Source: Lachnoanaerobaculum sp. OBRC5-5
Lineage (GTDB): Bacteria > Bacillota > Clostridia > Lachnospirales > Lachnospiraceae
DNA: 64,000 bases
Assembly: GCF_000296385.1 (NCBI RefSeq)
Contig: NZ_JH815185.1
Coordinates: 1,550,391-1,614,390, forward strand
Direction: 5' to 3'
How positions within the stretch are numbered: position 1 is the first letter of the stretch; the number at the start of each line of letters is the position of its first letter. The notes beneath the pieces are model-generated. The model had not been told where the DNA came from and did no database searches. It was given only the letters and a program-made list of their open reading frames with translations. A program made the position numbers and the translations under genes. Positions 1 to 64,000 of this stretch are shown here, piece after piece.

Positions 1-3
1 ATA

Positions 4-1206
4 TTATTTTTTAGCCAGTCTGTAAGTATCTCTTGCTATAGCCAACTCCTCATTTGTAGGCATCAACATAATCTTAACCTTTGAGTCAGGTGTTGAAATC
101 ATAGTTCTCTTACCACGAACATTGTTTGCCTCTTCATCAACCTTTGCGCCGATGAATCCCAAAGCATTTCCTACTATCTGTCTTGTAATCTTATCATTCT
201 CTCCGACACCAGCAGTAAAGCAAAGAGCATCAACTCCACCCATAGCGGCTACATAAGCACCTACATACTTTATAATTCTGTATCTGAACGCCTCAAGTGC
301 AACTTTTGCAAGATTATTACCGTCAGCCTCAGCATTCTCTATATCTCTGAAGTCTGATGATACTCCGCCGCTCATTCCGAGAACACCTGATTTCTTGTTA
401 AGTATATCAAGCACCTCGTCTACGCTCTTGTTCTCTTTCTTGCAAATATACTGTACTATAGCAGGATCGATATCTCCCGATCTTGTACCCATGATAAGTC
501 CCTCAAGCGGTGTAAGACCCATTGATGAATCTATACACTTACCGCCGACAGATGCTGAGATTGAAGCACCGTTTCCAAGGTGACATACGATAACTCTTGC
601 TGTGTCTTTGTCAAGACCTGCAAACTTGATAGCCTCCTGTGATACATACATATGGCTTGTACCGTGGAATCCGTATCTTCTGATATGGTAGTTCTCATAG
701 TACTCGTTCGGAATGGCATACTTATATGCTTTCTCAGGCATGCTCATACCGAATGATGTATCAAATGCCGCTACATTAGGAACACCGGGCATAGCCTTTT
801 CTACAGCTTCAATACCCATAAGGTTTGCAGGATTGTGAAGCGGTGCAAGATCTGAATACTTCTCAATATCCTTCTTCACCTCATCTGTGATAACTACAGA
901 TTCAGGATATTTTACTCCACCCTGTACTACTCTGTGTCCGATAGCATAAATCTCGCTTGCATCCTTTATTACACCATGTTCCTTATCTGTAAGAGCTTCA
1001 AGTACCAAAGCAATAGCCTCTGTATGATTCTTTACATCCTTTTCAATCTTAAACTTCTCTCTTCCTTCAGGCTCATGTGTAAGTTTTGATCCGGGAATTG
1101 CGATTCTCTCAAACAATCCCTTTGCCAATACCTCTTCGTTTTCCATGTTTATAAGCTGATACTTTAATGATGAACTTCCGCAATTTATAACCAATACATT
1201 TTTCAT
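4..1206 (-). CDS. ackA: Acetate kinase
   Basis: Converts acetyl phosphate and ADP to acetate and ATP, the energy-yielding last step of acetate fermentation in the cytoplasm. The 400-residue length is normal for the family. The N-terminal phosphate-binding motif NCGSSSLKYQL and the RRYGFHGTSH segment with its catalytic-region histidines are intact, as is the glycine-rich ATP-binding stretch CHLGNGAS. It lies 22 bases downstream of pta on the same strand, so both are probably one transcript. The stop codon is three bases from the window edge, so any terminator is outside the view. Identification is secure. Confidence 0.97.
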   Translation of the reverse strand: MKNVLVINCGSSSLKYQLINMENEEVLAKGLFERIAIPGSKLTHEPEGREKFKIEKDVKNHTEAIALVLEALTDKEHGVIKDASEIYAIGHRVVQGGVKYPESVVITDEVKKDIEKYSDLAPLHNPANLMGIEAVEKAMPGVPNVAAFDTSFGMSMPEKAYKYAIPNEYYENYHIRRYGFHGTSHMYVSQEAIKFAGLDKDTARVIVCHLGNGASISASVGGKCIDSSMGLTPLEGLIMGTRSGDIDPAIVQYICKKENKSVDEVLDILNKKSGVLGMSGGVSSDFRDIENAEADGNNLAKVALEAFRYRIIKYVGAYVAAMGGVDALCFTAGVGENDKITRQIVGNALGFIGAKVDEEANNVRGKRTMISTPDSKVKIMLMPTNEELAIARDTYRLAKK

Positions 1207-1228
1207 AATGAACTACACCTCTTTTTTA

Positions 1229-2230
1229 TTATTTATCTTCACCTGCAGCTTGAATTGCTGTGATTGCCACTACGCCTACTATATCTTCATAAGAGCATCC
1301 TCTTGAAAGATCGTTTACAGGCTTTGCAATACCCTGACACATAGGTCCGTAAGCATTTGCCTTTGCAAGTCTTTGAACAAGCTTATATCCGATATTTGCC
1401 GCATCAAGATCAGGGAATACAAGTACATTAGCATGTCCTGCAACCTTTGAACCCGGTGCCTTGCTCTCTCCTACTTCAGGAACCAAAGCCGCATCAAGCT
1501 GAAGCTCTCCGTCAAGACAAAGATCAGGCGCAAGCTCTTTTGCGATTCTTGTAGCCTCAACAACCTTTGTTACATCGTCATGCTTTGCGCTGCCCTTTGA
1601 TGAATGGCTGAGCATTGCAACTCTAGGCTCCGCTCCTACAAGGAACTTAAAGCTCTCTGCTGATGAAAGTGCAATAGATGCAAGCTTTTCAGGATCCGGA
1701 TTTTGCTCTATAGAACAGTCTGCAAATACAAATACACCGTTCTCACCGAATTCGCAGTTTGGAACTTCCATTACAAAGAATCCTGAAACAAGCTTTGCAC
1801 CCGGCTTAGTCTTTATTATCTGTAATGCAGGTCTAAGTGTATTAGCTGTTGAATGACAGGCACCGCTTACAAGTCCGTCCGCATCTCCCGCCTTGAGCAT
1901 AAGACATCCGTAAGTAGTATAGTCGCTTAACATTTGCTTTCTTGCATCTTCATGAGTAAGTCCCTTTGACTTTCTAAGCTCTACGAAGAGATCCTCATAT
2001 TCTTTAGTTTTCTCATAAGTATTTGGATCGATTATTGTTGCTCCTGTGATATCACAACCCTTAGAATTCTCTTCTACTTCCTGTGGAGTACCTATTATTA
2101 TTAGGTCTGCCAAACCATCTTTCAGAATTACCTCGGCAGCCTGATAGATTCTCTTATCCATTGACTCAGGTAATATTATGGTTTTTTTACTTTCTTTTGC
2201 ACGTTTCTTTAGTTGATCCATCATTGACAT
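1229..2230 (-). CDS. pta: Phosphate acetyltransferase
   Basis: Transfers acetyl groups between acetyl-CoA and phosphate, feeding acetate kinase. The 333 residues match the short (single-domain, PTA_PTB) Firmicute form rather than the long enterobacterial one. Visible family features are the N-terminal ESMDKRIYQAA segment and the C-terminal GPMCQGIAKPVNDLSRG block that forms the active-site region. The start was set by an AAAGGG ribosome site about nine bases upstream; two further ATGs lie within the next three codons. It is the first gene of the pta-ackA unit, with a promoter candidate about 100 bases upstream. Confidence 0.97.
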   Translation of the reverse strand: MSMMDQLKKRAKESKKTIILPESMDKRIYQAAEVILKDGLADLIIIGTPQEVEENSKGCDITGATIIDPNTYEKTKEYEDLFVELRKSKGLTHEDARKQMLSDYTTYGCLMLKAGDADGLVSGACHSTANTLRPALQIIKTKPGAKLVSGFFVMEVPNCEFGENGVFVFADCSIEQNPDPEKLASIALSSAESFKFLVGAEPRVAMLSHSSKGSAKHDDVTKVVEATRIAKELAPDLCLDGELQLDAALVPEVGESKAPGSKVAGHANVLVFPDLDAANIGYKLVQRLAKANAYGPMCQGIAKPVNDLSRGCSYEDIVGVVAITAIQAAGEDK

Positions 2231-2325
2231 ATGACATATCCCTTTCCATTCTTACAGCATATAGCTAAATTTCTATCATGTGCTTGTTTGCACATAAAAA
2301 GCTCATAAGAGCTCATATATGTAAT

Positions 2326-2354
2326 AGTATAGTAAAAAGATAGCAACAATACAA
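2326..2354 (-). promoter_or_regulatory. Promoter candidate for pta-ackA
   Basis: On the minus strand TTGTAT (2349-2354) is followed after exactly 17 bases by TATACT (2326-2331), a good sigma-A arrangement. The untranslated leader of about 90 bases contains two small inverted repeats, AGCTC/GAGCT (2300-2313, followed by a T run) and ATGTGC/GCACAT (2278-2295). Their role is not evident. Confidence 0.5.
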
Positions 2355-2412
2355 GCACTATGACAGGTTAATAAAATAACAAAATGTCTAAAAATAAGTA
2401 CAATCTTTTTTC

Positions 2413-3063
2413 TTATTCATTATTCTCATCAATATATTTATCAAATATCATGTTAAACTGGCTTGCCTGAAACAGTGAAATCCCAGAACCCAGTACAAAA
2501 ATAAGCATTGACATCACTCCCGGCATCCTCATGATAAGGATATATACTGCGGCAAGTATCAAAACACTTCCTGCAAGTATTATTATTGTTCTTATAAGGT
2601 GTTTTACAGACATAAAAAGCGCCAGCTTAAATGTCTGCTTTATCGGATTGATAAATTTGGCCTGTATCGGGAATATGTATGTGAATATAAACAGCCAAAG
2701 TAAAATCAAAAAGCAGGTGATTGTAAATATAATCATTTTTATCACCGTATTTTCTATAGGTGAATAGAAGCTGAAAAATCTTATATCAAAAAAAAGAATT
2801 CCACCGACAAATGCCATTATCACCCATATAATTGTCGACTGCAAAAGATTGTCCTTAAAGCTGTGAAAGAACATCGAAAGTACTCCACCGCTGTCACGAT
2901 CTCTTGCTATCTTCATAGTACAGTAATACATTGCCGTAGTTGACGCTCCGAATGTCACTATAGGAATTGAACATAATACCCAAAGTAAATTCAGTATAAA
3001 CAGATCCCATATTCTTCCTACAAATCGCCATATAGGATTGTCATAATTAAAAAGTCCGCCCAT
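2413..3063 (-). CDS. YesL-like DUF624 membrane protein
   Basis: A 216-residue integral membrane protein with about five hydrophobic segments, starting with the typical DUF624 opening of a short amphipathic region (FNYDNPIWRFVGRIWDL) followed by a first transmembrane helix. DUF624/YesL proteins often sit beside oligosaccharide uptake and uronate or pectin catabolism genes; no biochemical role is established. Here it is divergent from the GntR-kduI-kduD unit and its upstream region carries two copies of the CTTGGATACAAG repeat, so it may be co-regulated with uronate use. Family assignment is by sequence feel and fairly confident; function is unknown. Confidence 0.8.
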   Translation of the reverse strand: MGGLFNYDNPIWRFVGRIWDLFILNLLWVLCSIPIVTFGASTTAMYYCTMKIARDRDSGGVLSMFFHSFKDNLLQSTIIWVIMAFVGGILFFDIRFFSFYSPIENTVIKMIIFTITCFLILLWLFIFTYIFPIQAKFINPIKQTFKLALFMSVKHLIRTIIILAGSVLILAAVYILIMRMPGVMSMLIFVLGSGISLFQASQFNMIFDKYIDENNE

Positions 3064-3100
3064 ATATTTCTCCCGGTCAAAATTATTTTATTTTTTCTTT

Positions 3101-3220
3101 CTTGGATACAAGTTGCTTTCAATCTTGGATACAAGTTTTCGGTTGACTTATTAAAACCCCTGTTATATCATGGTATTATAAGTCGATTAATCATAGCATA
3201 AAATATTACTTGCATACAAG
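3101..3220 (+). promoter_or_regulatory. GntR operator repeats and promoter for the kdu unit
   Basis: Three copies of the palindromic 12-mer CTTGnATACAAG lie at 3101-3112 and 3124-3135 (both CTTGGATACAAG) and 3209-3220 (CTTGCATACAAG). Between them is a plus-strand promoter, TTGACT (3143-3148), 17-base spacer, TATCAT (3166-3171). Two sites are therefore upstream of -35 and one downstream of the start of transcription, which is a layout suited to repression, possibly with looping. By position they are inferred to be operators of the adjacent GntR/FCD regulator. Confidence 0.65.
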
Positions 3221-3252
3221 ATTAATTTATATATGAAAGGGGGCGTGTAAGT

Positions 3253-3921
3253 ATTTCTACCACACAATATATATATTCTGAAATAGAAAACGACATATTG
3301 ATGCTTAAGTTTAAACCCGGGCAACTTGTAAGTGAAAACATCCTTCGCACCAGATACAATGTTTCAAGAACACCGATACGTTCTGCGCTTTCAAGGCTTG
3401 CAGGCGTGGGACTTGTCAATATAATACCAAAGAGCGGTTCAAGAGTATCCATGATCAATATGGAAATCGTCAAGCAGATTATATATGAGAGATTTGCCCT
3501 TGAGTGCATGGTTATGAAAGATTACATAGCTGTAGCAACAGAGGGAGATATCAAAAAACTTGAAATGACCGTAGCGCAACTGAATAACAGCTATAAAAAT
3601 GCCAAATACTTTAAACCTGACAAATTCAAAGAGATAGATTTGTCAATGCATGAATTATTGTATAAGAAAACCGGACATACCTATCTTTGGGAGCAGATAA
3701 GAAAATCTGAACCCAATTACACAAGATTTTGTATGCTGGATATGCTGGAATGTAAAAATTATGAGCAGGTAATACTTGAGCACAAACAAATCTATGAGGT
3801 AATCAAAAACAGAGATACCTCCAAGATAGAGGAGATAGTTAAAAAGCATCTTTACGGCGGCATTGATAGAATCAATGCAACTTTCAGTAATAAATTTGAT
3901 GAAATATTTATAGCATATTAA
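3253..3921 (+). CDS. GntR-family (FCD) transcriptional regulator
   Basis: A winged-helix regulator of the FadR/FCD type, probably controlling uronate catabolism through an aldonate- or uronate-like ligand. The recognition-helix region (LRTRYNVSRTPIRSALSRL) is typical GntR; the C-terminal part carries the all-helical FCD fold with a spaced His/Asp metal-ligand set. The start is a problem: the family's first helix (YSEIENDILML) is fully coded upstream of the first TTG/ATG (3298/3301), but the only codon correctly placed after the AAAGGGGG ribosome site (about 3235-3242) is ATT at 3253. I extend to this ATT as an inference; a TTG start at 3298 would remove half of the first helix. kduI follows 10 bases after the stop. 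Confidence 0.85.
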   Translation: MSTTQYIYSEIENDILMLKFKPGQLVSENILRTRYNVSRTPIRSALSRLAGVGLVNIIPKSGSRVSMINMEIVKQIIYERFALECMVMKDYIAVATEGDIKKLEMTVAQLNNSYKNAKYFKPDKFKEIDLSMHELLYKKTGHTYLWEQIRKSEPNYTRFCMLDMLECKNYEQVILEHKQIYEVIKNRDTSKIEEIVKKHLYGGIDRINATFSNKFDEIFIAY

Positions 3922-3931
3922 AGGAGGATTT

Positions 3932-4774
3932 ATGGACATTCGTTATTCAGCAAACCAAAGAGACTTTAAATTTTACACTACAGATGAGATAAGAGATGAA
4001 TTTCTTATTCAAGACCTTTACAGGGAAGACGAGGTAGTTGCCGTATATTCACATGTGGACAGAATGGTGACATTAGGATGTATGCCTGTAAATGAGACCG
4101 TTTCCATAGATAAGGGAATTGATGTGTGGTCAAACTTCGGTACAAAGTATTTCCTTGAAAGAAGGGAAATCGGTATTTTCAATATAGGAGGCAAGGGCGA
4201 AATCGTTGCGGATGATGAAGTCTTTACACTTGACTATAAAGATTGCCTCTACATTACAAAGGGCACAAAGAATGTTACATTCAGAAGTTTTGATAAGAGC
4301 AATCCTGCAAAGTTTTATATGGTAAGTGCTCCGGCACATATTTCATACAAAACCACTTTTATATCAATCAAAGATGCTGCAAAGAAACCTCTGGGTGACA
4401 ATAAGACTGCAAATAAGAGAGTTATAAACCAGTTTATACATCCTGATGTACTTCAGACTGCGCAGCTTTCCATGGGTATGACAGTTCTTGATGAAGGTAA
4501 TGTATGGAATACAATGCCTGCACATACTCATGAAAGAAGAATGGAAGTATATATGTACTTTGAAGTTCCAAAGGATAATGTTATCTTCCATCTTATGGGT
4601 GAGCCTAATGAAACAAGACATATTGTAATGCACAATGAAGAAGCGGTTATTTCACCTTCATGGAGTATACATTCTGCTGCAGGTACATCAAACTATACCT
4701 TTATCTGGGCAATGGGTGGTGAAAATCAGGCATTTGATGATATGGATGTTATAAAGAATGAGGATTTGAGATGA
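3932..4774 (+). CDS. kduI: 5-dehydro-4-deoxy-D-glucuronate isomerase
   Basis: Isomerises 5-keto-4-deoxyuronate to 3-deoxy-D-glycero-2,5-hexodiulosonate in the breakdown of unsaturated uronates from pectin or glycosaminoglycans. The 280-residue length and cupin-type zinc site are intact: HTHERRMEVYMYF supplies two His and a Glu, and the later SWSIHSAAG supplies the third His. A strong AAAGGAGG site precedes the ATG. It overlaps the start of kduD by four bases (ATGA), so the two are translationally coupled, and it shares the promoter of the upstream GntR gene. Confidence 0.96.
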   Translation: MDIRYSANQRDFKFYTTDEIRDEFLIQDLYREDEVVAVYSHVDRMVTLGCMPVNETVSIDKGIDVWSNFGTKYFLERREIGIFNIGGKGEIVADDEVFTLDYKDCLYITKGTKNVTFRSFDKSNPAKFYMVSAPAHISYKTTFISIKDAAKKPLGDNKTANKRVINQFIHPDVLQTAQLSMGMTVLDEGNVWNTMPAHTHERRMEVYMYFEVPKDNVIFHLMGEPNETRHIVMHNEEAVISPSWSIHSAAGTSNYTFIWAMGGENQAFDDMDVIKNEDLR

Positions 4775-5577
4775 TGGAAAATGTTTTAAACAGCTTCAGA
4801 CTTGACGGGAAAACAGCACTTGTTACCGGTGCATCTCATGGCATAGGCTTTGCAATGGCAAAGGCACTTTCCGACGCAGGTGCGAAGGTAATATTTAACA
4901 GCAGTTCAGAGGATGGACTAAAAAAAGGTCTTGAAGCATATAGAAGAGAAAATATTGATGCAAAAGGTTATGTATGTGATGTAACCAATGAGGACGATGT
5001 AAAAAAGATGGTAGCCGATATTGAAAAGAATATCGGTGAAATAGATATTTTGGTAAACAATGCAGGAATTATAAAAAGAATTCCAATGACCGATATGAGT
5101 GTGGATGAGTTTAATTCAGTTATAGATGTGGACCTTATAGCACCTTTTATTATGGCAAAGGCTGTTTTACCAAGTATGGTAAAGAGAAGAAGCGGTAAGA
5201 TCATAAATATCTGCTCCATGATGAGTGAGCTTGGAAGAGAAACTGTAAGTGCCTATGCTGCCGCAAAGGGCGGTTTAAAGATGCTCACAAAAAACATTGC
5301 TTCCGAATATGGACAGTACAATATTCAGTGCAACGGAATCGGTCCCGGATATATTGCAACCTCACAGACTGCACCTCTTCGTGAAAAGCAGCCTGACGGA
5401 AGCAAACATCCTTTTGATTCATTTATACTTGCAAAGACACCTGCAAACAGATGGGGAGACCCTACTGACCTTGCAGGCCCTGTAGTATTCCTCTCATCCC
5501 ACGCATCCGACTTTGTAAACGGACATATACTTTATGTAGACGGCGGAATACTTGCATATATAGGAAAACAACCTTAA
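4771..5577 (+). CDS. kduD: 2-dehydro-3-deoxy-D-gluconate 5-dehydrogenase
   Basis: NAD-dependent short-chain dehydrogenase that acts directly after KduI, reducing the diketo acid to 2-keto-3-deoxygluconate, which then goes to KDG kinase and aldolase (not in this window). Seen are the TGASHGIG nucleotide-binding motif, the NNAG motif, the catalytic Ser and YAAAK motif, and the VDGG tail typical of SDRs; 268 residues is slightly long for the family. KduD rather than a generic SDR is chosen because of the ATGA overlap with kduI and the closing VDGGILAYIG-type end. A terminator follows the stop. Confidence 0.93.
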   Translation: MMENVLNSFRLDGKTALVTGASHGIGFAMAKALSDAGAKVIFNSSSEDGLKKGLEAYRRENIDAKGYVCDVTNEDDVKKMVADIEKNIGEIDILVNNAGIIKRIPMTDMSVDEFNSVIDVDLIAPFIMAKAVLPSMVKRRSGKIINICSMMSELGRETVSAYAAAKGGLKMLTKNIASEYGQYNIQCNGIGPGYIATSQTAPLREKQPDGSKHPFDSFILAKTPANRWGDPTDLAGPVVFLSSHASDFVNGHILYVDGGILAYIGKQP

Positions 5578-5587
5578 AACATGGTGA

Positions 5588-5620
5588 GGGGCTGTCAATA
5601 CCGACAACCCCCTTATTATT
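5588..5620 (+). terminator. Rho-independent terminator after kduD
   Basis: GGGGCTGTC (5588-5596) pairs with GACAACCCC (5603-5611) with one mismatch, followed by a T-rich tail. It closes the GntR-kduI-kduD transcript. Confidence 0.75.
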
Positions 5621-5640
5621 TAAATTAATTATAGATTATA

Positions 5641-5916
5641 TTAAATAAAACCGGCATATTTTATAAGTATAATAATTTGTAACACTATACTTATAATCCC
5701 AATAATCATTCTTAAAATCAATGTATTTTTACTTAAATCTTTCCCTAAAATAATCGATTTTATTGAATCATACGCTACAGAAACAGAATACAATTCAAAT
5801 GCTAGCATGGTAATATTATCCCTCATATTTGATGTATCTACAAAAAATATAGCTATATTAAGAATAAAGATTATAACCCATAGTATACTTAATAATATAT
5901 TAGCTTCTCTTTTCAT
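5641..5916 (-). CDS. Small membrane protein of unknown function
   Basis: A 91-residue protein with three hydrophobic stretches, near residues 8-25, 33-50 and 65-88. A purine-rich AAGGGGG site lies about ten bases upstream of the ATG. It follows the ABC permease gene by 40 bases on the same strand and may be part of that exporter operon. No family recognised. It is a real gene by ribosome site, length and codon pattern, but function cannot be given. Confidence 0.6.
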   Translation of the reverse strand: MKREANILLSILWVIIFILNIAIFFVDTSNMRDNITMLAFELYSVSVAYDSIKSIILGKDLSKNTLILRMIIGIISIVLQIIILIKYAGFI

Positions 5917-5956
5917 GACATTAATACCCCCTTCACAAGATCAAATATAATATATA

Positions 5957-8152
5957 TTACTTCTTTATTATATCAGGAATATTACCCTTTTTAAATCCAT
6001 ACGAATTGTAGCCTCTGTAAGCCGAACTTTCTGAATTTCCGGCATTGATAATTGCCGCATAATTGCGATCCTCATTCAGATTTTCCTTATAAGGACTGTC
6101 ACAAATAACCAGTTTATCCAAAATATCTTCTATATCCTTTTTATCTGTAAAGGTCTTTGGCGTAGTCTCACTCGAATAAGACTCAACTTCTTCGATATTA
6201 TTATCTAAGTCAATATTTTCCCAATCATTATAAGACACATCTATACTTTCCACATATTCTGCAGGGAACTTATATATAACCTCTACATCCATCTCCTTTA
6301 ATAAAGACAAAGTCTCCTTAAACTCCGGATATATCGGATAAAAACCCACAGATTCGAGTGAACTTGCATATATATTCTCCCATTTTGAGTATGTAGCACT
6401 TGTACTGTCACTTGTATAATTAAATCCGGCATACTTTCTTAAAGCACCTTCCATAAAATTATCATTAAATCTTATGGATGCAAAAGGATAACTTTTTAAT
6501 TTTGTTTCATAATCAAGATTCATTAGCTCTTTTTTATAGGTTTCCACAAACTTTTTCTTCATCTCATCGTCATGAAACACTATATGAGTATCATTATCCA
6601 TTATACCGTTAAAGTCCACACTTACTATATTCTCAGGATTTTGTGAAAGTATAGGATAGTTGCTTTTTTTGTAGCTTTCATCAGCATAAACACTTGAAAG
6701 GCCCAAAGTACTTTGATCTAAATCCAAATAATAAACTCTGCCTACAGTTCTCCCGTTTTTAAGCTTATATGAAATCAAAACTCTATCAAAATCTCCCTGC
6801 GGTTCCAAATCATATTTTGCGGCTTCTATGCCCTGCCTGGCCAACTCCAGTACTGCATCTTTATTTTGGATGTCCATTTTCTTTATCTGATCGGCTTCTA
6901 TCTTACTGTCACTTGCATAATCCACATCAACAAATGATTCATCATAATATGCGTCCGAAATTTCAACTTTATTATAATACTGTTCAGAATTGCTTTCCAA
7001 AAGATCGGATATCACTGCTGTACTCTTTATCTGTGAAGCACTCGGAATATAGCTGTCATATCCGAATATATCAAACTGAAAAGCTGCCGTTATAAATATT
7101 GAAATTATTATAAGCACAAGTAATTCAATCTTTTTTGCAAAAATCTTTTTAAAGTCCTGATTGTATATGATTTCCATTACACAATGAGTGATAACACCGC
7201 TCACTATAAGTCCGAAAAGTCCCCAGCCGATGCTGTGATTCATTACTTCATATCCCAAAAGATACATAAGTATACTCATAAAGATAACCATCATAGCCTT
7301 TATAGGCAACTTTATCACATTAAAGCCGACACTTTTACCTGCCGCCTCTGAAGCCCTTTTCTTATATAGGAAAAGATTTATAAAAAGGAAGGCTATGCTT
7401 GCAAGTATTACTATTATAATTCTGGTAAGCCATTTAAGTTCAAATATATTAAACATCAGCATAAAGCTTGACATATTCGGCAGGACATTTTCAATAATAA
7501 ATCCCGATGTGTAGTAAGTATCAAAGAACGTACTTTGATATCCCTTAAGCACCAATGAAATTAAAGGAAAATAAAAGCTGAAAAATCCACAGGCCAATAT
7601 TCCTATAAGCATATTTCCTGTAAGCATTATTGAAAACACTGTCAAAAAATAGCTCAGTATAAATAATAATGTCCACTCCGCTATAGCCCATAATGCCGAT
7701 GTAATCACCATTATTTCACCTGTATTTGCAAGTACCAAAAGACTTGCCACAATTTCACAGATAATAAAAGGTATAACAACTATCAATATGCCGTTTATTA
7801 TCTTTATAAAATAGAGGACTTCTCTTTTTACAGGTAAACTGTGATATAAATCCACCTTCTTTTTGGAATACAGATATGCAAATCCTGACATTGCCATAAC
7901 CAGAGACAATACTATAAATATAATTCCAAAAAAAGGATTTGTAACATCTATATAGGAAATGAAGTTTAATGCCAAATCCTCTCTATAAGAGTATGAAGAG
8001 TATGCGCTACCTTCATATAAATTAAAGCTTATCATCATAGCGGTTGCCACGATAAGCGAAAAGAAAAATATAAGAATACTGATTGCCAGAGTCCAGACTC
8101 TTGTTTTAAAGTCCTCTTTCATCAATTTAAAAAATAAGCTTTTTGATGTCAT
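5957..8152 (-). CDS. ABC exporter permease of the YtrC/YtrD type
   Basis: A large membrane subunit (about 731 residues). The first 350 residues hold roughly seven to eight transmembrane helices of the ABC-2 kind, including an intracellular KKKVDLYHSLPVKRE segment that recurs in permeases of small bacitracin/acetoin-type exporters. The C-terminal half (about 370-731) is hydrophilic, rich in Asp, Tyr and Ser and likely extracellular. The reading frame is open up to 8173, but the ribosome site GGAGG sits after that point and nine bases before ATG 8152, so 8152 is chosen. It overlaps the ATPase gene by 26 bases. Substrate unknown. Confidence 0.85.
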   Translation of the reverse strand: MTSKSLFFKLMKEDFKTRVWTLAISILIFFFSLIVATAMMISFNLYEGSAYSSYSYREDLALNFISYIDVTNPFFGIIFIVLSLVMAMSGFAYLYSKKKVDLYHSLPVKREVLYFIKIINGILIVVIPFIICEIVASLLVLANTGEIMVITSALWAIAEWTLLFILSYFLTVFSIMLTGNMLIGILACGFFSFYFPLISLVLKGYQSTFFDTYYTSGFIIENVLPNMSSFMLMFNIFELKWLTRIIIVILASIAFLFINLFLYKKRASEAAGKSVGFNVIKLPIKAMMVIFMSILMYLLGYEVMNHSIGWGLFGLIVSGVITHCVMEIIYNQDFKKIFAKKIELLVLIIISIFITAAFQFDIFGYDSYIPSASQIKSTAVISDLLESNSEQYYNKVEISDAYYDESFVDVDYASDSKIEADQIKKMDIQNKDAVLELARQGIEAAKYDLEPQGDFDRVLISYKLKNGRTVGRVYYLDLDQSTLGLSSVYADESYKKSNYPILSQNPENIVSVDFNGIMDNDTHIVFHDDEMKKKFVETYKKELMNLDYETKLKSYPFASIRFNDNFMEGALRKYAGFNYTSDSTSATYSKWENIYASSLESVGFYPIYPEFKETLSLLKEMDVEVIYKFPAEYVESIDVSYNDWENIDLDNNIEEVESYSSETTPKTFTDKKDIEDILDKLVICDSPYKENLNEDRNYAAIINAGNSESSAYRGYNSYGFKKGNIPDIIKK

Positions 8153-9026
8153 ATCCATACACCTCCGTTTCACTTATAAATATCTCTTCAAGACTGAGTC
8201 CCATCATCTCATAAAATACAGGGGCAAAGGACTCCATCTTCTCTCTAATATCCTCTTCACTTCCCTTTATGGTAATTGTGTGCACTCTGCCGCTGTTTTT
8301 TACCTGCATAATATCAAGCTCTTTAAGTCTTTCCATATCGAAGTCTTTTTCAAATACACATTGCACCTTATGGATATTCAACTTCATATCGGAAACATCC
8401 TTTGATAAAAGTATTCCGCCCTTGTGCAAAAGTCCCACATGATCGCATATATCCTCAAGCTCTCTAAGGTTGTGTGAAGCTATTATAGGTGTAAGTCCTC
8501 TTTCATCCATCTCCTTTGCAAAAAGACTCTTTACCGCCTGCCTCATTACAGGATCAAGTCCGTCAAATGTCTCGTCGCAGAGCAGATATCTGGTGTTTGC
8601 AGCCACTCCTATTGCAATGCAGAGTTGCTTTTTCATACCCTTTGAAAAAGTATTTATCTTTCTGTTGATATCCAGATCAAGTGCCTTCAAAATATCTTGA
8701 CACTTCTTAACATCAAAGTCTCTGTAAACAGATGTATAAAACTTTATTATCTCTTTCGGTGTGGTATTTGAAAAGAAAAACTGGTCATCTGAAATATAGA
8801 AAAACTTTTCTTTTGCCATTATATTTTCAAATACATTTTCATCATCTATAAGTATCTCACCGCTGTCAGGTTTCAGTATTCCGGCAAGAGTCTTTAAAAA
8901 AGTACTCTTTCCCGCACCATTGGTACCTATAAGTCCGAACACATCTCCGTCTCTTATAATTGCATTGATATTGTCAAGCGCCTTTATATTGTCAAAACTC
9001 TTGCTTAAATTCTTTGCTTCTATCAT
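8127..9026 (-). CDS. ABC transporter ATP-binding protein
   Basis: Energises the adjacent exporter permease. Walker A is GTNGAGKS, the signature is FSKGMKKQL and Walker B is LLCDETFDGLDP, with the H-loop in IIASHNL. The Gly at the place of the usual Glu-Pro (DETFDGLDP) is within what YtrB-like ATPases show. 299 residues is standard for a drug- or antibiotic-type ABC exporter with a C-terminal extension. It overlaps the GntR gene by four bases upstream and the permease by 26 bases downstream, so the three genes are one translationally coupled unit. Confidence 0.93.
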   Translation of the reverse strand: MIEAKNLSKSFDNIKALDNINAIIRDGDVFGLIGTNGAGKSTFLKTLAGILKPDSGEILIDDENVFENIMAKEKFFYISDDQFFFSNTTPKEIIKFYTSVYRDFDVKKCQDILKALDLDINRKINTFSKGMKKQLCIAIGVAANTRYLLCDETFDGLDPVMRQAVKSLFAKEMDERGLTPIIASHNLRELEDICDHVGLLHKGGILLSKDVSDMKLNIHKVQCVFEKDFDMERLKELDIMQVKNSGRVHTITIKGSEEDIREKMESFAPVFYEMMGLSLEEIFISETEVYGYDIKKLIF

Positions 9027-9403
9027 GCTCCCTCCTTCGCTTTATGTTCCGGATAAAACTCTTCCACTTTTTTACAAAATTCTTCTTTACTTATTATCTT
9101 TCTTGATTTGTCTACAAGTTCTTCAAGCTCTTTATATATGATGCTTTTCTTGTTTTCCTTTATAACATCCATATCTGCTACAAAACTTCCGACACCTTTT
9201 ACGCTGTATACATAGCCCTGGCGCTCCAACTCGATATATGCCTTTTGTATAGTATTTGGATTTATCGAGAGGTCTACAGCAAGACTACGTACAGACGGAA
9301 GCTTATCTCCGGGCTCCAATGCCCCGATAAGCATAAGATCCGAAAGCCTGTCCACCACCTGTTCGTAGATGGCTCTCTTATCTCTTGAGTCAATTACAAT
9401 CAT
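9023..9403 (-). CDS. YtrA-like GntR-family repressor
   Basis: A 126-residue one-domain regulator: a winged-helix DNA-binding domain (residues 10-75; KLPSVRSLAVDLSINPNTIQKAY) plus a short dimerising C-terminal helix, which is the YtrA subfamily that controls adjacent ABC exporters. It is the first gene of the regulator-ATPase-permease operon. The promoter and a wide inverted repeat directly upstream fit autorepression relieved by an envelope-active compound. Identification of the subfamily is confident from size and neighbours. Confidence 0.92.
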   Translation of the reverse strand: MIVIDSRDKRAIYEQVVDRLSDLMLIGALEPGDKLPSVRSLAVDLSINPNTIQKAYIELERQGYVYSVKGVGSFVADMDVIKENKKSIIYKELEELVDKSRKIISKEEFCKKVEEFYPEHKAKEGA

Positions 9404-9416
9404 AGATTTCTCCTTT

Positions 9417-9473
9417 TAACTGTATTATCTATCATAGTACAGTTAATATAGCATTTTTTTTATATTTTTTCAA
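9417..9473 (-). promoter_or_regulatory. Promoter and operator of the YtrA-like operon
   Basis: On the minus strand TTGAAA (9468-9473), 17 bases, TATATT (9445-9450). Just downstream of and touching -10 is the inverted repeat TAACTGTA (9438-9445)/TACAGTTA (9417-9424) with a 13-base spacer, covering the transcription start. This is where a YtrA-type dimer would be expected to bind. Confidence 0.65.
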
Positions 9474-9568
9474 TGTTTTCTTTCGACCTTTATTCATTAA
9501 TCCATTTTCGTAGCTGTGTATTAGAATCATTTCTTATTGAATTCAAAACCATGTTTTTCCATAAAAAA

Positions 9569-9617
9569 TACCGACCTCCTAATCGTTAGATTTTGGTCTA
9601 ACTTTTAGTGGTCGGTA
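9569..9617. other. Nested inverted repeats in an intergenic region
   Basis: TACCGACC (9569-9576) pairs perfectly with GGTCGGTA (9610-9617), and inside it GTTAGA (9585-9590) pairs with TCTAAC (9597-9602). The octamer AATCGTTA appears at 9581-9588 and again at 9620-9627. There is no clean T run directly after the outer stem, so it does not look like a simple terminator; it could be a small structured RNA, a regulatory site or the remnant of a mobile element end. Confidence 0.4.
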
Positions 9618-9655
9618 CCAATCGTTAAGACAACAGCCTTTTTATAAATTCAAAA

Positions 9656-10102
9656 TCATTTGTTTTTTCCTGACACTTCCAAAAATAATACTACAATTCC
9701 ACAAACACCTGCAAGAATGAAACTAATCATTCCAAAGCACACATCCATAATATTACTCATATCCATACAGTAGATATGTGCAGCTACTGTTACAAAAGCT
9801 GCAATTATCAAAAACAAATATATAACTACCATTATGTTGGAATTTATCTTCTTATCCTTACTTAACTTACCATTATCATATAATAAAAGCCCATCTTCTT
9901 CACTTTTATCTCTCCTTTTTGAAAATTCAAAAACTACCTCTACAATAAATACAATGCCACAAACAATATTCAGCACAACACCAAAGACCGCCGTAGTGCT
10001 CACCACCCTCATTTCATTATAAAAGAATACTGCCGAATATAGAAAGCCTATGGCAAAACAAAAACACAGTAAAACTTTAAAAACATTTTTCATAAACTTC
10101 AT
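9656..10102 (-). CDS. Small four-helix membrane protein, unknown
   Basis: 148 residues with four hydrophobic segments (about 7-27, 36-58, 90-112, 120-142) and a charged cytoplasmic loop (KRRDKSEEDG...KDKK) between the second and third. It is flanked by non-coding DNA on both sides (9404-9655 and 10103-10344) and seems to be a single-gene unit. No recognised family and no informative neighbour. Coding status is supported by frame length and the membrane pattern. Confidence 0.6.
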   Translation of the reverse strand: MKFMKNVFKVLLCFCFAIGFLYSAVFFYNEMRVVSTTAVFGVVLNIVCGIVFIVEVVFEFSKRRDKSEEDGLLLYDNGKLSKDKKINSNIMVVIYLFLIIAAFVTVAAHIYCMDMSNIMDVCFGMISFILAGVCGIVVLFLEVSGKNK

Positions 10103-10303
10103 TCCTTAAATATACTCAGGTACATGTAAATATTAGATCACTTTAATAATACTATATAAACAAAATAATACAATCCTTTTATTTTTATCTATTATGCGGT
10201 ATACTAGTAAGGTAGGGTTATTATAATTAAAAATATATAAATACTAACAAACCGAGCCCTTATACTAAATTTATACTATGATATAGCAAAAAAAACAAAA
10301 AAA

Positions 10304-10312
10304 TGTTATAAT
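10304..10312 (+). promoter_or_regulatory. Extended -10 promoter of typA
   Basis: TGTTATAAT, a perfect extended -10 (TGn-TATAAT), lies 33 bases upstream of the typA ATG. The -35 region is only A-rich. A GAGGAAG ribosome site stands between it and the start codon. The rest of 10103-10303 shows no gene or clear structure. Confidence 0.55.
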
Positions 10313-10344
10313 AGTTATTTGTAAATTTTTATGAGGAAGAATAT

Positions 10345-12180
10345 ATGATAACAAAAAGAGAAGATATAAGAAATATTGCCATTATCGCCCATGTAGACCA
10401 CGGTAAAACTACATTGGTCGATCAGCTCTTAAAACAAAGCGGTGTTTTCAGGGCAAATCAGGAAGTGGCTGAAAGAGTAATGGACTCAAATGATATAGAG
10501 AGAGAAAGAGGAATCACCATTCTGTCAAAAAATACGGCAGTACACTATGGTGATACCAAGATAAATATCATAGATACACCGGGACATGCTGACTTCGGCG
10601 GAGAGGTGGAGCGTGTTCTTAAGATGGTAAATGGTGTTGTTTTGGTAGTAGATGCCTATGAAGGCGCTATGCCTCAGACAAAGTTCGTTCTAAGAAAAGC
10701 TCTTGAGCTTGACCTTGAAGTACTTTGCCTTATCAATAAATGTGACAGAGAAGAAGCAAGACCTGAGGAAGTTGTTGATGAGATCCTGGAGCTTTTACTT
10801 GACCTTGATGCAAACGAGCATCAGCTTGATTGTCCTTTCCTCTTTGCAAGTGCAAGAGGCGGCTGGGCAAGATACAATGTAAATGATACCAATGAGGATA
10901 TGAAGCCTTTATTTGAGACTATAATCAAGCATATACCTGCACCTACAGGTGATGAAGATGCGGACCCTCAGGTACTTATCAGTACAATCGACTACAATGA
11001 ATATGTAGGTAGAATCGGTGTAGGTAAAGTCGATAACGGTGTTATCAAGGTAAATCAGGAAGTTGCTTTGGTAAACCACCACGACCCTGATAAGATGAAA
11101 AAAGTAAAAATAGGTAAGCTTTATGAATATGAAGGCTTAAACAGAGTTGAAGTTAATGAAGCAAGAATAGGTTCAATAGTAGCCATTTCAGGTATTCCCG
11201 ATATTCATATAGGAGATACTCTGACATCGGTTGAAAATCCCGAGGCAATTCCTTTCCAAAAGATTTCAGAGCCTACAATCTCTATGAACTTTATGGTAAA
11301 TGACTCTCCTCTTGCAGGTAGAGAAGGAAAATACATCACTTCAAGACATTTGCGTGAAAGACTTTTTAGAGAGTTAAATACCGATGTCAGCCTCAGAGTT
11401 GAGGAAACAGAGTCTCCTGATTGTTTTAAGGTGTCAGGTAGAGGCGAGCTTCACCTTTCAGTTCTTATAGAGAATATGAGAAGAGAAGGTTTTGAGTTTG
11501 CTGTAAGTAAGGCCGAAGTTATTTATCACTATGATGAGAGAAACCAAAAGCAGGAGCCTATGGAGCTTGCATTTGTAGATGTTCCTGACGAGTTCTCAGG
11601 TGCCGTTATTCAAAAGCTTACATCTAGAAAGGGTGAACTTCAGGGAATGAGTCCGACACATGGCGGATATACAAGACTCCAATTCCTTATTCCTTCCCGA
11701 GGTCTTATAGGCTACAGAGGTGAGTTTATGACAGACACCAAGGGAAACGGTATTCTCAATACAGAGTTTGACGGTTATGCTCCATATAAGGGTGATATGT
11801 TCTATAGAAAGACCGGTTCTCTTATCGCTTTTGAGAGCGGCGAGTCTATTACCTACGGCCTTTTCAATGCACAGGAGCGCGGTACTTTATTTATCGGTCC
11901 CGGAGAAAAGGTATATGCAGGTATGGTTATCGGTAAGAACGGTAAGGCTGAGGATGTTGAAATCAATGTATGTAAGACAAAGAAACTTACAAATACAAGA
12001 TCATCCAGTGCGGATGAGGCGCTCAGACTTGTTACACCGAAAGTCATGAGCCTTGAGGAATCACTTGAATTTATAGATACCGATGAGCTTTTAGAGGTAA
12101 CTCCTGAAAATCTTCGTATCAGAAAGAAAATCCTCGATCCGACACTTAGAAAACGTTCTATGATAAAGTCGAAGCAATAA
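10345..12180 (+). CDS. typA: Ribosome-associated GTPase TypA/BipA
   Basis: Translational GTPase that binds the ribosome and assists 50S assembly and stress or low-temperature growth. G motifs are AHVDHGKTT (G1), RGITI (G2), DTPGHADF (G3) and NKCD (G4), followed by the EF-G-like beta-barrel, the alpha/beta domains and the TypA-specific C-terminal domain (GERGTLF... TRSSSADEALRL). 611 residues is the normal length. It is a single-gene transcript with its own extended -10 promoter and terminator. Confidence 0.98.
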   Translation: MITKREDIRNIAIIAHVDHGKTTLVDQLLKQSGVFRANQEVAERVMDSNDIERERGITILSKNTAVHYGDTKINIIDTPGHADFGGEVERVLKMVNGVVLVVDAYEGAMPQTKFVLRKALELDLEVLCLINKCDREEARPEEVVDEILELLLDLDANEHQLDCPFLFASARGGWARYNVNDTNEDMKPLFETIIKHIPAPTGDEDADPQVLISTIDYNEYVGRIGVGKVDNGVIKVNQEVALVNHHDPDKMKKVKIGKLYEYEGLNRVEVNEARIGSIVAISGIPDIHIGDTLTSVENPEAIPFQKISEPTISMNFMVNDSPLAGREGKYITSRHLRERLFRELNTDVSLRVEETESPDCFKVSGRGELHLSVLIENMRREGFEFAVSKAEVIYHYDERNQKQEPMELAFVDVPDEFSGAVIQKLTSRKGELQGMSPTHGGYTRLQFLIPSRGLIGYRGEFMTDTKGNGILNTEFDGYAPYKGDMFYRKTGSLIAFESGESITYGLFNAQERGTLFIGPGEKVYAGMVIGKNGKAEDVEINVCKTKKLTNTRSSSADEALRLVTPKVMSLEESLEFIDTDELLEVTPENLRIRKKILDPTLRKRSMIKSKQ

Positions 12181-12185
12181 TATAT

Positions 12186-12215
12186 AAAGGTATCCGCTTT
12201 TGGATGCCTTTTTTT
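12186..12215 (+). terminator. Rho-independent terminator after typA
   Basis: AAAGGTATCC pairs with GGATGCCTTT around a short GCTTTT loop and runs into a seven-base T tract; it starts six bases after the typA stop. Confidence 0.85.
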
Positions 12216-12344
12216 ATTAATAATAGCTTATAAAAAATAAAGATTATTTAAAGCTGATAGCCTATATTAAATTAATGATGTATAATTCGGTATAAGGGCA
12301 AATGCTCCGGATTATTTATGTAAATTTATTTTGAAAAGGAAAAA

Positions 12345-15341
12345 GTGATGAATAAAGAGAATGAAAATAAAACTCCCGAGAAAAGCTCCAAGTCACCCGG
12401 ATCAAGAAAAAAGAAATATATAAACAAATTTATATTTCAGGCTGTAAAGACATTTTTTCTTGCACTGCTTGTAGTGACCGTTCTTGGAGGTGCCATGGCG
12501 GTAGGCATGATAAAGGGTATTATAGACAATGCCCCTGATGTGGACGTTGACAGTATTGTTCCTTTAGGATATGCCACCACAGTATACAATGCATCCGGTC
12601 AGGTTACCGATACCTTGGTAATGGCCGGTTCAAACCGTGAAGAGGTAACTTATGACGAACTTCCGAAAGTTCTTATTGATGCATTCGTGGCAATAGAGGA
12701 CTCCCGATTTTGGAAGCATAACGGAATAGATACCAGAGCTATACTCAGAGCGGTCAGCGGTGTAATAACCGGAAACAGTTCATCAGGTGGCGGCTCTACC
12801 ATAACACAGCAGCTTATAAAGAATAATGTGTTCAACGGCGGTAGAGAAAGAAGTTTCGGAGAAAAGGTAGAAAGAAAATTCCAGGAAATGTATCTTGCCG
12901 TAAAGCTTGAAAAACAGATGGATAAAAAGTTGATACTTACAAATTATCTGAATACCATCAACCTTGGAAGCAACTCACTGGGAGTAAAAGTTGCCGCAAG
13001 AAGGTACTTCGGAAAGGAAGTATCCGACTTGACTCTTTCCGAAGCCACTGTAATAGCCGGTATAACAAAGGGGCCTACCAAGTACAACCCTATTACCGGT
13101 CAGGAGGCAAATTCCGAAAGAAGAAAAATAATACTTCAATATATGTATGAGCAGGGTTATATCACAAAGGAACAGCAGGAGGAGGCTCTTGCAGATGATG
13201 TGTATTCAAGAATCCAAAATATAAATACGCTTGCAAAGGAAAAAAATAATCACTACAGCTATTTTACAGATGCTTTAATTTCACAGGTTACATCCGCATT
13301 TATAAATGAACTGGGATATACCGAAACTCAGGCACATAATCTTTTGTACAGCGGAGGTCTCTCAATATATACCACTCAGGATCCTTCACTTCAGCAGATT
13401 GTGGACAGCGAAGTCAACAATCCTGAAAACTATCCTGATACAAAGTATGCACTTGAATACAGACTTACAGTCACAGACAGTGAAAAGAACACACATAATT
13501 ATTCCGAAAAGGATATTAACAAATACCATTCAGATGTGCTTCACGACGGCTTCAACGGACTTTATACCACTGAGGATGCCGCAAAAGCGGATGCTGAAAG
13601 CTATAAAGCTACAGTCGTTAAAGATGGCGATACAGTAGTAGGTGAAAGTGTAAAAACTGTTTTGGAGCCTCAGGTTTCCTTTGTTCTTATGGATCAAAAA
13701 ACAGGTGCCGTAAAGGCTATAAACGGAGGTAGAGGTGAAAAGACATCTTCTCTTTCTCTAAACAGGGCTACAAATACTACCAGACAGCCGGGTTCAACTT
13801 TTAAGGTAGTGTCATCATTTGCACCTGCACTTGATACCAGCGGTGATACTTTGGCTACAACATATTATGACGCCGAATATACAATAGGAGAAAAAACTTT
13901 CCAAAACTGGTATGACAAACAGGGATATATGGGATGGTCAAGCATTCGTGACGGTATCATATATTCTATGAATATAGTTGCATTAAAAACACTTATGGAA
14001 ACCGTAACACCGAGAGTCGGAGTACAGTATGCCAAGGACTTCGGTATTACCACTCTTACGGATCAGGACTACAATGCATCCCTTGCACTCGGAGGTCTTA
14101 CAAAGGGTGTTACAAACCTTGAGCTTACAGGTGCCTTTGCGACAATAGCAAATCAAGGTGTATATACAAAGCCTGTCTTCTTTACAAAGATTGTAGACCA
14201 CAACGGAAAGACCTTGATTGACAATACTACACCTCAGACTCACAGAGTTATAAAGGATTCAACCGCATTTCTTCTTACAGATGCTATGGCGGCATCTACA
14301 GAGAACAACAGAAAGTTTGCAAGCAGCGGAATAAATATAAATTCCACATCTACCAGAGCTCATCTCGATAATATGAGTGTAGCAGGTAAGTCAGGTACAA
14401 CTTCCAAGAATGTTGACGTATGGTTTGTAGGATTTACACCATATTATACTGCAGGAGTATGGGCAGGATGTGATGAAAACCAAACTCTCTCAGACAATGG
14501 AGGTACAAGCTTCCACAAGGATATATGGCGAAAGATAATGACTAAAGTTTCAGAGGGTTCCGAGGATATAGGCTTCCCTGTTCCAGATTCCGTTGAAACC
14601 GCAGTTGTCTGCAGAAAGTCCGGAAAACTTCCTATACCGGGAGTTTGTGACCACGACCCTCGTGGCGATTCCACATATACGGAATATTTTGCCAAAGGAA
14701 CTGTGCCTACAGAAGTATGCGATCACCACACTACAGTAACGGTATGTAGCGAAAGCGGTCTTTTGCCTACTGCAAACTGCCCGAATACGGTTACAAAGGT
14801 TGCACTTATAGTTCCAAGCGGACAATCAAATACCGATGATTCACAGTATGCGGTACCTACAGCCACATGTACCATCCACGGCGGACCGAGTCAAATTATT
14901 GATCCTAATGCGCCTACGGCAAATGACGGAGAAGATGCAGGAGTCGGTGTGTCACCAAGGGTAAGTGTAAATCATCCGGTTGTGAATCCGAAACAAAATA
15001 ATGTAACTGTCGGTGTGGCACCGAACGGGGATGTTGTCGGAGCGGCACCGGGAAGTAATTCATCCGGCCAATCACCTAATACAATTGTTGCTCCAAGTAA
15101 GGCAAACTCAAACAGTTCAAAACCTAAGAGGCAGCCTTCAGAAATAAAAATTCCCGAGACTACCACAGCCTCACCTATAAATACAGGCCCGTCTTCAAAA
15201 GGACCTGAGGATTCCGACGTATTACACGGCCCCGGAGTTACTCCGACCACTGAAGCACCACGTACGGGACCCGGTGCTCATATGTCCACTGAAGGTCCGG
15301 GAGGCCAAGGTTCTCCGGTACTTATAGGACCCGGGCAATAA
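12345..15341 (+). CDS. Class A penicillin-binding protein (PBP1a type)
   Basis: Bifunctional peptidoglycan synthase. Residues 1-25 are basic and cytoplasmic, followed by one signal-anchor helix (about 30-55). The GT51 glycosyltransferase has EDSRFWKHNGID and GGSTITQQL motifs; the transpeptidase has SxxK in PGSTFK (near residue 483), SMN in the second motif and KSGT in SGKSGTTS (near 681). After the catalytic domain come two Cys-containing small repeats (VCDHHTTVTVC and similar) and a low-complexity Pro/Gly/Ser/Thr tail of about 140 residues ending in repeated GPG. At 998 residues it is long for the class because of this tail. Start is GTG 12345 or ATG 12348 after AAAAGGA. Confidence 0.95.
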   Translation: MMNKENENKTPEKSSKSPGSRKKKYINKFIFQAVKTFFLALLVVTVLGGAMAVGMIKGIIDNAPDVDVDSIVPLGYATTVYNASGQVTDTLVMAGSNREEVTYDELPKVLIDAFVAIEDSRFWKHNGIDTRAILRAVSGVITGNSSSGGGSTITQQLIKNNVFNGGRERSFGEKVERKFQEMYLAVKLEKQMDKKLILTNYLNTINLGSNSLGVKVAARRYFGKEVSDLTLSEATVIAGITKGPTKYNPITGQEANSERRKIILQYMYEQGYITKEQQEEALADDVYSRIQNINTLAKEKNNHYSYFTDALISQVTSAFINELGYTETQAHNLLYSGGLSIYTTQDPSLQQIVDSEVNNPENYPDTKYALEYRLTVTDSEKNTHNYSEKDINKYHSDVLHDGFNGLYTTEDAAKADAESYKATVVKDGDTVVGESVKTVLEPQVSFVLMDQKTGAVKAINGGRGEKTSSLSLNRATNTTRQPGSTFKVVSSFAPALDTSGDTLATTYYDAEYTIGEKTFQNWYDKQGYMGWSSIRDGIIYSMNIVALKTLMETVTPRVGVQYAKDFGITTLTDQDYNASLALGGLTKGVTNLELTGAFATIANQGVYTKPVFFTKIVDHNGKTLIDNTTPQTHRVIKDSTAFLLTDAMAASTENNRKFASSGININSTSTRAHLDNMSVAGKSGTTSKNVDVWFVGFTPYYTAGVWAGCDENQTLSDNGGTSFHKDIWRKIMTKVSEGSEDIGFPVPDSVETAVVCRKSGKLPIPGVCDHDPRGDSTYTEYFAKGTVPTEVCDHHTTVTVCSESGLLPTANCPNTVTKVALIVPSGQSNTDDSQYAVPTATCTIHGGPSQIIDPNAPTANDGEDAGVGVSPRVSVNHPVVNPKQNNVTVGVAPNGDVVGAAPGSNSSGQSPNTIVAPSKANSNSSKPKRQPSEIKIPETTTASPINTGPSSKGPEDSDVLHGPGVTPTTEAPRTGPGAHMSTEGPGGQGSPVLIGPGQ

Positions 15342-15357
15342 TATTCAAACAAAAAAC

Positions 15358-15386
15358 GAGCTCTACAATTTGTAGAGCTCACTTTT
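15358..15386. terminator. Bidirectional terminator between converging genes
   Basis: A 23-base near-perfect palindrome, GAGCTCTACAA/TTGTAGAGCTC (15358-15380), has an A run on its left and a T run on its right, so it can stop both the penicillin-binding protein transcript and the leftward ABC importer transcript. Confidence 0.9.
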
Positions 15387-16178
15387 TTATTCACCTAAAA
15401 TCATCTTATCGGTCAATACGGCATCCGTTCCGGAATACAATTCCATCACATCCGAAACCGTCATATTCTTTCTCATATCACCTTCAAGAACTTTTAATAT
15501 GCTGCCGTTATTCATAACTATTGTTTTATTTCCGAAATGCAAGGCATCTTTGATATTATGTGTAATCATCAAGGTTGTAATATTATTTTCGGTTACTATC
15601 CTGTTAGTTATTTCCATTATCTTCTTACTGGTCTTGGGATCAAGTGCCGCAGTATGCTCATCAAGTAGCAAAAGTTCAGGTGTTTCCATAGTAGCCATTA
15701 AAAGAGTAAGCGCCTGTCTTTGTCCGCCGCTGAGTCCTCCGACTTCATTTTTCAATCTGTGCTCAAGCCCCAAGCCAAGTTTTGTGCATACAGATTTGAA
15801 ATACTCTCTGTCACTTCTTCTTACTCCAAGTCCGAATCTCACCTTTTTACCGCGGCTGTATGCCAGTCCCATATTTTCTTCTATCGTCATATGAGGTGCC
15901 GTACCCTTTAGTGGGTCCTGATACAGCCTGCCTATGAATCTTGCTCTTTTATGCTCCTTCATATATGTGATATCAAGGCCGTTATTATATATTCTTCCGC
16001 TCTCCACTTCTATATTACCTGCAATCGCATTTAACATAGTGGATTTTCCTGCACCGTTACTGCCTATTACAGTTACAAAATCTCCGTCATTCAATTTAAG
16101 ATTCAAATCACATAAGGCCTTTTTCTCATTTACAGTGTCCTTATTAAATATTACATTAACATTTTTAATTTCCAGCAT
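15387..16178 (-). CDS. ABC importer ATP-binding protein (TrpZ-like)
   Basis: ATPase of the three-gene importer. Walker A is GSNGAGKS, signature LSGGQRQALT and Walker B LLLDEHTAALDP with the switch His in MITHN. The family is the one paired with ABC_sub_bind lipoproteins. The frame opens at 16199, but GGAGAAAG lies just before ATG 16178, which also begins the usual MLEIKNV sequence. It overlaps the permease gene by 14 bases. The upstream T-box suggests an aromatic amino acid substrate. Confidence 0.93.
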   Translation of the reverse strand: MLEIKNVNVIFNKDTVNEKKALCDLNLKLNDGDFVTVIGSNGAGKSTMLNAIAGNIEVESGRIYNNGLDITYMKEHKRARFIGRLYQDPLKGTAPHMTIEENMGLAYSRGKKVRFGLGVRRSDREYFKSVCTKLGLGLEHRLKNEVGGLSGGQRQALTLLMATMETPELLLLDEHTAALDPKTSKKIMEITNRIVTENNITTLMITHNIKDALHFGNKTIVMNNGSILKVLEGDMRKNMTVSDVMELYSGTDAVLTDKMILGE

Positions 16179-17064
16179 GTATCTTTCTCCATCTTGCAAT
16201 TGTAGGCTTTATCAAAGGTATACTTATTGCAATCACAACTATTACCGCTGAGAAAAGCTTTAAGTATATGGCAGGAAGCCCAAGTCCGAATGCTACCGCA
16301 AGCATTATACGATATATTATCGCACCTACTACCACGGCAATCAAATGTCTTAACATCCCTCTTTTTCCTATAACAGTCTCTCCTATTATGATACTTGCAA
16401 GTCCAAGTACCAGCATTCCGGTTCCTACTCCATGTGTAGCTGTCATATTATACTGTGCATATATTGCACCGGAGAAGGCTACTATAAGATTACAAAGTGC
16501 AAATCCCAGTATTTTCATAGCATCTGTATTTATACTTGAACTTCTTACCATTGCCTCATTATCACCGGTAGCTCTAAGAGAAAGTCCTACCTGAGTCATT
16601 AAAAACAACTTTAATGCGGCTACCAAAACAACAACAATTATAAACAGTAAAATCAACTTTCCTATGTCGGTTGTACCTATAAAAAACTTTCCTTCAAAAG
16701 GAGTAAATACAGTCTTTTCACCGTAGAAGAAAACACTTGGCTTATCACCCATTACAAAGAGATTTATAGAATACAAACCCGTCATTGTAAGTATTCCTGC
16801 CAATATAGCATGGATTTTCAATTTTGTATGTAATATACCGGTAACAATGCCTGCAATCATTCCGCCTAAGGCACCCATTAAAAGTCCCATAGTCGGATTT
16901 TTAGCTACAGACCATATAGCACTGTAAGCCAGGCCTATAACAAAACTTCCGTCCACCGTCAAATCCGGCAGGTCCAAAATTCTGAAAGCTATAAATAATC
17001 CCAGTGATAATATTGCAAATATCAGTCCAAGTTCAATACTACCCAGTAATGTTGATAATGTCAT
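16165..17064 (-). CDS. ABC importer permease (TrpY-like)
   Basis: A 299-residue permease of the BPD_transp_2 (LivH-like) fold with about eight to nine transmembrane helices. The segment LRATGDNEAMVRSSSINTD is the conserved cytoplasmic coupling region of this family. It lies between the binding-protein gene (8 bases apart) and the ATPase gene (overlap), forming the membrane channel of the importer. Substrate is inferred from the T-box, not from the protein itself. Confidence 0.92.
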   Translation of the reverse strand: MTLSTLLGSIELGLIFAILSLGLFIAFRILDLPDLTVDGSFVIGLAYSAIWSVAKNPTMGLLMGALGGMIAGIVTGILHTKLKIHAILAGILTMTGLYSINLFVMGDKPSVFFYGEKTVFTPFEGKFFIGTTDIGKLILLFIIVVVLVAALKLFLMTQVGLSLRATGDNEAMVRSSSINTDAMKILGFALCNLIVAFSGAIYAQYNMTATHGVGTGMLVLGLASIIIGETVIGKRGMLRHLIAVVVGAIIYRIMLAVAFGLGLPAIYLKLFSAVIVVIAISIPLIKPTIARWRKIHAGN

Positions 17065-17072
17065 TTTTACTC

Positions 17073-18140
17073 CTAATTATTTGATTTAATCTCGACAAAT
17101 TTCTTGTCTGTTTTGATGTTCTCAGGTATCTCTATACCGAGTGCGGCAGCTGTATCTGTATTTACATAGATAAACAAATCATCCTTAAATACTTTTACAG
17201 GGATTTCATTTACAGATTTTCCCTTAAGTATTTCATCCACCATCTTGGCTGTTTCTTTTCCGAGATCTGTATAGTCAATACCCACTGTAGCAAGACCGCC
17301 GTCCATTACCATAGAGTCGGCACCTACATATATAGGCTTTTTAGCCTTTATTGCCTCTGATGTAAGTATAGGCATAGCCTCTGCAACAGTATTGTCGTTT
17401 GATACAAATATCATATCCACTTTTTCAAAAAGTGATGCTGCTGCTGTCTGAAGGTCGGCACTTGTTGAAATACTTACTGTTTCAAGCTCAAGATTTTTCT
17501 CTTTTACATAGTTTTCAAGTAATCCGAGATTAGTTACAGAATTGTCCTCTCCCGGATTGTATATAAAGCCTACCTTCTTTACATCAGGAGTGATTTGAAG
17601 TGCCAGATCCATTATTTTATCAATCTGTACCGCATCACTTGTTCCTGTCATTCCCTTGTCAGGCGCATTCATATCTGTAAGTATTCCTGCACCTATAGGA
17701 TCTGTAACTGCAGAGAAAACTACAGGTGTTGTCTTTGTTAAACTCATAGCTCCCTGTGCTACAGGTGTAGCGATACCTACCACAACATCCTGCTTATCAC
17801 CCTCAAATCCCTGAACTATACTTGTGATATTTGACATATCTCCCTGTGCATTTTGGAATGTTATCTTAACGTTCTCACCGTCCACATATCCCAGGTTCTT
17901 TAACTCATCTTTAAATGAATTATATATTATATCAAGTGACTTATGCTCAACCAGCTGAATCACTCCGATTTTTTTCATCTCCGTGCTGTCTGTAGACTCC
18001 GCTTTTGCACTCTCTGCAGCACTGCTGTCTGCTGCTGTAGTTTCCGTATCAGTGCTCTGCGCCGTATCCGCCTTCGGTGTACATCCCGCCATCAAAGCCG
18101 CACCTATTGCAATAATTCCAAGTTTCTTTATTAAATTCAT
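17073..18140 (-). CDS. ABC importer substrate-binding lipoprotein (TrpX-like)
   Basis: A secreted lipoprotein: signal peptide with lipobox LMAGC (Cys about residue 20), a 35-residue Thr/Ser/Ala/Glu linker, then an ABC_sub_bind (PF04392-type) periplasmic-binding fold starting at KKIGVIQLVEH. Internal markers include VGIATPVAQ, PVVFSAVTDP and VGFIYNPGE, all typical of this family. It is the first gene after the T-box leader, so the whole importer should be induced when the cognate uncharged tRNA accumulates. Tryptophan or a precursor is the likely ligand. Confidence 0.92.
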   Translation of the reverse strand: MNLIKKLGIIAIGAALMAGCTPKADTAQSTDTETTAADSSAAESAKAESTDSTEMKKIGVIQLVEHKSLDIIYNSFKDELKNLGYVDGENVKITFQNAQGDMSNITSIVQGFEGDKQDVVVGIATPVAQGAMSLTKTTPVVFSAVTDPIGAGILTDMNAPDKGMTGTSDAVQIDKIMDLALQITPDVKKVGFIYNPGEDNSVTNLGLLENYVKEKNLELETVSISTSADLQTAAASLFEKVDMIFVSNDNTVAEAMPILTSEAIKAKKPIYVGADSMVMDGGLATVGIDYTDLGKETAKMVDEILKGKSVNEIPVKVFKDDLFIYVNTDTAAALGIEIPENIKTDKKFVEIKSNN

Positions 18141-18199
18141 TTTCTCCTCCTTAAGGCATTCGATATAGATATATATTTACCGACAGTGACCTTTGCACA

Positions 18200-18443
18200 A
18201 AAAACGCAGGCCCTCTTATCCAAAGGACAAGCAAAGCCTGCGGTACCACCTTCATTAGTAAAAATACTCTCTCTAAAAAAATGCCGACACATTTTCTGCC
18301 CGGTAACGGGAGCACCCGTCTTAGCTACTTGTTTCCTTTCACCTCGCCCTCATGGGTCCATATTAAAATCGTCATCCCTATCGGTTCTCAGCACCTCCGA
18401 CTCTCTGTGAGTAACTAATTTCTTTTCTCCCAATCAACGGTTT
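18200..18443 (-). promoter_or_regulatory. T-box leader, probably tryptophan-specific
   Basis: The minus strand carries the T-box sequence AAGGTGGTACCGCAGG (about 18237-18252) and, directly after it, a terminator whose stem pairs GCAGGC with GCCTGC before a run of T (18205-18243). Upstream is the AGAGAG box and a Stem I whose base pairs TTAGTTACT with AGTAGCTAA. The likely specifier is TGG at 18358-18360, in the context ATA-TGG-ACC, which has the usual AC(C/T) after the codon. This predicts control by tRNA-Trp, in line with known trpXYZ transport operons. Confidence 0.9.
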
Positions 18444-18449
18444 TATTAA

Positions 18450-18478
18450 TTTATACTGTAAAAACATAAAATTGTCAA
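18450..18478 (-). promoter_or_regulatory. Promoter of the T-box/ABC importer operon
   Basis: Perfect -35 TTGACA (18473-18478), 17-base spacer, -10 TATAAA (18450-18455) on the minus strand. It lies between the MATE gene stop and the T-box leader. Confidence 0.8.
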
Positions 18479-18494
18479 TATTTACCACTAAAAT

Positions 18495-19844
18495 TTATGC
18501 ATTTATTTTCCTGAAAAATTTCACTATAAGCGGCATTACAATAATAAATGAAATAATATCCGCCGCCGGTTGTGCAAGCTGTATCCCGTATATTCCAAGA
18601 AATTTCGGCAATATAAGCACCATAGGAACAAATGTAATACCGCTTCTTAAAAACGAGGCTATTGATGAAGCCAGATTTTCTCCCGCTCCCTGAAACATCA
18701 TACTGGCGGCAAGCGTAATAGGTGATAAAAATAAAACCACACATTGTGCTCTTAAGGCAAAGGTTCCAATATTTATAACATCGGCATCATCTCTGAATAA
18801 ACCTATTATATGTCCTGAAAATATAAGTGAGACAACACTTAAAATTCCTATTATTATCATACTGAGTCCACAGCAAAATACAAAAGCCCTCTTCACACGC
18901 TTAAACTTCTTTGCACCGTAGTTAAAAGCCGATACGGGTTGAAATCCCTGTGAAATTCCAAGTGCAACGGCAAATATAAAATTACATACCCTGCCGACAA
19001 TACTCATAGCCGCAATAGCCGCGTCACCATAAGGCATGGACATATAGTTTAAAACCATAGTTGAAACACTCATCATTCCCTGTCTTATCAGACTCGGAAA
19101 GCCTGTCTCCAATATATTTACAATATCCTTTGCATCTTTTGATACCGCTGAAAGTCTAAGCCTGGAAACGGTTCTTTCTCCACCGAACATCGCAAGCAAT
19201 ACAAAAAAGCTTATAACCTGTGAAACCGCAGTTGAGATACCTGCCCCCAAAGTGCCCATATTAAATACAAATATAAATATCGGGTCTCCGATAATATTTA
19301 ATACTCCACCAAGAGTAAGACCTACCATTGCAAGTGCGGCTTTACCCTCATACCTCAGAACATTATTCAGCACACAGCTTCCTGTCATAAAAGGAGCTGA
19401 AAGAAGTATACAGATACTGTAGCTCTTTGCATAAGGCATTATCGTATCGGTACTTCCCATCAGTCTAAGCAAAGGCTCCATAAATACTATACCGAAGATC
19501 ATTATAAGCACACCCAAAACAAGTGACATAAAAAATCCTGTAGATGCAAACTTTATGGCCTCATCGCCCTGCTTATTTCCAAGCTTTCTGGATATATTTG
19601 AGCCGCAACCGTGACCGCACATAAATCCGAGTGCCTGATTTATAGTCATCAAAGAGAATACTATACCTATAGCGGCAGAAGCACTGGTTCCGAGCTTTCC
19701 GACAAAAAATGTATCCGCCATATTGTAAATATTCGTTACAAGCATACTTATGATAGTGGGAATGCTGAGCCGTAAAATCAGTTTTTCTACAGGAGTCTCT
19801 GTCATTTCCCTGTACTGCCTGTCTAGGGCATTCATATTTTCCAT
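18495..19844 (-). CDS. MATE-family multidrug/oligosaccharide-type transporter
   Basis: A 449-residue membrane protein with the twelve-helix MATE pattern; the start region (LSIPTIISMLVTNIYNMADTFFVGKLG) is the conserved first helix and periplasmic turn of DinF/NorM-like transporters. It would exchange Na+ or H+ for a cationic or other small substrate. It is four bases downstream of the polymerase-like gene, so it ends the long CdaA-PTS operon. No terminator is obvious after the stop; the importer promoter begins within 20 bases. The true substrate is unknown. Confidence 0.92.
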   Translation of the reverse strand: MENMNALDRQYREMTETPVEKLILRLSIPTIISMLVTNIYNMADTFFVGKLGTSASAAIGIVFSLMTINQALGFMCGHGCGSNISRKLGNKQGDEAIKFASTGFFMSLVLGVLIMIFGIVFMEPLLRLMGSTDTIMPYAKSYSICILLSAPFMTGSCVLNNVLRYEGKAALAMVGLTLGGVLNIIGDPIFIFVFNMGTLGAGISTAVSQVISFFVLLAMFGGERTVSRLRLSAVSKDAKDIVNILETGFPSLIRQGMMSVSTMVLNYMSMPYGDAAIAAMSIVGRVCNFIFAVALGISQGFQPVSAFNYGAKKFKRVKRAFVFCCGLSMIIIGILSVVSLIFSGHIIGLFRDDADVINIGTFALRAQCVVLFLSPITLAASMMFQGAGENLASSIASFLRSGITFVPMVLILPKFLGIYGIQLAQPAADIISFIIVMPLIVKFFRKINA

Positions 19845-19847
19845 AAG

Positions 19848-21125
19848 CTACCTGCCTTTCTGCTCACATATGAAAAATATCGACATTGTCACTATAAAAT
19901 AAAACCATGTGGCAGGATTTGAAAACCATGTGGTAAAAAATGAAAGCGCGAGATAAATAAATACTTGTGCATATATAATATAGAATGTTACATGTCTTGT
20001 ACTTCTAATAAATTTCTCAAAGAAATAACCGATGCAGCCAAGTGCCGCGGAAAATACGGCAACACCTGCTATTCCGAAGTCATAAAAGGCATCATAAAAT
20101 AGTGTCACTGTTGTAAGTTCAGTTTTATTTACAAAAATAGGGAAGTCCACTATCTTCGGATATATAAACTTAATTCCCGTAAGAGCCCAAAGAGGAAAAA
20201 GTCCCTTTAATCCGAAGCTGTGTTTCGGCAATTCCTTTATCAAAGTATCCAAATTGTCATAATTATTTGCAATATAAATATATGGCTGATTTATAAATAT
20301 AGGCAGATTATATTTCATTTCAAATATACCGTTAAGATACTCCACATTATGGCTTCTTGCCACAGAAAGCAATAAATATACCGGAACGATAAATACTATA
20401 ACGCTCACAAAATATACAGGTCTTATCCTTTCCCTCTTTAATATAAGTAAGGTTACAAAGGCAAGAAGCACAGCAAACATAAACTGAAATCTTGATACAC
20501 AAAGTATCGGTATCGCCATAGCAATAATATTTGCTAAAACCAAAAATATTACCTTTATAATCCCAAGCCTGCTCTCTTCATTTAAGTAGACAATACTGAA
20601 AGCCGGCACCAAAATACAGCTTACTGTAAAGTAATGTACGCCTGAAATATGAAAATAAGAGTATGCATGAGGAACACCTTTTTCAAAAAGAGGAATAAAG
20701 TCCAGTACAATGGCCTCTATATTAAAAGCTGTCAAAGATGTGAGCGCAAGTATAATGATACATGCATACATCATATCCTCATTGCTTCTTTCAAGCACTC
20801 TCTCTCCGTTTGAATAAGGATTACCCTTAATCGCCTTCAATATTTCAAATACAATATAAAAACATCCGAAGGCCAGACAAAAGCAGATCCATGTAGTATC
20901 TCCCCATGGTTTTGCAAGGTATGAAAGCTTCATAGCTGCAAGACCCTCACCGCCGATAAACGCCAGTGCAAAAACACCTCTAAGATTTACCAATGATTTT
21001 GAGTATCTGTATTCCTTAATATACAGATACAATGCCGCCAAAATTAGAACAAACCCGGACAGGGCATAACGCTCCATCCGGGATAATACATACGCTAATA
21101 AACTGCAAACAGTGTATATTAACAT
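19848..21125 (-). CDS. O-antigen-polymerase-like (Wzy-type) membrane protein
   Basis: 425 residues with about ten to twelve transmembrane helices and a large extracellular loop (about 280-340, YIYIANNYDNLDT...) followed by TLFYDAFYDFG, a pattern of oligosaccharide repeat-unit polymerases. Such proteins join undecaprenyl-linked repeat units outside the membrane. It is isolated from the main polysaccharide locus and overlaps ptsI by seven bases, so it is translationally coupled to a PTS gene. The family assignment is by topology and motifs; a different acceptor is possible. Confidence 0.72.
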   Translation of the reverse strand: MLIYTVCSLLAYVLSRMERYALSGFVLILAALYLYIKEYRYSKSLVNLRGVFALAFIGGEGLAAMKLSYLAKPWGDTTWICFCLAFGCFYIVFEILKAIKGNPYSNGERVLERSNEDMMYACIIILALTSLTAFNIEAIVLDFIPLFEKGVPHAYSYFHISGVHYFTVSCILVPAFSIVYLNEESRLGIIKVIFLVLANIIAMAIPILCVSRFQFMFAVLLAFVTLLILKRERIRPVYFVSVIVFIVPVYLLLSVARSHNVEYLNGIFEMKYNLPIFINQPYIYIANNYDNLDTLIKELPKHSFGLKGLFPLWALTGIKFIYPKIVDFPIFVNKTELTTVTLFYDAFYDFGIAGVAVFSAALGCIGYFFEKFIRSTRHVTFYIIYAQVFIYLALSFFTTWFSNPATWFYFIVTMSIFFICEQKGR

Positions 21126-22843
21126 CCAAGCTCCTCTGTCAATTTCTTTAAGTACTCTTTAATCTCACTCTCTGTTGACATCTCAAGCACCTTATCCACC
21201 TTAGCTTTCAAGTCCTTGCTGTCACACCCGGAAATTATCTGTCTGGACTTCAGTATACTCGAAGCCGACATTGAAAATTCATCCATTCCCCATGCTAAAA
21301 GTGCAGGAATAAGCAAAGGATCCGCCGCAGCCTCACCGCACATTCCGACCATTATTCCGGCCTTTTTACCTTCTGTAATAATTCTGTTGATACTTCTGAG
21401 TACTGCAGGTGAAAATGGTGAATACAGACCTGCAATCTTTACATTTCCTCTGTCTACGGACATTGTATATTGAATAAGATCATTGGTACCTATACTGAAG
21501 AAATCCACCTCTTTTGCGAATATATCGGCAAGTAATGATGCAGCTGCGGTCTCAACCATGATACCGACTTCTATATTCTTATTATATGCAATATTCTTTT
21601 CATCAAGTTCTTTCTTTATATCATTTATAAGCGCCTTAGCTTCTCTGATTTCATCCATGGATGTAATCAGCGGCAACATTATCTTGATATTTCCGTAAGC
21701 ACTTGCACGAAGCAATGCTCTAAGCTGCGGTATATAAATATCATCTTTTCTGTCAAGGCAGAGTCTTATGGCACGATATCCGAGGAAAGGATTCTCATCC
21801 TGTACTATTCCCATATAAGGGATTTCCTTATCACCGCCTATATCAAGAGTTCTGATAATAACAGGCTTTCCTTCCATGGCCACAGCTACTTCCTTATAGC
21901 TTTCAAACTGCTCTTCTTCAGTAGGCATACAGTCTCTGTCCATAAATAAGAACTCGGTTCTGAAAAGTCCGATACCTTCGCCGCCGTTTTCAATTACCTT
22001 TTTGGCATCCTCAGGGCTTCCGATATTTCCGGCTATTTCCACCTTCTTACCGTCCTTAGAAATACTTGGCAATTCTCTGTATTTCTTTAACAGTTCCTTG
22101 TTTGCATCATACTTTTTCTTTTTATCCTCATACTCGGTTTTTTGTGCATCTGTCGGCAGTATAATGACCTCTCCGCTCTCACCGTCAAGAAGTATATCCG
22201 TGTCGTCACTTATATCCTCAGGAAGATTTGAAAGTCCCACTACTGCAGGTATTTCAAGTGCTCTTGCAAGAATAGCCGAATGTGAGGTCTTTCCGCCAAA
22301 CTGTGTAACTATTCCGAGCACATTCTCGGGATTAAGTCCTGCCGTCATGGAAGGTGTCAAATCCTTTGCAACCAGAATACTGCCATAAGGAAGTTTTGAA
22401 AGATCGGTATTTTCTATACCGAGTATCTTCTTTATAAGTCTTGTTTTAATATCAAGCATATCGGTAGCTCTTTGCTGCATAAGTTCGTCATCCATTGAAG
22501 CAAATACGGCGGCATATTGATTACATACCTCTTCTATCGCATACTCCGCACAAACACTCTCAACTTTTATACGGTTAACTATCTCATCTACAAGCATAGG
22601 ATCGGACATAAGCATAATATGTCCGAACAAAATCTCCGCTTCCTTCGCCGAAGCATTCTTTTCCAAAGCCTGCGACATCTCTTCGGTCTCAGCCTTAGTG
22701 ATATCCAGAATTCTCATGAAGTTATTCACTTCAGCTTCACTATCCGGAATACTTTTCTTTACAACTTCCACATTTTGTTCTCTGACTACTTTTGCAGCTC
22801 CGATACCGATACCCTCGGCAGCTCCTACGCCATAAATTTTCAT
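21119..22843 (-). CDS. ptsI: PTS enzyme I
   Basis: Phosphoenolpyruvate-protein phosphotransferase, the first general PTS protein. It autophosphorylates from PEP on the His of GGKTSHSAI (near residue 188) and passes the phosphate to HPr. The PEP-binding barrel is present, with GLFRTEFLFMDRD and the catalytic Cys region GMCGEAAADP. 574 residues is standard. It lies 13 bases after the HPr gene; no sugar-specific EII is in the window, so it presumably serves carbohydrate uptake encoded elsewhere. Confidence 0.97.
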   Translation of the reverse strand: MKIYGVGAAEGIGIGAAKVVREQNVEVVKKSIPDSEAEVNNFMRILDITKAETEEMSQALEKNASAKEAEILFGHIMLMSDPMLVDEIVNRIKVESVCAEYAIEEVCNQYAAVFASMDDELMQQRATDMLDIKTRLIKKILGIENTDLSKLPYGSILVAKDLTPSMTAGLNPENVLGIVTQFGGKTSHSAILARALEIPAVVGLSNLPEDISDDTDILLDGESGEVIILPTDAQKTEYEDKKKKYDANKELLKKYRELPSISKDGKKVEIAGNIGSPEDAKKVIENGGEGIGLFRTEFLFMDRDCMPTEEEQFESYKEVAVAMEGKPVIIRTLDIGGDKEIPYMGIVQDENPFLGYRAIRLCLDRKDDIYIPQLRALLRASAYGNIKIMLPLITSMDEIREAKALINDIKKELDEKNIAYNKNIEVGIMVETAAASLLADIFAKEVDFFSIGTNDLIQYTMSVDRGNVKIAGLYSPFSPAVLRSINRIITEGKKAGIMVGMCGEAAADPLLIPALLAWGMDEFSMSASSILKSRQIISGCDSKDLKAKVDKVLEMSTESEIKEYLKKLTEELGC

Positions 22844-22856
22844 TATAAACCTCTAC

Positions 22857-23126
22857 TTACTTTAACTCACCAAAACCTGAATTTATCAAATTCTTTAAAG
22901 CTTCCAAAGCCTCATTCTCATCCCTGCCGTCACATGTTATCTTAATGGTATCACCACATTTTACACATGCCGCAAGCACACTCAGAACACTCTTGGCATT
23001 TGCTGTAGCATCCTTAAATATAATATATATTTTAGAATCATATTTCAATGCTTCCTTGCATAAATTGCCTGCCGGTCTTAAATGCAAGCCACTTGGGTTT
23101 ATCACCTTAAGTTCTTCTGAAACCAT
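22857..23126 (-). CDS. ptsH: Phosphocarrier protein HPr
   Basis: Small PTS phosphocarrier. His15 is in GLHLRPAG and Ser46 in AKSVLSV, the two phosphorylated residues, at exactly the usual numbers; Ser46 indicates HPr kinase control as in other Firmicutes. The second residue after His is Leu (HLRP) where HARP is commonest. 89 residues is normal. It sits between cdaR and ptsI in the same operon. Because the order is unusual, it could also be an HPr paralogue, but both regulatory residues are kept. Confidence 0.93.
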   Translation of the reverse strand: MVSEELKVINPSGLHLRPAGNLCKEALKYDSKIYIIFKDATANAKSVLSVLAACVKCGDTIKITCDGRDENEALEALKNLINSGFGELK

Positions 23127-23141
23127 CCTAAAAAACCTCCC

Positions 23142-24443
23142 TTAGTTTTCAGCAGCGGGACTGCTCTCTTCACTGCTGCTCTGTTCTACTGTAGTTGTCG
23201 TTTCATTTCTTTCATTTGCGGGACTTCCTATCATAACCTCAAAAGGAGTATATGAATCCACACTCAAACCTGTAGGCAATTCAAATGTAAGGGTTCCGTT
23301 ATTGGCTCCTGCCGTCATCTTACTTACATCAAGAGTAGCCTTAATATCTGAATTTGATACGGCCTCAAGATTTGCGCTAAGGCCTGAAACCACAACAGTT
23401 ATCCTCTCAGGAATGATATTTGTGGAAACTCCGGTTCTTGATCCCTTTATCTCCAAATCACCTATTGTCAAAGTCACAGACTTCTTATCAAGCGCCTCTA
23501 CTTTCAATGTCACCTTGATATTCGTATCACCCATTGCCGATACATTTTCCGGAAGGAAATTTTTCACATCGACATCTACAATCACATCACTTGTCGCTCC
23601 CTCGACACTGAGCGCCGTTGCAGGTATCGTTACAGCGTCAAGTCCTTCAAGTACTTCGGGCTGTCCACGTACCTGTATGGATTTTGTACTGCTCTCAGCA
23701 CCTGTAAATATATAACCCTCGGCCGCTTCTCCACCTACTTCAAAGTTTAATGCCAAAGTTCTTCCGTTTAACATTACGATACTGTAATTTACCGTATCAA
23801 AGCTCTTGGTTACTCTACTGTCGGATATTATAAAAGCATTACCGTTGGCATCAAAATACTTCAGCTCGGCTTTTCCGGTTACATTACCGTCCATTCCGTC
23901 AACATCAATCTCCACGCCGACTTTACTTATTTGTCCGATAACTGATACCGGACCTGTGACCGCCACCGTATTCTTATCAAGCCTTACCTCACCCACAGAA
24001 TAACCGTCCGACGGAGTACCGGTAATCTTGGTAGTCATAGTAAATTCTTTTCTTTGCAAATCCTCAATACTTATTCTGACAATACTCGGCTTTGAAGTAA
24101 CCGCACCTGAAATCAGATTTTTATTGTTCAACACTTCAACAGATATCGGTACAGCACCCGTTATGTCATACATATCTCCAAGATCTATTGAAGCCTTAAA
24201 ATCTGACGCCGAAATCTTGCTCTCATCTCTTGAACGTACTTCATAACTTACAGTTACCGTATTTCCTCCCATTAAAGAATAAGTCTTACCTGCATCGGTA
24301 ATAACATTGGCATTTAAAACCTCAAGATTAACCGTCTGAGATCTTGTAACAACCGGATTTGAAATATTTATTACAACTATCCATACAAAAAATGCTATAG
24401 CCAAAGAGCTGATTTTCAAAACAAGATTATTTGTCTTTTTCAT
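23142..24443 (-). CDS. cdaR: YbbR-domain protein CdaR
   Basis: Membrane-anchored regulator of the diadenylate cyclase CdaA. One N-terminal transmembrane helix (about residues 8-26) is followed by four YbbR-like beta repeats on the outside of the cell and a Ser/Thr/Glu-rich tail. Repeat starts are visible at the recurring pattern of V..G.P and V.I.D..G. It overlaps cdaA by 17 bases. The length of 433 residues is ordinary. It is followed by the HPr gene rather than by glmM, the usual third gene of this locus in bacilli. Confidence 0.93.
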   Translation of the reverse strand: MKKTNNLVLKISSLAIAFFVWIVVINISNPVVTRSQTVNLEVLNANVITDAGKTYSLMGGNTVTVSYEVRSRDESKISASDFKASIDLGDMYDITGAVPISVEVLNNKNLISGAVTSKPSIVRISIEDLQRKEFTMTTKITGTPSDGYSVGEVRLDKNTVAVTGPVSVIGQISKVGVEIDVDGMDGNVTGKAELKYFDANGNAFIISDSRVTKSFDTVNYSIVMLNGRTLALNFEVGGEAAEGYIFTGAESSTKSIQVRGQPEVLEGLDAVTIPATALSVEGATSDVIVDVDVKNFLPENVSAMGDTNIKVTLKVEALDKKSVTLTIGDLEIKGSRTGVSTNIIPERITVVVSGLSANLEAVSNSDIKATLDVSKMTAGANNGTLTFELPTGLSVDSYTPFEVMIGSPANERNETTTTVEQSSSEESSPAAEN

Positions 24444-25299
24444 TACCTCTTCCTTTCAACAACTTTGACCATAAAGAGCTCTTCTTCTCCTCCGCTGTAT
24501 TCTCAAGTAAAACGGAAAGCTCCTTTCTCAGTTCCTCACTGTCATTTACCTTTATCAAATTTCCGCCAAGTGCCACAGAAACCCTTCCGGTCTCCTCAGA
24601 TACTACTATGGTAATGGAATCCGAAACCTCACTTATACCGATAGCGGCTCTATGCCTGGTTCCAAGATCCTTACTGATTCTCATATTCTCAGAAAGAGGC
24701 AGATAACAGGTTGCCGACACAATTGTATTTCCTCTTATAAGCACCGCACCGTCATGAAGAGGGGTGTTATGTTCAAAGATATTTATAAGCAATTGACTTG
24801 ATACAATACCGTTTATCAAAATTCCGGTCTTTTCTATATTTACAAGACTATCTTTTCTCTCTATAACAATCAAAGCTCCCGTTTTCGGTTTTGACATTGT
24901 AAAAGCCGCATTAACAAGCTCTTCTATCGTACTCTCGCCTACATCGTCTGTAATTGCTTTATTGTCAAAAGCAAAAATCTTCATTAAATTTTTATTTCCC
25001 AGCTGCTCAAGAGCCTTTCTGAGCTCAGGCGCAAAAATTATAATAAGCGCAGTTACCGCAATGGTTGCAATCCTTCCCAGAATCCACAATATAACATCAA
25101 AGTGTAATATATATGCAATAATTGTAAATCCCAATATAATAAGCAAACCCTTTAACAAGGTCCATGCCCTGGTCTTTGTAATCCATGTCATTATTTCATA
25201 TACAATATATGCAATAATCAGAATTTCAATTATATTGAGTACATCTATATGTGGAAAATATGAAAGCCCATCACGCATCAGCCTCGTGATTATGTTCAT
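24427..25299 (-). CDS. cdaA: Diadenylate cyclase CdaA
   Basis: Makes c-di-AMP from two ATP; c-di-AMP controls potassium and osmolyte transport and cell-wall homeostasis. Three N-terminal transmembrane helices (residues 15-95) are followed by the DAC domain with the DGAVLIRG and GTRHRAAIG motifs and the SEETG segment. 290 residues is normal for CdaA. It overlaps cdaR downstream and the membrane protein upstream by four bases (25296-25299). Expression with PTS genes is not the classical arrangement. Confidence 0.97.
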   Translation of the reverse strand: MNIITRLMRDGLSYFPHIDVLNIIEILIIAYIVYEIMTWITKTRAWTLLKGLLIILGFTIIAYILHFDVILWILGRIATIAVTALIIIFAPELRKALEQLGNKNLMKIFAFDNKAITDDVGESTIEELVNAAFTMSKPKTGALIVIERKDSLVNIEKTGILINGIVSSQLLINIFEHNTPLHDGAVLIRGNTIVSATCYLPLSENMRISKDLGTRHRAAIGISEVSDSITIVVSEETGRVSVALGGNLIKVNDSEELRKELSVLLENTAEEKKSSLWSKLLKGRGNEKDK

Positions 25300-26261
25300 T
25301 CACTACCCCCATTATTTTTGTTATTCTTTTTCTTTCCCTTTGTACTGAACGATTGTACCTTCTTGTCTGCGGCTGTAATCGTAATCTTCGGAACAGCCTT
25401 TACAAAATAATAATAATCATCATCCTCAAACTGGGCATATTCGGACCTGCTGTAATCTACCGAGAAAACAAAGAAATTATACACATATGCAATAATCACA
25501 GATATTGCAAGTCCTATTATAAAGTCCAAAAGAGGAGTGGATATATCAAAAATAAAATCTCCGGCAAATATACCGATCAAAATTGTAATAGCACCGGCAG
25601 CAATGGCTATCTGCCATGCATAATCCATATTCTGCTTATGCACCATATACACTATAAAAGTGGTAAGAGCAAATACTATTATAAATAAAAGCATAGTTTT
25701 ATTTGAAAATATACCGTTTATTGCCTGTGAATATCTTTGTGTAATATCTACGGACTGTGTATTTGTCAAAACACCTATGTTCTGCCTCGCAAACATACAT
25801 GTAAAGTATATAAGTATTCCGGCTGTAATAGGAACAATGCTTACCGCACTTCCCATAAGTCCTACCACAAGAGGTATAACATACGGTATCTTCACGGCAA
25901 AGAGTATCGGTACAAGAATCAAAAGAACACTGTCTCTCTTACCGAATCCATAGTACAAAAATAATGTAAGTATCAGTATTATACCTACCAGTAATGCCAG
26001 CTCAAAGGATGCCGTAAACAGATTTATCATTAAAAAAGCCGCCACTATTAATACGCCCGCCATATAAGGCAGAAAAGCACCTATTACAGATAATACAATA
26101 GGAACCTGTATCACAGAGACTTTATTCTGATAACCCAGATTTATACTTATAAGCATCATAGCTGTAAATAATATTATATATTTAATTCCCTTATCTATTA
26201 TGGAATGATATTTTGCATAGAAACCTTTCAGGCTGTTTCTAAATACATATAGCTGTAGCAT
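25296..26261 (-). CDS. Polytopic membrane protein, unknown, in the cdaA operon
   Basis: About 321 residues, with around eight to ten hydrophobic segments and a polar C-terminus that ends in a Lys/Asn-rich run. The frame is open to 26312, but GGAGG followed five bases later by ATG 26261 decides the start (MLQLYVF). Next to cdaA and ahead of it, it would be made together with the cyclase; no known domain is seen. It may be a transporter or a regulator of the cyclase, but that is only inference. Confidence 0.75.
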   Translation of the reverse strand: MLQLYVFRNSLKGFYAKYHSIIDKGIKYIILFTAMMLISINLGYQNKVSVIQVPIVLSVIGAFLPYMAGVLIVAAFLMINLFTASFELALLVGIILILTLFLYYGFGKRDSVLLILVPILFAVKIPYVIPLVVGLMGSAVSIVPITAGILIYFTCMFARQNIGVLTNTQSVDITQRYSQAINGIFSNKTMLLFIIVFALTTFIVYMVHKQNMDYAWQIAIAAGAITILIGIFAGDFIFDISTPLLDFIIGLAISVIIAYVYNFFVFSVDYSRSEYAQFEDDDYYYFVKAVPKITITAADKKVQSFSTKGKKKNNKNNGGSE

Positions 26262-26262
26262 T

Positions 26263-26670
26263 CTAACCTCCGATATTTGGTGTCTTATCTTTGTTTTCGA
26301 ATTTTTTTTCAAAATAGTTCAATCTGTCATTGTAGACTTTAAGGCTCCTTTGCGCCTCATCGTATTTTTTTGAAAAAAATCTATATGTAATAAGCTCAAA
26401 TGCAATCAATCCCAATATATATATAACAATGTAAACTACCGAAAACACTCCGACTGTAGTTACACTGGACATCAACTCTTCCAAATTGTAAAGAACGGCC
26501 AAAACAATTATAAGAAGAAAGCAAAAGGTATAAACAAAAAAGGACTTAAGCATTTGTTTACCCACATAATCCTCTTTGAAATAATTATCTATCTCAAACA
26601 TCTGCTCGCCCTTCCTCTTTTTTAATAATGCTAATTCCGTCATCTGCTTTATTTTCTCTTCGTTTAGCAT
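26263..26670 (-). CDS. Small membrane protein, unknown, in the cdaA operon
   Basis: About 135 residues, cytoplasmic helix-rich N-terminus (NEEKIKQMTELALLKKRKGEQMF) and two to three transmembrane segments (about 45-95), then a charged C-terminal coiled-coil-like region. The longest frame begins at 26793 but has no ribosome site; ATG 26670 follows GGGAGAAAG and is preferred. The stop is two bases from the next gene, whose ribosome site overlaps it. It appears to be the first gene of the operon running to the MATE gene. Confidence 0.7.
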   Translation of the reverse strand: MLNEEKIKQMTELALLKKRKGEQMFEIDNYFKEDYVGKQMLKSFFVYTFCFLLIIVLAVLYNLEELMSSVTTVGVFSVVYIVIYILGLIAFELITYRFFSKKYDEAQRSLKVYNDRLNYFEKKFENKDKTPNIGG

Positions 26671-26776
26671 ACTTTCTCCCAACACAAAACTTTCTGCGAC
26701 ATTTTCCATTATTATATCATATCTAAGGTTGCATAGCAAATATGGGAATGGTGTTGATAAACTTTCACTTAAACAA

Positions 26777-26815
26777 AAAAGCTGAAATACCATGTATAAT
26801 TTATGATATTTCAGC
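26777..26815 (-). terminator. Rho-independent terminator after rfbH
   Basis: GGCTGAAATA pairs with TATTTCAGC across a 17-base loop (with further pairing of CAT and ATG), followed on the minus strand by a T run. It ends the CDP-sugar operon. Confidence 0.85.
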
Positions 26816-26821
26816 CGATTT

Positions 26822-28159
26822 TTATTTTACACCTTCTATAATCATCTTTGCCATGAAGTCAATTTTTTCATCCGTCATTCCCGGATATACACCTACCCAG
26901 AATGTATCATTCATAATACGATCTGTATTTGTAAGTTCTCCGACAATTCTGTATCCTTCTTTAGTCTCTCTCATCTGATCGAAACATGGATGCTTTGTGA
27001 TATTTCCCGCAAAGAGCATTCTTGTCTGGATGCCGTTTGACTCAAGCTTATTTACAAGCTTTGCTCTCTCAACACCCTCTTTACATGTAATAAGGAAACC
27101 GAACCAACTTGGATCTCCGTTCTTTACAGGAACCGGAAGTATAATCTTATCTTCTACCGGCTTTAGTGCCTCATATAATCTCTTGTAATTTTCTCTTCTT
27201 CTTTGAGCAAAGCCGGGGAATTTCTTTAACTGTGCCACTCCGACTGCCGCCTGAAGATCTGTAGGCTTTAAATTGTATCCAAAATGTGAGTAAACATACT
27301 TATGATCGTAACCTAAAGGCAACTCACCATATTGACGGTCAAATCTGTGTCCACACATATTATCCTGTCCTGAATGGCATACACAATCTCTTCCCCAGTC
27401 TCTTATGGATTTCATTATCTTACTTAAAAGCGGATTCGAAGTATATACAGCTCCACCCTCTCCCATAGTCATATGATGTGGAGGATAGAAACTTGATGTT
27501 CCTATATCTCCGATGGTACCTGTAAACTTCTTCTCACCATCTATAACATATGTGCTTCCAAGTGCATCACAGTTATCCTCAATAAGCCAAAGATTATGTT
27601 TCTTGCAAAAAGCCACAACAGACTCAAGGTCGAAAGGATTTCCTAAAGTATGTGCCACCATTACAGCTTTTGTTTTTGGTGACAAAGCTTCTTCAAGCTT
27701 AGTAACATCTATATTATACTGTGGTATTGTAACATCAACAAAAACAGGTACCGCACCGTATTGTATAATAGGTGTAACTGTTGTTGGGAATCCGCATGCT
27801 ACAGTAATGACCTCATCACCTCTTTTGACCTGTCTTTCACCTAAAAGTGGTGAAGTTAATGTCATAAATGCAAGAAGGTTTGCACTTGAACCCGAATTTA
27901 CAAGTGATACGTATTTTGTACCGAACTGCTTTCCGAATTCCTTCTCAAACTCATCAAAATATCTTCCGGCTGTAAGCCAAAACTCCAAAGAGGCATCTAC
28001 AAGATTTACCATCTCCTCGGAGTCGTACACTCTTGAAGCGTAAGTTATTCTGTCTCCTTCTTTAAATTCTTTTTTTATATTGTGGAATTTGTCATGATAC
28101 TCCTTAACCAACTCCAATATCTCTTTACGAGCATCTTCCTGTGTCTTATTTTCGAACAT
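26822..28159 (-). CDS. rfbH: CDP-4-keto-6-deoxyglucose-3-dehydratase (E1)
   Basis: PMP-dependent iron-sulphur enzyme that removes the C3 hydroxyl from CDP-4-keto-6-deoxyglucose, the entry to 3,6-dideoxyhexoses. It has the DegT/DnrJ fold, but the usual PLP lysine is replaced by His in PPHHMTMGEGG, the hallmark of this enzyme. The [2Fe-2S] cysteines are visible: NCDALG, then DCVC and, seven residues later, C in NMCGH (C-X61-C-X1-C-X7-C). 445 residues is the usual size. The partner reductase (E3, ascD/ddhD) is not in the window. Confidence 0.95.
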   Translation of the reverse strand: MFENKTQEDARKEILELVKEYHDKFHNIKKEFKEGDRITYASRVYDSEEMVNLVDASLEFWLTAGRYFDEFEKEFGKQFGTKYVSLVNSGSSANLLAFMTLTSPLLGERQVKRGDEVITVACGFPTTVTPIIQYGAVPVFVDVTIPQYNIDVTKLEEALSPKTKAVMVAHTLGNPFDLESVVAFCKKHNLWLIEDNCDALGSTYVIDGEKKFTGTIGDIGTSSFYPPHHMTMGEGGAVYTSNPLLSKIMKSIRDWGRDCVCHSGQDNMCGHRFDRQYGELPLGYDHKYVYSHFGYNLKPTDLQAAVGVAQLKKFPGFAQRRRENYKRLYEALKPVEDKIILPVPVKNGDPSWFGFLITCKEGVERAKLVNKLESNGIQTRMLFAGNITKHPCFDQMRETKEGYRIVGELTNTDRIMNDTFWVGVYPGMTDEKIDFMAKMIIEGVK

Positions 28160-28178
28160 CTTTCCTCCAAACTATATC

Positions 28179-29234
28179 CTACTTTAAGTAGGATCTTATC
28201 TGACTTTCTGTAATGTAATTCATATCTTCACCATTGTTCCATGCTTTATACCATTCCACACTTAAATCAATGGCTCCATGTACATCCAGTCTCGGCTTCC
28301 ATCCATATACCGCCTTTAACTTATCGCAGTTGAGTTTTAAAAAACCTGCCTCATGAGGACCGCCGTCTGATTGAATTTTGAAATCAAACCCTTCTCCCCA
28401 GGCTCTTTTAAAGCTCTCTACCAAAGTCTGTGCATTTACACAATCACTGTCATCAGGGCCTACATTAAAGTAACCTTCAAACCTCTCTCTGTCCTGTGCC
28501 TGTCTCATAACTATATCAAGGTATATAAAGAGAGGCTCCAGTACATGCTGAAAAGGTCTTATGGAATTCGGATTTCTTATTATAACGGGATTTTTTAATA
28601 TTGCAGCTCTTACACAGTCAGGAACTATTCTGTCCTTTGCAAAATCTCCTCCACCTATTACATTTCCGGCTCTTGTTGTAGATACAGGTAAAGCATTTAA
28701 AAAACTCTTCTTGTAACTATGTGTAACAAGTTCTGAACAAGACTTTGAATTGGAATACGGATCATAACCGTCAAGGAAGTCGGTTTCGACATATCCCTTA
28801 TCCTGCTCTTTATTATCATATACCTTATCTGTTGTAACATTTAAGAAACTCTTTACACTTTTAGAGAGTCTTACACATTCCATTATATTTACAGTACCCA
28901 TTACATTGGTTTCATAGGTGTATACAGGTCTTTCATAGGAATCTCTAACTATAGGCTGTGCCGCCATATGGATTACATATTCCGGCTCTACCTCATCAAA
29001 AACCTTTTTCAGATGTTCAAGGTCTCTTATATCTCCGATAACGGAGTTCATCTCTGTTTCCAAACCTAAAATATCAAAAATATTTGTATCTGTAGGTGGA
29101 TCAAGCGCGTAACCTGTAAGTTTGGCACCACACATTATAAGTATCTTAGAAAGCCAGGAACCTTTAAAACCTGTATGCCCTGTAAGAAGTACTTTTTTAC
29201 CGCCATAAAACTCTTTTAACTCTTCAAAATTCAT
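28179..29234 (-). CDS. rfbG: CDP-glucose 4,6-dehydratase
   Basis: NAD-dependent extended SDR that makes CDP-4-keto-6-deoxyglucose from CDP-glucose. Nucleotide-binding motif TGHTGFKGSW (residues 18-27), catalytic-type segment YSNSKSCSE and the family's GNVIGGGD motif are present. 351 residues is normal. It starts right after rfbF (stop and start adjoin at 29234/29235) and is followed by rfbH 19 bases later, so the three act as one biosynthetic cassette. Confidence 0.95.
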   Translation of the reverse strand: MNFEELKEFYGGKKVLLTGHTGFKGSWLSKILIMCGAKLTGYALDPPTDTNIFDILGLETEMNSVIGDIRDLEHLKKVFDEVEPEYVIHMAAQPIVRDSYERPVYTYETNVMGTVNIMECVRLSKSVKSFLNVTTDKVYDNKEQDKGYVETDFLDGYDPYSNSKSCSELVTHSYKKSFLNALPVSTTRAGNVIGGGDFAKDRIVPDCVRAAILKNPVIIRNPNSIRPFQHVLEPLFIYLDIVMRQAQDRERFEGYFNVGPDDSDCVNAQTLVESFKRAWGEGFDFKIQSDGGPHEAGFLKLNCDKLKAVYGWKPRLDVHGAIDLSVEWYKAWNNGEDMNYITESQIRSYLK

Positions 29235-30014
29235 TTATTCAGTCCACCTCATCCATGGGGCCTTTCCGCTTGCCCAAAGATTTTCCAATTTTTCTTTTTC
29301 TCTTTGTGTATCCATACACTGCCAAAAACCGTCATGCTCAAATCCCATAAGTTCGCCATCCTTAGCAAGCTGTAGCATAGGCTTTTGCTCAAATATAGTA
29401 GCGTCACCCTCTGTGATATAATCAAATATATTCGGATTCAACACCATAAAGCCGCCGTTTATAATTGCAGAATCATCTTCGCTCTTTTCTCTGAAAGATG
29501 TAATGAGACCCGATTCTTCCTTTTGCAGTACACCCTTTTGCTGCGCCAGGCTTACCGTAGTTATTGTTGCAGTCTTTCCATGGCTTTTATGGAACTTTAA
29601 AAGTGCGTCTATATCCACATCTGCAACTCCGTCACCATATGTGAGCATAAAAGGTTCATCTTTCAAATGCTCTTTTGCTCTCAAAATTCTCCCACCTGTC
29701 ATAGTATTAAGACCTGTATCAAGCACTGTAACTTTCCAGTCCTCCGCATTTCTTCTGTGTACTTCCATATTGTTATGCTTCATATCAAATGTAACATCAG
29801 AATTGTATACAAAATAATTTGCAAAATACTCTTTTATCTTGTTCTGCTTATACCCTGCCAAAATAACAAATTCATTAATTCCAAATGTTGAATAATACTT
29901 CATAATATGCCATAAAATCGGCTGACTGCCAATCTCAATCATTGGCTTCGGTTTCAAATGGCTTTCCTCAGAAATTCTTGTTCCAAGTCCGCCTGCTAAT
30001 AATACAACTTTCAT
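29235..30014 (-). CDS. rfbF: Glucose-1-phosphate cytidylyltransferase
   Basis: Joins CTP and glucose-1-phosphate to CDP-glucose, the first step of the CDP-sugar pathway. The nucleotidyltransferase signature LAGGLGTRISEESHLKPKPM is at the N-terminus and the catalytic Asp segment YGDGVADVD follows. The frame opens at 30035, but GGAGATC seven bases before ATG 30014 and the conserved MKVVLLAGG start support the shorter form (about 259 residues). It follows a small antitoxin-like gene by 46 bases and probably shares its promoter. Confidence 0.95.
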   Translation of the reverse strand: MKVVLLAGGLGTRISEESHLKPKPMIEIGSQPILWHIMKYYSTFGINEFVILAGYKQNKIKEYFANYFVYNSDVTFDMKHNNMEVHRRNAEDWKVTVLDTGLNTMTGGRILRAKEHLKDEPFMLTYGDGVADVDIDALLKFHKSHGKTATITTVSLAQQKGVLQKEESGLITSFREKSEDDSAIINGGFMVLNPNIFDYITEGDATIFEQKPMLQLAKDGELMGFEHDGFWQCMDTQREKEKLENLWASGKAPWMRWTE

Positions 30015-30060
30015 TTTGATCTCCACGTTTATCAATCTGCATTTTCTGTAAAAGTTATTT

Positions 30061-30318
30061 TCATTCAGCCATATCCTCTAACTCATCTATTGTTTTAACA
30101 ACAATTTTCCCCTCTTCAAGCTGTTTTATTGATTCAGCTATCTTTGCCAGATACTCATTATTCTTTTCCGCTTTTTCAAGCTTATTATATTCGCTCTCAC
30201 TCAATATGACAATGTTCTTATTACTTGGACGTGAAATCAAAACTCTTTCACCTGTGCATACAAGATTACTGATTTTCTTAAAGTTGTTTCTAATATCTGT
30301 TGTTTTCAATGCTATCAT
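30061..30318 (-). CDS. Phd/YefM-family antitoxin-like DNA-binding protein
   Basis: 85 residues with the Phd/YefM fold: an N-terminal T.IRNNFKKISNLV helix pair, RVLISRPSNKN beta strand, VILSESEYN segment, and an acidic, disordered C-terminus. ATG 30318 is chosen because AGGAGTG precedes it; the frame itself runs to 30348. No RelE/YoeB/Doc-like toxin gene follows; instead come rfbF, rfbG and rfbH. It is therefore an orphan antitoxin or a plain autoregulator, acting through the palindrome at its promoter. Confidence 0.85.
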   Translation of the reverse strand: MIALKTTDIRNNFKKISNLVCTGERVLISRPSNKNIVILSESEYNKLEKAEKNNEYLAKIAESIKQLEEGKIVVKTIDELEDMAE

Positions 30319-30342
30319 AACAAACACTCCTTTGAAAAATCT

Positions 30343-30389
30343 GTACATATTTATGTACTAATATTAATACCTAAATATATCTGTGTCAA
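30343..30389 (-). promoter_or_regulatory. Promoter and palindromic operator of the antitoxin-rfbFGH unit
   Basis: On the minus strand TTGACA (30384-30389), 17 bases, TAATAT (30361-30366). Just downstream is the perfect 16-base palindrome GTACATATTTATGTAC (30343-30358), located over the likely transcription start. It is the expected type of site for a Phd/YefM autorepressor. Confidence 0.75.
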
Positions 30390-30395
30390 TACACT

Positions 30396-30427
30396 AAAAA
30401 AGGCGCCCACATTTGAATGTAGCGCCA
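30396..30427 (-). terminator. Terminator at the end of the main polysaccharide operon
   Basis: GGCGC (30422-30426) with ACATT pairs with AATGT and GCGCC (30402-30406), with a one-to-two base bulge, followed on the minus strand by TTTTTT. It ends the transcript of the SIS isomerase gene and separates it from the antitoxin-rfbFGH unit. Confidence 0.85.
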
Positions 30428-30436
30428 TATCTCATT

Positions 30437-31078
30437 CTAAAAAAATCTTTCTTCAAGCATCAAGCATAAAGCATGATATACAGGTAAATGTAGCTCCTGA
30501 ATCTTGAACGTTTCCTTCTCCGGAACAATGATAATCTCATCACAAAATTCCTTCATCTTTCCGCCGTCTCTGCCTGAAAGTCCTATAGTTTTCATACCCT
30601 TTGCTTTGGCTGTAACCAATGCATAAAGTATATTCTCTGAATTTCCTGAAGTGGATATACCAAGAAATACATCTCCCTCTCTTCCGAATCCGTTGACCTG
30701 CTGTGCAAATGAAAGTAGAGGATTACAGTCATTTAAATATGCGGTTGAAAGCCCCACATGTCCTGTTACCGCAATTGAAGGCAACGCCCCCTGCAGATTA
30801 TCAGCTAAAACAGTACCGAGCTTTTCATCCACAGTTTTCAACTTATTTTGTAAATCATCTTGTAACTTTCTAGGCTTTATAAAAGCTTTCATCAGCTCAC
30901 CTACTATATGTTCAGAATCAGCTGCGCTTCCACCGTTTCCGGCTACCAAAAGCTGACCTCCATTGACATAAGATTCTTCCAAAACTTTATATACAGCAAG
31001 TATATTATCTCTTTGTTCTTTCAGTTCAGGATACCTTTCCAACAACTCTTCTAATATTCTAATAATACTTTCTTTCAT
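30437..31078 (-). CDS. Phosphoheptose isomerase-like SIS protein (copy 1)
   Basis: 213-residue SIS-domain protein of the GmhA type (sedoheptulose 7-phosphate to D-glycero-D-manno-heptose 7-phosphate). The motif GNGGSAADSEHIVGE is the phosphosugar-binding loop with conserved Ser, and the C-terminal EKETFKIQELHLPVYH is the GmhA metal/active-site helix. It ends the large leftward operon, seven genes after the matching kinase and GDP-mannose-dehydratase-like genes. A second GmhA-like gene is at 50154-50759. Confidence 0.88.
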   Translation of the reverse strand: MKESIIRILEELLERYPELKEQRDNILAVYKVLEESYVNGGQLLVAGNGGSAADSEHIVGELMKAFIKPRKLQDDLQNKLKTVDEKLGTVLADNLQGALPSIAVTGHVGLSTAYLNDCNPLLSFAQQVNGFGREGDVFLGISTSGNSENILYALVTAKAKGMKTIGLSGRDGGKMKEFCDEIIIVPEKETFKIQELHLPVYHALCLMLEERFF

Positions 31079-31121
31079 AGCATACTCTCTCTAATATTAT
31101 AATATTTTTGACATAGTAGAA

Positions 31122-32213
31122 TTATGTTTTACTTTTTAGTCTAAGCTTAATATTCTTTTCTACAATGTTTAAAACTCTCATTACTAAATACGCAACAATA
31201 ATATGAATTAATATGTATGATATATAAAATGGTATAGATTTCATTCCACGAATAAGTCCTAGTCCATCCAATAATAAATAAAATATTATCTCGATAGTAT
31301 AATTCATAAGATATATATGAAATGAAATATCTCCTAAAAATTGTAATGGTTTTAATAAAAAGAATTTATTTAAGATTTCTAAATGCAGTACAAAAAATGT
31401 TAAAATTGGCCATAAAAACATTCCTGTAAATACTGTTAAATTCCCAATTTGTACATGTGCTAAAGATAAAATATAGATCAATATAAGGTAAATGACAAAA
31501 GCTAATGCGAGTATATTCTTATCTCTATCTTTAAATATCTGATATATATGGCATAAAATTGCACCACTAAAAAAAGATATATATCCTCTCGACATGTCCC
31601 TATTAAACAAAAACATCGCAGTATTTGATGGTGTGAATTGTATAAAAAGTCCTATAAATACAATCAATGTCATCAACCATACTCTTAAATCCTTATTGTG
31701 CTTAGTTGAAAAAACAACAAAATAAAATATAACCCAACAAATTAAAAAAACAGTTATTGACCAAGCGGGAAAATTCCAGCTCTGTATTCCATTGTCTATT
31801 GCACTCATACCAAATATTGCTAATGTAAACGATACAAAAGTATTTGTACTTCCATCTTTGAAAAATGGATGATTAAATCGTGCAAAAAAAATACCATCCA
31901 ATATCAGTGAAGTAATTAAGCTAAACAAAATTAATGGAAATAATCTAAAAAATCTCTTTTTTATGAAAGTAGAAAAATTTTCTCCATCATCTATTCTTGC
32001 TGTATATACCAAACATGATGTAAAACCGGACAATACCAAGAAAAACTCTACAAAACTCCCCCCATTACTGTAAACCCATTCAATCCAACTCACCTCACCA
32101 AATGGACGAGTAAGTGTATATGGGAAATCAATTGTAGCAATATGATATATACATGCTATAGCAATAGCAAGAATACCTTTTATACCATTTAATGCATAAT
32201 ATTTAGACTTCAT
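31122..32213 (-). CDS. Acyltransferase-3 family membrane protein (first of three)
   Basis: 363-residue polytopic protein of the acyltransferase-3 (OafA/YrhL-like) family, with ten or so transmembrane segments. The active-site His is in GILAIAIACIYH, and the conserved Arg/Phe region FIKKRFFRLFPLILFS follows. Such enzymes transfer acetyl or other acyl groups to sugars of surface polymers. It sits near the end of the polysaccharide operon, 6 bases before the cupin gene stop. Acceptor unknown. Confidence 0.88.
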   Translation of the reverse strand: MKSKYYALNGIKGILAIAIACIYHIATIDFPYTLTRPFGEVSWIEWVYSNGGSFVEFFLVLSGFTSCLVYTARIDDGENFSTFIKKRFFRLFPLILFSLITSLILDGIFFARFNHPFFKDGSTNTFVSFTLAIFGMSAIDNGIQSWNFPAWSITVFLICWVIFYFVVFSTKHNKDLRVWLMTLIVFIGLFIQFTPSNTAMFLFNRDMSRGYISFFSGAILCHIYQIFKDRDKNILALAFVIYLILIYILSLAHVQIGNLTVFTGMFLWPILTFFVLHLEILNKFFLLKPLQFLGDISFHIYLMNYTIEIIFYLLLDGLGLIRGMKSIPFYISYILIHIIVAYLVMRVLNIVEKNIKLRLKSKT

Positions 32214-32218
32214 TTTTA

Positions 32219-32578
32219 CTATAGGATATAGCTATCCATTCCTCCATCAGCCAATTCTACCCCTTTATCATACATGGCGACAAGTGTTGTATCTTCCAAA
32301 TAATCAAAACTATGTACAACATATGGAAGCACCTCAAACATATCTCCAGCCTTAAAATCATATTCTTCTACCACACCGTCTTTTTCAGCTGTAAACTTAA
32401 AATGTCCGGATATAATGTAAAAAACTTCCCTGTTCATTTTATGATAGTGACCTCCTCTAAATACACCTTTTTTTGATGTCACCACATTCATTTGTTTATA
32501 TCCTTCATGTACAAGTTGAACTAAAGTTCCTCTATCGTCATTAAATGTAAAATCAGGTTCTAAAATATTTATTAACAT
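32219..32578 (-). CDS. Cupin-type sugar isomerase/epimerase-like protein (FdtA/WxcM family)
   Basis: About 119 residues, a single-domain cupin: HYHKMNREVFYIISG and GDMFEVLPYVVHSF provide the two cupin motifs, with two His of the first motif preserved. This FdtA/QdtA or WxcM-like family catalyses keto-isomerisation or 3,4-ketoisomerisation of nucleotide-sugars. The frame opens at 32620, but the hydrophobic lead-in lacks a ribosome site, so ATG 32578 is preferred. Possible substrate is the 4-keto sugar made by the GDP- or CDP-dehydratases in this locus. Confidence 0.72.
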   Translation of the reverse strand: MLINILEPDFTFNDDRGTLVQLVHEGYKQMNVVTSKKGVFRGGHYHKMNREVFYIISGHFKFTAEKDGVVEEYDFKAGDMFEVLPYVVHSFDYLEDTTLVAMYDKGVELADGGMDSYIL

Positions 32579-32635
32579 ATCTACACTTTCTAAAAAGTAA
32601 AAAGGTATTTTCTTATACAAATTACACCTATTTTA

Positions 32636-33043
32636 CTATTCTCTTTTGAAAATAAAAAACTTACTTGCAATATAATTTATAACAATTACCAGAATATTAA
32701 TAATAACCTTTGATAAGGTATCATCTATCCTTATAACACTTACAAAAACCCACATCAAAGCCGTATCCAGGATTCCTGTAGCAAGTCTTGCCGACAAAAA
32801 ACCCAAAAACTCCTTCATAGCTACCGACCTACCCCAACTTTTACTCTCAAATACAAATAATTTATTTGTAATGAATGCAAAAATAAATGCCAAAATCCAT
32901 GCTAACACATTTGCGACTAAATAAGGAATCCCACATATCTTCGCAAACACTTGATATGAAGCTATATTAATAACTGTAGCTCCTACACCAAATATTCCAT
33001 AAAAAAATATTTCTTTATACTTTTTCCAAAGATTACTAATCAT
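32636..33043 (-). CDS. GtrA-family flippase-like protein
   Basis: 135 residues, four transmembrane helices (about 10-30, 37-58, 75-97, 105-127), with GIFGVGATVINIASY and FIFAFITNKLFVF typical of GtrA. Members translocate undecaprenyl-phosphate-linked sugars across the membrane. It overlaps the preceding GT2 (DPM-like) gene by eight bases, the usual GtrB-GtrA arrangement. Confidence 0.9.
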   Translation of the reverse strand: MISNLWKKYKEIFFYGIFGVGATVINIASYQVFAKICGIPYLVANVLAWILAFIFAFITNKLFVFESKSWGRSVAMKEFLGFLSARLATGILDTALMWVFVSVIRIDDTLSKVIINILVIVINYIASKFFIFKRE

Positions 33044-33782
33044 TGATCAACTCACTTCTCTTTTCAAATTTCACTTTGAAAGCAATCTTTAAATATTTAA
33101 AAGTTTGAAGAAGTGAATTTTGTGATTCACCTTCTTGTCTTGCTGCCCAATTTGAAGGAATCTCATGTATCTTAACCTTTAATCGTATAGGCTTTAATGC
33201 TGTCTCAAGAAAGAAAGGATGCTTTAACTCCTCCCATTTTATTCTCTGCATAAGTTTAGTCGGAGCAAGCCTGTAACCAAATGTAATATCTGTAAGTTTT
33301 ACACCATAGAAAACAGCAAACATCTTTTGAAAGAAAAAATTTAAAACAAGCTTTACTTTACTATACCCTGCAAAGCTGCCCTTATGTAACCACCTTGATG
33401 CCGTAACCATATCATTTGGATATCTTTTACCCATTAAAATAAAATCTTTTACATTATGAGGATCCGTTTCCAAATCAGGAGCCATCATAAGTATATGGCT
33501 TCCCGTGGCTTTCATAAATCCGTCGGCAACTGCGCCTCCTGCAAACGGTCTCTTCTGATATAGAATGTGAAGTGGTACCCCAACTTCTTCACAAACCCTT
33601 TGAGATTTCTTTATAGCTTCTATACTCTCAGGTAGCGTACGATCACAAACTACTGCAATAAACTCTTTAATATCCTTATGTTCACATTCTTCCAATATAA
33701 TATCAACTGTTTGATTGAATGAAAAAGATTCATTCAATGTCGGAAGAATGATTGAGACATTTTTAAATTCTTTTGTTTCCAC
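33036..33782 (-). CDS. Polyprenol-phosphate sugar transferase-like GT2 (GtrB/DPM-like)
   Basis: 248-residue GT2 with the N-terminal SIILPTLNESFSF and a D-x-D-like MMAPDLETDP motif in place of the canonical DxD, matching the DPM/GtrB branch that loads sugars on undecaprenyl phosphate. There are no C-terminal transmembrane helices, so GtrA may supply membrane attachment. It is eight bases overlapping with the GtrA gene and follows the SDR gene. Confidence 0.82.
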   Translation of the reverse strand: METKEFKNVSIILPTLNESFSFNQTVDIILEECEHKDIKEFIAVVCDRTLPESIEAIKKSQRVCEEVGVPLHILYQKRPFAGGAVADGFMKATGSHILMMAPDLETDPHNVKDFILMGKRYPNDMVTASRWLHKGSFAGYSKVKLVLNFFFQKMFAVFYGVKLTDITFGYRLAPTKLMQRIKWEELKHPFFLETALKPIRLKVKIHEIPSNWAARQEGESQNSLLQTFKYLKIAFKVKFEKRSELIND

Positions 33783-33790
33783 AATTCCTC

Positions 33791-34675
33791 CTAAATTTCC
33801 AAGCTTACTTCATTCAATTTAAATATAGATTTCAATAACTTATTATCCATTATTGTCGAACTTGCCCTCTTTGCCACAAAAATTCCTTCCGAGTCCTCTA
33901 CCTTTATGGCTCTAACCAAGTTCTTATCTACACCAAGTTTACCGGCAATTATTATACCAACATCATACTTTGACAAGGCCTTATCAGACGAAATATTAAC
34001 TACCGGATGTTTATCTCCCATTTCAATCAAATCCACAAGATAATCTGCAGCCTGTCTAAATGAAATAGTTGAGCGATATGAATCACTAAACATATCCATT
34101 CCGTCTCCTGATCTCAAATTCTCCACAATATAATCGTAAAAATGTTTCTTTGCTGACAAAAGACTTGTTCCTATCAAAAAGGGATAACGTACTACTTGGT
34201 ATCCATATGTATTTACTATTTTTTCTGCCAAAGCTTTTTGTTTTCCATATGTATTTACAGGATTTGTTTTATCATCTTCTTTAAATACTTTTCCATCTAT
34301 ACTGTTCCCGTAAACACTGTCAGATGACGGATAATAAAATACACTGACATTTTCCATTGCATTAAGGAAGAAAGATAATGCGGTAATATTAGTATTCCAA
34401 GCTATTCTAGGATTTTTTTCAACTAAGTCCGGATTATGATATGCTGCAAGATATACAATCTTTTTATCTTCATTTTTATACTCATTACAAAAACTGTTTA
34501 CAGCATCAAAATCACAAATATCTAAATTCTTCCATGTGATTCTTTCATCCTTTAGTGTATCTCCTACTAAAGAAATATCTCGGCAACAAGCTACGACTCT
34601 TTCCTGTGTTTTATTCAAAATGGATTTTAGGATATATGATCCTAAAAATCCATTTGCTCCAATTATACAGTACAT
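33791..34675 (-). CDS. NAD-dependent epimerase/dehydratase (RmlD-like SDR)
   Basis: 294-residue SDR with the Rossmann motif IIGANGFLGSYIL, the YYPSSDSVYG strand and the catalytic YGKQKALAE (Tyr-xxx-Lys). This pattern is close to dTDP-4-dehydrorhamnose reductase or 4-reductase enzymes, which would reduce a 4-keto intermediate. Its substrate may be the product of the GDP-mannose-dehydratase-like enzyme encoded two genes upstream. Placed between GT2 and the UGM-like gene, with tight spacing. Confidence 0.8.
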   Translation of the reverse strand: MYCIIGANGFLGSYILKSILNKTQERVVACCRDISLVGDTLKDERITWKNLDICDFDAVNSFCNEYKNEDKKIVYLAAYHNPDLVEKNPRIAWNTNITALSFFLNAMENVSVFYYPSSDSVYGNSIDGKVFKEDDKTNPVNTYGKQKALAEKIVNTYGYQVVRYPFLIGTSLLSAKKHFYDYIVENLRSGDGMDMFSDSYRSTISFRQAADYLVDLIEMGDKHPVVNISSDKALSKYDVGIIIAGKLGVDKNLVRAIKVEDSEGIFVAKRASSTIMDNKLLKSIFKLNEVSLEI

Positions 34676-34683
34676 AACAACCT

Positions 34684-35925
34684 CTACAGATCCTTAGTAA
34701 GTTCCATTGCATCAAGCATACATAAATCCATATTTTTATAATTCCATGTTGCCCATCTTCCAAGAAGATTAAATGAAGAATCTCCTTTAAAGTACTCTTT
34801 GATTCCGTTTACATTTGTATCGTATGCTTTATCATGAATAACATATGCATACTCTGAAAATTGCTGATCTAAAATCTTCTCAAAACCAAGTTCTTTTGGT
34901 AGTGTATTATCATTTACTATATCATCAGTCACTTTGAAGCTTGTACCTATCACTTCGAGCGCACCACAACCTCTGGTTGTGTCAGGATTAGCATATGGAG
35001 TTAATGCACTTTGATACCCTACTCTATGGCACTTATAATCATGTGAAGGTATATATAGCCAAGTAATATCTGTCTTTGGGCAATCAAACAACACTGTTGT
35101 CAAGCTGTTATACTTTAATCCCTTTATCAATTCCACAATCTTATCAGGAAGTTGCATGATTTGCGGGAGCTCAGGCAGAGGAATAGTGCTGATGATTTTA
35201 TCATACTCTCCTTCACCGTTTATATTCCACTTTTCATTCACCTTTTCTAATGACTTGATTGTAAAATCAGTATGTATATTTAATCCCTCACCAATCGCAT
35301 TTACCATAGACTGAATACCACCGTGAAGTGGATAGTAAAATGATGAATGCGGCATCTTTCTTTCCTTCGGATCTTTCAAAATTACTGAACGAATAATTTC
35401 TTTTTTAGTTGGAAGAGGCATCTTTCCTCTCATCCATCCTGTTCCCATATCTTCGAGCGGATAAGCCCAAATTTTTTCGTTGTATGGTATCATATAAAAA
35501 TCCGCAATACTCTTACCAAAATTCCATGTCAACCAATCCTTGAAGTTATCAGGTTCAGGCCCCATCTGTGACAATACAAAATCATGAACACAATCCACTG
35601 CATCGTCTGCATCCAATTCGCAAAGTGAAAGTTCAAAAGGATATGATACATACTTGCCTGAAAAGAAAATCTTAGCATTACGATCGGTATATTTCCAATT
35701 CTCCTTTGGGTAGATAGAAAATACCCAGTCCATTACTTCTTTATGTTTTGAATTTAAGATATGACCTCCATGTGGATCATACAACATTCCGTTTACATAG
35801 CGGCTTCTTGCAAGTCCGCCAATTGTCGGATTTTTCTCATAAACTACAACTTCATGACCCTTATCATGTAACATTCTGGCAGCACTTAAACCGGATACAC
35901 CTGCACCTAAAACAGCTATTTTCAT
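34684..35925 (-). CDS. FAD-dependent UDP-galactopyranose-mutase/protoporphyrinogen-oxidase-like protein
   Basis: About 413 residues, starting with the FAD-binding motif GAGVSGLSAARML and the acidic YEKNPTIGGLARS, followed by DPHGGHILNSK and YHPLHGG-like PLHGGIQSMV motifs. The pattern resembles UDP-galactopyranose mutase and related amine-oxidase-fold sugar enzymes, but is not a clear match to canonical Glf. ATG 35925 after AAGGAG is chosen over an earlier codon. It could be a mutase of a nucleotide-sugar of this locus; confidence for the exact reaction is low. Confidence 0.78.
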   Translation of the reverse strand: MKIAVLGAGVSGLSAARMLHDKGHEVVVYEKNPTIGGLARSRYVNGMLYDPHGGHILNSKHKEVMDWVFSIYPKENWKYTDRNAKIFFSGKYVSYPFELSLCELDADDAVDCVHDFVLSQMGPEPDNFKDWLTWNFGKSIADFYMIPYNEKIWAYPLEDMGTGWMRGKMPLPTKKEIIRSVILKDPKERKMPHSSFYYPLHGGIQSMVNAIGEGLNIHTDFTIKSLEKVNEKWNINGEGEYDKIISTIPLPELPQIMQLPDKIVELIKGLKYNSLTTVLFDCPKTDITWLYIPSHDYKCHRVGYQSALTPYANPDTTRGCGALEVIGTSFKVTDDIVNDNTLPKELGFEKILDQQFSEYAYVIHDKAYDTNVNGIKEYFKGDSSFNLLGRWATWNYKNMDLCMLDAMELTKDL

Positions 35926-36031
35926 TATTACTCCTTTATACAACTACGATACTCACAGCATCTATTCCTACTGTATATTTTATGCAAACAAAGGAAATGT
36001 ATCAGTACGTGACTAATACATTTCCATATTT

Positions 36032-37069
36032 TTATCTTGTCAAGAACTCATGTCCACCTTTTACTCTATCTCTCCAATAGTTCAAAAGATCTTCCATAGT
36101 CTGCTCAAATGGAATTACCGGCTCCCAACCTGTATGAGCAGTAAACTTTCTGCAATCCGGAACCTGTAAATCTGCATCAATAGGACGAAGTCTTTCCGGA
36201 TCTTCCTCCACTTTGATTTGATCTTTCATAGGTGACATATTAATAAGTGCCTCTAAAGTATCACCTACTTCACATGTATACCTTCCACCAATATTATAAT
36301 ACTCTCCCGCTATAGGATTCTTTGTTACAAGTATATAGTAAGCTCTAACCGCATCTCTTACGTCTGCATATGTACGAAGTGATTTTAGATTTCCAACTTT
36401 TACAACTGGGGGAAGCATACCTGCCTCAATCATAGCAATCTGTTTTGCAAATGTGGACTCATGGAAAACGTCTCCCCTTCTAGGTCCTGTATGAGTAAAC
36501 ATCCTTGTGGTCATTACTGTCATTCCAAATGCTTCTGCATAATATCTTCCAACAAGATCTGTTCCAACCTTTGAAATAGCGTATGGTGAAGCAGGATGGA
36601 AAGGACAATCCTCATTTATGCCCTCTTCAGGTTTCTTATCTGCCGGAATCTTTCCAAACACTTCTGAAGATGCACAAACATGAATCACCGGCTTATACTT
36701 ATCATCAGCAACCATTGCTGCATGAACCGCTTCAAGTAATCTACATGTTCCAAGTATATTTGTATTTAAAGTATCTATTGGAGCTGTAAAACTGGTCTGA
36801 GGATAGCTCTGTGCAGCCAAATGGAAAATATAATTCGGCTTGATTTCTGTAACAACACGATATAGTGACATCTGGTCATTTAAGTCAGCATACTCAAAGA
36901 ATACCCTATCCTTCTTATTTACCCTATCCAACAAATGATCTACATTGTCAAGTGGGCTTCTCCATCTGCATACACCGTAAACATCCCAATCTGTCTCTTC
37001 CAAAAGAAAATCAGCCAAATGAGATCCAACCATTCCTGTAATTCCTGTAATTAATGCTTTTGTAGCCAT
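36032..37069 (-). CDS. GDP-mannose 4,6-dehydratase-like SDR
   Basis: 345-residue extended SDR with the TGITGMVGSHL nucleotide-binding motif, SSEVFGK and YAISK catalytic segment, and the family motif RMFTHTGPRRG. The GDP-mannose dehydratase signature fits, but in a heptose locus it may act on GDP-heptose (as DmhA does in Campylobacter), giving 6-deoxyheptose. An AAGGAG site precedes the ATG. It is 13 bases after the sugar kinase gene. Confidence 0.85.
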   Translation of the reverse strand: MATKALITGITGMVGSHLADFLLEETDWDVYGVCRWRSPLDNVDHLLDRVNKKDRVFFEYADLNDQMSLYRVVTEIKPNYIFHLAAQSYPQTSFTAPIDTLNTNILGTCRLLEAVHAAMVADDKYKPVIHVCASSEVFGKIPADKKPEEGINEDCPFHPASPYAISKVGTDLVGRYYAEAFGMTVMTTRMFTHTGPRRGDVFHESTFAKQIAMIEAGMLPPVVKVGNLKSLRTYADVRDAVRAYYILVTKNPIAGEYYNIGGRYTCEVGDTLEALINMSPMKDQIKVEEDPERLRPIDADLQVPDCRKFTAHTGWEPVIPFEQTMEDLLNYWRDRVKGGHEFLTR

Positions 37070-37081
37070 ACTACTCCTTTC

Positions 37082-38095
37082 TTATGAACCTTCCTTAACA
37101 GATTCTAAATCAAAATATTCAGGTCTAAAATACATAATTCTTGTTCCCTCATTCTCAAACTCAAAAGGAACATAAACCAAATCTTCAAGTGCCTTTTTCA
37201 CATTTTCCTGATACTCCGGCTCTACATAGAATAACAAAAAACCACCTCCACCGGCACCAAGCAACTTTCCACCTGTTGCTCCTGCGTCTAATGCTTTTTT
37301 GTATAAAATATCAATATCGTTATTACTGATATCTGATGTAATACCTCTCTTAAGTTTCCAAGTATAATCAAGTAACTTGCCAAATTCATTCAAATCAGCC
37401 TTAGATACTAGCAGCTTTTGAACATCGTCAACCAATGCCTTCATCTCTAAAAGTTCTGCTGTCTTATCCTTTGTAGCCTTCACCTGATTCTTGGCAATAT
37501 CACTTGAGAATCTGGAAAAACCTGTAAAGAATAGCATCAATCTGTCATTCAAATCTTTCTTTCTATCTGTAGAAAATACCAGTGGTGTAACAGTATATCC
37601 GTCATCTCTAAAGTCTATTCTATTAAACCCACCAAACGATGCCGCTATCTGATCTTGAATACCTCCTGCTTCATTACATAGAACTCTTTCTATATAAATC
37701 GCATCGTCTGCAAGCTTTCTTTTATCAGCATATTTACCCTTTAATGCATAGCAAGCATTCAACATACCAACTGCAAATGAAGAACTTGTACCAAGTCCGG
37801 ATCTTGCCGGAAGATCAGCCTCATACACTACTCTGAGTTCGTGCATATCCAAATATTTCATGATGTTTCTAACTGCCGGATGCTGAATTTCATCAATTGT
37901 CTTAGTTCTCTCAATTATTCCATATGTTATTTGATTTGAATAATCAAAAAATCTCGGCAAGTGGCGAACAGTTGTATAACAGTACTTATCAAAAGTAGTT
38001 GAAATAACTGCCCCTCCATGCTCCTTGTAAAATCCTTCATAATCTGTTCCTCCACCGAAGAAGGACATTCTAAATGGTGTCTGCGCAATAATCAT
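37082..38095 (-). CDS. GHMP-family heptose-7-phosphate kinase-like protein (copy 1)
   Basis: About 337 residues of the GHMP kinase fold. N-terminal TPFRMSFFGGGTDY and the phosphate-binding loop PARSGLGTSSSFAVG are HddA-type, as is the GGKLLGAGGGGFLLF motif near the C-terminus. The likely reaction is phosphorylation of D-glycero-D-manno-heptose 7-phosphate at C1. The frame opens at 38152, but AGGAGAG before ATG 38095 fixes the start. Paired with the GMD-like gene, and duplicated at 51717-52703. Confidence 0.86.
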   Translation of the reverse strand: MIIAQTPFRMSFFGGGTDYEGFYKEHGGAVISTTFDKYCYTTVRHLPRFFDYSNQITYGIIERTKTIDEIQHPAVRNIMKYLDMHELRVVYEADLPARSGLGTSSSFAVGMLNACYALKGKYADKRKLADDAIYIERVLCNEAGGIQDQIAASFGGFNRIDFRDDGYTVTPLVFSTDRKKDLNDRLMLFFTGFSRFSSDIAKNQVKATKDKTAELLEMKALVDDVQKLLVSKADLNEFGKLLDYTWKLKRGITSDISNNDIDILYKKALDAGATGGKLLGAGGGGFLLFYVEPEYQENVKKALEDLVYVPFEFENEGTRIMYFRPEYFDLESVKEGS

Positions 38096-38236
38096 AATCT
38101 CTCCTGCATAACAATATGCACTCCTTTTTTTAAATTTAACTCTAAATCTCAATGTAATCTTTCACCAGCAATAAAATATCATAAAAAATCGCAATAATCA
38201 AGAAAACACCTTACTGTTAGAGAATTGTAAGTTTTA

Positions 38237-40303
38237 TTAATTACGAACATAGGTCTGTACTGTAGACTTCTCATCTTGACTAATCTGATGGAAGTTATCC
38301 TCAAGTATTTTTCTGTTATTATCATCTAATTTTACATGAATATCCAGCAAATAAACTTTTGTATATTTTTGTATATCTAATCCATCAAAATTCTTTTTAT
38401 AACTTAGTGGTTCAAATTTTCCGTTATGACTTAGGTAATAGTCCCATCCTGTAGAATACACTGAACTAATAAGTACTAACGTATCCGGAGAATTTGCATC
38501 CGGCTGATTTAAAAGGTATTCTGCCGCCTCTCTATACGGTTGATAAAACATTCCTTCCATATCACCTTTTACTCGAAATACAACATTACTGTTTACAAAT
38601 ATCAAGAAAGCTAAAACAGTATATACAAAACCTGCTTTTTTTATTTTATCCTCAGTAAAAAAGGAAACTACATTAACAAGTCCAAAACTTGCTATAATTA
38701 GCATATATGGTAATAAATTAAGAAAATACCTATGTGTCCATACAGAAGACTTCGGATTTATATATTTTGAGTATATAAACACTATAGCTATCTCTACTGC
38801 AATAGTTATTATCAATGCTATATTTAGACTTATATCAACTCTATTCTCTTTTACTTTGTATAAGGTTATAAAGAACCCCAACGTCAAGCATAGCATTACC
38901 AACTCTTGAGACGATAAAAGCCATACAACTATAGCTATAATACTACTGTAATTAGGTGGACTAATCCAAAATACACTTCCCCATTGCTCTCTGGTTATAA
39001 TATAGTTAACAATAAGCCATGGCAAATATACAGCCCCTGCAACAATATATGAAAAAATAAATTTATATGTGTATCTTTTCTTTATGAATAGGTAACATTC
39101 ATATAGGAAAAAACCTAAACAAGTCAAAATTCCAAAATAATGAGTATAGCAAATTGCCAAAATAGCGACCGTATAAAGTGCTGTTATCTTATTTTTACTA
39201 TCTATGCCATCTTCAAATCTTCTGATAATAACATATAACAAAAACAGAGACATCAGTATCATAAAACCATATGACCTAACTGCAAATCCCGAATTCACTA
39301 TCAATGCGTTAGATGTTATCAAAAGCATCTCAAAAATAATACCGACATACTTATTCCAACCTTTTCTTACAACTATGGCACCAACATAAAATCCTAAAGT
39401 ATTTGCTATAATCGAAAGCATCCTAGCCCACAAAGTCAATGCTTCTACACCAACCGGAATCAATTTTGAGAAATAGTGCCATGCAATTGTATATAATGGT
39501 GGTGTAGTAGACTCTTCTTTTAAAATAGTCTCTATTACATTTCCAAGGCTTCTGTTCTTTGCCGCTATCCCCATTGTTGCAGAATCATCCATCCAAGTAG
39601 ATTTATAATTCCCAAGTGACATCATGATGACAAATCCCACAAATGCAATTACAACAGCTATACACTCATACTGATATCTTTTTATAAACAATATAATTTT
39701 ATCTTTAATTTTATAAAGTAAAAATGCTATCACTTCCAGTAAAAAATACTCTATAAATAACAAAAGTATATTTATAAAATCTAGTTTTGTTATATTTCCT
39801 GTATTTGGCAACATCACAGACACAACATCATTATCTGAATCTTTATATGTTGACACAATTTTCTCAGATGAACCGTTAAAGCTAATAGCAACTTTACCCC
39901 CCCATCTTGTAGCATGGAAATTAATTTTTCTACTATTGCCCTTTTGGAATTTTATTGTAATTGAGTCTGTAATTCCAGTGACAGATACTCCGCCCCATCT
40001 TTGTCCACCGTTTGTGTCCAGCCATTTTCCATCTGATACTTTATATCCTAAAATATTATCATTCTTATCTTTTATATTTTGTACAGTTATATATGTATTC
40101 TCAGCAGATACTTCCTTTTCATTCAATGCTCTAATTGTAATATAATCTGATGGAAATAAACAGAAAATATTTATGCATATTACTACCACGGTGATAATAA
40201 CTCCAAACACTGCTGAATATAATAATTTATTTTTTTCACCTTTAAATAGTATTAGATTTAAAACAACCAGAGCAAACCATAATACTAAATAGATACTATT
40301 CAT
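38237..40303 (-). CDS. GT-C type (GT39/ArnT-like) glycosyltransferase with an outside domain
   Basis: A 688-residue membrane protein of about twelve transmembrane helices. Two N-terminal helices frame an extracytoplasmic domain (about 55-170) rich in Gly/Trp, then the GT-C core. The first outer loop after the core helix carries STWMDDSATMG, the acidic motif typical of polyprenol-linked sugar transferases. It probably uses sugars supplied by the GtrB/GtrA-like pair to decorate the polymer outside the cell. The Gly/Trp domain recurs in the acyltransferase at 48471-50144. Not part of a ribosome-coupled pair: 141 bases separate it from the next gene. Confidence 0.8.
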   Translation of the reverse strand: MNSIYLVLWFALVVLNLILFKGEKNKLLYSAVFGVIITVVVICINIFCLFPSDYITIRALNEKEVSAENTYITVQNIKDKNDNILGYKVSDGKWLDTNGGQRWGGVSVTGITDSITIKFQKGNSRKINFHATRWGGKVAISFNGSSEKIVSTYKDSDNDVVSVMLPNTGNITKLDFINILLLFIEYFLLEVIAFLLYKIKDKIILFIKRYQYECIAVVIAFVGFVIMMSLGNYKSTWMDDSATMGIAAKNRSLGNVIETILKEESTTPPLYTIAWHYFSKLIPVGVEALTLWARMLSIIANTLGFYVGAIVVRKGWNKYVGIIFEMLLITSNALIVNSGFAVRSYGFMILMSLFLLYVIIRRFEDGIDSKNKITALYTVAILAICYTHYFGILTCLGFFLYECYLFIKKRYTYKFIFSYIVAGAVYLPWLIVNYIITREQWGSVFWISPPNYSSIIAIVVWLLSSQELVMLCLTLGFFITLYKVKENRVDISLNIALIITIAVEIAIVFIYSKYINPKSSVWTHRYFLNLLPYMLIIASFGLVNVVSFFTEDKIKKAGFVYTVLAFLIFVNSNVVFRVKGDMEGMFYQPYREAAEYLLNQPDANSPDTLVLISSVYSTGWDYYLSHNGKFEPLSYKKNFDGLDIQKYTKVYLLDIHVKLDDNNRKILEDNFHQISQDEKSTVQTYVRN

Positions 40304-40381
40304 TATTAATCCTCTCTAATATTTATAATTAAGCAATATAACTTTCAGTAATTATTACCAATTAATTCTATCTGTTTAGTT

Positions 40382-41449
40382 TTAAACTTTAACATTAGAA
40401 TAATACAATTTTTTTAAGAAATGCGAAATATTCCTCTCAAAAACTTCATGTACTATTACAGCCATACCAAAATTTAATGCTAAATAAAATAATGTAGAAT
40501 ATGGTTGCTTTATATCAGGCAAAAAACAAGATAAAAAATTACTGCAAAATGACTGCATAATATAAAAAGCATAACTTATTTCTGCAAAATAGTCTAACTT
40601 CTTTGATCCCAATACTTTTGAAAATATACCTTTGTTTTCCGCCATCATTAAAATAATAATTCCTACTATAGGAATCAATATTAACCAATTGATGAAGCTG
40701 CTTTGTCTAAAATAACACATTCTAAAAATACAACAAATGAATATCCCCTCAAAAAAAGTAGCTACTATACTCGGCATTCTTTCTATAACTAATTTTAAAG
40801 TATCAAAAATACTATATGATGCTACACCCAAAAGCATACCTGCCGATGCTCTAAACAGTGGTGCCGGAATATAGCCAAAAATAAATCCTTCCATCGGCAT
40901 ATCCGGATCTTTCAAGTAATAAAATGCTAACAAATATATAATAGCTGATAGTACTGCTGCTAAAACTCCACCTATCTTTTTAATTCTAACCACAATATAT
41001 ACTATCGGCGTACAAATAAACATTGCCGAAACATACCATGCTGGACCATTTATATATTTAAGTCCACTTAAACCTGTGCATTGAAGCATAATAAGTTCTA
41101 CTGTATAAGATTTGAAATGCGAACCATCTTTTAGCCATGCTACATAGTCACCGTTAAACCATGTTATTGCATACACAACAGGAAGCAAAATAAGTCCCAT
41201 TATATATGCAGGCCATAGACGAACAAATCTGTCTATCATGACTCTATGCAAAGCCTTTACTTTTCTTGATAATGTCATTGCCATAAAAAAACCTGACATT
41301 ACAAGAAAAAATTCTACAAACAGATATGCAGTTAACATAATTTGCTTTCCTTCTATAAACGGAAAACTAAGTTCAAAATGATAAAGAGCTATACCAAGAG
41401 TGGCAATGACTCTCATACCTATTAATCCATTTCTTTTTTCGCTGCTCAT
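40382..41449 (-). CDS. Acyltransferase-3 family membrane protein (second of three)
   Basis: 355 residues, about ten transmembrane segments; conserved start GMRVIATLGIALYHFEL with the catalytic His, then the first cytoplasmic loop DRFVRLWPAYIMGL with the conserved Arg. O-acyltransferase for surface carbohydrates. It overlaps the upstream fusion protein gene by four bases (ATGA), so the two are translationally coupled. Donor and acceptor are unknown. Confidence 0.88.
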   Translation of the reverse strand: MSSEKRNGLIGMRVIATLGIALYHFELSFPFIEGKQIMLTAYLFVEFFLVMSGFFMAMTLSRKVKALHRVMIDRFVRLWPAYIMGLILLPVVYAITWFNGDYVAWLKDGSHFKSYTVELIMLQCTGLSGLKYINGPAWYVSAMFICTPIVYIVVRIKKIGGVLAAVLSAIIYLLAFYYLKDPDMPMEGFIFGYIPAPLFRASAGMLLGVASYSIFDTLKLVIERMPSIVATFFEGIFICCIFRMCYFRQSSFINWLILIPIVGIIILMMAENKGIFSKVLGSKKLDYFAEISYAFYIMQSFCSNFLSCFLPDIKQPYSTLFYLALNFGMAVIVHEVFERNISHFLKKLYYSNVKV

Positions 41450-44400
41450 AATTCTTTATCCTGCTTCTTTGCTACTATATAAAATGTTTTGTTTAAATCA
41501 AAATCATCATATGGTAATTCATATACATGTGGCGGATTTATAGTCCCTCTAGCAAGATCGTACGGTGAAAAAGCCTCTGTAATAATTTCAAATCCTACTT
41601 CAACGAATCTATCTCTCCACCATTCATATGGATGCAAATTCACATGCCAGTTAACACCGGTTTCCTCATCTATGTCGTCCCAATTTGCAATACTGCCTAT
41701 AAAAATACCTCCGGTATTAAGATGTTTTTTTATGTTCTCAAGAAGAACAGGTAAATCTTCTTCTTTTATATGCTCCAGTACTTCCCAAGCAGATATAACG
41801 TCAAATTCTTTCAATTTACCATCTTTTTTCAAGGTAAACGGTTTTGTTATATCACAAGTAAACAGATTTTTAGGTATTATTCTCCATTGTGCTCTCTGCT
41901 GCTTGAAAGACTCATCACTACCTTCAAGCCCTACAGCTTCATGGCCACGAAGCAGAGCATCAAGTACAATTCCTCCACTTGAGCATCCCAAGTCAACAAA
42001 TGCCAACTTTTCTCTATCTTTAAAATACATTTCACAAGCATGTATAAACCTAGGGTATCTAGTATCATCGCGCACTGTACCATGCGGTACAAGATAATCA
42101 TTACTCTCATACGCAACAGGGTATTTAGTATCCAATTCTATAGCTCCTGAAGTATTTTTAATATTTTTATCCAATAAAACAAAAATATCCGAATATGAAA
42201 AGTCCAGATGCCTATGCAACTTCAAAAACTCATCCTCACAATATTTATTTTGACTACCAATATAATCAGATATATTATTTTCTGCCTTCCATATTCTTCC
42301 ATCAATCTGCTGTCCAAGATTGCTTTCAGCTTTCCATACTCTTGCATCCAGCTGTTCACCTAAGTTGCTCTCTGCTTTCCATACTCTTGCATCCAGCTGT
42401 TCACCTAAGTTAGTCTCTGCCTTCCATACCCTTGTATCCAGCTGCTCACTCAAACTATCCTTAGACTTTACTATATTACTGTTAATTCTTACTTCTTGAG
42501 CCGATAGCTTAAGTTCCATGAATTCCATCATAGTATTCATCTTTAATTCCAAGTCATTTAGGCGTTCATATAAGTTCTCACTACTATTCGACTCTTTATC
42601 ATTTCCTATATTCTCCATGATACACTCTTTTATTCTACCCTCAATATCCCATACCGTTTTTTTTATATCATAAGTAGATTCGTGAAGATGACCGTCAAGA
42701 TCCCATAATTGTCTTCTGATTCTATATTGTATACCATGTTTGAAAGGCGTATACAAAAATCTGAGTATATCCTTTATCCTTTCCTTAAAGCTTACCTTTT
42801 CTGTCTTAGTATTACTGCTATCCGTGACCATTTGTATTCTTTTCCCGGAGATATCATAAACTTTAAACAATCTATCTATAGGCAATATCTCGCCCAAGTC
42901 ACTATTATATTCCCATGTATTGGTAATATTTCTCCATCTCTTATTTATTACTCTAAGCAATGCGTCCGCATCATAATATTTAATTCTCTTATTTGCATCC
43001 CACATCTGCTCCAAAATATTTTGTTCTAATACTATCTCTTTTTTATAAGCTTCTTTATCTAAAGACTCAAACTCGTTAATCCATCCAGAAAGAAACGGTA
43101 TATGTGTAGCCGGTACTTCTACTCCAAGCGTTTCCTTTATATTTTTACCGGCAAGTTCTCCTGATTCTTTTGAAAGTGCCGCCAACTTACCTTTTGTAAT
43201 ATTATCTTCTCCTACTCTATACTCACCAAGTATTTCAGGAATATTGTAGAATTTAAATTTTTTACAAGCTCTGGTCCACAGTTCATAGTCCTCTGCTTGT
43301 TTAGCCTTATCATAAAATAAATCATTATCAATAAAGGCTTTCTTCCGCATCATGATAGTAGAATGACATACTAAACAATCATATATAAGTCCTGCAAGAA
43401 TATCTTTGTGTTCCTTTGGTACATCATGAATATAATCTGTATTAACCCCAAAATGGTGCTGAAGGCTACCAACCAAACCATATGCTCTATTCTTATCAAG
43501 AAACTTCACCTGCAAAGCAAAACGATCATTCCTTGCCAAGTCATCACCGTCTATCCTTGCCAGATACTCTCCTTTTGCTTCTCTCATACCCAAATTCAAT
43601 GAATCGGCAAGACCAAGTTTCTCCTTGTTTTGAATAATACGAATACGATCATCTTCAAACATTTTTACAACTTCAAGTCCCTCTTTACTTGACCCATATT
43701 CATTCAATACAAGTACCTCAAAATCACTGAATGTCTGCTCAAATAATGACCATAGCGTTTCTGCAATATATTTTTCACTATTGTATATAGGGAGCAAAAC
43801 CGAAACTTTTGGTTTGCTACTTGCAAACTTGGTCTGAACATAGAACTCATCATGATAGAATACAGAGTTTTTATATATACTCTCCGCCTTGTTCTTGTCA
43901 AAATACTTACATGTATTATCCAACCAATCATATGTTTCTTTAAAACGTCTGTGTAATGTCTTGAAAAGATACGGAGCAAACTTCTTATCTTTATTATACA
44001 AAACATAAAATATCTTTTTTAGAAGAAGATCCAATACTACCATTTTCTCAAGTACCTCTACTCCCTCAAGCCCCTTTAATGAGTAATGTACCGACAATAG
44101 ATCTACTTCCTTCCTTGAAAAGTCAATTCCCAGTTTATGGAAATGTCTTTCCATAACATCACTATAAATTTTAAATCCGATATTGTTATTTATGTAAGTT
44201 GCATTTGTACCATAAAGTCTATACTTAAATAGAACTTCTTTTAAATTCGCAATTTCTCCGAATTCCAAAATCCTTGTGAAGAAATCATAGTCCTCAGATG
44301 CTTTATAATCCTTATTGTAAAAAACATTATATTTATTTATAACGTCTCTTCTAAACAAAATAGTAGGATGTACACATGGAGAATAGAACAGTGCATCCGT

Positions 44401-44835
44401 TCTAATCCGAGCCGGGTCTGTTTCTAATTTCCAATCCCACTTCTCCGATCCGAAAACTTCTACTTGCACACCGCAAAGGAGAATATCATTATTACTCTCC
44501 ATAAACTCAACCTGTTTTTCAATTCGCTCCGGAAGTGATATATCATCACCATCCATACGTGCTATATACTCACCTTTTGCCTGTCTAAGACCCTCATTTA
44601 ACGATTCGGCTATACCTAATCTTTCACTGTTTTGAATCAATCTAATTCTGGAATCTATAGCGGCATAGCGATTTATAATCCTCTTACCCTCTTCATTGGA
44701 TCCGAACTCATTGATAATAAGCAATTCCCAATTTTTATATGTCTGATGAATAATACTAAGTATTGCTTCGTCAAGGTATGTTTCCGAATTGTAGATAGGC
44801 ATTACAATAGAAACTAAAGGTTCTCTTTTATCCAT
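41446..44835 (-). CDS. Fusion protein: GT2 - GT2 - coiled coil with 15-residue repeats - methyltransferase
   Basis: A 1129-residue protein joining four parts. GT2 module 1 (about residues 1-320; PIYNSETYLDEAILS, ARMDGDDISL) and GT2 module 2 (about 340-660; PIYNSEKYIAETLWS, ARIDGDDLARND) are both complete. A long helical segment (about 700-880) follows, containing four 15-residue repeats (DARVWKAESNLGEQL type). A class I methyltransferase ends the chain (motif I FVDLGCSSGGIVLDALL near residue 945). Two adding enzymes plus a methylating end-capper on one chain would suit a processive polymerase with chain-length control. It overlaps the acyltransferase gene by four bases. Confidence 0.88.
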   Translation of the reverse strand: MDKREPLVSIVMPIYNSETYLDEAILSIIHQTYKNWELLIINEFGSNEEGKRIINRYAAIDSRIRLIQNSERLGIAESLNEGLRQAKGEYIARMDGDDISLPERIEKQVEFMESNNDILLCGVQVEVFGSEKWDWKLETDPARIRTDALFYSPCVHPTILFRRDVINKYNVFYNKDYKASEDYDFFTRILEFGEIANLKEVLFKYRLYGTNATYINNNIGFKIYSDVMERHFHKLGIDFSRKEVDLLSVHYSLKGLEGVEVLEKMVVLDLLLKKIFYVLYNKDKKFAPYLFKTLHRRFKETYDWLDNTCKYFDKNKAESIYKNSVFYHDEFYVQTKFASSKPKVSVLLPIYNSEKYIAETLWSLFEQTFSDFEVLVLNEYGSSKEGLEVVKMFEDDRIRIIQNKEKLGLADSLNLGMREAKGEYLARIDGDDLARNDRFALQVKFLDKNRAYGLVGSLQHHFGVNTDYIHDVPKEHKDILAGLIYDCLVCHSTIMMRKKAFIDNDLFYDKAKQAEDYELWTRACKKFKFYNIPEILGEYRVGEDNITKGKLAALSKESGELAGKNIKETLGVEVPATHIPFLSGWINEFESLDKEAYKKEIVLEQNILEQMWDANKRIKYYDADALLRVINKRWRNITNTWEYNSDLGEILPIDRLFKVYDISGKRIQMVTDSSNTKTEKVSFKERIKDILRFLYTPFKHGIQYRIRRQLWDLDGHLHESTYDIKKTVWDIEGRIKECIMENIGNDKESNSSENLYERLNDLELKMNTMMEFMELKLSAQEVRINSNIVKSKDSLSEQLDTRVWKAETNLGEQLDARVWKAESNLGEQLDARVWKAESNLGQQIDGRIWKAENNISDYIGSQNKYCEDEFLKLHRHLDFSYSDIFVLLDKNIKNTSGAIELDTKYPVAYESNDYLVPHGTVRDDTRYPRFIHACEMYFKDREKLAFVDLGCSSGGIVLDALLRGHEAVGLEGSDESFKQQRAQWRIIPKNLFTCDITKPFTLKKDGKLKEFDVISAWEVLEHIKEEDLPVLLENIKKHLNTGGIFIGSIANWDDIDEETGVNWHVNLHPYEWWRDRFVEVGFEIITEAFSPYDLARGTINPPHVYELPYDDFDLNKTFYIVAKKQDKEL
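42286..42465 (-). repeat. Four 45-bp tandem repeats within the fusion gene
   Basis: Units begin at 42286, 42331, 42376 and 42421. The second and third share 36 identical bases; the outer two are more diverged. They encode the 15-residue periodic part (RVWKAE...Q) of the fusion protein. The number of units may vary between strains, as tandem repeats of this kind slip easily. Confidence 0.9.
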
Positions 44836-44867
44836 ATTTCCTCCTATATCTTTTTAAATTAAAATTT

Positions 44868-45845
44868 TTAGTGTATCTTGAGAAATTTTCTTCTTAACAT
44901 CCTAACTAACATTAAAATCCTTGCACCGTTTAAGACTCCAAGTTTCAATATCATTTTTTTAAAAAGACTATTTCTATTTTTTTTATATAAAAGTTTTTTG
45001 CTTTCCACTATAGCCTTTGCTTTTTTCCTTTCATTTTTATCTATATCAAAAATCATTACAAATGAAAGTATGTACTGCAATGAAAGTTTATCTCTTATAA
45101 CATCCCTAAAATGTACATCACTACTATTCACTCTGTTCATGCTTATTTTAAGAATATCCATCAAATCAACAACATGTTTTAATGTAACTTTATTGGCCAG
45201 CGAGCCCTCTCTGCCAATCCTATAGTAATAATATGGTTTACCATAGAAGGCAAACCTCTTTGCCGTCAAAATGACTCCGGTGGCAAACTCAATGTCTTCA
45301 CTATAAACTCCTTCCAAAAACAACAACTTATTTTCAAGAAGAAAATTTCTTCTTAAGATATACTGCCACACATTCCAGTAGTTTCTCCTCCTTTTAAGGA
45401 ATAACTCAAGATATCCGTTATCACATATAAGTTCTTCACCTTCAATAGTATCGACCTGTGAGATATTATTTGAGTTCCCAACTATATAATAATCTGAGAT
45501 AACCGCATCTACAGGCATCCTAATCTCCAAGCTTTGCATAAGATCAGAAAATGCTTTAGCATCTATATAGTCATCACTGTCAAAAAAAGCCACATAATCA
45601 CCAATTGCATATCTTAATCCGACATTTCTTGCATTCGAAAGTCCGTCTCCATCTTGATTAACTATCCTTACCATGTCACAATACTCTTTTTGTATGTCAT
45701 TTGCAATGTGCTCGCTTTTATCTCCTGAAGGCTTCACTACAAGTATTATTTCATAAGAAAAGCCATGACAATCAAGCATTGACTTAATGCAAGTTTTCAG
45801 ATATTTCTCTACCTGATATACCGGCACAATAATACTTAACAGCAT
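44868..45845 (-). CDS. Glycosyltransferase family 2 (elongation enzyme)
   Basis: 325-residue GT2 enzyme with the N-terminal SIIVPVYQVEKYLKTC and the metal-binding FDSDDYID motif, followed by an alpha-helical C-terminal region (about 220-325) rich in basic residues, which may bind the membrane. Adds a sugar to the growing undecaprenyl-linked chain, from a nucleotide-sugar donor that cannot be named from the sequence. Fourteen bases separate it from the next GT2 gene (45859). Confidence 0.9.
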   Translation of the reverse strand: MLLSIIVPVYQVEKYLKTCIKSMLDCHGFSYEIILVVKPSGDKSEHIANDIQKEYCDMVRIVNQDGDGLSNARNVGLRYAIGDYVAFFDSDDYIDAKAFSDLMQSLEIRMPVDAVISDYYIVGNSNNISQVDTIEGEELICDNGYLELFLKRRRNYWNVWQYILRRNFLLENKLLFLEGVYSEDIEFATGVILTAKRFAFYGKPYYYYRIGREGSLANKVTLKHVVDLMDILKISMNRVNSSDVHFRDVIRDKLSLQYILSFVMIFDIDKNERKKAKAIVESKKLLYKKNRNSLFKKMILKLGVLNGARILMLVRMLRRKFLKIH

Positions 45846-45858
45846 GGCTTTCTCCCTT

Positions 45859-46932
45859 CTAGAATAATTCTTTTATTTTCTTAAAAATCTTTTTTACCTT
45901 TGCTTTTATACCTTTATTCTCTTTCCAAAAATAATAAAAGCGATTTATATATGGATTCGGATATTTTATTCTAAAGATAGATTCAATACCACCTTCAACA
46001 TCAACCATTCTATTGAATGGCTCTCCTCCTCTTGCCCATGCCCATTTCGCACGAATAGACCTAAGCAATGCATAATCATCAAAAAAGTTTACTTCTCTAT
46101 TTTTCTCATAAATCCTTATAAGAATATTTTTCAACAACCTATAGGCTTCTTTCTTCTTATTCTTATCTTTTATCTCAAAATAATCATTCTTCCAATTATC
46201 AAAGAGTACACTCTCATCGTCTGAAAACTCAAGATCTATAGTCCTTTTCAATGTTTTTGCTACTATTCTACCACTCTCCAGATGAAGCCTTGACTTCTTC
46301 TCTAATGTGATATTGTCTTCACCTACACGATACTCTCCAAGTACTTCAGGAATATTGGCAATATCACCAAAGTCAATCACCCTACTCCACAGTTCAAAAT
46401 CTTCCGCCAAATATGTATTGTCGTAATACAAATCATTTTCTATGAAAATACTCTTTCTTAACATCAATGTGGAATGACACAGGTCACAGAAAAAAACAGC
46501 ATTACACTTGCACTGTGCCGGTTCAGTCGCCGGCTTATGTATCCAGTCTATATCTGTTCCGAAGTGATGCTGATACGAACCTACTACAGCCACATTTGGA
46601 TGACAGTTCAGAAAATCTATCTCTTTTTGAAATCTGTCTTTTCTTGATATATCATCCGCATCCATTCTAGCTATATACTCACCGGTTGCTTCTCTCATAC
46701 CAAGATTCAGTGACTCTGCAAGACCTAATCGTTTATCATTTTGAATGACTCTTATTCTGGCATCCTTCTTTTCGTATTCTTTTACTATATCGGTACATTT
46801 CTCACTTGAACCATACTCATTCAATATAAGCATGTCCCAATCTGTAAAGCTTTGTGCTATGATACTGTCTATACTTTCCTTAATATACTTTTCACTGTTA
46901 TATACCGGTAAAAGTACCGTAACCTTAGGCAT
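45859..46932 (-). CDS. Glycosyltransferase family 2, paralogue of the fusion modules
   Basis: 358-residue GT2 with LPVYNSEKYIKESIDS and ARMDADDISRKD. Its sequence is strikingly close to GT2 module 2 of the fusion protein, including LNEYGSS, LGEYRVGEDNIT and a C-terminal ALLR.I..KW segment, so both derive from a duplication. Start is ATG 46932, preceded by GAGGTGAGC; GTG 46938 is the other option. It overlaps the ABC ATPase gene by eight bases. Confidence 0.9.
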   Translation of the reverse strand: MPKVTVLLPVYNSEKYIKESIDSIIAQSFTDWDMLILNEYGSSEKCTDIVKEYEKKDARIRVIQNDKRLGLAESLNLGMREATGEYIARMDADDISRKDRFQKEIDFLNCHPNVAVVGSYQHHFGTDIDWIHKPATEPAQCKCNAVFFCDLCHSTLMLRKSIFIENDLYYDNTYLAEDFELWSRVIDFGDIANIPEVLGEYRVGEDNITLEKKSRLHLESGRIVAKTLKRTIDLEFSDDESVLFDNWKNDYFEIKDKNKKKEAYRLLKNILIRIYEKNREVNFFDDYALLRSIRAKWAWARGGEPFNRMVDVEGGIESIFRIKYPNPYINRFYYFWKENKGIKAKVKKIFKKIKELF

Positions 46933-47668
46933 GCTCACCTCTCATATATGCTTCATAGGCATCACACATCTCTTGTGTTTCACCGTATCCTCTCATATGA
47001 CCCTTTTCAAGCCATAATACTTTTGTACACATCTCTCTGATTTGCTCTATAGCATGCGATACCAAAATAGTAGTTACTCCACTGTCAAAAAGTTCCTTCA
47101 TTCTCTGTTCCGACTTTGCCCTGAAAGACATATCTCCTACTGACAATACCTCATCTAATATAAGTATATCCGGTTTTACAAATGATGCAAGTGAAAACGC
47201 TATCTTAGACTTCATACCTGAACTTAGCTTTCTGAATGCTACATCCTCAAACTCTCTTATCTCGGCAAAATCTATGATTTCATTATATTTATCTTCAATA
47301 AATTTCTTTGTGTAACCCAGAAGTGCACCACGTAGATAAACATTTTCTTTCACAGTCATTTCATCATCAAATCCGGCTGTCAATTCAAGAAGCGGTGCCA
47401 CCACACCGTTGACCTTCACACTACCTGATGAAGCAGGCATTATGTTTGAAAGCACTTTTAATATGGTTGATTTTCCTGAACCGTTTGAACCTATAATACC
47501 AAGCAACTCACCCTTTTCTACATGAAAGGTTATATCATCCAGTGCTTTAAATTCTTTTGTAATTACTTCCCCATGTATCTTTCGGATAAAGAACTCCTTT
47601 AATGACAGCTCTTTAATATCTCCCAGAATATATGTAACAGATACATGATCTACTTCTATCATATTCAT
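46925..47668 (-). CDS. wzt: Polysaccharide ABC exporter ATPase (Wzt/TagH type)
   Basis: 247-residue ATPase of the O-antigen/teichoic-acid exporter class. N-terminal HVSVTYILGDIKELSLKE is the extra stretch of this class, and GSNGSGKS (Walker A), LSSGMKSKI (signature) and ILILDEVLSVGD (Walker B) are all present. No C-terminal carbohydrate-binding domain follows, so it is a Wzt without chain-end recognition, like TagH or plain capsule exporters. It pairs with the permease 12 bases upstream. Confidence 0.93.
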   Translation of the reverse strand: MNMIEVDHVSVTYILGDIKELSLKEFFIRKIHGEVITKEFKALDDITFHVEKGELLGIIGSNGSGKSTILKVLSNIMPASSGSVKVNGVVAPLLELTAGFDDEMTVKENVYLRGALLGYTKKFIEDKYNEIIDFAEIREFEDVAFRKLSSGMKSKIAFSLASFVKPDILILDEVLSVGDMSFRAKSEQRMKELFDSGVTTILVSHAIEQIREMCTKVLWLEKGHMRGYGETQEMCDAYEAYMRGEHA

Positions 47669-47680
47669 AATCTTACCTCT

Positions 47681-48460
47681 CTAAATGTAGTATAAGAACA
47701 TGTAGTTGTATTTTTTATACATCCACATACCGATTCGTAGAATAAGCAGTGCATAAAAAATGCAATACAAGTGATATGTTAAAGATGGAATATTATTATG
47801 TAATACAATCTCACGCAAGTAGTTTATATATACAAATACCGGATTCAAGTAAATAAGCTTTGCTACTATACTTCCTTCAAATATCTTCACATCGTAAAAT
47901 ATCGCTGTAAAATACATCAAGGCGAGTGTAAATATATCGTAAAGATACTGTACATCTTTAAAGAACACAAACATCGCCGACAATATCAATCCTGTACCTA
48001 CTATAAGTACAAACAAGCATATAATTGGAAAGATAATGAATATAAACTTCCAGGTGATTGTTACTCTATATGCTATCACAAATATGAAAAATATCACCAG
48101 TGTAAGCAGGAAGTTTATCGATGCAGCCATTATCTTTGATATAAGGAACAAATACTTCGGTGCATTTACCTTTGTTATTATACCGGCATTTGATGTAATA
48201 GATTGCATACCGTTGTCTGTAGCCTCTCTGAAGTAGTTGAACATCAGCTGTCCTGCAAACATATATATAGTATAATGCTCCATACTGTCTCCAAAGACTC
48301 TGTCAAACACAAAGCTCATAACGATAAGTTGGAACAAAGGTGCAATCATACTCCAAAGTATACCAAGGACGGATCTTTTATATCTTTTATTGAAATCGCG
48401 CTTTACCAGTTCACTAAACATAAACTGATATTGTTTTATTTTATTTATAAATATATTCAT
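47681..48460 (-). CDS. wzm: Polysaccharide ABC exporter permease (Wzm/TagG type)
   Basis: 259-residue ABC-2 permease with six transmembrane helices; the N-terminal amphipathic segment and RYKRSVLGILWSMIAPL motif are typical of Wzm/TagG/KpsM. With the Wzt-like ATPase it would export the finished polymer across the membrane. The presence of this pair means that the main chain does not need a Wzx/Wzy system, which makes the isolated polymerase-like gene at 19848 interesting. Confidence 0.92.
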   Translation of the reverse strand: MNIFINKIKQYQFMFSELVKRDFNKRYKRSVLGILWSMIAPLFQLIVMSFVFDRVFGDSMEHYTIYMFAGQLMFNYFREATDNGMQSITSNAGIITKVNAPKYLFLISKIMAASINFLLTLVIFFIFVIAYRVTITWKFIFIIFPIICLFVLIVGTGLILSAMFVFFKDVQYLYDIFTLALMYFTAIFYDVKIFEGSIVAKLIYLNPVFVYINYLREIVLHNNIPSLTYHLYCIFYALLILRIGMWMYKKYNYMFLYYI

Positions 48461-48470
48461 CCTCTACCAC

Positions 48471-50144
48471 CTATGATATCTTAACAAGCTTTTTAAAATA
48501 TGGAATACTTGCAAGCGGTGCTATCATAATAATTGTAGTAATAAAAATTATAACTACAAAAAGCAGACACTCCGGAACCGAATTATCAATTTTAAATGTA
48601 ATTCCACTAATTGATATAGTATCTCCTATCAGCCACATTACTAACGCATGAGAAAAATAAATTCCCATAGCCAGTTCAGATACTTTAATAATTATATTTT
48701 TTATAAATGTATTATCACCTTTAAAGCTTAGCTTACATGCTATAAGCATTATACCAAACGCATACATTACATTCCCAATCTCCAACTCACTAAAGAATGT
48801 ATGTGTAGACACTCCCAAACGCCCGGAAATCCCTTCTGTTAAAAGGATTGTCAGTACTAAGCCAACAACAGAAATTATACCACCTAAAATTACAGAAATT
48901 TTTTCCTTGTTTTCATAAATCATTCTGCCAATAAATAACACCGATATATAACCAAGATTCATATAAATAAAGAATGAATTTTGCAAAAGCTGAACATCCA
49001 GCGAAAAATAGTTAATAATACCATCGACTGTACTTGGAACTAATAATCCGAGTATAATAAAATAAATTCTCAGTTTATTTGAAAGCGATTCGTATATTAC
49101 ATTCAATATTGGTGAAAAAAGATAAATCCAAATCAACAAATATCCATACCACAAGTGTCCTGATACTCTTTTATTGAAAAAAATCATTATAGTATCGTAA
49201 ACCACATTACCATCATTCCAGAGTATTTTTCTGGTAAATATAAATGCAAAACTCCAAACAAAAAGGGCAATACCTGCTATGACAGCTTTTTTCAACGCTT
49301 TTTCTAAGCTTATCTTTTTCCCTAATAAAAGTGCACCTGATATCATTAAAAAAACTGGTACTGCAAATCTTGTAACAGCATTTAATATCAGTCCCTCTTT
49401 CCAAATAAGACTGCCAAGTTCATGATTATTAAACACCCCACTGGACGCATGAATGACAGCTATCATAAAAGCTGAAACTATCTTCAAAAGATCCAATCCG
49501 ATAAGTCTATCCTTATTCTCTCTTTTTTGCTCAGGAAAGAACCTTTTACAGATTAATGATATAGCAACTAAAAAAATCCAAACTATAACAGCTAAAGATG
49601 CAAGATTTTTTCTGGTCAAAAATGTACCACTACCTGTATTTAACTTTACTTCAAAGTTCATCCAGTTCTCAGACTCGCTATTTGTATATCCGTCAAATCC
49701 TTGATCCCCTTGTACAGAAATAATTCTAGCCTTCCCCTGCCATTTATTCTGTTTCAGTACAAGTACTACATCTTCACCGTTTTGGAATTTAGCCTGTATA
49801 CTGTCTGTCATCCCGTCTATTCTGTCATAGCTTCTCCAAAGAAGTCCTCCGTCTTTTTCAATCCATCCTTTTGAAAAAACATCTGCCGGCTTCTTACTCT
49901 CTCCGTTTACAATCACTTCTTTTAAAAAGACTTCATTTCCTTCTGCCTTTTCATTTTGGTCATTGCTTGCTACTATTTTAATTTCACTATTCGTTTGATT
50001 ATTTATAAAAAATCCTATACCAAATACTGCTACTAAAAGTAGCAGTACCGGCATAGTTTTTTTTATTGTCCCGAAAACAGATTGAGGAATTGCCAATACG
50101 ACAATTCCAACAATCAATAATAATGTTAAAAAAAGATTCCCCAT
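48471..50144 (-). CDS. Acyltransferase-3 with an additional extracytoplasmic domain (third)
   Basis: 557 residues: two N-terminal transmembrane helices, a soluble outside domain (about 50-165) with the pattern GG..WRS..RIDGMTDSI..KFQNG..., one more helix, then the acyltransferase-3 core (about 215-557; LDLLKIVSAFMIAVIHAS with the catalytic His). The soluble domain shows the same Gly/Trp pattern as that of the GT-C protein at 38237-40303, which points to a shared binding role for the polymer or lipid carrier. It follows the SIS gene by nine bases. Confidence 0.85.
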   Translation of the reverse strand: MGNLFLTLLLIVGIVVLAIPQSVFGTIKKTMPVLLLLVAVFGIGFFINNQTNSEIKIVASNDQNEKAEGNEVFLKEVIVNGESKKPADVFSKGWIEKDGGLLWRSYDRIDGMTDSIQAKFQNGEDVVLVLKQNKWQGKARIISVQGDQGFDGYTNSESENWMNFEVKLNTGSGTFLTRKNLASLAVIVWIFLVAISLICKRFFPEQKRENKDRLIGLDLLKIVSAFMIAVIHASSGVFNNHELGSLIWKEGLILNAVTRFAVPVFLMISGALLLGKKISLEKALKKAVIAGIALFVWSFAFIFTRKILWNDGNVVYDTIMIFFNKRVSGHLWYGYLLIWIYLFSPILNVIYESLSNKLRIYFIILGLLVPSTVDGIINYFSLDVQLLQNSFFIYMNLGYISVLFIGRMIYENKEKISVILGGIISVVGLVLTILLTEGISGRLGVSTHTFFSELEIGNVMYAFGIMLIACKLSFKGDNTFIKNIIIKVSELAMGIYFSHALVMWLIGDTISISGITFKIDNSVPECLLFVVIIFITTIIMIAPLASIPYFKKLVKIS

Positions 50145-50153
50145 CTTCTCTTC

Positions 50154-50759
50154 CTACACTCTTAAATGGTCTTTACCTGCTAAAGTTTTATAAAAAATAC
50201 TCATGATAAGATGATCGTAAATCATATGTATATCTTCTGTTACTTGCATACTCATTACATCAGCGCATAAAGAAACGTCTGACATTTCCTTCAGCTTACC
50301 TCCGTCATAGCCTGTAATTCCTATTATCTTGTTACCACAAGACTTGGCATACTCTACTGCATTCAAGACATTCTTAGAATTACCGCTTCCGGAGATTGCC
50401 ATAACAATATCTCCTTCTTTTATAACTCCCTCCAGCTGGAATCTGAAAACTTCCTCAAATCCGATATCATTTGCAATCGCCATCATTGTAGCAACATTGT
50501 CATTAAGGCAAAGGAGCTTAAACTTCGGTTCTCCCTTCTTATAGAGATACTCACTTACACCTTTATTGAAATCATTTTGATAATGTGATGCGGTAGCGGA
50601 ACTTCCACCGTTACCGAATACAAAGATGGTTCCTCCCGCCTTTCTGGTATCATCCATCAAATTCATAGCCTTATTAATATCTTCTACATTTAATTTTTTT
50701 AATGTCTCTATTTCAAGAGCAATATAGTCTTTAATACTGTTTGTATAATCCATTTTCAC
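50154..50759 (-). CDS. Phosphoheptose isomerase-like SIS protein (copy 2)
   Basis: 201-residue SIS-domain protein with the sugar-phosphate loop GNGGSSATASHYQNDF and a second loop ISGSGNSKNV, plus the C-terminal helix VTEDIHMIYDHL with the GmhA-type His/Asp/Glu residues. It belongs to a compact kinase-epimerase-isomerase cassette at the start of the operon. Relative to copy 1 (30437) it is shorter and diverged, so the two probably serve different pathways or substrates. Confidence 0.86.
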   Translation of the reverse strand: MKMDYTNSIKDYIALEIETLKKLNVEDINKAMNLMDDTRKAGGTIFVFGNGGSSATASHYQNDFNKGVSEYLYKKGEPKFKLLCLNDNVATMMAIANDIGFEEVFRFQLEGVIKEGDIVMAISGSGNSKNVLNAVEYAKSCGNKIIGITGYDGGKLKEMSDVSLCADVMSMQVTEDIHMIYDHLIMSIFYKTLAGKDHLRV

Positions 50760-50761
50760 CT

Positions 50762-51706
50762 CTAATTCATCTTTAATACATTTTCTACAGTAAGTGCTAC
50801 CGACTCATCCGACTCATGCTTTGCTTTCCATCCGGCCTCATGAATTTTAGAAAGGTCATACTGGAATTTAGGAACATCCCCCTTCCATCCACCTTTTCCT
50901 CCTGTATATTCATAAGGTATACCTGTAAGCCCCATCTTATCTACAACTATATCCGCAATTGTCTTTACACTACTTTGTGTGCTTACTCCAAGATTATAAA
51001 GTGTGATTCCTGTATCCTTCACATCCTTAAACTGCATTATTGCCTCTACCAGGTCAAGCACATAAATATAAGGTTTACACTGTGTTCCGTCTCCGAGTAT
51101 TCTTAAATGACTTGGGTCATCCTTAAGCCTCTTTACAAAGTCAAATATAACACCATGTGTGAGTCTTGGTCCTATAACATTTGGGAATCTGAATATCAGC
51201 GCCTTTATATCATTCATATAACTGTAGGCTGATATAAGCGCTTCCGAGCCAAGCTTTGCCGCTCCGTAATATGATATAGGACGAAGATTCGGCTCATCCT
51301 CAGATACATTTTTTCCTTCTTTCTCTCCATAAACTGCAGATGTTGAAGCAAAGAAAAATCTCTTTACACCATACTTTCTCATAGCTTGAAGAAGTTCAAA
51401 TGTTGTTGAGTATGTATTTTCATACTCTATTGAGGGGTCATTTGCACTTGCTTGAATATCTGAGTTTGCAGCCAAATGAAATACATACTCGAAGCCTTCT
51501 TTTTCGAATACAGCTTCCAGTTTTTCTCTGTCACAAAGATTTTGCTCATAGAATTTAAACTTCGGATTGTCCATCAAATGCTCAATATTCTTCTTTGTTC
51601 CTATAAAGAAGTTATCAATGCATACTACCTCATTACCCTCTGCAAGCAAACTGTCTATCAAGTGACTACCTATAAATCCTGCGCCACCTGCAACTAATAC
51701 TTTCAT
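50762..51706 (-). CDS. NAD-dependent nucleotide-sugar epimerase (UDP-glucose-4-epimerase family SDR)
   Basis: 314-residue extended SDR with GGAGFIGSHL, ASTSAVYGE and YGAAKLGSE (Tyr-xxx-Lys), and the C-terminal GDVPKFQYDLSKI motif of the GalE family. Located two bases from the SIS gene and ten bases from the kinase, thus coupled. In this setting it probably modifies a heptose or hexose nucleotide-sugar; the precise substrate cannot be read from the sequence. Confidence 0.85.
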   Translation of the reverse strand: MKVLVAGGAGFIGSHLIDSLLAEGNEVVCIDNFFIGTKKNIEHLMDNPKFKFYEQNLCDREKLEAVFEKEGFEYVFHLAANSDIQASANDPSIEYENTYSTTFELLQAMRKYGVKRFFFASTSAVYGEKEGKNVSEDEPNLRPISYYGAAKLGSEALISAYSYMNDIKALIFRFPNVIGPRLTHGVIFDFVKRLKDDPSHLRILGDGTQCKPYIYVLDLVEAIMQFKDVKDTGITLYNLGVSTQSSVKTIADIVVDKMGLTGIPYEYTGGKGGWKGDVPKFQYDLSKIHEAGWKAKHESDESVALTVENVLKMN

Positions 51707-51716
51707 AATCTCTCCT

Positions 51717-52703
51717 TTAATTCCAATATTTATCTCCGATATAGATTACACTGGTTCCGTCTCTTTCAAATGAAAAATCCAGCTCTTTAAGTCCAATGGC
51801 TTTCTTAAGCTGTTCTTGTTTTTCTTCTTCACAGTAGAACAGAAGAAATCCTCCACCACCGGCACCCAAAAGCTTTCCGCCTAGAGCACCATTTTTCATA
51901 GCAATCTCATAAGCTTCATCGATTGCAGGATTTGCAATGCCTGACGCCAACTCTTTCTTTAGCTGCCATCCCTCATCAAGGATTTTTCCAAATGATGAAA
52001 TATCATTGCTTTCCAAAGCTGATTTCATATCCTTTGCAAGTCCACACATTTTGAGAAGATTTTTAGCCTTATCCTCTGAAGTTATGTTTTTTGTCTGCTC
52101 CGCCAATATAGTATTTGCAGAACGTGTTGTACCTGTGTAGAACATCAGCAGGTTTTTTTGAAGTTTTTTATATGTCTTTCCCTCCATCATTATCGGTTCA
52201 TGTGATACAGAACCGTCCTGATTAAATTTTATAAAGTTTAGACCGCCAAGTGCTGCACCGTATTGATCTTGCTTTCCTATCGGATTTCCAAGTCTTTCAA
52301 TCTCTACTTCACAAGCCAAAGCAGCGAGCTTGTTCTTTGAAACAAACTTTCCATTATAGCAATTAAGTGTATTCAAAAGCCCTACAGTAAAGGTACTTGA
52401 TGACCCCAACCCGGTTCCTCCCGGAATATCTGCTGTAGATGTTATCTCCACTCCATGAACATTCATATCACCAAGAACCTGTCTAAAAATTTTATGTTTT
52501 ATTTGAGAAATCTCATCCACAAGTTCATTTTCAGAATACTTAAGTAATGTTTGATTCTCATTAAAATATGGATGAATTGAAATATAGCAATATTTATTGA
52601 TAGATGTACTAAGTACACATCCACCATATTTTTCATAAAAGTTAGCCATATCGCTTCCACCACCACAAAAACTTACTCGAAATGGGGTCTTTGTAATAAT
52701 CAT
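51717..52703 (-). CDS. GHMP-family heptose-7-phosphate kinase-like protein (copy 2)
   Basis: 328-residue GHMP kinase with N-terminal TPFRVSFCGGGSDMA, the phosphate loop GGTGLGSSSTFTVG and GGKLLGAGGGGFLLF. Similar to HddA. It is the first gene of the large operon, directly after an extended -10 promoter, so it and the whole locus start here. Relative to copy 1 it shares the same motifs and also follows a SIS/SDR partner, suggesting a duplicated module. Confidence 0.87.
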   Translation of the reverse strand: MIITKTPFRVSFCGGGSDMANFYEKYGGCVLSTSINKYCYISIHPYFNENQTLLKYSENELVDEISQIKHKIFRQVLGDMNVHGVEITSTADIPGGTGLGSSSTFTVGLLNTLNCYNGKFVSKNKLAALACEVEIERLGNPIGKQDQYGAALGGLNFIKFNQDGSVSHEPIMMEGKTYKKLQKNLLMFYTGTTRSANTILAEQTKNITSEDKAKNLLKMCGLAKDMKSALESNDISSFGKILDEGWQLKKELASGIANPAIDEAYEIAMKNGALGGKLLGAGGGGFLLFYCEEEKQEQLKKAIGLKELDFSFERDGTSVIYIGDKYWN

Positions 52704-52753
52704 ACTTCTCTCCTTATATCAATCTCTTTGATCAATGTATATAATCGTCTGAC

Positions 52754-52782
52754 ATTATAGCATAGTTTACTTTTATATAAAA
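52754..52782 (-). promoter_or_regulatory. Promoter of the main polysaccharide operon
   Basis: Minus strand: extended -10 TGCTATAAT (the TATAAT at 52754-52759) with a weak -35 TTTTAT (52777-52782) at 17 bases. It lies between a terminator (52781-52802) and the kinase gene, so it probably drives the operon from 52703 down to 30437. Confidence 0.6.
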
Positions 52783-52802
52783 GCATTTTTACCGAAATGC
52801 TT
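52777..52802 (-). terminator. Terminator after the GT2 gene at 52805
   Basis: AAGCATTT (minus strand) pairs with AAATGCTT around a CGGTA loop and is followed by a T-rich stretch. It separates the GT2 gene from the main operon promoter. Confidence 0.75.
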
Positions 52803-52804
52803 TA

Positions 52805-53626
52805 CTAACCGGACTTTCTAAGTACCTTATACAATCCGCCTCTTATACTGTTCGGTGCTAAAGTAATTACTGCCGTAAACATCACGCCTATGATGAATTC
52901 AAGTATATTGGTATAATGCAACTTATTTTGAGTTTTTCTAAGCTTAACATATGTAAGGAAATACCCAATTCCTCCTCTTCTGTTTGAAAAATCTCCAAGT
53001 CTTGCATTTACCAATACTTTATCTATATTAGATATTTTATATCCTTTTGCAAGCATTCTGCTCCAAAGATAATAATCTTCCAGTCCCTTCATAGGCTGAT
53101 ATCCGCCGGAATCAATAACGTCCTTTTTCCTAAATAAAACTGTCATATGATTTAAAGGATTTCTATATTTTCCGTACTTATAAAGCTCTTTGTACTTTAG
53201 CGGCATTGTCTTTGTTCTTATTATTTTACCTTCCTCAATAAACTCATTTATATATCCGCCTACAACCGATATTTGAGGGTTCTTTTTTATATAATTCACC
53301 TGTTTTTCAAATCTGTCACTGACCGCTATATCATCGCTGTCCATTCTGGCAATATAGTCACAATAACATTTTTCCAGACCTGTTTGTAACGCTGTTCCAA
53401 GTCCCATGTTTTTTTCCAACTGTATGCATGTAAAATCTATATTGCTTTCATTAAACTTTCTTATCTCTTTAGATATTATAGTTTCAAGCTCTTCGGTCAG
53501 TAATCCGTCTTTTACCAATATTACTTCCTTTGGTTTTAACGTCTGATTATATATGCTTTCCAACGCTCTTTCCAGGAATTCGGTTTTTTCCTTTATATAA
53601 ACAGACATTAACACTGAAAATTCCAA
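52805..53626 (-). CDS. Glycosyltransferase family 2
   Basis: 273 residues: GT2 with the N-terminal SVLMSVYIKEKTEFLERAL and DxD-type ARMDSDDIAVSD, then a helical C-terminal tail with one hydrophobic segment (about 240-262). It transfers a sugar to a polysaccharide or lipid carrier. The start is TTG 53626, five bases after GGGAG; a later ATG would remove the first strand. A terminator follows, so this gene is not part of the main operon. A TATAAT hexamer (53676-53681) upstream is a weak promoter candidate. Confidence 0.88.
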   Translation of the reverse strand: MEFSVLMSVYIKEKTEFLERALESIYNQTLKPKEVILVKDGLLTEELETIISKEIRKFNESNIDFTCIQLEKNMGLGTALQTGLEKCYCDYIARMDSDDIAVSDRFEKQVNYIKKNPQISVVGGYINEFIEEGKIIRTKTMPLKYKELYKYGKYRNPLNHMTVLFRKKDVIDSGGYQPMKGLEDYYLWSRMLAKGYKISNIDKVLVNARLGDFSNRRGGIGYFLTYVKLRKTQNKLHYTNILEFIIGVMFTAVITLAPNSIRGGLYKVLRKSG

Positions 53627-53726
53627 TTTTACTCCCTCTCATAATCATTTAAGCTTCATTTTAAACTTGCCTAGTATTATACCCAAGTAGCCCACACTTT
53701 TACTACCCGGCTTTATTTTATTATTC

Positions 53727-54911
53727 TTATACTTGATTAAAATTTTTCTTAATTCTCATCATTCTCACCGAATATATCGCTATCCCGGTTCCTATAACAC
53801 TAAGCAGTATATTCACACTCAAAAGTGCTCTCATTCCCATATAGTCAAGTATGGCTCCACCAAATAATGAACCGAGCACCGTACCGGCCGACATCATTCC
53901 TGACATAAACGACTGTCCGGTTGCATGATCTTCTTCTCTTACTGCCGTTCCTGTGAAATATACTGAAGCCGCGGCCATTATTGCAAAGCTGCATATCTGT
54001 GAAAATTGAGTAATATATATCATTCCGATATTAACTGACACAAAATAAAGTACCGCTCTTAATATATACCCTGCACATGCAATAATCATAAGATTTCCCA
54101 CTTTTATCTTCTTCATAATAAAAGAAAATGTAAACAAAACCGGAATCTCCACTACTGCCTGAATAAACATTGCCGTTCCAAGATTACTGCTGTTACCGCC
54201 AAGAGACTGTACAATTTGCAAAAGGTATGTCCCTATAATATTATGTGAGAAGAAAATAAAAAGCACCGCCAAAAGCATTATAGAAAAATATGGATATTTT
54301 TTTATAAAACCGATTACATTTGTTTGCTCATATTCCACACTCTCCAATGCAGATTTCTTTGTGGGCGGCATTGTGCTTACTACACATAATAATAAGGCCA
54401 TAATTATAAGGCCTGAGGCAGGTATTATTTTTGTCCCGAATCTAAGTGCCATATTACCGATAAGCAGCGCCATAATTGCATACATAGCGGATCCTGTTCC
54501 TCTTGCAACTCCAAAATTGAGTTTTATCCCTTCTCTCTCATATGCAAACAGTGCTGTATTTATCATCGGCAAATATATACTTGCTATTATATACATCGAG
54601 CCGAACAAAACTGCAATCAGCCACCTCTCTTTTACAATAAACAGCATAATACATATAAGTACATATGGTAATCCTAATAATATAATCATTCTTTTCCATG
54701 TAAGAATTTTTATTCTGTCACATAAATTCCCCGCCATAGGTTGTAATATTACTGCCACCAAACAAAATACAGCTGTAATAACACCTATCATACTATTGCC
54801 AAATCCGTTGCCCTGTAAATAAAACGCAATAAACCCGGCACTTGGGCAAAACATCATCCAATATAGCCCTTGTAATAAAATATATTGGATATTTATCTTT
54901 TTATCTTTCAT
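53727..54911 (-). CDS. MFS transporter (MFS_1-like)
   Basis: 394-residue permease with twelve transmembrane helices in two six-helix halves; the loop after helix 2 has the conserved GNLCDRIKILTWKR segment. It resembles the nucleoside- or sugar-H+ symporter-like MFS branch. The neighbours (polysaccharide genes on one side, toxin-antitoxin on the other) do not name a substrate. A 100-base gap with no obvious terminator separates it from the GT2 gene. Confidence 0.85.
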   Translation of the reverse strand: MKDKKINIQYILLQGLYWMMFCPSAGFIAFYLQGNGFGNSMIGVITAVFCLVAVILQPMAGNLCDRIKILTWKRMIILLGLPYVLICIMLFIVKERWLIAVLFGSMYIIASIYLPMINTALFAYEREGIKLNFGVARGTGSAMYAIMALLIGNMALRFGTKIIPASGLIIMALLLCVVSTMPPTKKSALESVEYEQTNVIGFIKKYPYFSIMLLAVLFIFFSHNIIGTYLLQIVQSLGGNSSNLGTAMFIQAVVEIPVLFTFSFIMKKIKVGNLMIIACAGYILRAVLYFVSVNIGMIYITQFSQICSFAIMAAASVYFTGTAVREEDHATGQSFMSGMMSAGTVLGSLFGGAILDYMGMRALLSVNILLSVIGTGIAIYSVRMMRIKKNFNQV

Positions 54912-55007
54912 TTTATGATTCCGCTTCCTATTTCCATCTCCGGCATCTTTCCTTTTTCTATATCAAAACAACACTACTTTTATTTTATCTAACGTCATAC
55001 TGCGAAA

Positions 55008-55036
55008 AGAGGAAGGAATAATCCCTTCCTCTCAAA
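55008..55036 (-). terminator. Terminator after the DUF3368 gene
   Basis: AGAGGAAGG pairs perfectly with CCTTCCTCT across a seven-base loop, followed by a T-rich sequence on the minus strand. Confidence 0.8.
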
Positions 55037-55063
55037 TCCATCCAACTGATACTATTATAAACA

Positions 55064-55558
55064 CTAACTGTCCAACCTGCTCAGAAGCATATTATAAAAC
55101 CTTTGCCCTATATGTCTTCCGGATTTCTTCAGTTGTTCAATACATTCCTTTACATCTTCAGATGTCAGCACATTTTCCTCATAAGCCACCATAATTATAC
55201 CTATGGTACCCATCACTTTATGTCCCAGTTGTTTTGATATATCTCTCCCTTTCGCTTCATCCATTAATAGTACATCTGCATTTAACTCATCTGTTAAAAT
55301 TATCGCTTCACTCTCACCAACATCAAGTCCTGTAGCTCTCCTAAGAATATCTACCGCTTCCGGACTACATACTTTTCTAACTTCAATACAATTTTCATTT
55401 CTAATTATTTGTGCTTCTTCATGGAAACGTTTGTCTACTACCAATTCATTGAACACTGCTTCCGGCAGAAATATTTTTCCAAACAGCTTTTCCAATAACC
55501 ATATCTTGTCTATCTTTAAAAGAGAAATCAACGGCGTTGTATCAGAAACCACAATCAT
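55064..55558 (-). CDS. DUF3368 (PIN-like) toxin component
   Basis: 164 residues with PIN-domain traits: VSDTTPLISLL (first Asp), VGESEAIILTDE (acidic pair) and VLLMDEAKGRDI (third acidic residue). DUF3368 proteins are usually encoded beside UPF0175 genes and act as putative ribonuclease toxins. It overlaps the upstream gene by four bases. As no activity is known in this family member, toxin function is inferred from neighbourhood and fold. Confidence 0.82.
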   Translation of the reverse strand: MIVVSDTTPLISLLKIDKIWLLEKLFGKIFLPEAVFNELVVDKRFHEEAQIIRNENCIEVRKVCSPEAVDILRRATGLDVGESEAIILTDELNADVLLMDEAKGRDISKQLGHKVMGTIGIIMVAYEENVLTSEDVKECIEQLKKSGRHIGQRFYNMLLSRLDS

Positions 55559-55845
55559 AGTCGTGACCTTATACTTTTTAACTGCTTAAATGTATTTATA
55601 TCTTCTTCCAAATCATCTTGTATAAAATCATAATATGAATATCCAAGTTTATCATAAATCGTAATCAATTCCGACTTACTGATACCTAAGATTTCTGCTG
55701 CTCGTCCATGTGATATTGTTTGGTTATATATATATGGATATAAAAGCAAAGCATTTCTTCTAAGCTCAGACTCAGGATCTATTGCGACAAGATACCTTGA
55801 CATACCTATGGGCACATTAATAGTTACTGTCTCTGTAGTTACCAT
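55555..55845 (-). CDS. UPF0175-family antitoxin
   Basis: About 96 residues with the UPF0175 start TVTINVPIGMSRYL and a helix-turn-helix-like middle (NQTISHGRAAEILGISKSEL) that would bind DNA. The start was moved from 55878 to ATG 55845, which follows GGAGGG. It is the first gene of the antitoxin-toxin pair and likely autoregulates the promoter just upstream. Confidence 0.85.
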   Translation of the reverse strand: MVTTETVTINVPIGMSRYLVAIDPESELRRNALLLYPYIYNQTISHGRAAEILGISKSELITIYDKLGYSYYDFIQDDLEEDINTFKQLKSIRSRL

Positions 55846-55877
55846 ATTATCCCTCCATATGTTTTTTATTAAGTACA

Positions 55878-55906
55878 ATTATATATTTTTTATATATGCT
55901 ATGCAA
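55878..55906 (-). promoter_or_regulatory. Promoter of the antitoxin-toxin pair
   Basis: Minus strand TTGCAT (55901-55906), 17-base spacer, consensus TATAAT (55878-55883). It is 33 bases before the antitoxin start. Confidence 0.75.
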
Positions 55907-55966
55907 CTATTTTATAAAAGCTATTGTAGACTTCTATCAAAGTACTATAAAAATTCATTTTTCATT

Positions 55967-56626
55967 TTATACTTCTATTTCCTTACTTATCCAGTCTATT
56001 ACTTCATCAAGGTCAACCTTTACATCATCAACTTTTGATCTTATTTCATCTGTCGGTTCTATTGTATCAGGCACCATTATCACTCTTGCACCTGCTGCAA
56101 TTCCGGCATTTAACCCGTTTACAGAGTCTTCCAGTACAAGGCTTTCACCTATATCCGTTTTCACCTTGTTTGCCGCTTTTAAAAATATATCCGGTGCCGG
56201 CTTACCGTTTTCTATCTCATCACCACAGGTAAAATCATCAAAATAGTCATATACATTTGCCATTTTAAGATATTTTATTGCTATCTCTCTCTTAGTTGAT
56301 GTCGCAAGACAGGCCTTAATATTGTTTTCCTTCAAATATTTAAGTAAATTATCAAGTCCCTTTTTCTTTGTCAATCCATGCTCTCTTATATGAGAAACAA
56401 TATATTCCTCTCTGGCATCCCTGCCCTTTTCTATATCAAATTCATCGCCTGCGTCAGCTCTCAAAATCTCATATACCAATGCTCTGTTTGCGCCCTTTAT
56501 CTTAAGTATAGCCTCATCACTTATTTTGCATCCCTGTAATACTGCCGCATTCTGCCATGCTTTTCCATACAGTCTTTCTGTGTCAAACATCAGACCGTCC
56601 ATATCAAATAAAACCGCTTTTATCAT
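55967..56626 (-). CDS. HAD-family phosphatase (beta-phosphoglucomutase-like)
   Basis: 219-residue haloacid dehalogenase-like hydrolase. Motif I is FDMDGLMFDTE with both Asp, motif II contains ATSTK, and motif III/IV is GKPAPDIFL...VLEDSVNG. The helical cap inserted after motif I (about 20-85) puts it in the PGMB-like subfamily, but no substrate can be named. A single gene between the toxin-antitoxin pair and the helicase operon. Confidence 0.93.
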   Translation of the reverse strand: MIKAVLFDMDGLMFDTERLYGKAWQNAAVLQGCKISDEAILKIKGANRALVYEILRADAGDEFDIEKGRDAREEYIVSHIREHGLTKKKGLDNLLKYLKENNIKACLATSTKREIAIKYLKMANVYDYFDDFTCGDEIENGKPAPDIFLKAANKVKTDIGESLVLEDSVNGLNAGIAAGARVIMVPDTIEPTDEIRSKVDDVKVDLDEVIDWISKEIEV

Positions 56627-56722
56627 TATTATATCCGCCTTTTATTACTTTATATTAAGATAACATTTTTTTATATTAAAAGCCATAAATTATATTTATA
56701 TTCCATCACTTGCAGTATTTCA

Positions 56723-58945
56723 TCAAATTACTTTATCCTTCCAACCTATTACCCGCTCTCTCATCCCCTCTATATCCAGTACTCCATAGGCAAAACCCTT
56801 TCTTACAAGTTCTTCAGGAACAAATTCATCATATTTTTCAAATACAGGTACTTCCTTTTCATAAACCAAAGACATAGAATCTATTTCCTCTGCCGCTTTT
56901 TCGCTGACTATCTTATAGAATTCTTTTTCACTTACATTCATAGTAAATTGTATAAAATACGGCCTTGAGGGATTTAAACCTTTAAGTCCAAGTTCTTTTG
57001 CACAATGTACCTTTAAAAATCTCTCAAGTGCCAAAAACGCATGACTTCCAAGCCATGGAAATAAAGCCCACATATTCCCTCCAAGATGTATTAGCGGCTT
57101 ATTTGACAACTCGGCCTTTTTAGAGCAATCTCTGGCTTGTGCCAGTCTGCATCTACCATGACTCATCAAATACATATATGTATCTGATGAACTGAGTACA
57201 TCTTTCATTTTCTCCAGTACATGAGTATGTATATCTCCCGGAACATCTCCAAAATAAGCCGGAATATTTCCCTTTACCAAGCTTACATATATTGCTCTTC
57301 TTTTATGATCTACTTCCTCCACAATCCACACTCTACCTGCAATTGCAACTTTACCTCCTCTTTCCGGTGGTCTCACAACAGTTCCAAGTTCCTGTGAATC
57401 AGTTCTCACGGAATATTCTATATTCTCCTGAAAAACAGCATAAAATTTATAGTTATTTACAATTCTTTCACCCGAAATCCCCACTATAAGTCCACCGTTT
57501 TCAGTCCTGTTTATATGATCTGTCTTAAGCAAATGGAGCAACAAAAGCCTAAAATCATCTCGACTTATCCTTCTAAATGCAGACAGGCTAAGAACTCTTG
57601 ATGCCAGCTCGGCAGGTGTCATTTCTCCCATTGAAGCTAATGTGCTCATTGTTTGGTGGTAGAGCAAACTATATGGGAGTCTGTCAAGCCTTGGAGGCTC
57701 CACAAATCTTTCTTCCACATAGAGCTGTACCAAAGCTATACCCTGTACAAGATACCATGGTATCATTTCAGGCATCATTGCTCTTGGCTCCGGGTGATCT
57801 TCCCTCATCACAAACCACATTTCAGAAGGTGCTCCTCTCCTTCCTGTTCTTCCAAGTCTTTGCAAAAATCCGGATACTGTAAAAGGAGCATCTATTTGAA
57901 ATGCTCTCTCAAGTCTTCCTATATCAATTCCCAATTCAAGTGTCGCAGTAGCACATATCGATATCAAGGAATCCTCATCCTTCATCTCCTCTTCCGCACT
58001 CTCTCTATATGAAGCTGAGAGATTGCCGTGATGTATTAAAAATCTGTCGGATTCGTGATTTACCTCACAGTACTGTCTCAACTGTTGGCATACAATCTCA
58101 CATTCTTCTCTTGAGTTTGTAAATACCAGACACTTTTTCCCTTTTGTATGTTCAAATATATAAGCAAGTCCGGGATTTGCGCCTTTCGGTGCGTACCCGG
58201 TTTTTACCTCCTTTGCCGTATCCTCATAATCAATAGCCTGCGGCTCTGTATTAAAGAAATGTTCCATTGATAATCTCCAGGTTTCCTTTCCTCTATCAAA
58301 CTCAGGTATCAATGTTTTTCTCTTGCTTCCGGATGAAAGAAAATTCCCGGCAAGCCTCGGATTTCCTATGGTAGCGGAAAGCCCCACTCTTCTCGGATTA
58401 CATCCTGCCATCTTGCAAAGCCTTTCTATAAGACAAAATGTCTGTAAACCTCTGTCAGCTCGCAGCAAAGAATGTATTTCATCAATTACTATAAATCTTA
58501 GATCATGAAAAAGAGACGATATTTCCATATGCTTATTTATCATCAATGATTCCAATGATTCAGGTGTTATCTGTAAAATACCTGAAGGCTTTTTTAACAG
58601 TTTTCTCTTACCGGTCTGAGTCACATCACCATGCCATCTTGTTACCTTAATATCCGCTTCTTCACATATAAAATTCAGCCTTGAAAACTGGTCGTTTATA
58701 AGAGCTTTTAGCGGTGCTATATAAAGTACTCCCACACTGCTTGAAGGATTTTCCTCAAGCAAAGTCAATATCGGAAAGAATGCCGCCTCTGTTTTTCCTG
58801 AAGCTGTAGATGCCGTTAAAAGCAGGTTTTCATCAGTATTAAATAAAACGTCTGCAGCAGCATTTTGCACACATCTAAGCATCTGCCATCCCGAATTATA
58901 AATATATTCCCTTATAAAAGGAGCATATCTTTCATACGTGTTCAT
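56723..58945 (-). CDS. Lhr-like DEAD/DEAH helicase (BrxHI-like)
   Basis: 740-residue superfamily 2 helicase. Motifs in order: TASGKTEAAFFP (I, near residue 47), VIDEIHSLL (II, near 155), LSATIGN (III), VFTNSREE (IV), CATATLELGIDIG (V) and QRLGRTGRRG (VI, near 363). The C-terminal half follows the Lhr pattern with a winged-helix-like part and no extra domain. It ends the operon and overlaps the ATPase gene by four bases (ATGA). In BREX type 2 systems this kind of helicase (BrxHI) is also next to BrxD. Role in defence here is an inference. Confidence 0.88.
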   Translation of the reverse strand: MNTYERYAPFIREYIYNSGWQMLRCVQNAAADVLFNTDENLLLTASTASGKTEAAFFPILTLLEENPSSSVGVLYIAPLKALINDQFSRLNFICEEADIKVTRWHGDVTQTGKRKLLKKPSGILQITPESLESLMINKHMEISSLFHDLRFIVIDEIHSLLRADRGLQTFCLIERLCKMAGCNPRRVGLSATIGNPRLAGNFLSSGSKRKTLIPEFDRGKETWRLSMEHFFNTEPQAIDYEDTAKEVKTGYAPKGANPGLAYIFEHTKGKKCLVFTNSREECEIVCQQLRQYCEVNHESDRFLIHHGNLSASYRESAEEEMKDEDSLISICATATLELGIDIGRLERAFQIDAPFTVSGFLQRLGRTGRRGAPSEMWFVMREDHPEPRAMMPEMIPWYLVQGIALVQLYVEERFVEPPRLDRLPYSLLYHQTMSTLASMGEMTPAELASRVLSLSAFRRISRDDFRLLLLHLLKTDHINRTENGGLIVGISGERIVNNYKFYAVFQENIEYSVRTDSQELGTVVRPPERGGKVAIAGRVWIVEEVDHKRRAIYVSLVKGNIPAYFGDVPGDIHTHVLEKMKDVLSSSDTYMYLMSHGRCRLAQARDCSKKAELSNKPLIHLGGNMWALFPWLGSHAFLALERFLKVHCAKELGLKGLNPSRPYFIQFTMNVSEKEFYKIVSEKAAEEIDSMSLVYEKEVPVFEKYDEFVPEELVRKGFAYGVLDIEGMRERVIGWKDKVI

Positions 58946-60270
58946 AATGTAAACTCCACAAAATTTTCATCGGTATTATCTGATACCGCCTCCGACTTCG
59001 CAAAAGAGAAATCGGGAGATTCCAAAAGTTCATTTATTTTTAAATCCGGATTTTGATATATAAGATCCAAAAGCTCAATAAAATCCCTTATAACTTCTCT
59101 TGGAGTAATATTTTCTGTCGCTCCTATTCTAAAATACTCAAGTTTTATAAAATCATCCAACTCTATATCACTTAGTTTCCTATTATAGCCATAGAGTCCG
59201 GCATGCATATCTGAGAGTTTTTCACATAGTACAAGCATCTCCTCCGGAGTCAGTGCTTCAAGCCTTATTACAGGTGAGAGCAGATCTCTCATACCCGGCT
59301 TTGAAAATTTACCTTCCGAGAGTCTTGAACGAAGAGCCTCATAGCTGTATATTCCTCTTCTCTTATCTTCCAATGTCTGTGGCGTTGCACCCATTATAAT
59401 TCCGAGATATTTCGCCTTCCCCTGCAATGTGTCATTATACATTGTAAGCATCTTTTCATAATTATATTGTCTGGTAACAGCATTAGGTATCTTATATATA
59501 TTTACAAGTTCATCTACCATAATCATCATTCCGCTATAACCCGCAAGTCTGAAAAACATAGCAAACAGCTTTAAATACTCATACCAGTCCTCATCTGTGA
59601 TAATTATATTAACCCCAAGTGCTTCTTTTGCACCCGTCTTTGTGCTGTATTCACCTCTAAACCAACGAACGATTTTCATCTTTGTTTCATCGTCCCCGTC
59701 TATATAGGCATGATAGTATTTAGACAGTAGTGAACCGAACTCAAATCCGTGGACCATCTCTGAAAGTCCGGATATTACGGTAAATATTTTCTTATCCACC
59801 TCATCTAAAAGTTCTTTGCTTCCCGGTAATACTCCACGTTTTTCTATACAATCAGTCTGAATATTATTTATCCATTTGTCTAAAAGTAATGTTATTGCTC
59901 CACCTTCAGGCTTTGTTTTTGTAGACAAATTTCCTATAAGCTCTCTATATGTGGCAAGCCCCTGTCCTTTAGTTCCCTGCAGCCTTCTTTCCGGCGAAAG
60001 ATCCGCATCCGCTACTATAAAGCCCTTATCCATCACATAATTTCTTATAGTCTGTAATAAAAAGCTCTTTCCGCTACCGTATTTACCTACAATAAATCTA
60101 AATGAAGCACCACCTTCTGCCACTATATCCAAATCATGCAGCAATGCCTCTATCTCGTTTTTTCTGCCGACTGTAATATATGGCAAACCTGTTCTTGGAA
60201 CCACACCTCCCTTAAGTGAATTAATCAATGTTTGAGCAATTCTCTTAGGTACCTTTTTATCTTCATTCAT
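58942..60270 (-). CDS. BrxD-like ATP-binding protein (DUF2791)
   Basis: 442-residue P-loop ATPase. Walker A is GKYGSGKSFLLQ (near residue 65), preceded by GRKNEIEALLHDLD; Walker B is MIMVDELVN (near 250). The N-terminal opening AQTLINSLKGGVVPRTGLPYI and the PERRLQG segment after strand 2 are characteristic of the BrxD/DUF2791 family. It overlaps the TerB gene by eight bases upstream and the helicase gene by four bases downstream, so all three are made together. Confidence 0.88.
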   Translation of the reverse strand: MNEDKKVPKRIAQTLINSLKGGVVPRTGLPYITVGRKNEIEALLHDLDIVAEGGASFRFIVGKYGSGKSFLLQTIRNYVMDKGFIVADADLSPERRLQGTKGQGLATYRELIGNLSTKTKPEGGAITLLLDKWINNIQTDCIEKRGVLPGSKELLDEVDKKIFTVISGLSEMVHGFEFGSLLSKYYHAYIDGDDETKMKIVRWFRGEYSTKTGAKEALGVNIIITDEDWYEYLKLFAMFFRLAGYSGMMIMVDELVNIYKIPNAVTRQYNYEKMLTMYNDTLQGKAKYLGIIMGATPQTLEDKRRGIYSYEALRSRLSEGKFSKPGMRDLLSPVIRLEALTPEEMLVLCEKLSDMHAGLYGYNRKLSDIELDDFIKLEYFRIGATENITPREVIRDFIELLDLIYQNPDLKINELLESPDFSFAKSEAVSDNTDENFVEFTL

Positions 60271-62170
60271 ATATCTCTCCTATGATATTCAAAATATCCT
60301 CTCTATAATCCTCTACCAAATATATTTCATCGCCTTCACATTCCAATATATTGTCACCTATATCTTCAAAGAAAGTCTCATTTATATTGTCGGTAATAAT
60401 TGATGTAAACAGATTATTTGACTTTATCAGACTTTTATAATCCTTTCCTGCAATAATAAACTTTAGGATCTTTAAATTTATATTATCTGATATTTCCGGC
60501 GGTTTATCAAAATCTAAGTTTTCTGATTTACTCTGATTACCGTCATTATATTTTATAGAATTCTTTTCGATAGTATTTTGTATATCAGCCTTTTCAACTA
60601 TATCTGTATTTATCACCTGAGAATGTATACAATCTTCATCTACAAGCAAACTTGTCTTTGTAATTTCCGCATCGTTTCGAATCTTTTTTAATGCAGAAAA
60701 GTCTATATTTATCAGGTTTCTTTCATTGTGTTTTATTTTCTTAAGAGCTTCGTTAAATGCAGATGCAATAATGGTGGCAATCCGGGTATCTTCAATACTT
60801 GGTTTCAAATAATATCCAAGCTTAAATTCATCTCTGATCAATCTGTCAATTTCATGGACTATAGATGCAAGTTTCTTCTTATTAAAGTATGCTCTTATAT
60901 AAGATTTTTCCTTCCACCTGCCTGTTTTGCAATGATAAGACCTCACCCCGTTTACTATATATTCTGCATCTTCCTCTGTTTTATCATTCCAATAAACCGC
61001 ATTTAATAACGGATATATGCTTCTGTTTTGCAGCCTCCCAAAGCAATGTGTAAATATACTTTTGCCGTCAATATTTCCGCTCTTTAATATATATTTCCAC
61101 ACATAGGCATATATAATTATACTTTTCTCTCTTTCCTTTTTAATACTTACGGAATTTAAAAATCTCTTACCGGCAAAAAAACATATGGCATCAAATATTT
61201 CCATATCTTCATAATCTTCGGATTTTTTCAAAATTTCAAGTGCATGATCTCTGTCTAATATCTCTTTATCAATATATTTTTTTACCTCATCCACCGGAAA
61301 GCCTTTAACAAGCAAATACTCAAAATACCATCTGTGTAAATTCCTTTTTATCTGTGTATTATCTTCTAAAAAACCGCCTTCTATAAATTCTTCTTCAAAC
61401 TCTTTAAGTTTGTTCAAACTCTCAACAGATGAAGAACTGCCTATGCCGCAAAGAAGCTCATAGATATATAGGTAAATAAAGGATGTAAAGGTTTTGTTAT
61501 ATACGCCGTTCCTAACTTCAGTTCTCCATGTGAAATAAGTTCTCAATTGTTTATCACTCAAATCATGGTATGTAGTAAAATAACCCGAAATATCACATAC
61601 CTGCCCATGATAATCATCCTCATAATCTTCCATAAACTTGGCCTGCCTATAGAAGTTTCTAGCTCTTAATTGTCCGGAATAATCATCATATCTATACAGT
61701 TTTCTCATTTCAGTGATTTTCTCCGGGATACACTCCTTTTTCTTTAGAAAATCACTCCCTTTTGCAAATGGTAAAGGCGTATCCGTATATACAGTTTTAC
61801 TTTTACCTGTATCTGATAAAGCTGTGTCTTTAGACGGATTGCCTTGCAATATCGCATTATCAAATAATTCAAATATATAATCTCTATCAGTTTTATCATT
61901 AAATGATATGCCTATCCAACTACTACCATGCATACGCAAAGGATCAACTATATACTCTTTTATCCTGTCAGATAAACTTGCTTCATATTTCAAATCACAA
62001 TGTTCCATCCATCTTCCGGTATCGGAATTCCACTCCTTTATAAGAAGCGCAATCATCTTTCCCGTTAAAGGATGGCACAGTCTTGACATAGTTAAAGAGC
62101 TATCCCATCTGTCGGACTCTTCAATATTATGTTTTTCTTTTATATAATCTAACAGCTCCTTTAATTCCAT
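60263..62170 (-). CDS. TerB-N / TerB-C domain protein
   Basis: 635 residues. Residues about 165-270 match TerB-N, with YSGQLRARNFYRQAKFM and DLSDKQLRTYFTWRTEVRNG; the C-terminal region (about 430-635) matches TerB-C with IDFSALKKIRNDAEITKTSLL. A central helical part links the two. TerB-type proteins were first named in tellurite resistance operons, and standalone versions associate with DNA-processing genes; no direct role is known for this one. AAGGATGG precedes the ATG. The first gene of the three-gene operon, so it may sense or scaffold the ATPase-helicase pair. Confidence 0.85.
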   Translation of the reverse strand: MELKELLDYIKEKHNIEESDRWDSSLTMSRLCHPLTGKMIALLIKEWNSDTGRWMEHCDLKYEASLSDRIKEYIVDPLRMHGSSWIGISFNDKTDRDYIFELFDNAILQGNPSKDTALSDTGKSKTVYTDTPLPFAKGSDFLKKKECIPEKITEMRKLYRYDDYSGQLRARNFYRQAKFMEDYEDDYHGQVCDISGYFTTYHDLSDKQLRTYFTWRTEVRNGVYNKTFTSFIYLYIYELLCGIGSSSSVESLNKLKEFEEEFIEGGFLEDNTQIKRNLHRWYFEYLLVKGFPVDEVKKYIDKEILDRDHALEILKKSEDYEDMEIFDAICFFAGKRFLNSVSIKKEREKSIIIYAYVWKYILKSGNIDGKSIFTHCFGRLQNRSIYPLLNAVYWNDKTEEDAEYIVNGVRSYHCKTGRWKEKSYIRAYFNKKKLASIVHEIDRLIRDEFKLGYYLKPSIEDTRIATIIASAFNEALKKIKHNERNLINIDFSALKKIRNDAEITKTSLLVDEDCIHSQVINTDIVEKADIQNTIEKNSIKYNDGNQSKSENLDFDKPPEISDNINLKILKFIIAGKDYKSLIKSNNLFTSIITDNINETFFEDIGDNILECEGDEIYLVEDYREDILNIIGEIYE

Positions 62171-62189
62171 TTGTCCATCCTTCTTTAAT

Positions 62190-62242
62190 CACAAAAAGGT
62201 CTGAATCCTCTTACAAGAAAACTTGTATCAGGTTTCAGACCT
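62190..62242 (-). terminator. Large hairpin terminator just upstream of the TerB gene
   Basis: AGGTCTGAA (62234-62242 on the minus strand) pairs with TTCAGACCT (62197-62205); inside, TACAAG pairs with CTTGTA; the minus strand then reads into TTTTTG. It ends the broken exonuclease gene transcript and stands only 27 bases before the TerB ATG, with no room for a promoter in between. Confidence 0.85.
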
Positions 62243-62258
62243 GTAGGCATCACTAATA

Positions 62259-62687
62259 TTATGCAACAGCAAAACTTGACAAATCAAACAGACTGCCTAG
62301 AGATGTTCCAAAATCTGTAGGCCTCATAGCTTCCGCTATCTTACTTAGTGTATTATCAAACAGTTCACGATCTTTAAAAATATGGAAAAGCTTTGCTGTA
62401 TTTCTTGCATCATCTACACCAAGACACCGGTTTGAAAACATCTTTATTGCCTCGTCAAATTTAGGTGCATTTATAACCATATCGTAGGTAATTCCTGTCA
62501 GGTCCCTCACTATTGATGTAATTCTTGTATTGTACTCAGGTTTTACATAGGTTCTGAATGATGATATCTCCTAAAAGTTTTCATCCAACATTATAGCACC
62601 TATTTCAATAGTCTCCATAGTACATCCAAGATTTCTATACTCTTTTACAACTTTGTTCATTTCCAAATCAACTACGATATGCTTCAT
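62259..62687 (-). pseudogene. Broken DnaQ-like (DEDD) 3'-5' exonuclease
   Basis: The frame starts at ATG 62687 after GGAGG, reads MKHIVVDLEMN (with the first DxE exonuclease motif) and continues with EIGAIMLDENF, then meets an in-frame TAG at 62571-62573 (codon 39). The same frame goes on with EISSFRTYVKPEYN and ITSIVRDLTGITYDMV, all typical for KapD-like exonucleases. Soon after, the sequence jumps from the end of motif II to LGVDDARNTAKL (the last motif), so about 70-90 residues of the middle are missing. Two separate lesions make this a clear pseudogene. Confidence 0.85.
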
Positions 62688-62811
62688 AACAGCCTCCCAA
62701 ATATTTTATACTTATATAATATATAAAATGCTGTACTATAAAAATGCCTTGTAAAGGTGAGCTTAATGTTTTAACCGATACTTATAATACTATATTTATA
62801 ATGTTTGAACA

Positions 62812-62843
62812 AGAAAATAAGGCATATGGTCTAACCATACGCC
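62812..62843 (-). terminator. Terminator after the OmpA-domain gene
   Basis: GGCGTATGG pairs with CCATATGCC (one mismatch) across TTAGA on the minus strand and is followed by TTATTTT. It ends the OmpA-domain gene a few bases after its stop. Confidence 0.7.
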
Positions 62844-62850
62844 TCAAACT

Positions 62851-64000
62851 TTACAGTACCGGAATAATAATTTCTACACGTCGATTCAACTGTTTTCCTT
62901 CAGCTGTCTCATTTGTTGCCACCGGTCTGCTTTCTCCATATCCGTTTGTAGTAATATTGGCAGTAACACCTGCAGATTGTAAGTAGCTCTTTACAGAATT
63001 TGCACGATTCTCTGACAGTGTCTGGTTATGTGCATCATCCGCATCGGAGTCGGTATGTCCGTCTATTTCAAAATCGGTTATATTTGACTCTATTAAAATC
63101 TTTGCAAGATTATTTAGAGTTTCCTCCGCATCAGGTCTGATATTATATTTGTCAACATCAAACAATACTCCTGAATCCAGAGTTATCATTATACTGTTTG
63201 CCTCTATTGCAGGCACTGCAGGAACCGCACTGAGTAAAGGCAGTTTATATGAGAAAACCAACGGCTTTGCATCAACTTCCTTCTCTTTACCCTTAAATGT
63301 AATAACAGCTTTTCCCTTACCGTCATTCTCTATTCCGAGACCTGTTTTCTTGTTCTTATAGCTTCCCGATCCGTTACCGTTTACTTCAATATCCATATTT
63401 TGATCTCTGTATATTACATACTGAGTATCTACAGATATACTTAAATTGGTTTCCGACTTGGTATACAAACCTGTTCCGTCTGCATCTACCATCAAATGTA
63501 TACCATATCTGTCATCTGAATAATTTCCGGATCCGTCTGCTTCCACTTGCAATGTAATTCCTTTATTAGAATCCAAGTATTGTCCCGATCCGTCGGTTTC
63601 TCTTTGTATAGTAATTCCTTTTTCACTGTCAATGTATTGTCCGGACCCGTCTCCCTCGGTCTGAACCGTAGTATTTCCGTCCGCATACTGTCCTGAACCG
63701 TTTTCACCCACCTGCACCGATGTTGTACCTCTTATAATCCGGTCATTTTCAACTTTAACAGGTGTTACTGTAATACCTGGCACTGATGAAAGGCTTTTTG
63801 TAGCGTCCATTTTTATTTTTGCATCAGCATTCTCATCTATACCAAGTGGAGGCAATACTACAACCGGAACCTCAGGAATCTCTCCAAGTGCATACCCCGG
63901 GACTTTTAATTCATCCTCATTCACCTTACTCTCAGCTTTTGTAGTCTCTGCAGTAGTTTCTTCCTTTGATGATTCAACTACAGCACTGCTGCTTTCTTTG
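62851..64000 (-). CDS. OmpA-family cell-envelope protein with repeated beta motifs (5' end off window)
   Basis: The coding frame continues past the window end: the GTG at 63924 is preceded in frame by a Ser/Glu/Thr-rich run, so the gene's start is outside. The visible part has a low-complexity linker, a region of five to seven repeats (about 20 residues; GDGSGQY.DS..GITIQ), and a C-terminal OmpA-like peptidoglycan-binding domain (LFDVDKYNIRPDAEETL, DGHTDSDADD, LSENRANSVKSYL, NRRVEI). It is probably a lipoprotein or secreted protein that binds the cell wall; the Ser/Thr/Glu linker supports outside location. Confidence 0.88.
   Translation of the reverse strand, partial: KESSSAVVESSKEETTAETTKAESKVNEDELKVPGYALGEIPEVPVVVLPPLGIDENADAKIKMDATKSLSSVPGITVTPVKVENDRIIRGTTSVQVGENGSGQYADGNTTVQTEGDGSGQYIDSEKGITIQRETDGSGQYLDSNKGITLQVEADGSGNYSDDRYGIHLMVDADGTGLYTKSETNLSISVDTQYVIYRDQNMDIEVNGNGSGSYKNKKTGLGIENDGKGKAVITFKGKEKEVDAKPLVFSYKLPLLSAVPAVPAIEANSIMITLDSGVLFDVDKYNIRPDAEETLNNLAKILIESNITDFEIDGHTDSDADDAHNQTLSENRANSVKSYLQSAGVTANITTNGYGESRPVATNETAEGKQLNRRVEIIIPVL

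Follow-up and report, generated by a model that had tools for sequence, protein, structure and literature searches.

The window analysed here, a stretch of 64,000 nucleotides from Lachnoanaerobaculum sp. OBRC5-5, contains three genes that all lie on the minus strand and whose neighbouring pairs overlap by 8 and 4 bases, which confirms the single operon placed here by the preliminary description. The genes and the features discussed below are as follows:

60263..62170, minus strand: sngA, operon gene 1, 635 aa (PADLOC SngA 6.7e-58, TerB_N 9.7e-22, TerB_C 5.3e-13)
61838..62170, minus strand: YjbR/DUF419-type double-wing domain of SngA, residues 1-111 (profile and structure matches)
61205..61741, minus strand: TerB_N (PF13208) of SngA, residues 144-322 (Pfam; 61/61 alignment members match)
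60293..60751, minus strand: TerB_C (PF15615) of SngA, residues 474-626 (Pfam)
58942..60270, minus strand: sngB, 442 aa, BrxC/BrxD-family ATPase (PADLOC SngB 1.4e-187, residues 3-442; PF10923 2.8e-166)
60064..60087, minus strand: Walker A of SngB, GKYGSGKS, residues 62-69
59509..59529, minus strand: Walker B of SngB, MMIMVDE, residues 248-254
56723..58945, minus strand: sngC, 740 aa, superfamily 2 helicase (PADLOC SngC 1.7e-275, residues 3-730)
62197..62242, minus strand: hairpin with a trailing T run, a short distance upstream of sngA (-26.6 kcal/mol, z -3.43)
55064-55878: toxin-antitoxin pair, DUF3368/PIN-like plus UPF0175-like, the latter just below the Pfam cut-off (24.1 vs 27.9 bits)

The catalytic motifs of the operon are intact. 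SngB residues G62, G65, G67, K68, S69, D253 and E254 are invariant in 47/47 aligned SngB proteins, the SngC motifs DEIH, SAT and LGRTGRR are preserved, and the sngC product matches DEAD (1.9e-28) and Helicase_C (1.7e-18) in Pfam, an Lhr winged helix there scoring below threshold. Purifying selection acts on each of the three genes, with dN/dS of 0.04-0.21. The hairpin, whose sequence is kept in two of the four other aligned genus genomes and differs in the remaining two, is probably the terminator of the preceding gene, so that sngABC likely has its own transcript start. No RNA family reached its gathering score near sngABC.

The trio is almost certainly Shango (sngABC). The TerB and BrxD families first named for it are supported by profiles, TerB_N, TerB_C and PF10923 all being matched, and the top PADLOC models for the three proteins are SngA, SngB and SngC, well above BrxD and BrxHI. 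The order A-B-C on a single strand recurs in 67 of 80 named loci; among the remaining 13, eight reach a contig end and five lack that order in the available stretch. Shango is a published defence system, the Pseudomonas aeruginosa PA14 operon being described as anti-phage, with a modest protection of 10-100-fold against many, not all, of the phages tried (PMC10250203). The system itself is thus already known, named and tested in print, so that the "little description" attributed to it at first does not hold, and a candidate "new minimal BREX" drops out with this identification. The anti-phage complex proposed at the same time has fared better: we give a probability of about 0.75 to the reading that the trio is a Shango anti-phage operon in this Lachnoanaerobaculum bacterium, and sngABC is accordingly predicted to work as an anti-phage system in this host. 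As a point against this reading, the literature matches listed include no test of a clostridial Shango on phages.

What the window contributes to Shango lies in the architecture of the lead protein. Its TerB_N and TerB_C domains had been recognized from the outset; it has no central TerB, and its N-terminal YjbR-like domain had been overlooked. The SngA of the window consists of a YjbR domain, TerB_N and TerB_C, without a central TerB domain. A profile of the 61-member SngA alignment matches PDB 2kfp/3h9x over residues 1-109 (E=8.8e-12), and the modelled region resembles 3h9x both in Foldseek (E=5.5e-4, TM 0.77 to the target) and in VIA-align (Z=14.0, rmsd 2.8, 111 aligned), with the double-wing CyaY-like fold also seen in 2a1v (Z 10.5) and 2fki (Z 9.2). 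Pfam YjbR (PF04237) is found in 28 of the 61 alignment members (best 8.1e-6), the window protein giving no match at E<=1; the PADLOC SngA match in the latter begins at residue 107. The MmcQ/YjbR domain is described as a likely DNA-binding double wing in PMC7641849, where YjbR-TerB fusions are also noted and credited to a 2012 paper; as the fusion is attributed to that Ter paper, we claim no novelty for it. In the literature matches listed, YjbR is not linked to Shango by any title or opening of an abstract. The middle of SngA gave no solid match, and a winged helix considered for residues 562-635 was set aside as weak (Z 5.0 at best, within the common range of the tool).

Central TerB (PF05099) matches none of the 61 SngA alignment members, window included, at E<=1. 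It is present in the SngA of Klebsiella and Sulfitobacter, and among 16 YjbR-less SngA proteins it is above the cut-off in three (L133, L135 and L193), weak in L196 and absent from 12. A review lists this domain for Shango (PMC10952713). The PADLOC SngA model, of 528 positions, spans 728 residues of a TerB-bearing SngA and 545 of a TerB-less one; because the TerB-less protein fits the model over those 545 residues and scores slightly higher, we do not take central TerB as defining Shango. Neither is the YjbR domain essential to the system, given that it is missing or detached in three of the six genus genomes (G001, G003 and G005), being a separate ORF in G005, while the gene of G003 contains an unsequenced gap. 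In other SngA proteins, the N-terminal slot is filled by a TM2 domain or by long stretches of unknown nature, or has little in it.

Compared with the window, named loci outside the genus show about 70-81% identity in SngB and SngC and 32-40% in SngA; against the five other genus genomes, identity is 50-88% for SngA and 84-97% for SngB. SngA thus diverges and, even within one genus, has its N-terminal domain exchanged or lost, which points to it as the recognition part. In this regard, we tentatively picture SngA as an adaptor whose N-terminal targeting slot can be exchanged while the SngB-SngC motor stays constant, in which case Shango systems would differ in the cellular place where they meet the phage genome, and central TerB would be an optional part rather than the system's sensor. 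The slot would hold YjbR in this clade, a TM2 membrane domain in others and, in Paenibacillus among others, long regions of unknown nature. The comparison offers a handle on a mechanism that a 2026 review lists as unknown (PMC12926258), and it supplies natural pairs of SngA with and without YjbR.

As to that mechanism, an ATP-driven, helicase-based anti-phage complex is likely. SngA would act as a DNA-contacting sensor or adaptor by means of its double-wing YjbR domain, SngB, as an AAA+ ATPase, would oligomerise and load or gate the helicase, and SngC may unwind or translocate on invading DNA, with the consequence that phage replication would be stalled. Together with BrxHI, DruE and DpdJ, SngC has been placed in what may be a separate clade of helicases used in defence (PMC12278908). 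The loader-plus-helicase step is borrowed by analogy from the BrxD-BrxHI pair, for which BrxD is proposed as a possible loader of BrxHI (PMC12839542, section 24), and this division of labour among sensor or adaptor, loader and helicase is to be regarded as a possibility somewhat short of an even chance. The structure model of SngB is of middling confidence (pLDDT 66) and had no Foldseek match at E<=0.001, with RdrA and further AAA+ rings ranking highest; on account of the poor model and the lack of a significant match, its fold is not counted as evidence.

The distribution of SngB-like genes, patchy among relatives and extending to plasmids, speaks for the anti-phage reading. SngB-like genes occur in 29/145 relatives, namely all six genomes of the genus, own included, and 23 of 139 others, so that a housekeeping unit of all relatives, a prospect raised in the preliminary description, agrees with the data within the genus and fails beyond it. 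On plasmids, they are found in 691 of 72,556 records, 542 of the 691 being typed conjugative. The rows titled Bacteroidota, Spirochaetota and Planctomycetota have a SngB 71-79% identical to that of the window; nevertheless, a tree of 71 SngB proteins requires five phylum changes when the minimum possible is four and the non-Bacillota rows are mostly metagenome bins, and for these reasons we do not claim frequent transfer across phyla. The firmest cross-phylum case is the SngB of Treponema putidum (L094, complete chromosome, 74%).

The toxin-antitoxin pair, initially taken as a sign of a defence neighbourhood, does not bear that weight: it occurs in three of the six genus genomes, own included, on a varying side of the HAD gene, and no enrichment of defence genes is seen around related operons. 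At a PADLOC family threshold of E<=1e-15, nine families were found in 147 neighbours vs eight in 143 controls (a small sample), and a defence island around related operons was consequently rejected. The neighbours were complete, non-overlapping, non-Sng ORFs of at least 100 aa beside 14 related operons (L118-L131), with Pfam run on these only, and the control proteins came from other places in 11 of those 14 genomes. The 14 control stretches comprised 10 of the full 18 kb and four shortened by contig ends, L203 having no ORF; they gave 158 ORFs, from which 15 were removed (all 12 of L206, both of L209 and the last of L211). Four mad3 proteins were present in each set; PDC types S01 and S27 appeared only among neighbours, and others only among controls.

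The operon occupies one conserved site in all six genus genomes, own included; such constancy is atypical of defence systems and counts against an anti-phage role in this host. Together with the purifying selection on all three genes and the lack of a defence-island signal at related loci, this would suit a chromosomal unit of DNA processing or genome maintenance that, within the genus, is no longer active in phage defence. We consider this unlikely, however, since 116/145 relatives have no match, the identities of SngA and SngB within the genus look more like those of a factor in conflict, and most plasmid homologues are of the conjugative type. A part in a Ter-type response to metal or oxidative stress could be argued from the TerB_N and TerB_C domains, and a 2012 analysis of Ter systems reportedly names DNA processing in its title. 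This is very improbable, as central TerB is absent, TerB_N occurs at one place in the whole genome, sngA, and Shango in P. aeruginosa acts on phages (PMC10250203). Least credible of all is that the trio represents a leftover or pared-down BREX type 2. The BrxD and BrxHI profiles do match SngB (2.3e-45) and SngC (3.9e-126), but the Shango models score far higher, no PglZ (PF08665) match exists anywhere in the genome, in agreement with the missing BREX core genes of the earlier account, and of the 29 genomes that carry SngB-like genes just 4 have PglZ, which never adjoins the trio and lies either on a different contig or over 300 kb off. Its rejection rests on the absence of PglZ and the model scores; PF10923 matches one place in the whole genome, sngB, and the BrxHI profile is uninformative on BREX because it matches several helicases here and is matched in 14/14 control genomes as well.

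Taken together, our findings place the operon closest to Shango (PADLOC PDLC03958-03960; PMC10250203), with which it shares three genes in identical order, a SngA with TerB_N and TerB_C, and a SngB ATPase and a SngC helicase matched across almost their whole length; judged by profile matches, it differs in the N-terminal YjbR domain and the absence of central TerB in SngA. With the BrxD-BrxHI dyad of BREX type 2 (PMC12839542, section 24), it has in common an adjacent ATPase and helicase of shared families, whereas its genome lacks PglZ, SngB remains below the NCBI BrxD equivalog cut-off (154.6 vs 350 bits) and its first gene carries TerB_N and TerB_C. Finally, residues 1-111 of SngA share their fold with MmcQ/YjbR (PF04237) proteins such as PSPTO_3016 and E. 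coli YjbR, at 18-21% identity, but in the window this domain is fused to TerB_N and TerB_C inside a three-gene operon.

The three genes lie on the minus strand of the window:

60263-62170, minus strand: sngA, with TerB_N and TerB_C domains (Pfam)
58942-60270, minus strand: sngB, an ATPase of the BrxC/BrxD family (Pfam)
56723-58945, minus strand: sngC, a DEAD/Helicase_C helicase (Pfam)

The ORF coordinates bear out the overlaps described in the preliminary description, of 8 bases between sngA and sngB and 4 bases between sngB and sngC, and the catalytic motifs of SngB and SngC are undamaged. Because a hairpin with a T run separates sngA from the gene upstream, the operon probably has its own transcription start. 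The top PADLOC matches of the three proteins are SngA, SngB and SngC of the Shango system, those for SngB and SngC covering the window proteins nearly full length. The Shango models also match plasmid trios in Paenibacillus, Klebsiella and Sulfitobacter, and the SngA model matches SngA from an Aeromonas plasmid. Shango was reportedly described in E. coli by Millman 2022.

A BREX identity was rejected, since a whole-genome profile search found no PglZ (a BREX core protein) anywhere in the window's genome and SngB falls far under the cut-off of the NCBI BrxD model; the earlier view of a BREX-like ATPase and helicase lacking PglZ thus extends to the entire genome. Among the 29 genomes with an SngB-like match, four carry PglZ, either on a different contig from the SngB-like gene (G005, G077) or over 300 kb from it (G001, G003). 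Two of the 29 (G123 and G134) may hold proteins that are not SngB proper, because their matches are weak (only 6.3e-58 and 2.6e-47) and both form long branches in the SngB tree.

At E<=1e-20, SngB is present in 29 of 145 relatives, among them all six genomes of the genus Lachnoanaerobaculum, our own included, the window genome clustering with the other five. It was also found in 25 of 398 genomes sampled across the phylum (E<=1e-60, own included) and on 691 of 72,556 plasmid records, and on none of 50,697 phage records. The order A-B-C on a single strand is kept in 67 of the 80 named loci found with SngA; among the other 13, eight reach contig ends and five (L073, L085, L092, L096, L105) do not keep it in the stretch examined. 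In two relatives' loci (L124, L128) SngB and SngC were found and SngA was not recognised by the profiles used.

SngA is the most variable component. Between the window and G001 (L. orale), identity is 52% for SngA, 85% for SngB and 83% for SngC. Overall dN/dS is 0.13-0.21 for SngA versus 0.04-0.10 for SngB and SngC, several dS values being above 1 and saturated. SngA therefore diverges faster than its partners, yet remains under purifying selection.

Residues 1-111 of SngA form a domain that a plain Pfam search misses in the window protein and assigns to YjbR in 28 of the 61 aligned SngA sequences (alignment A1, window protein included). A profile from these 61 sequences matches PSPTO_3016 (2kfp, 3h9x) at 8.8e-12 over residues 1-109, and the predicted SngA model superposes on 3h9x (Z 14.0, rmsd 2.8, 111 residues) and, with Z 9.2, on YjbR of E. 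coli. In this regard, PMC7641849 describes YjbR as a likely DNA-binding family with a double-wing fold and, after Anantharaman and colleagues 2012, mentions fusions to TerB as well.

A census with the A1 profile detected YjbR in 68 of the 80 loci found through SngA, a set that the query itself biases. Among 24 loci found through SngB in relatives beyond the genus, 6 have it, 13 lack it and 5 gave no SngA; among 23 from the phylum sample, 0 have it, 20 lack it and 3 gave no SngA. In a 126-row SngB tree, a quick tree with many weak forks, all 67 YjbR rows fall inside one 79-row group (SH-aLRT 97) together with 12 rows lacking YjbR. Given this clustering, and 9 changes in all versus 36.6 in shuffles, the simplest reading is one gain followed by several losses. 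Loss is visible within the genus: SngA of G001 has 516 aa and N-terminal residues resembling the first helix of YjbR, as if the domain body had been deleted; that of G003 begins similarly, with an unsequenced gap present; and in G005 YjbR stands in an ORF of its own.

Other domains vary as well. A Pfam scan found the central TerB domain in 0 of 61 A1 members; it occurs in plasmid-borne SngA of Klebsiella, Sulfitobacter and Azospirillum, and a haloarchaeal SngA gives a weak match under the cut-off. Five proteins (L165, L166, L169, L172, L197) have several hundred residues without known domain ahead of TerB_N, and some of these ORFs may start too early, as L197 is the only one of the five whose start is annotated. 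In SngA of L176, L180 and L196 (two from Bacillota genomes, one from a plasmid of a haloarchaeon) the N-terminal domain is a TM2 membrane domain. Locus L131 (10552-13221, minus strand) encodes an 889-aa single-frame SngA with an N-terminal radical-SAM domain, either a true fusion or a wrong start.

Within the genus the operon occupies one shared site, flanked on one side by an exonuclease-like gene and on the other by a HAD-MFS-glycosyltransferase stretch. The window's exonuclease-like gene (62262-62687, minus strand), upstream of sngA, is broken by an in-frame stop and an internal deletion; other genomes of the genus have undamaged copies, roughly 220 aa long. A repeat-rich protein (62851-63924, minus strand) has an OmpA-family C-terminal domain (Pfam 2.2e-21) and also matches PADLOC MotB-like ZorB models. 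The window's PIN-like (DUF3368) and UPF0175-like pair (55064-55878, minus strand; PADLOC PDC-S70) had been read as fitting a defence neighbourhood. This view did not hold: PADLOC scans found no defence-gene enrichment among neighbours of related operons versus control proteins, and the pair does not belong to the Shango unit and moves independently, since it occurs in three of six genus genomes and on differing sides of the HAD gene (sngC-HAD interval in two, HAD-MFS interval in the window). In Sulfitobacter (L133, 6015-10826), the trio is directly followed by PD-(D/E)XK nuclease and UvrD helicase genes, a possible five-gene Shango extension.

As to mechanism, SngA would contact DNA, SngB would load or gate SngC, and SngC would act on phage DNA. 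The effect would be blocking or remodelling rather than cutting, because Pfam, NCBI and PADLOC profile searches recognised no nuclease domain in the trio. BrxD, for comparison, is classified as an ORC/Cdc6-type AAA+ ATPase possibly loading or activating BrxHI (PMC12839542, section 24), and SngC and BrxHI are placed in a potentially distinct defence helicase clade in PMC12278908. The Shango mechanism is given as unknown in a 2026 review (PMC12926258). In PMC10250203, Shango of Pseudomonas aeruginosa comprises a TerB-like protein, an ATPase and a helicase and gives modest (10-100-fold) protection against many but not all phages tried, E. coli Shango being credited to another study. Taken together, the operon, previously regarded as a candidate complex with little description, is instead Shango, a known system already published with phage protection in P. 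aeruginosa, here with domain variation that deserves follow-up.
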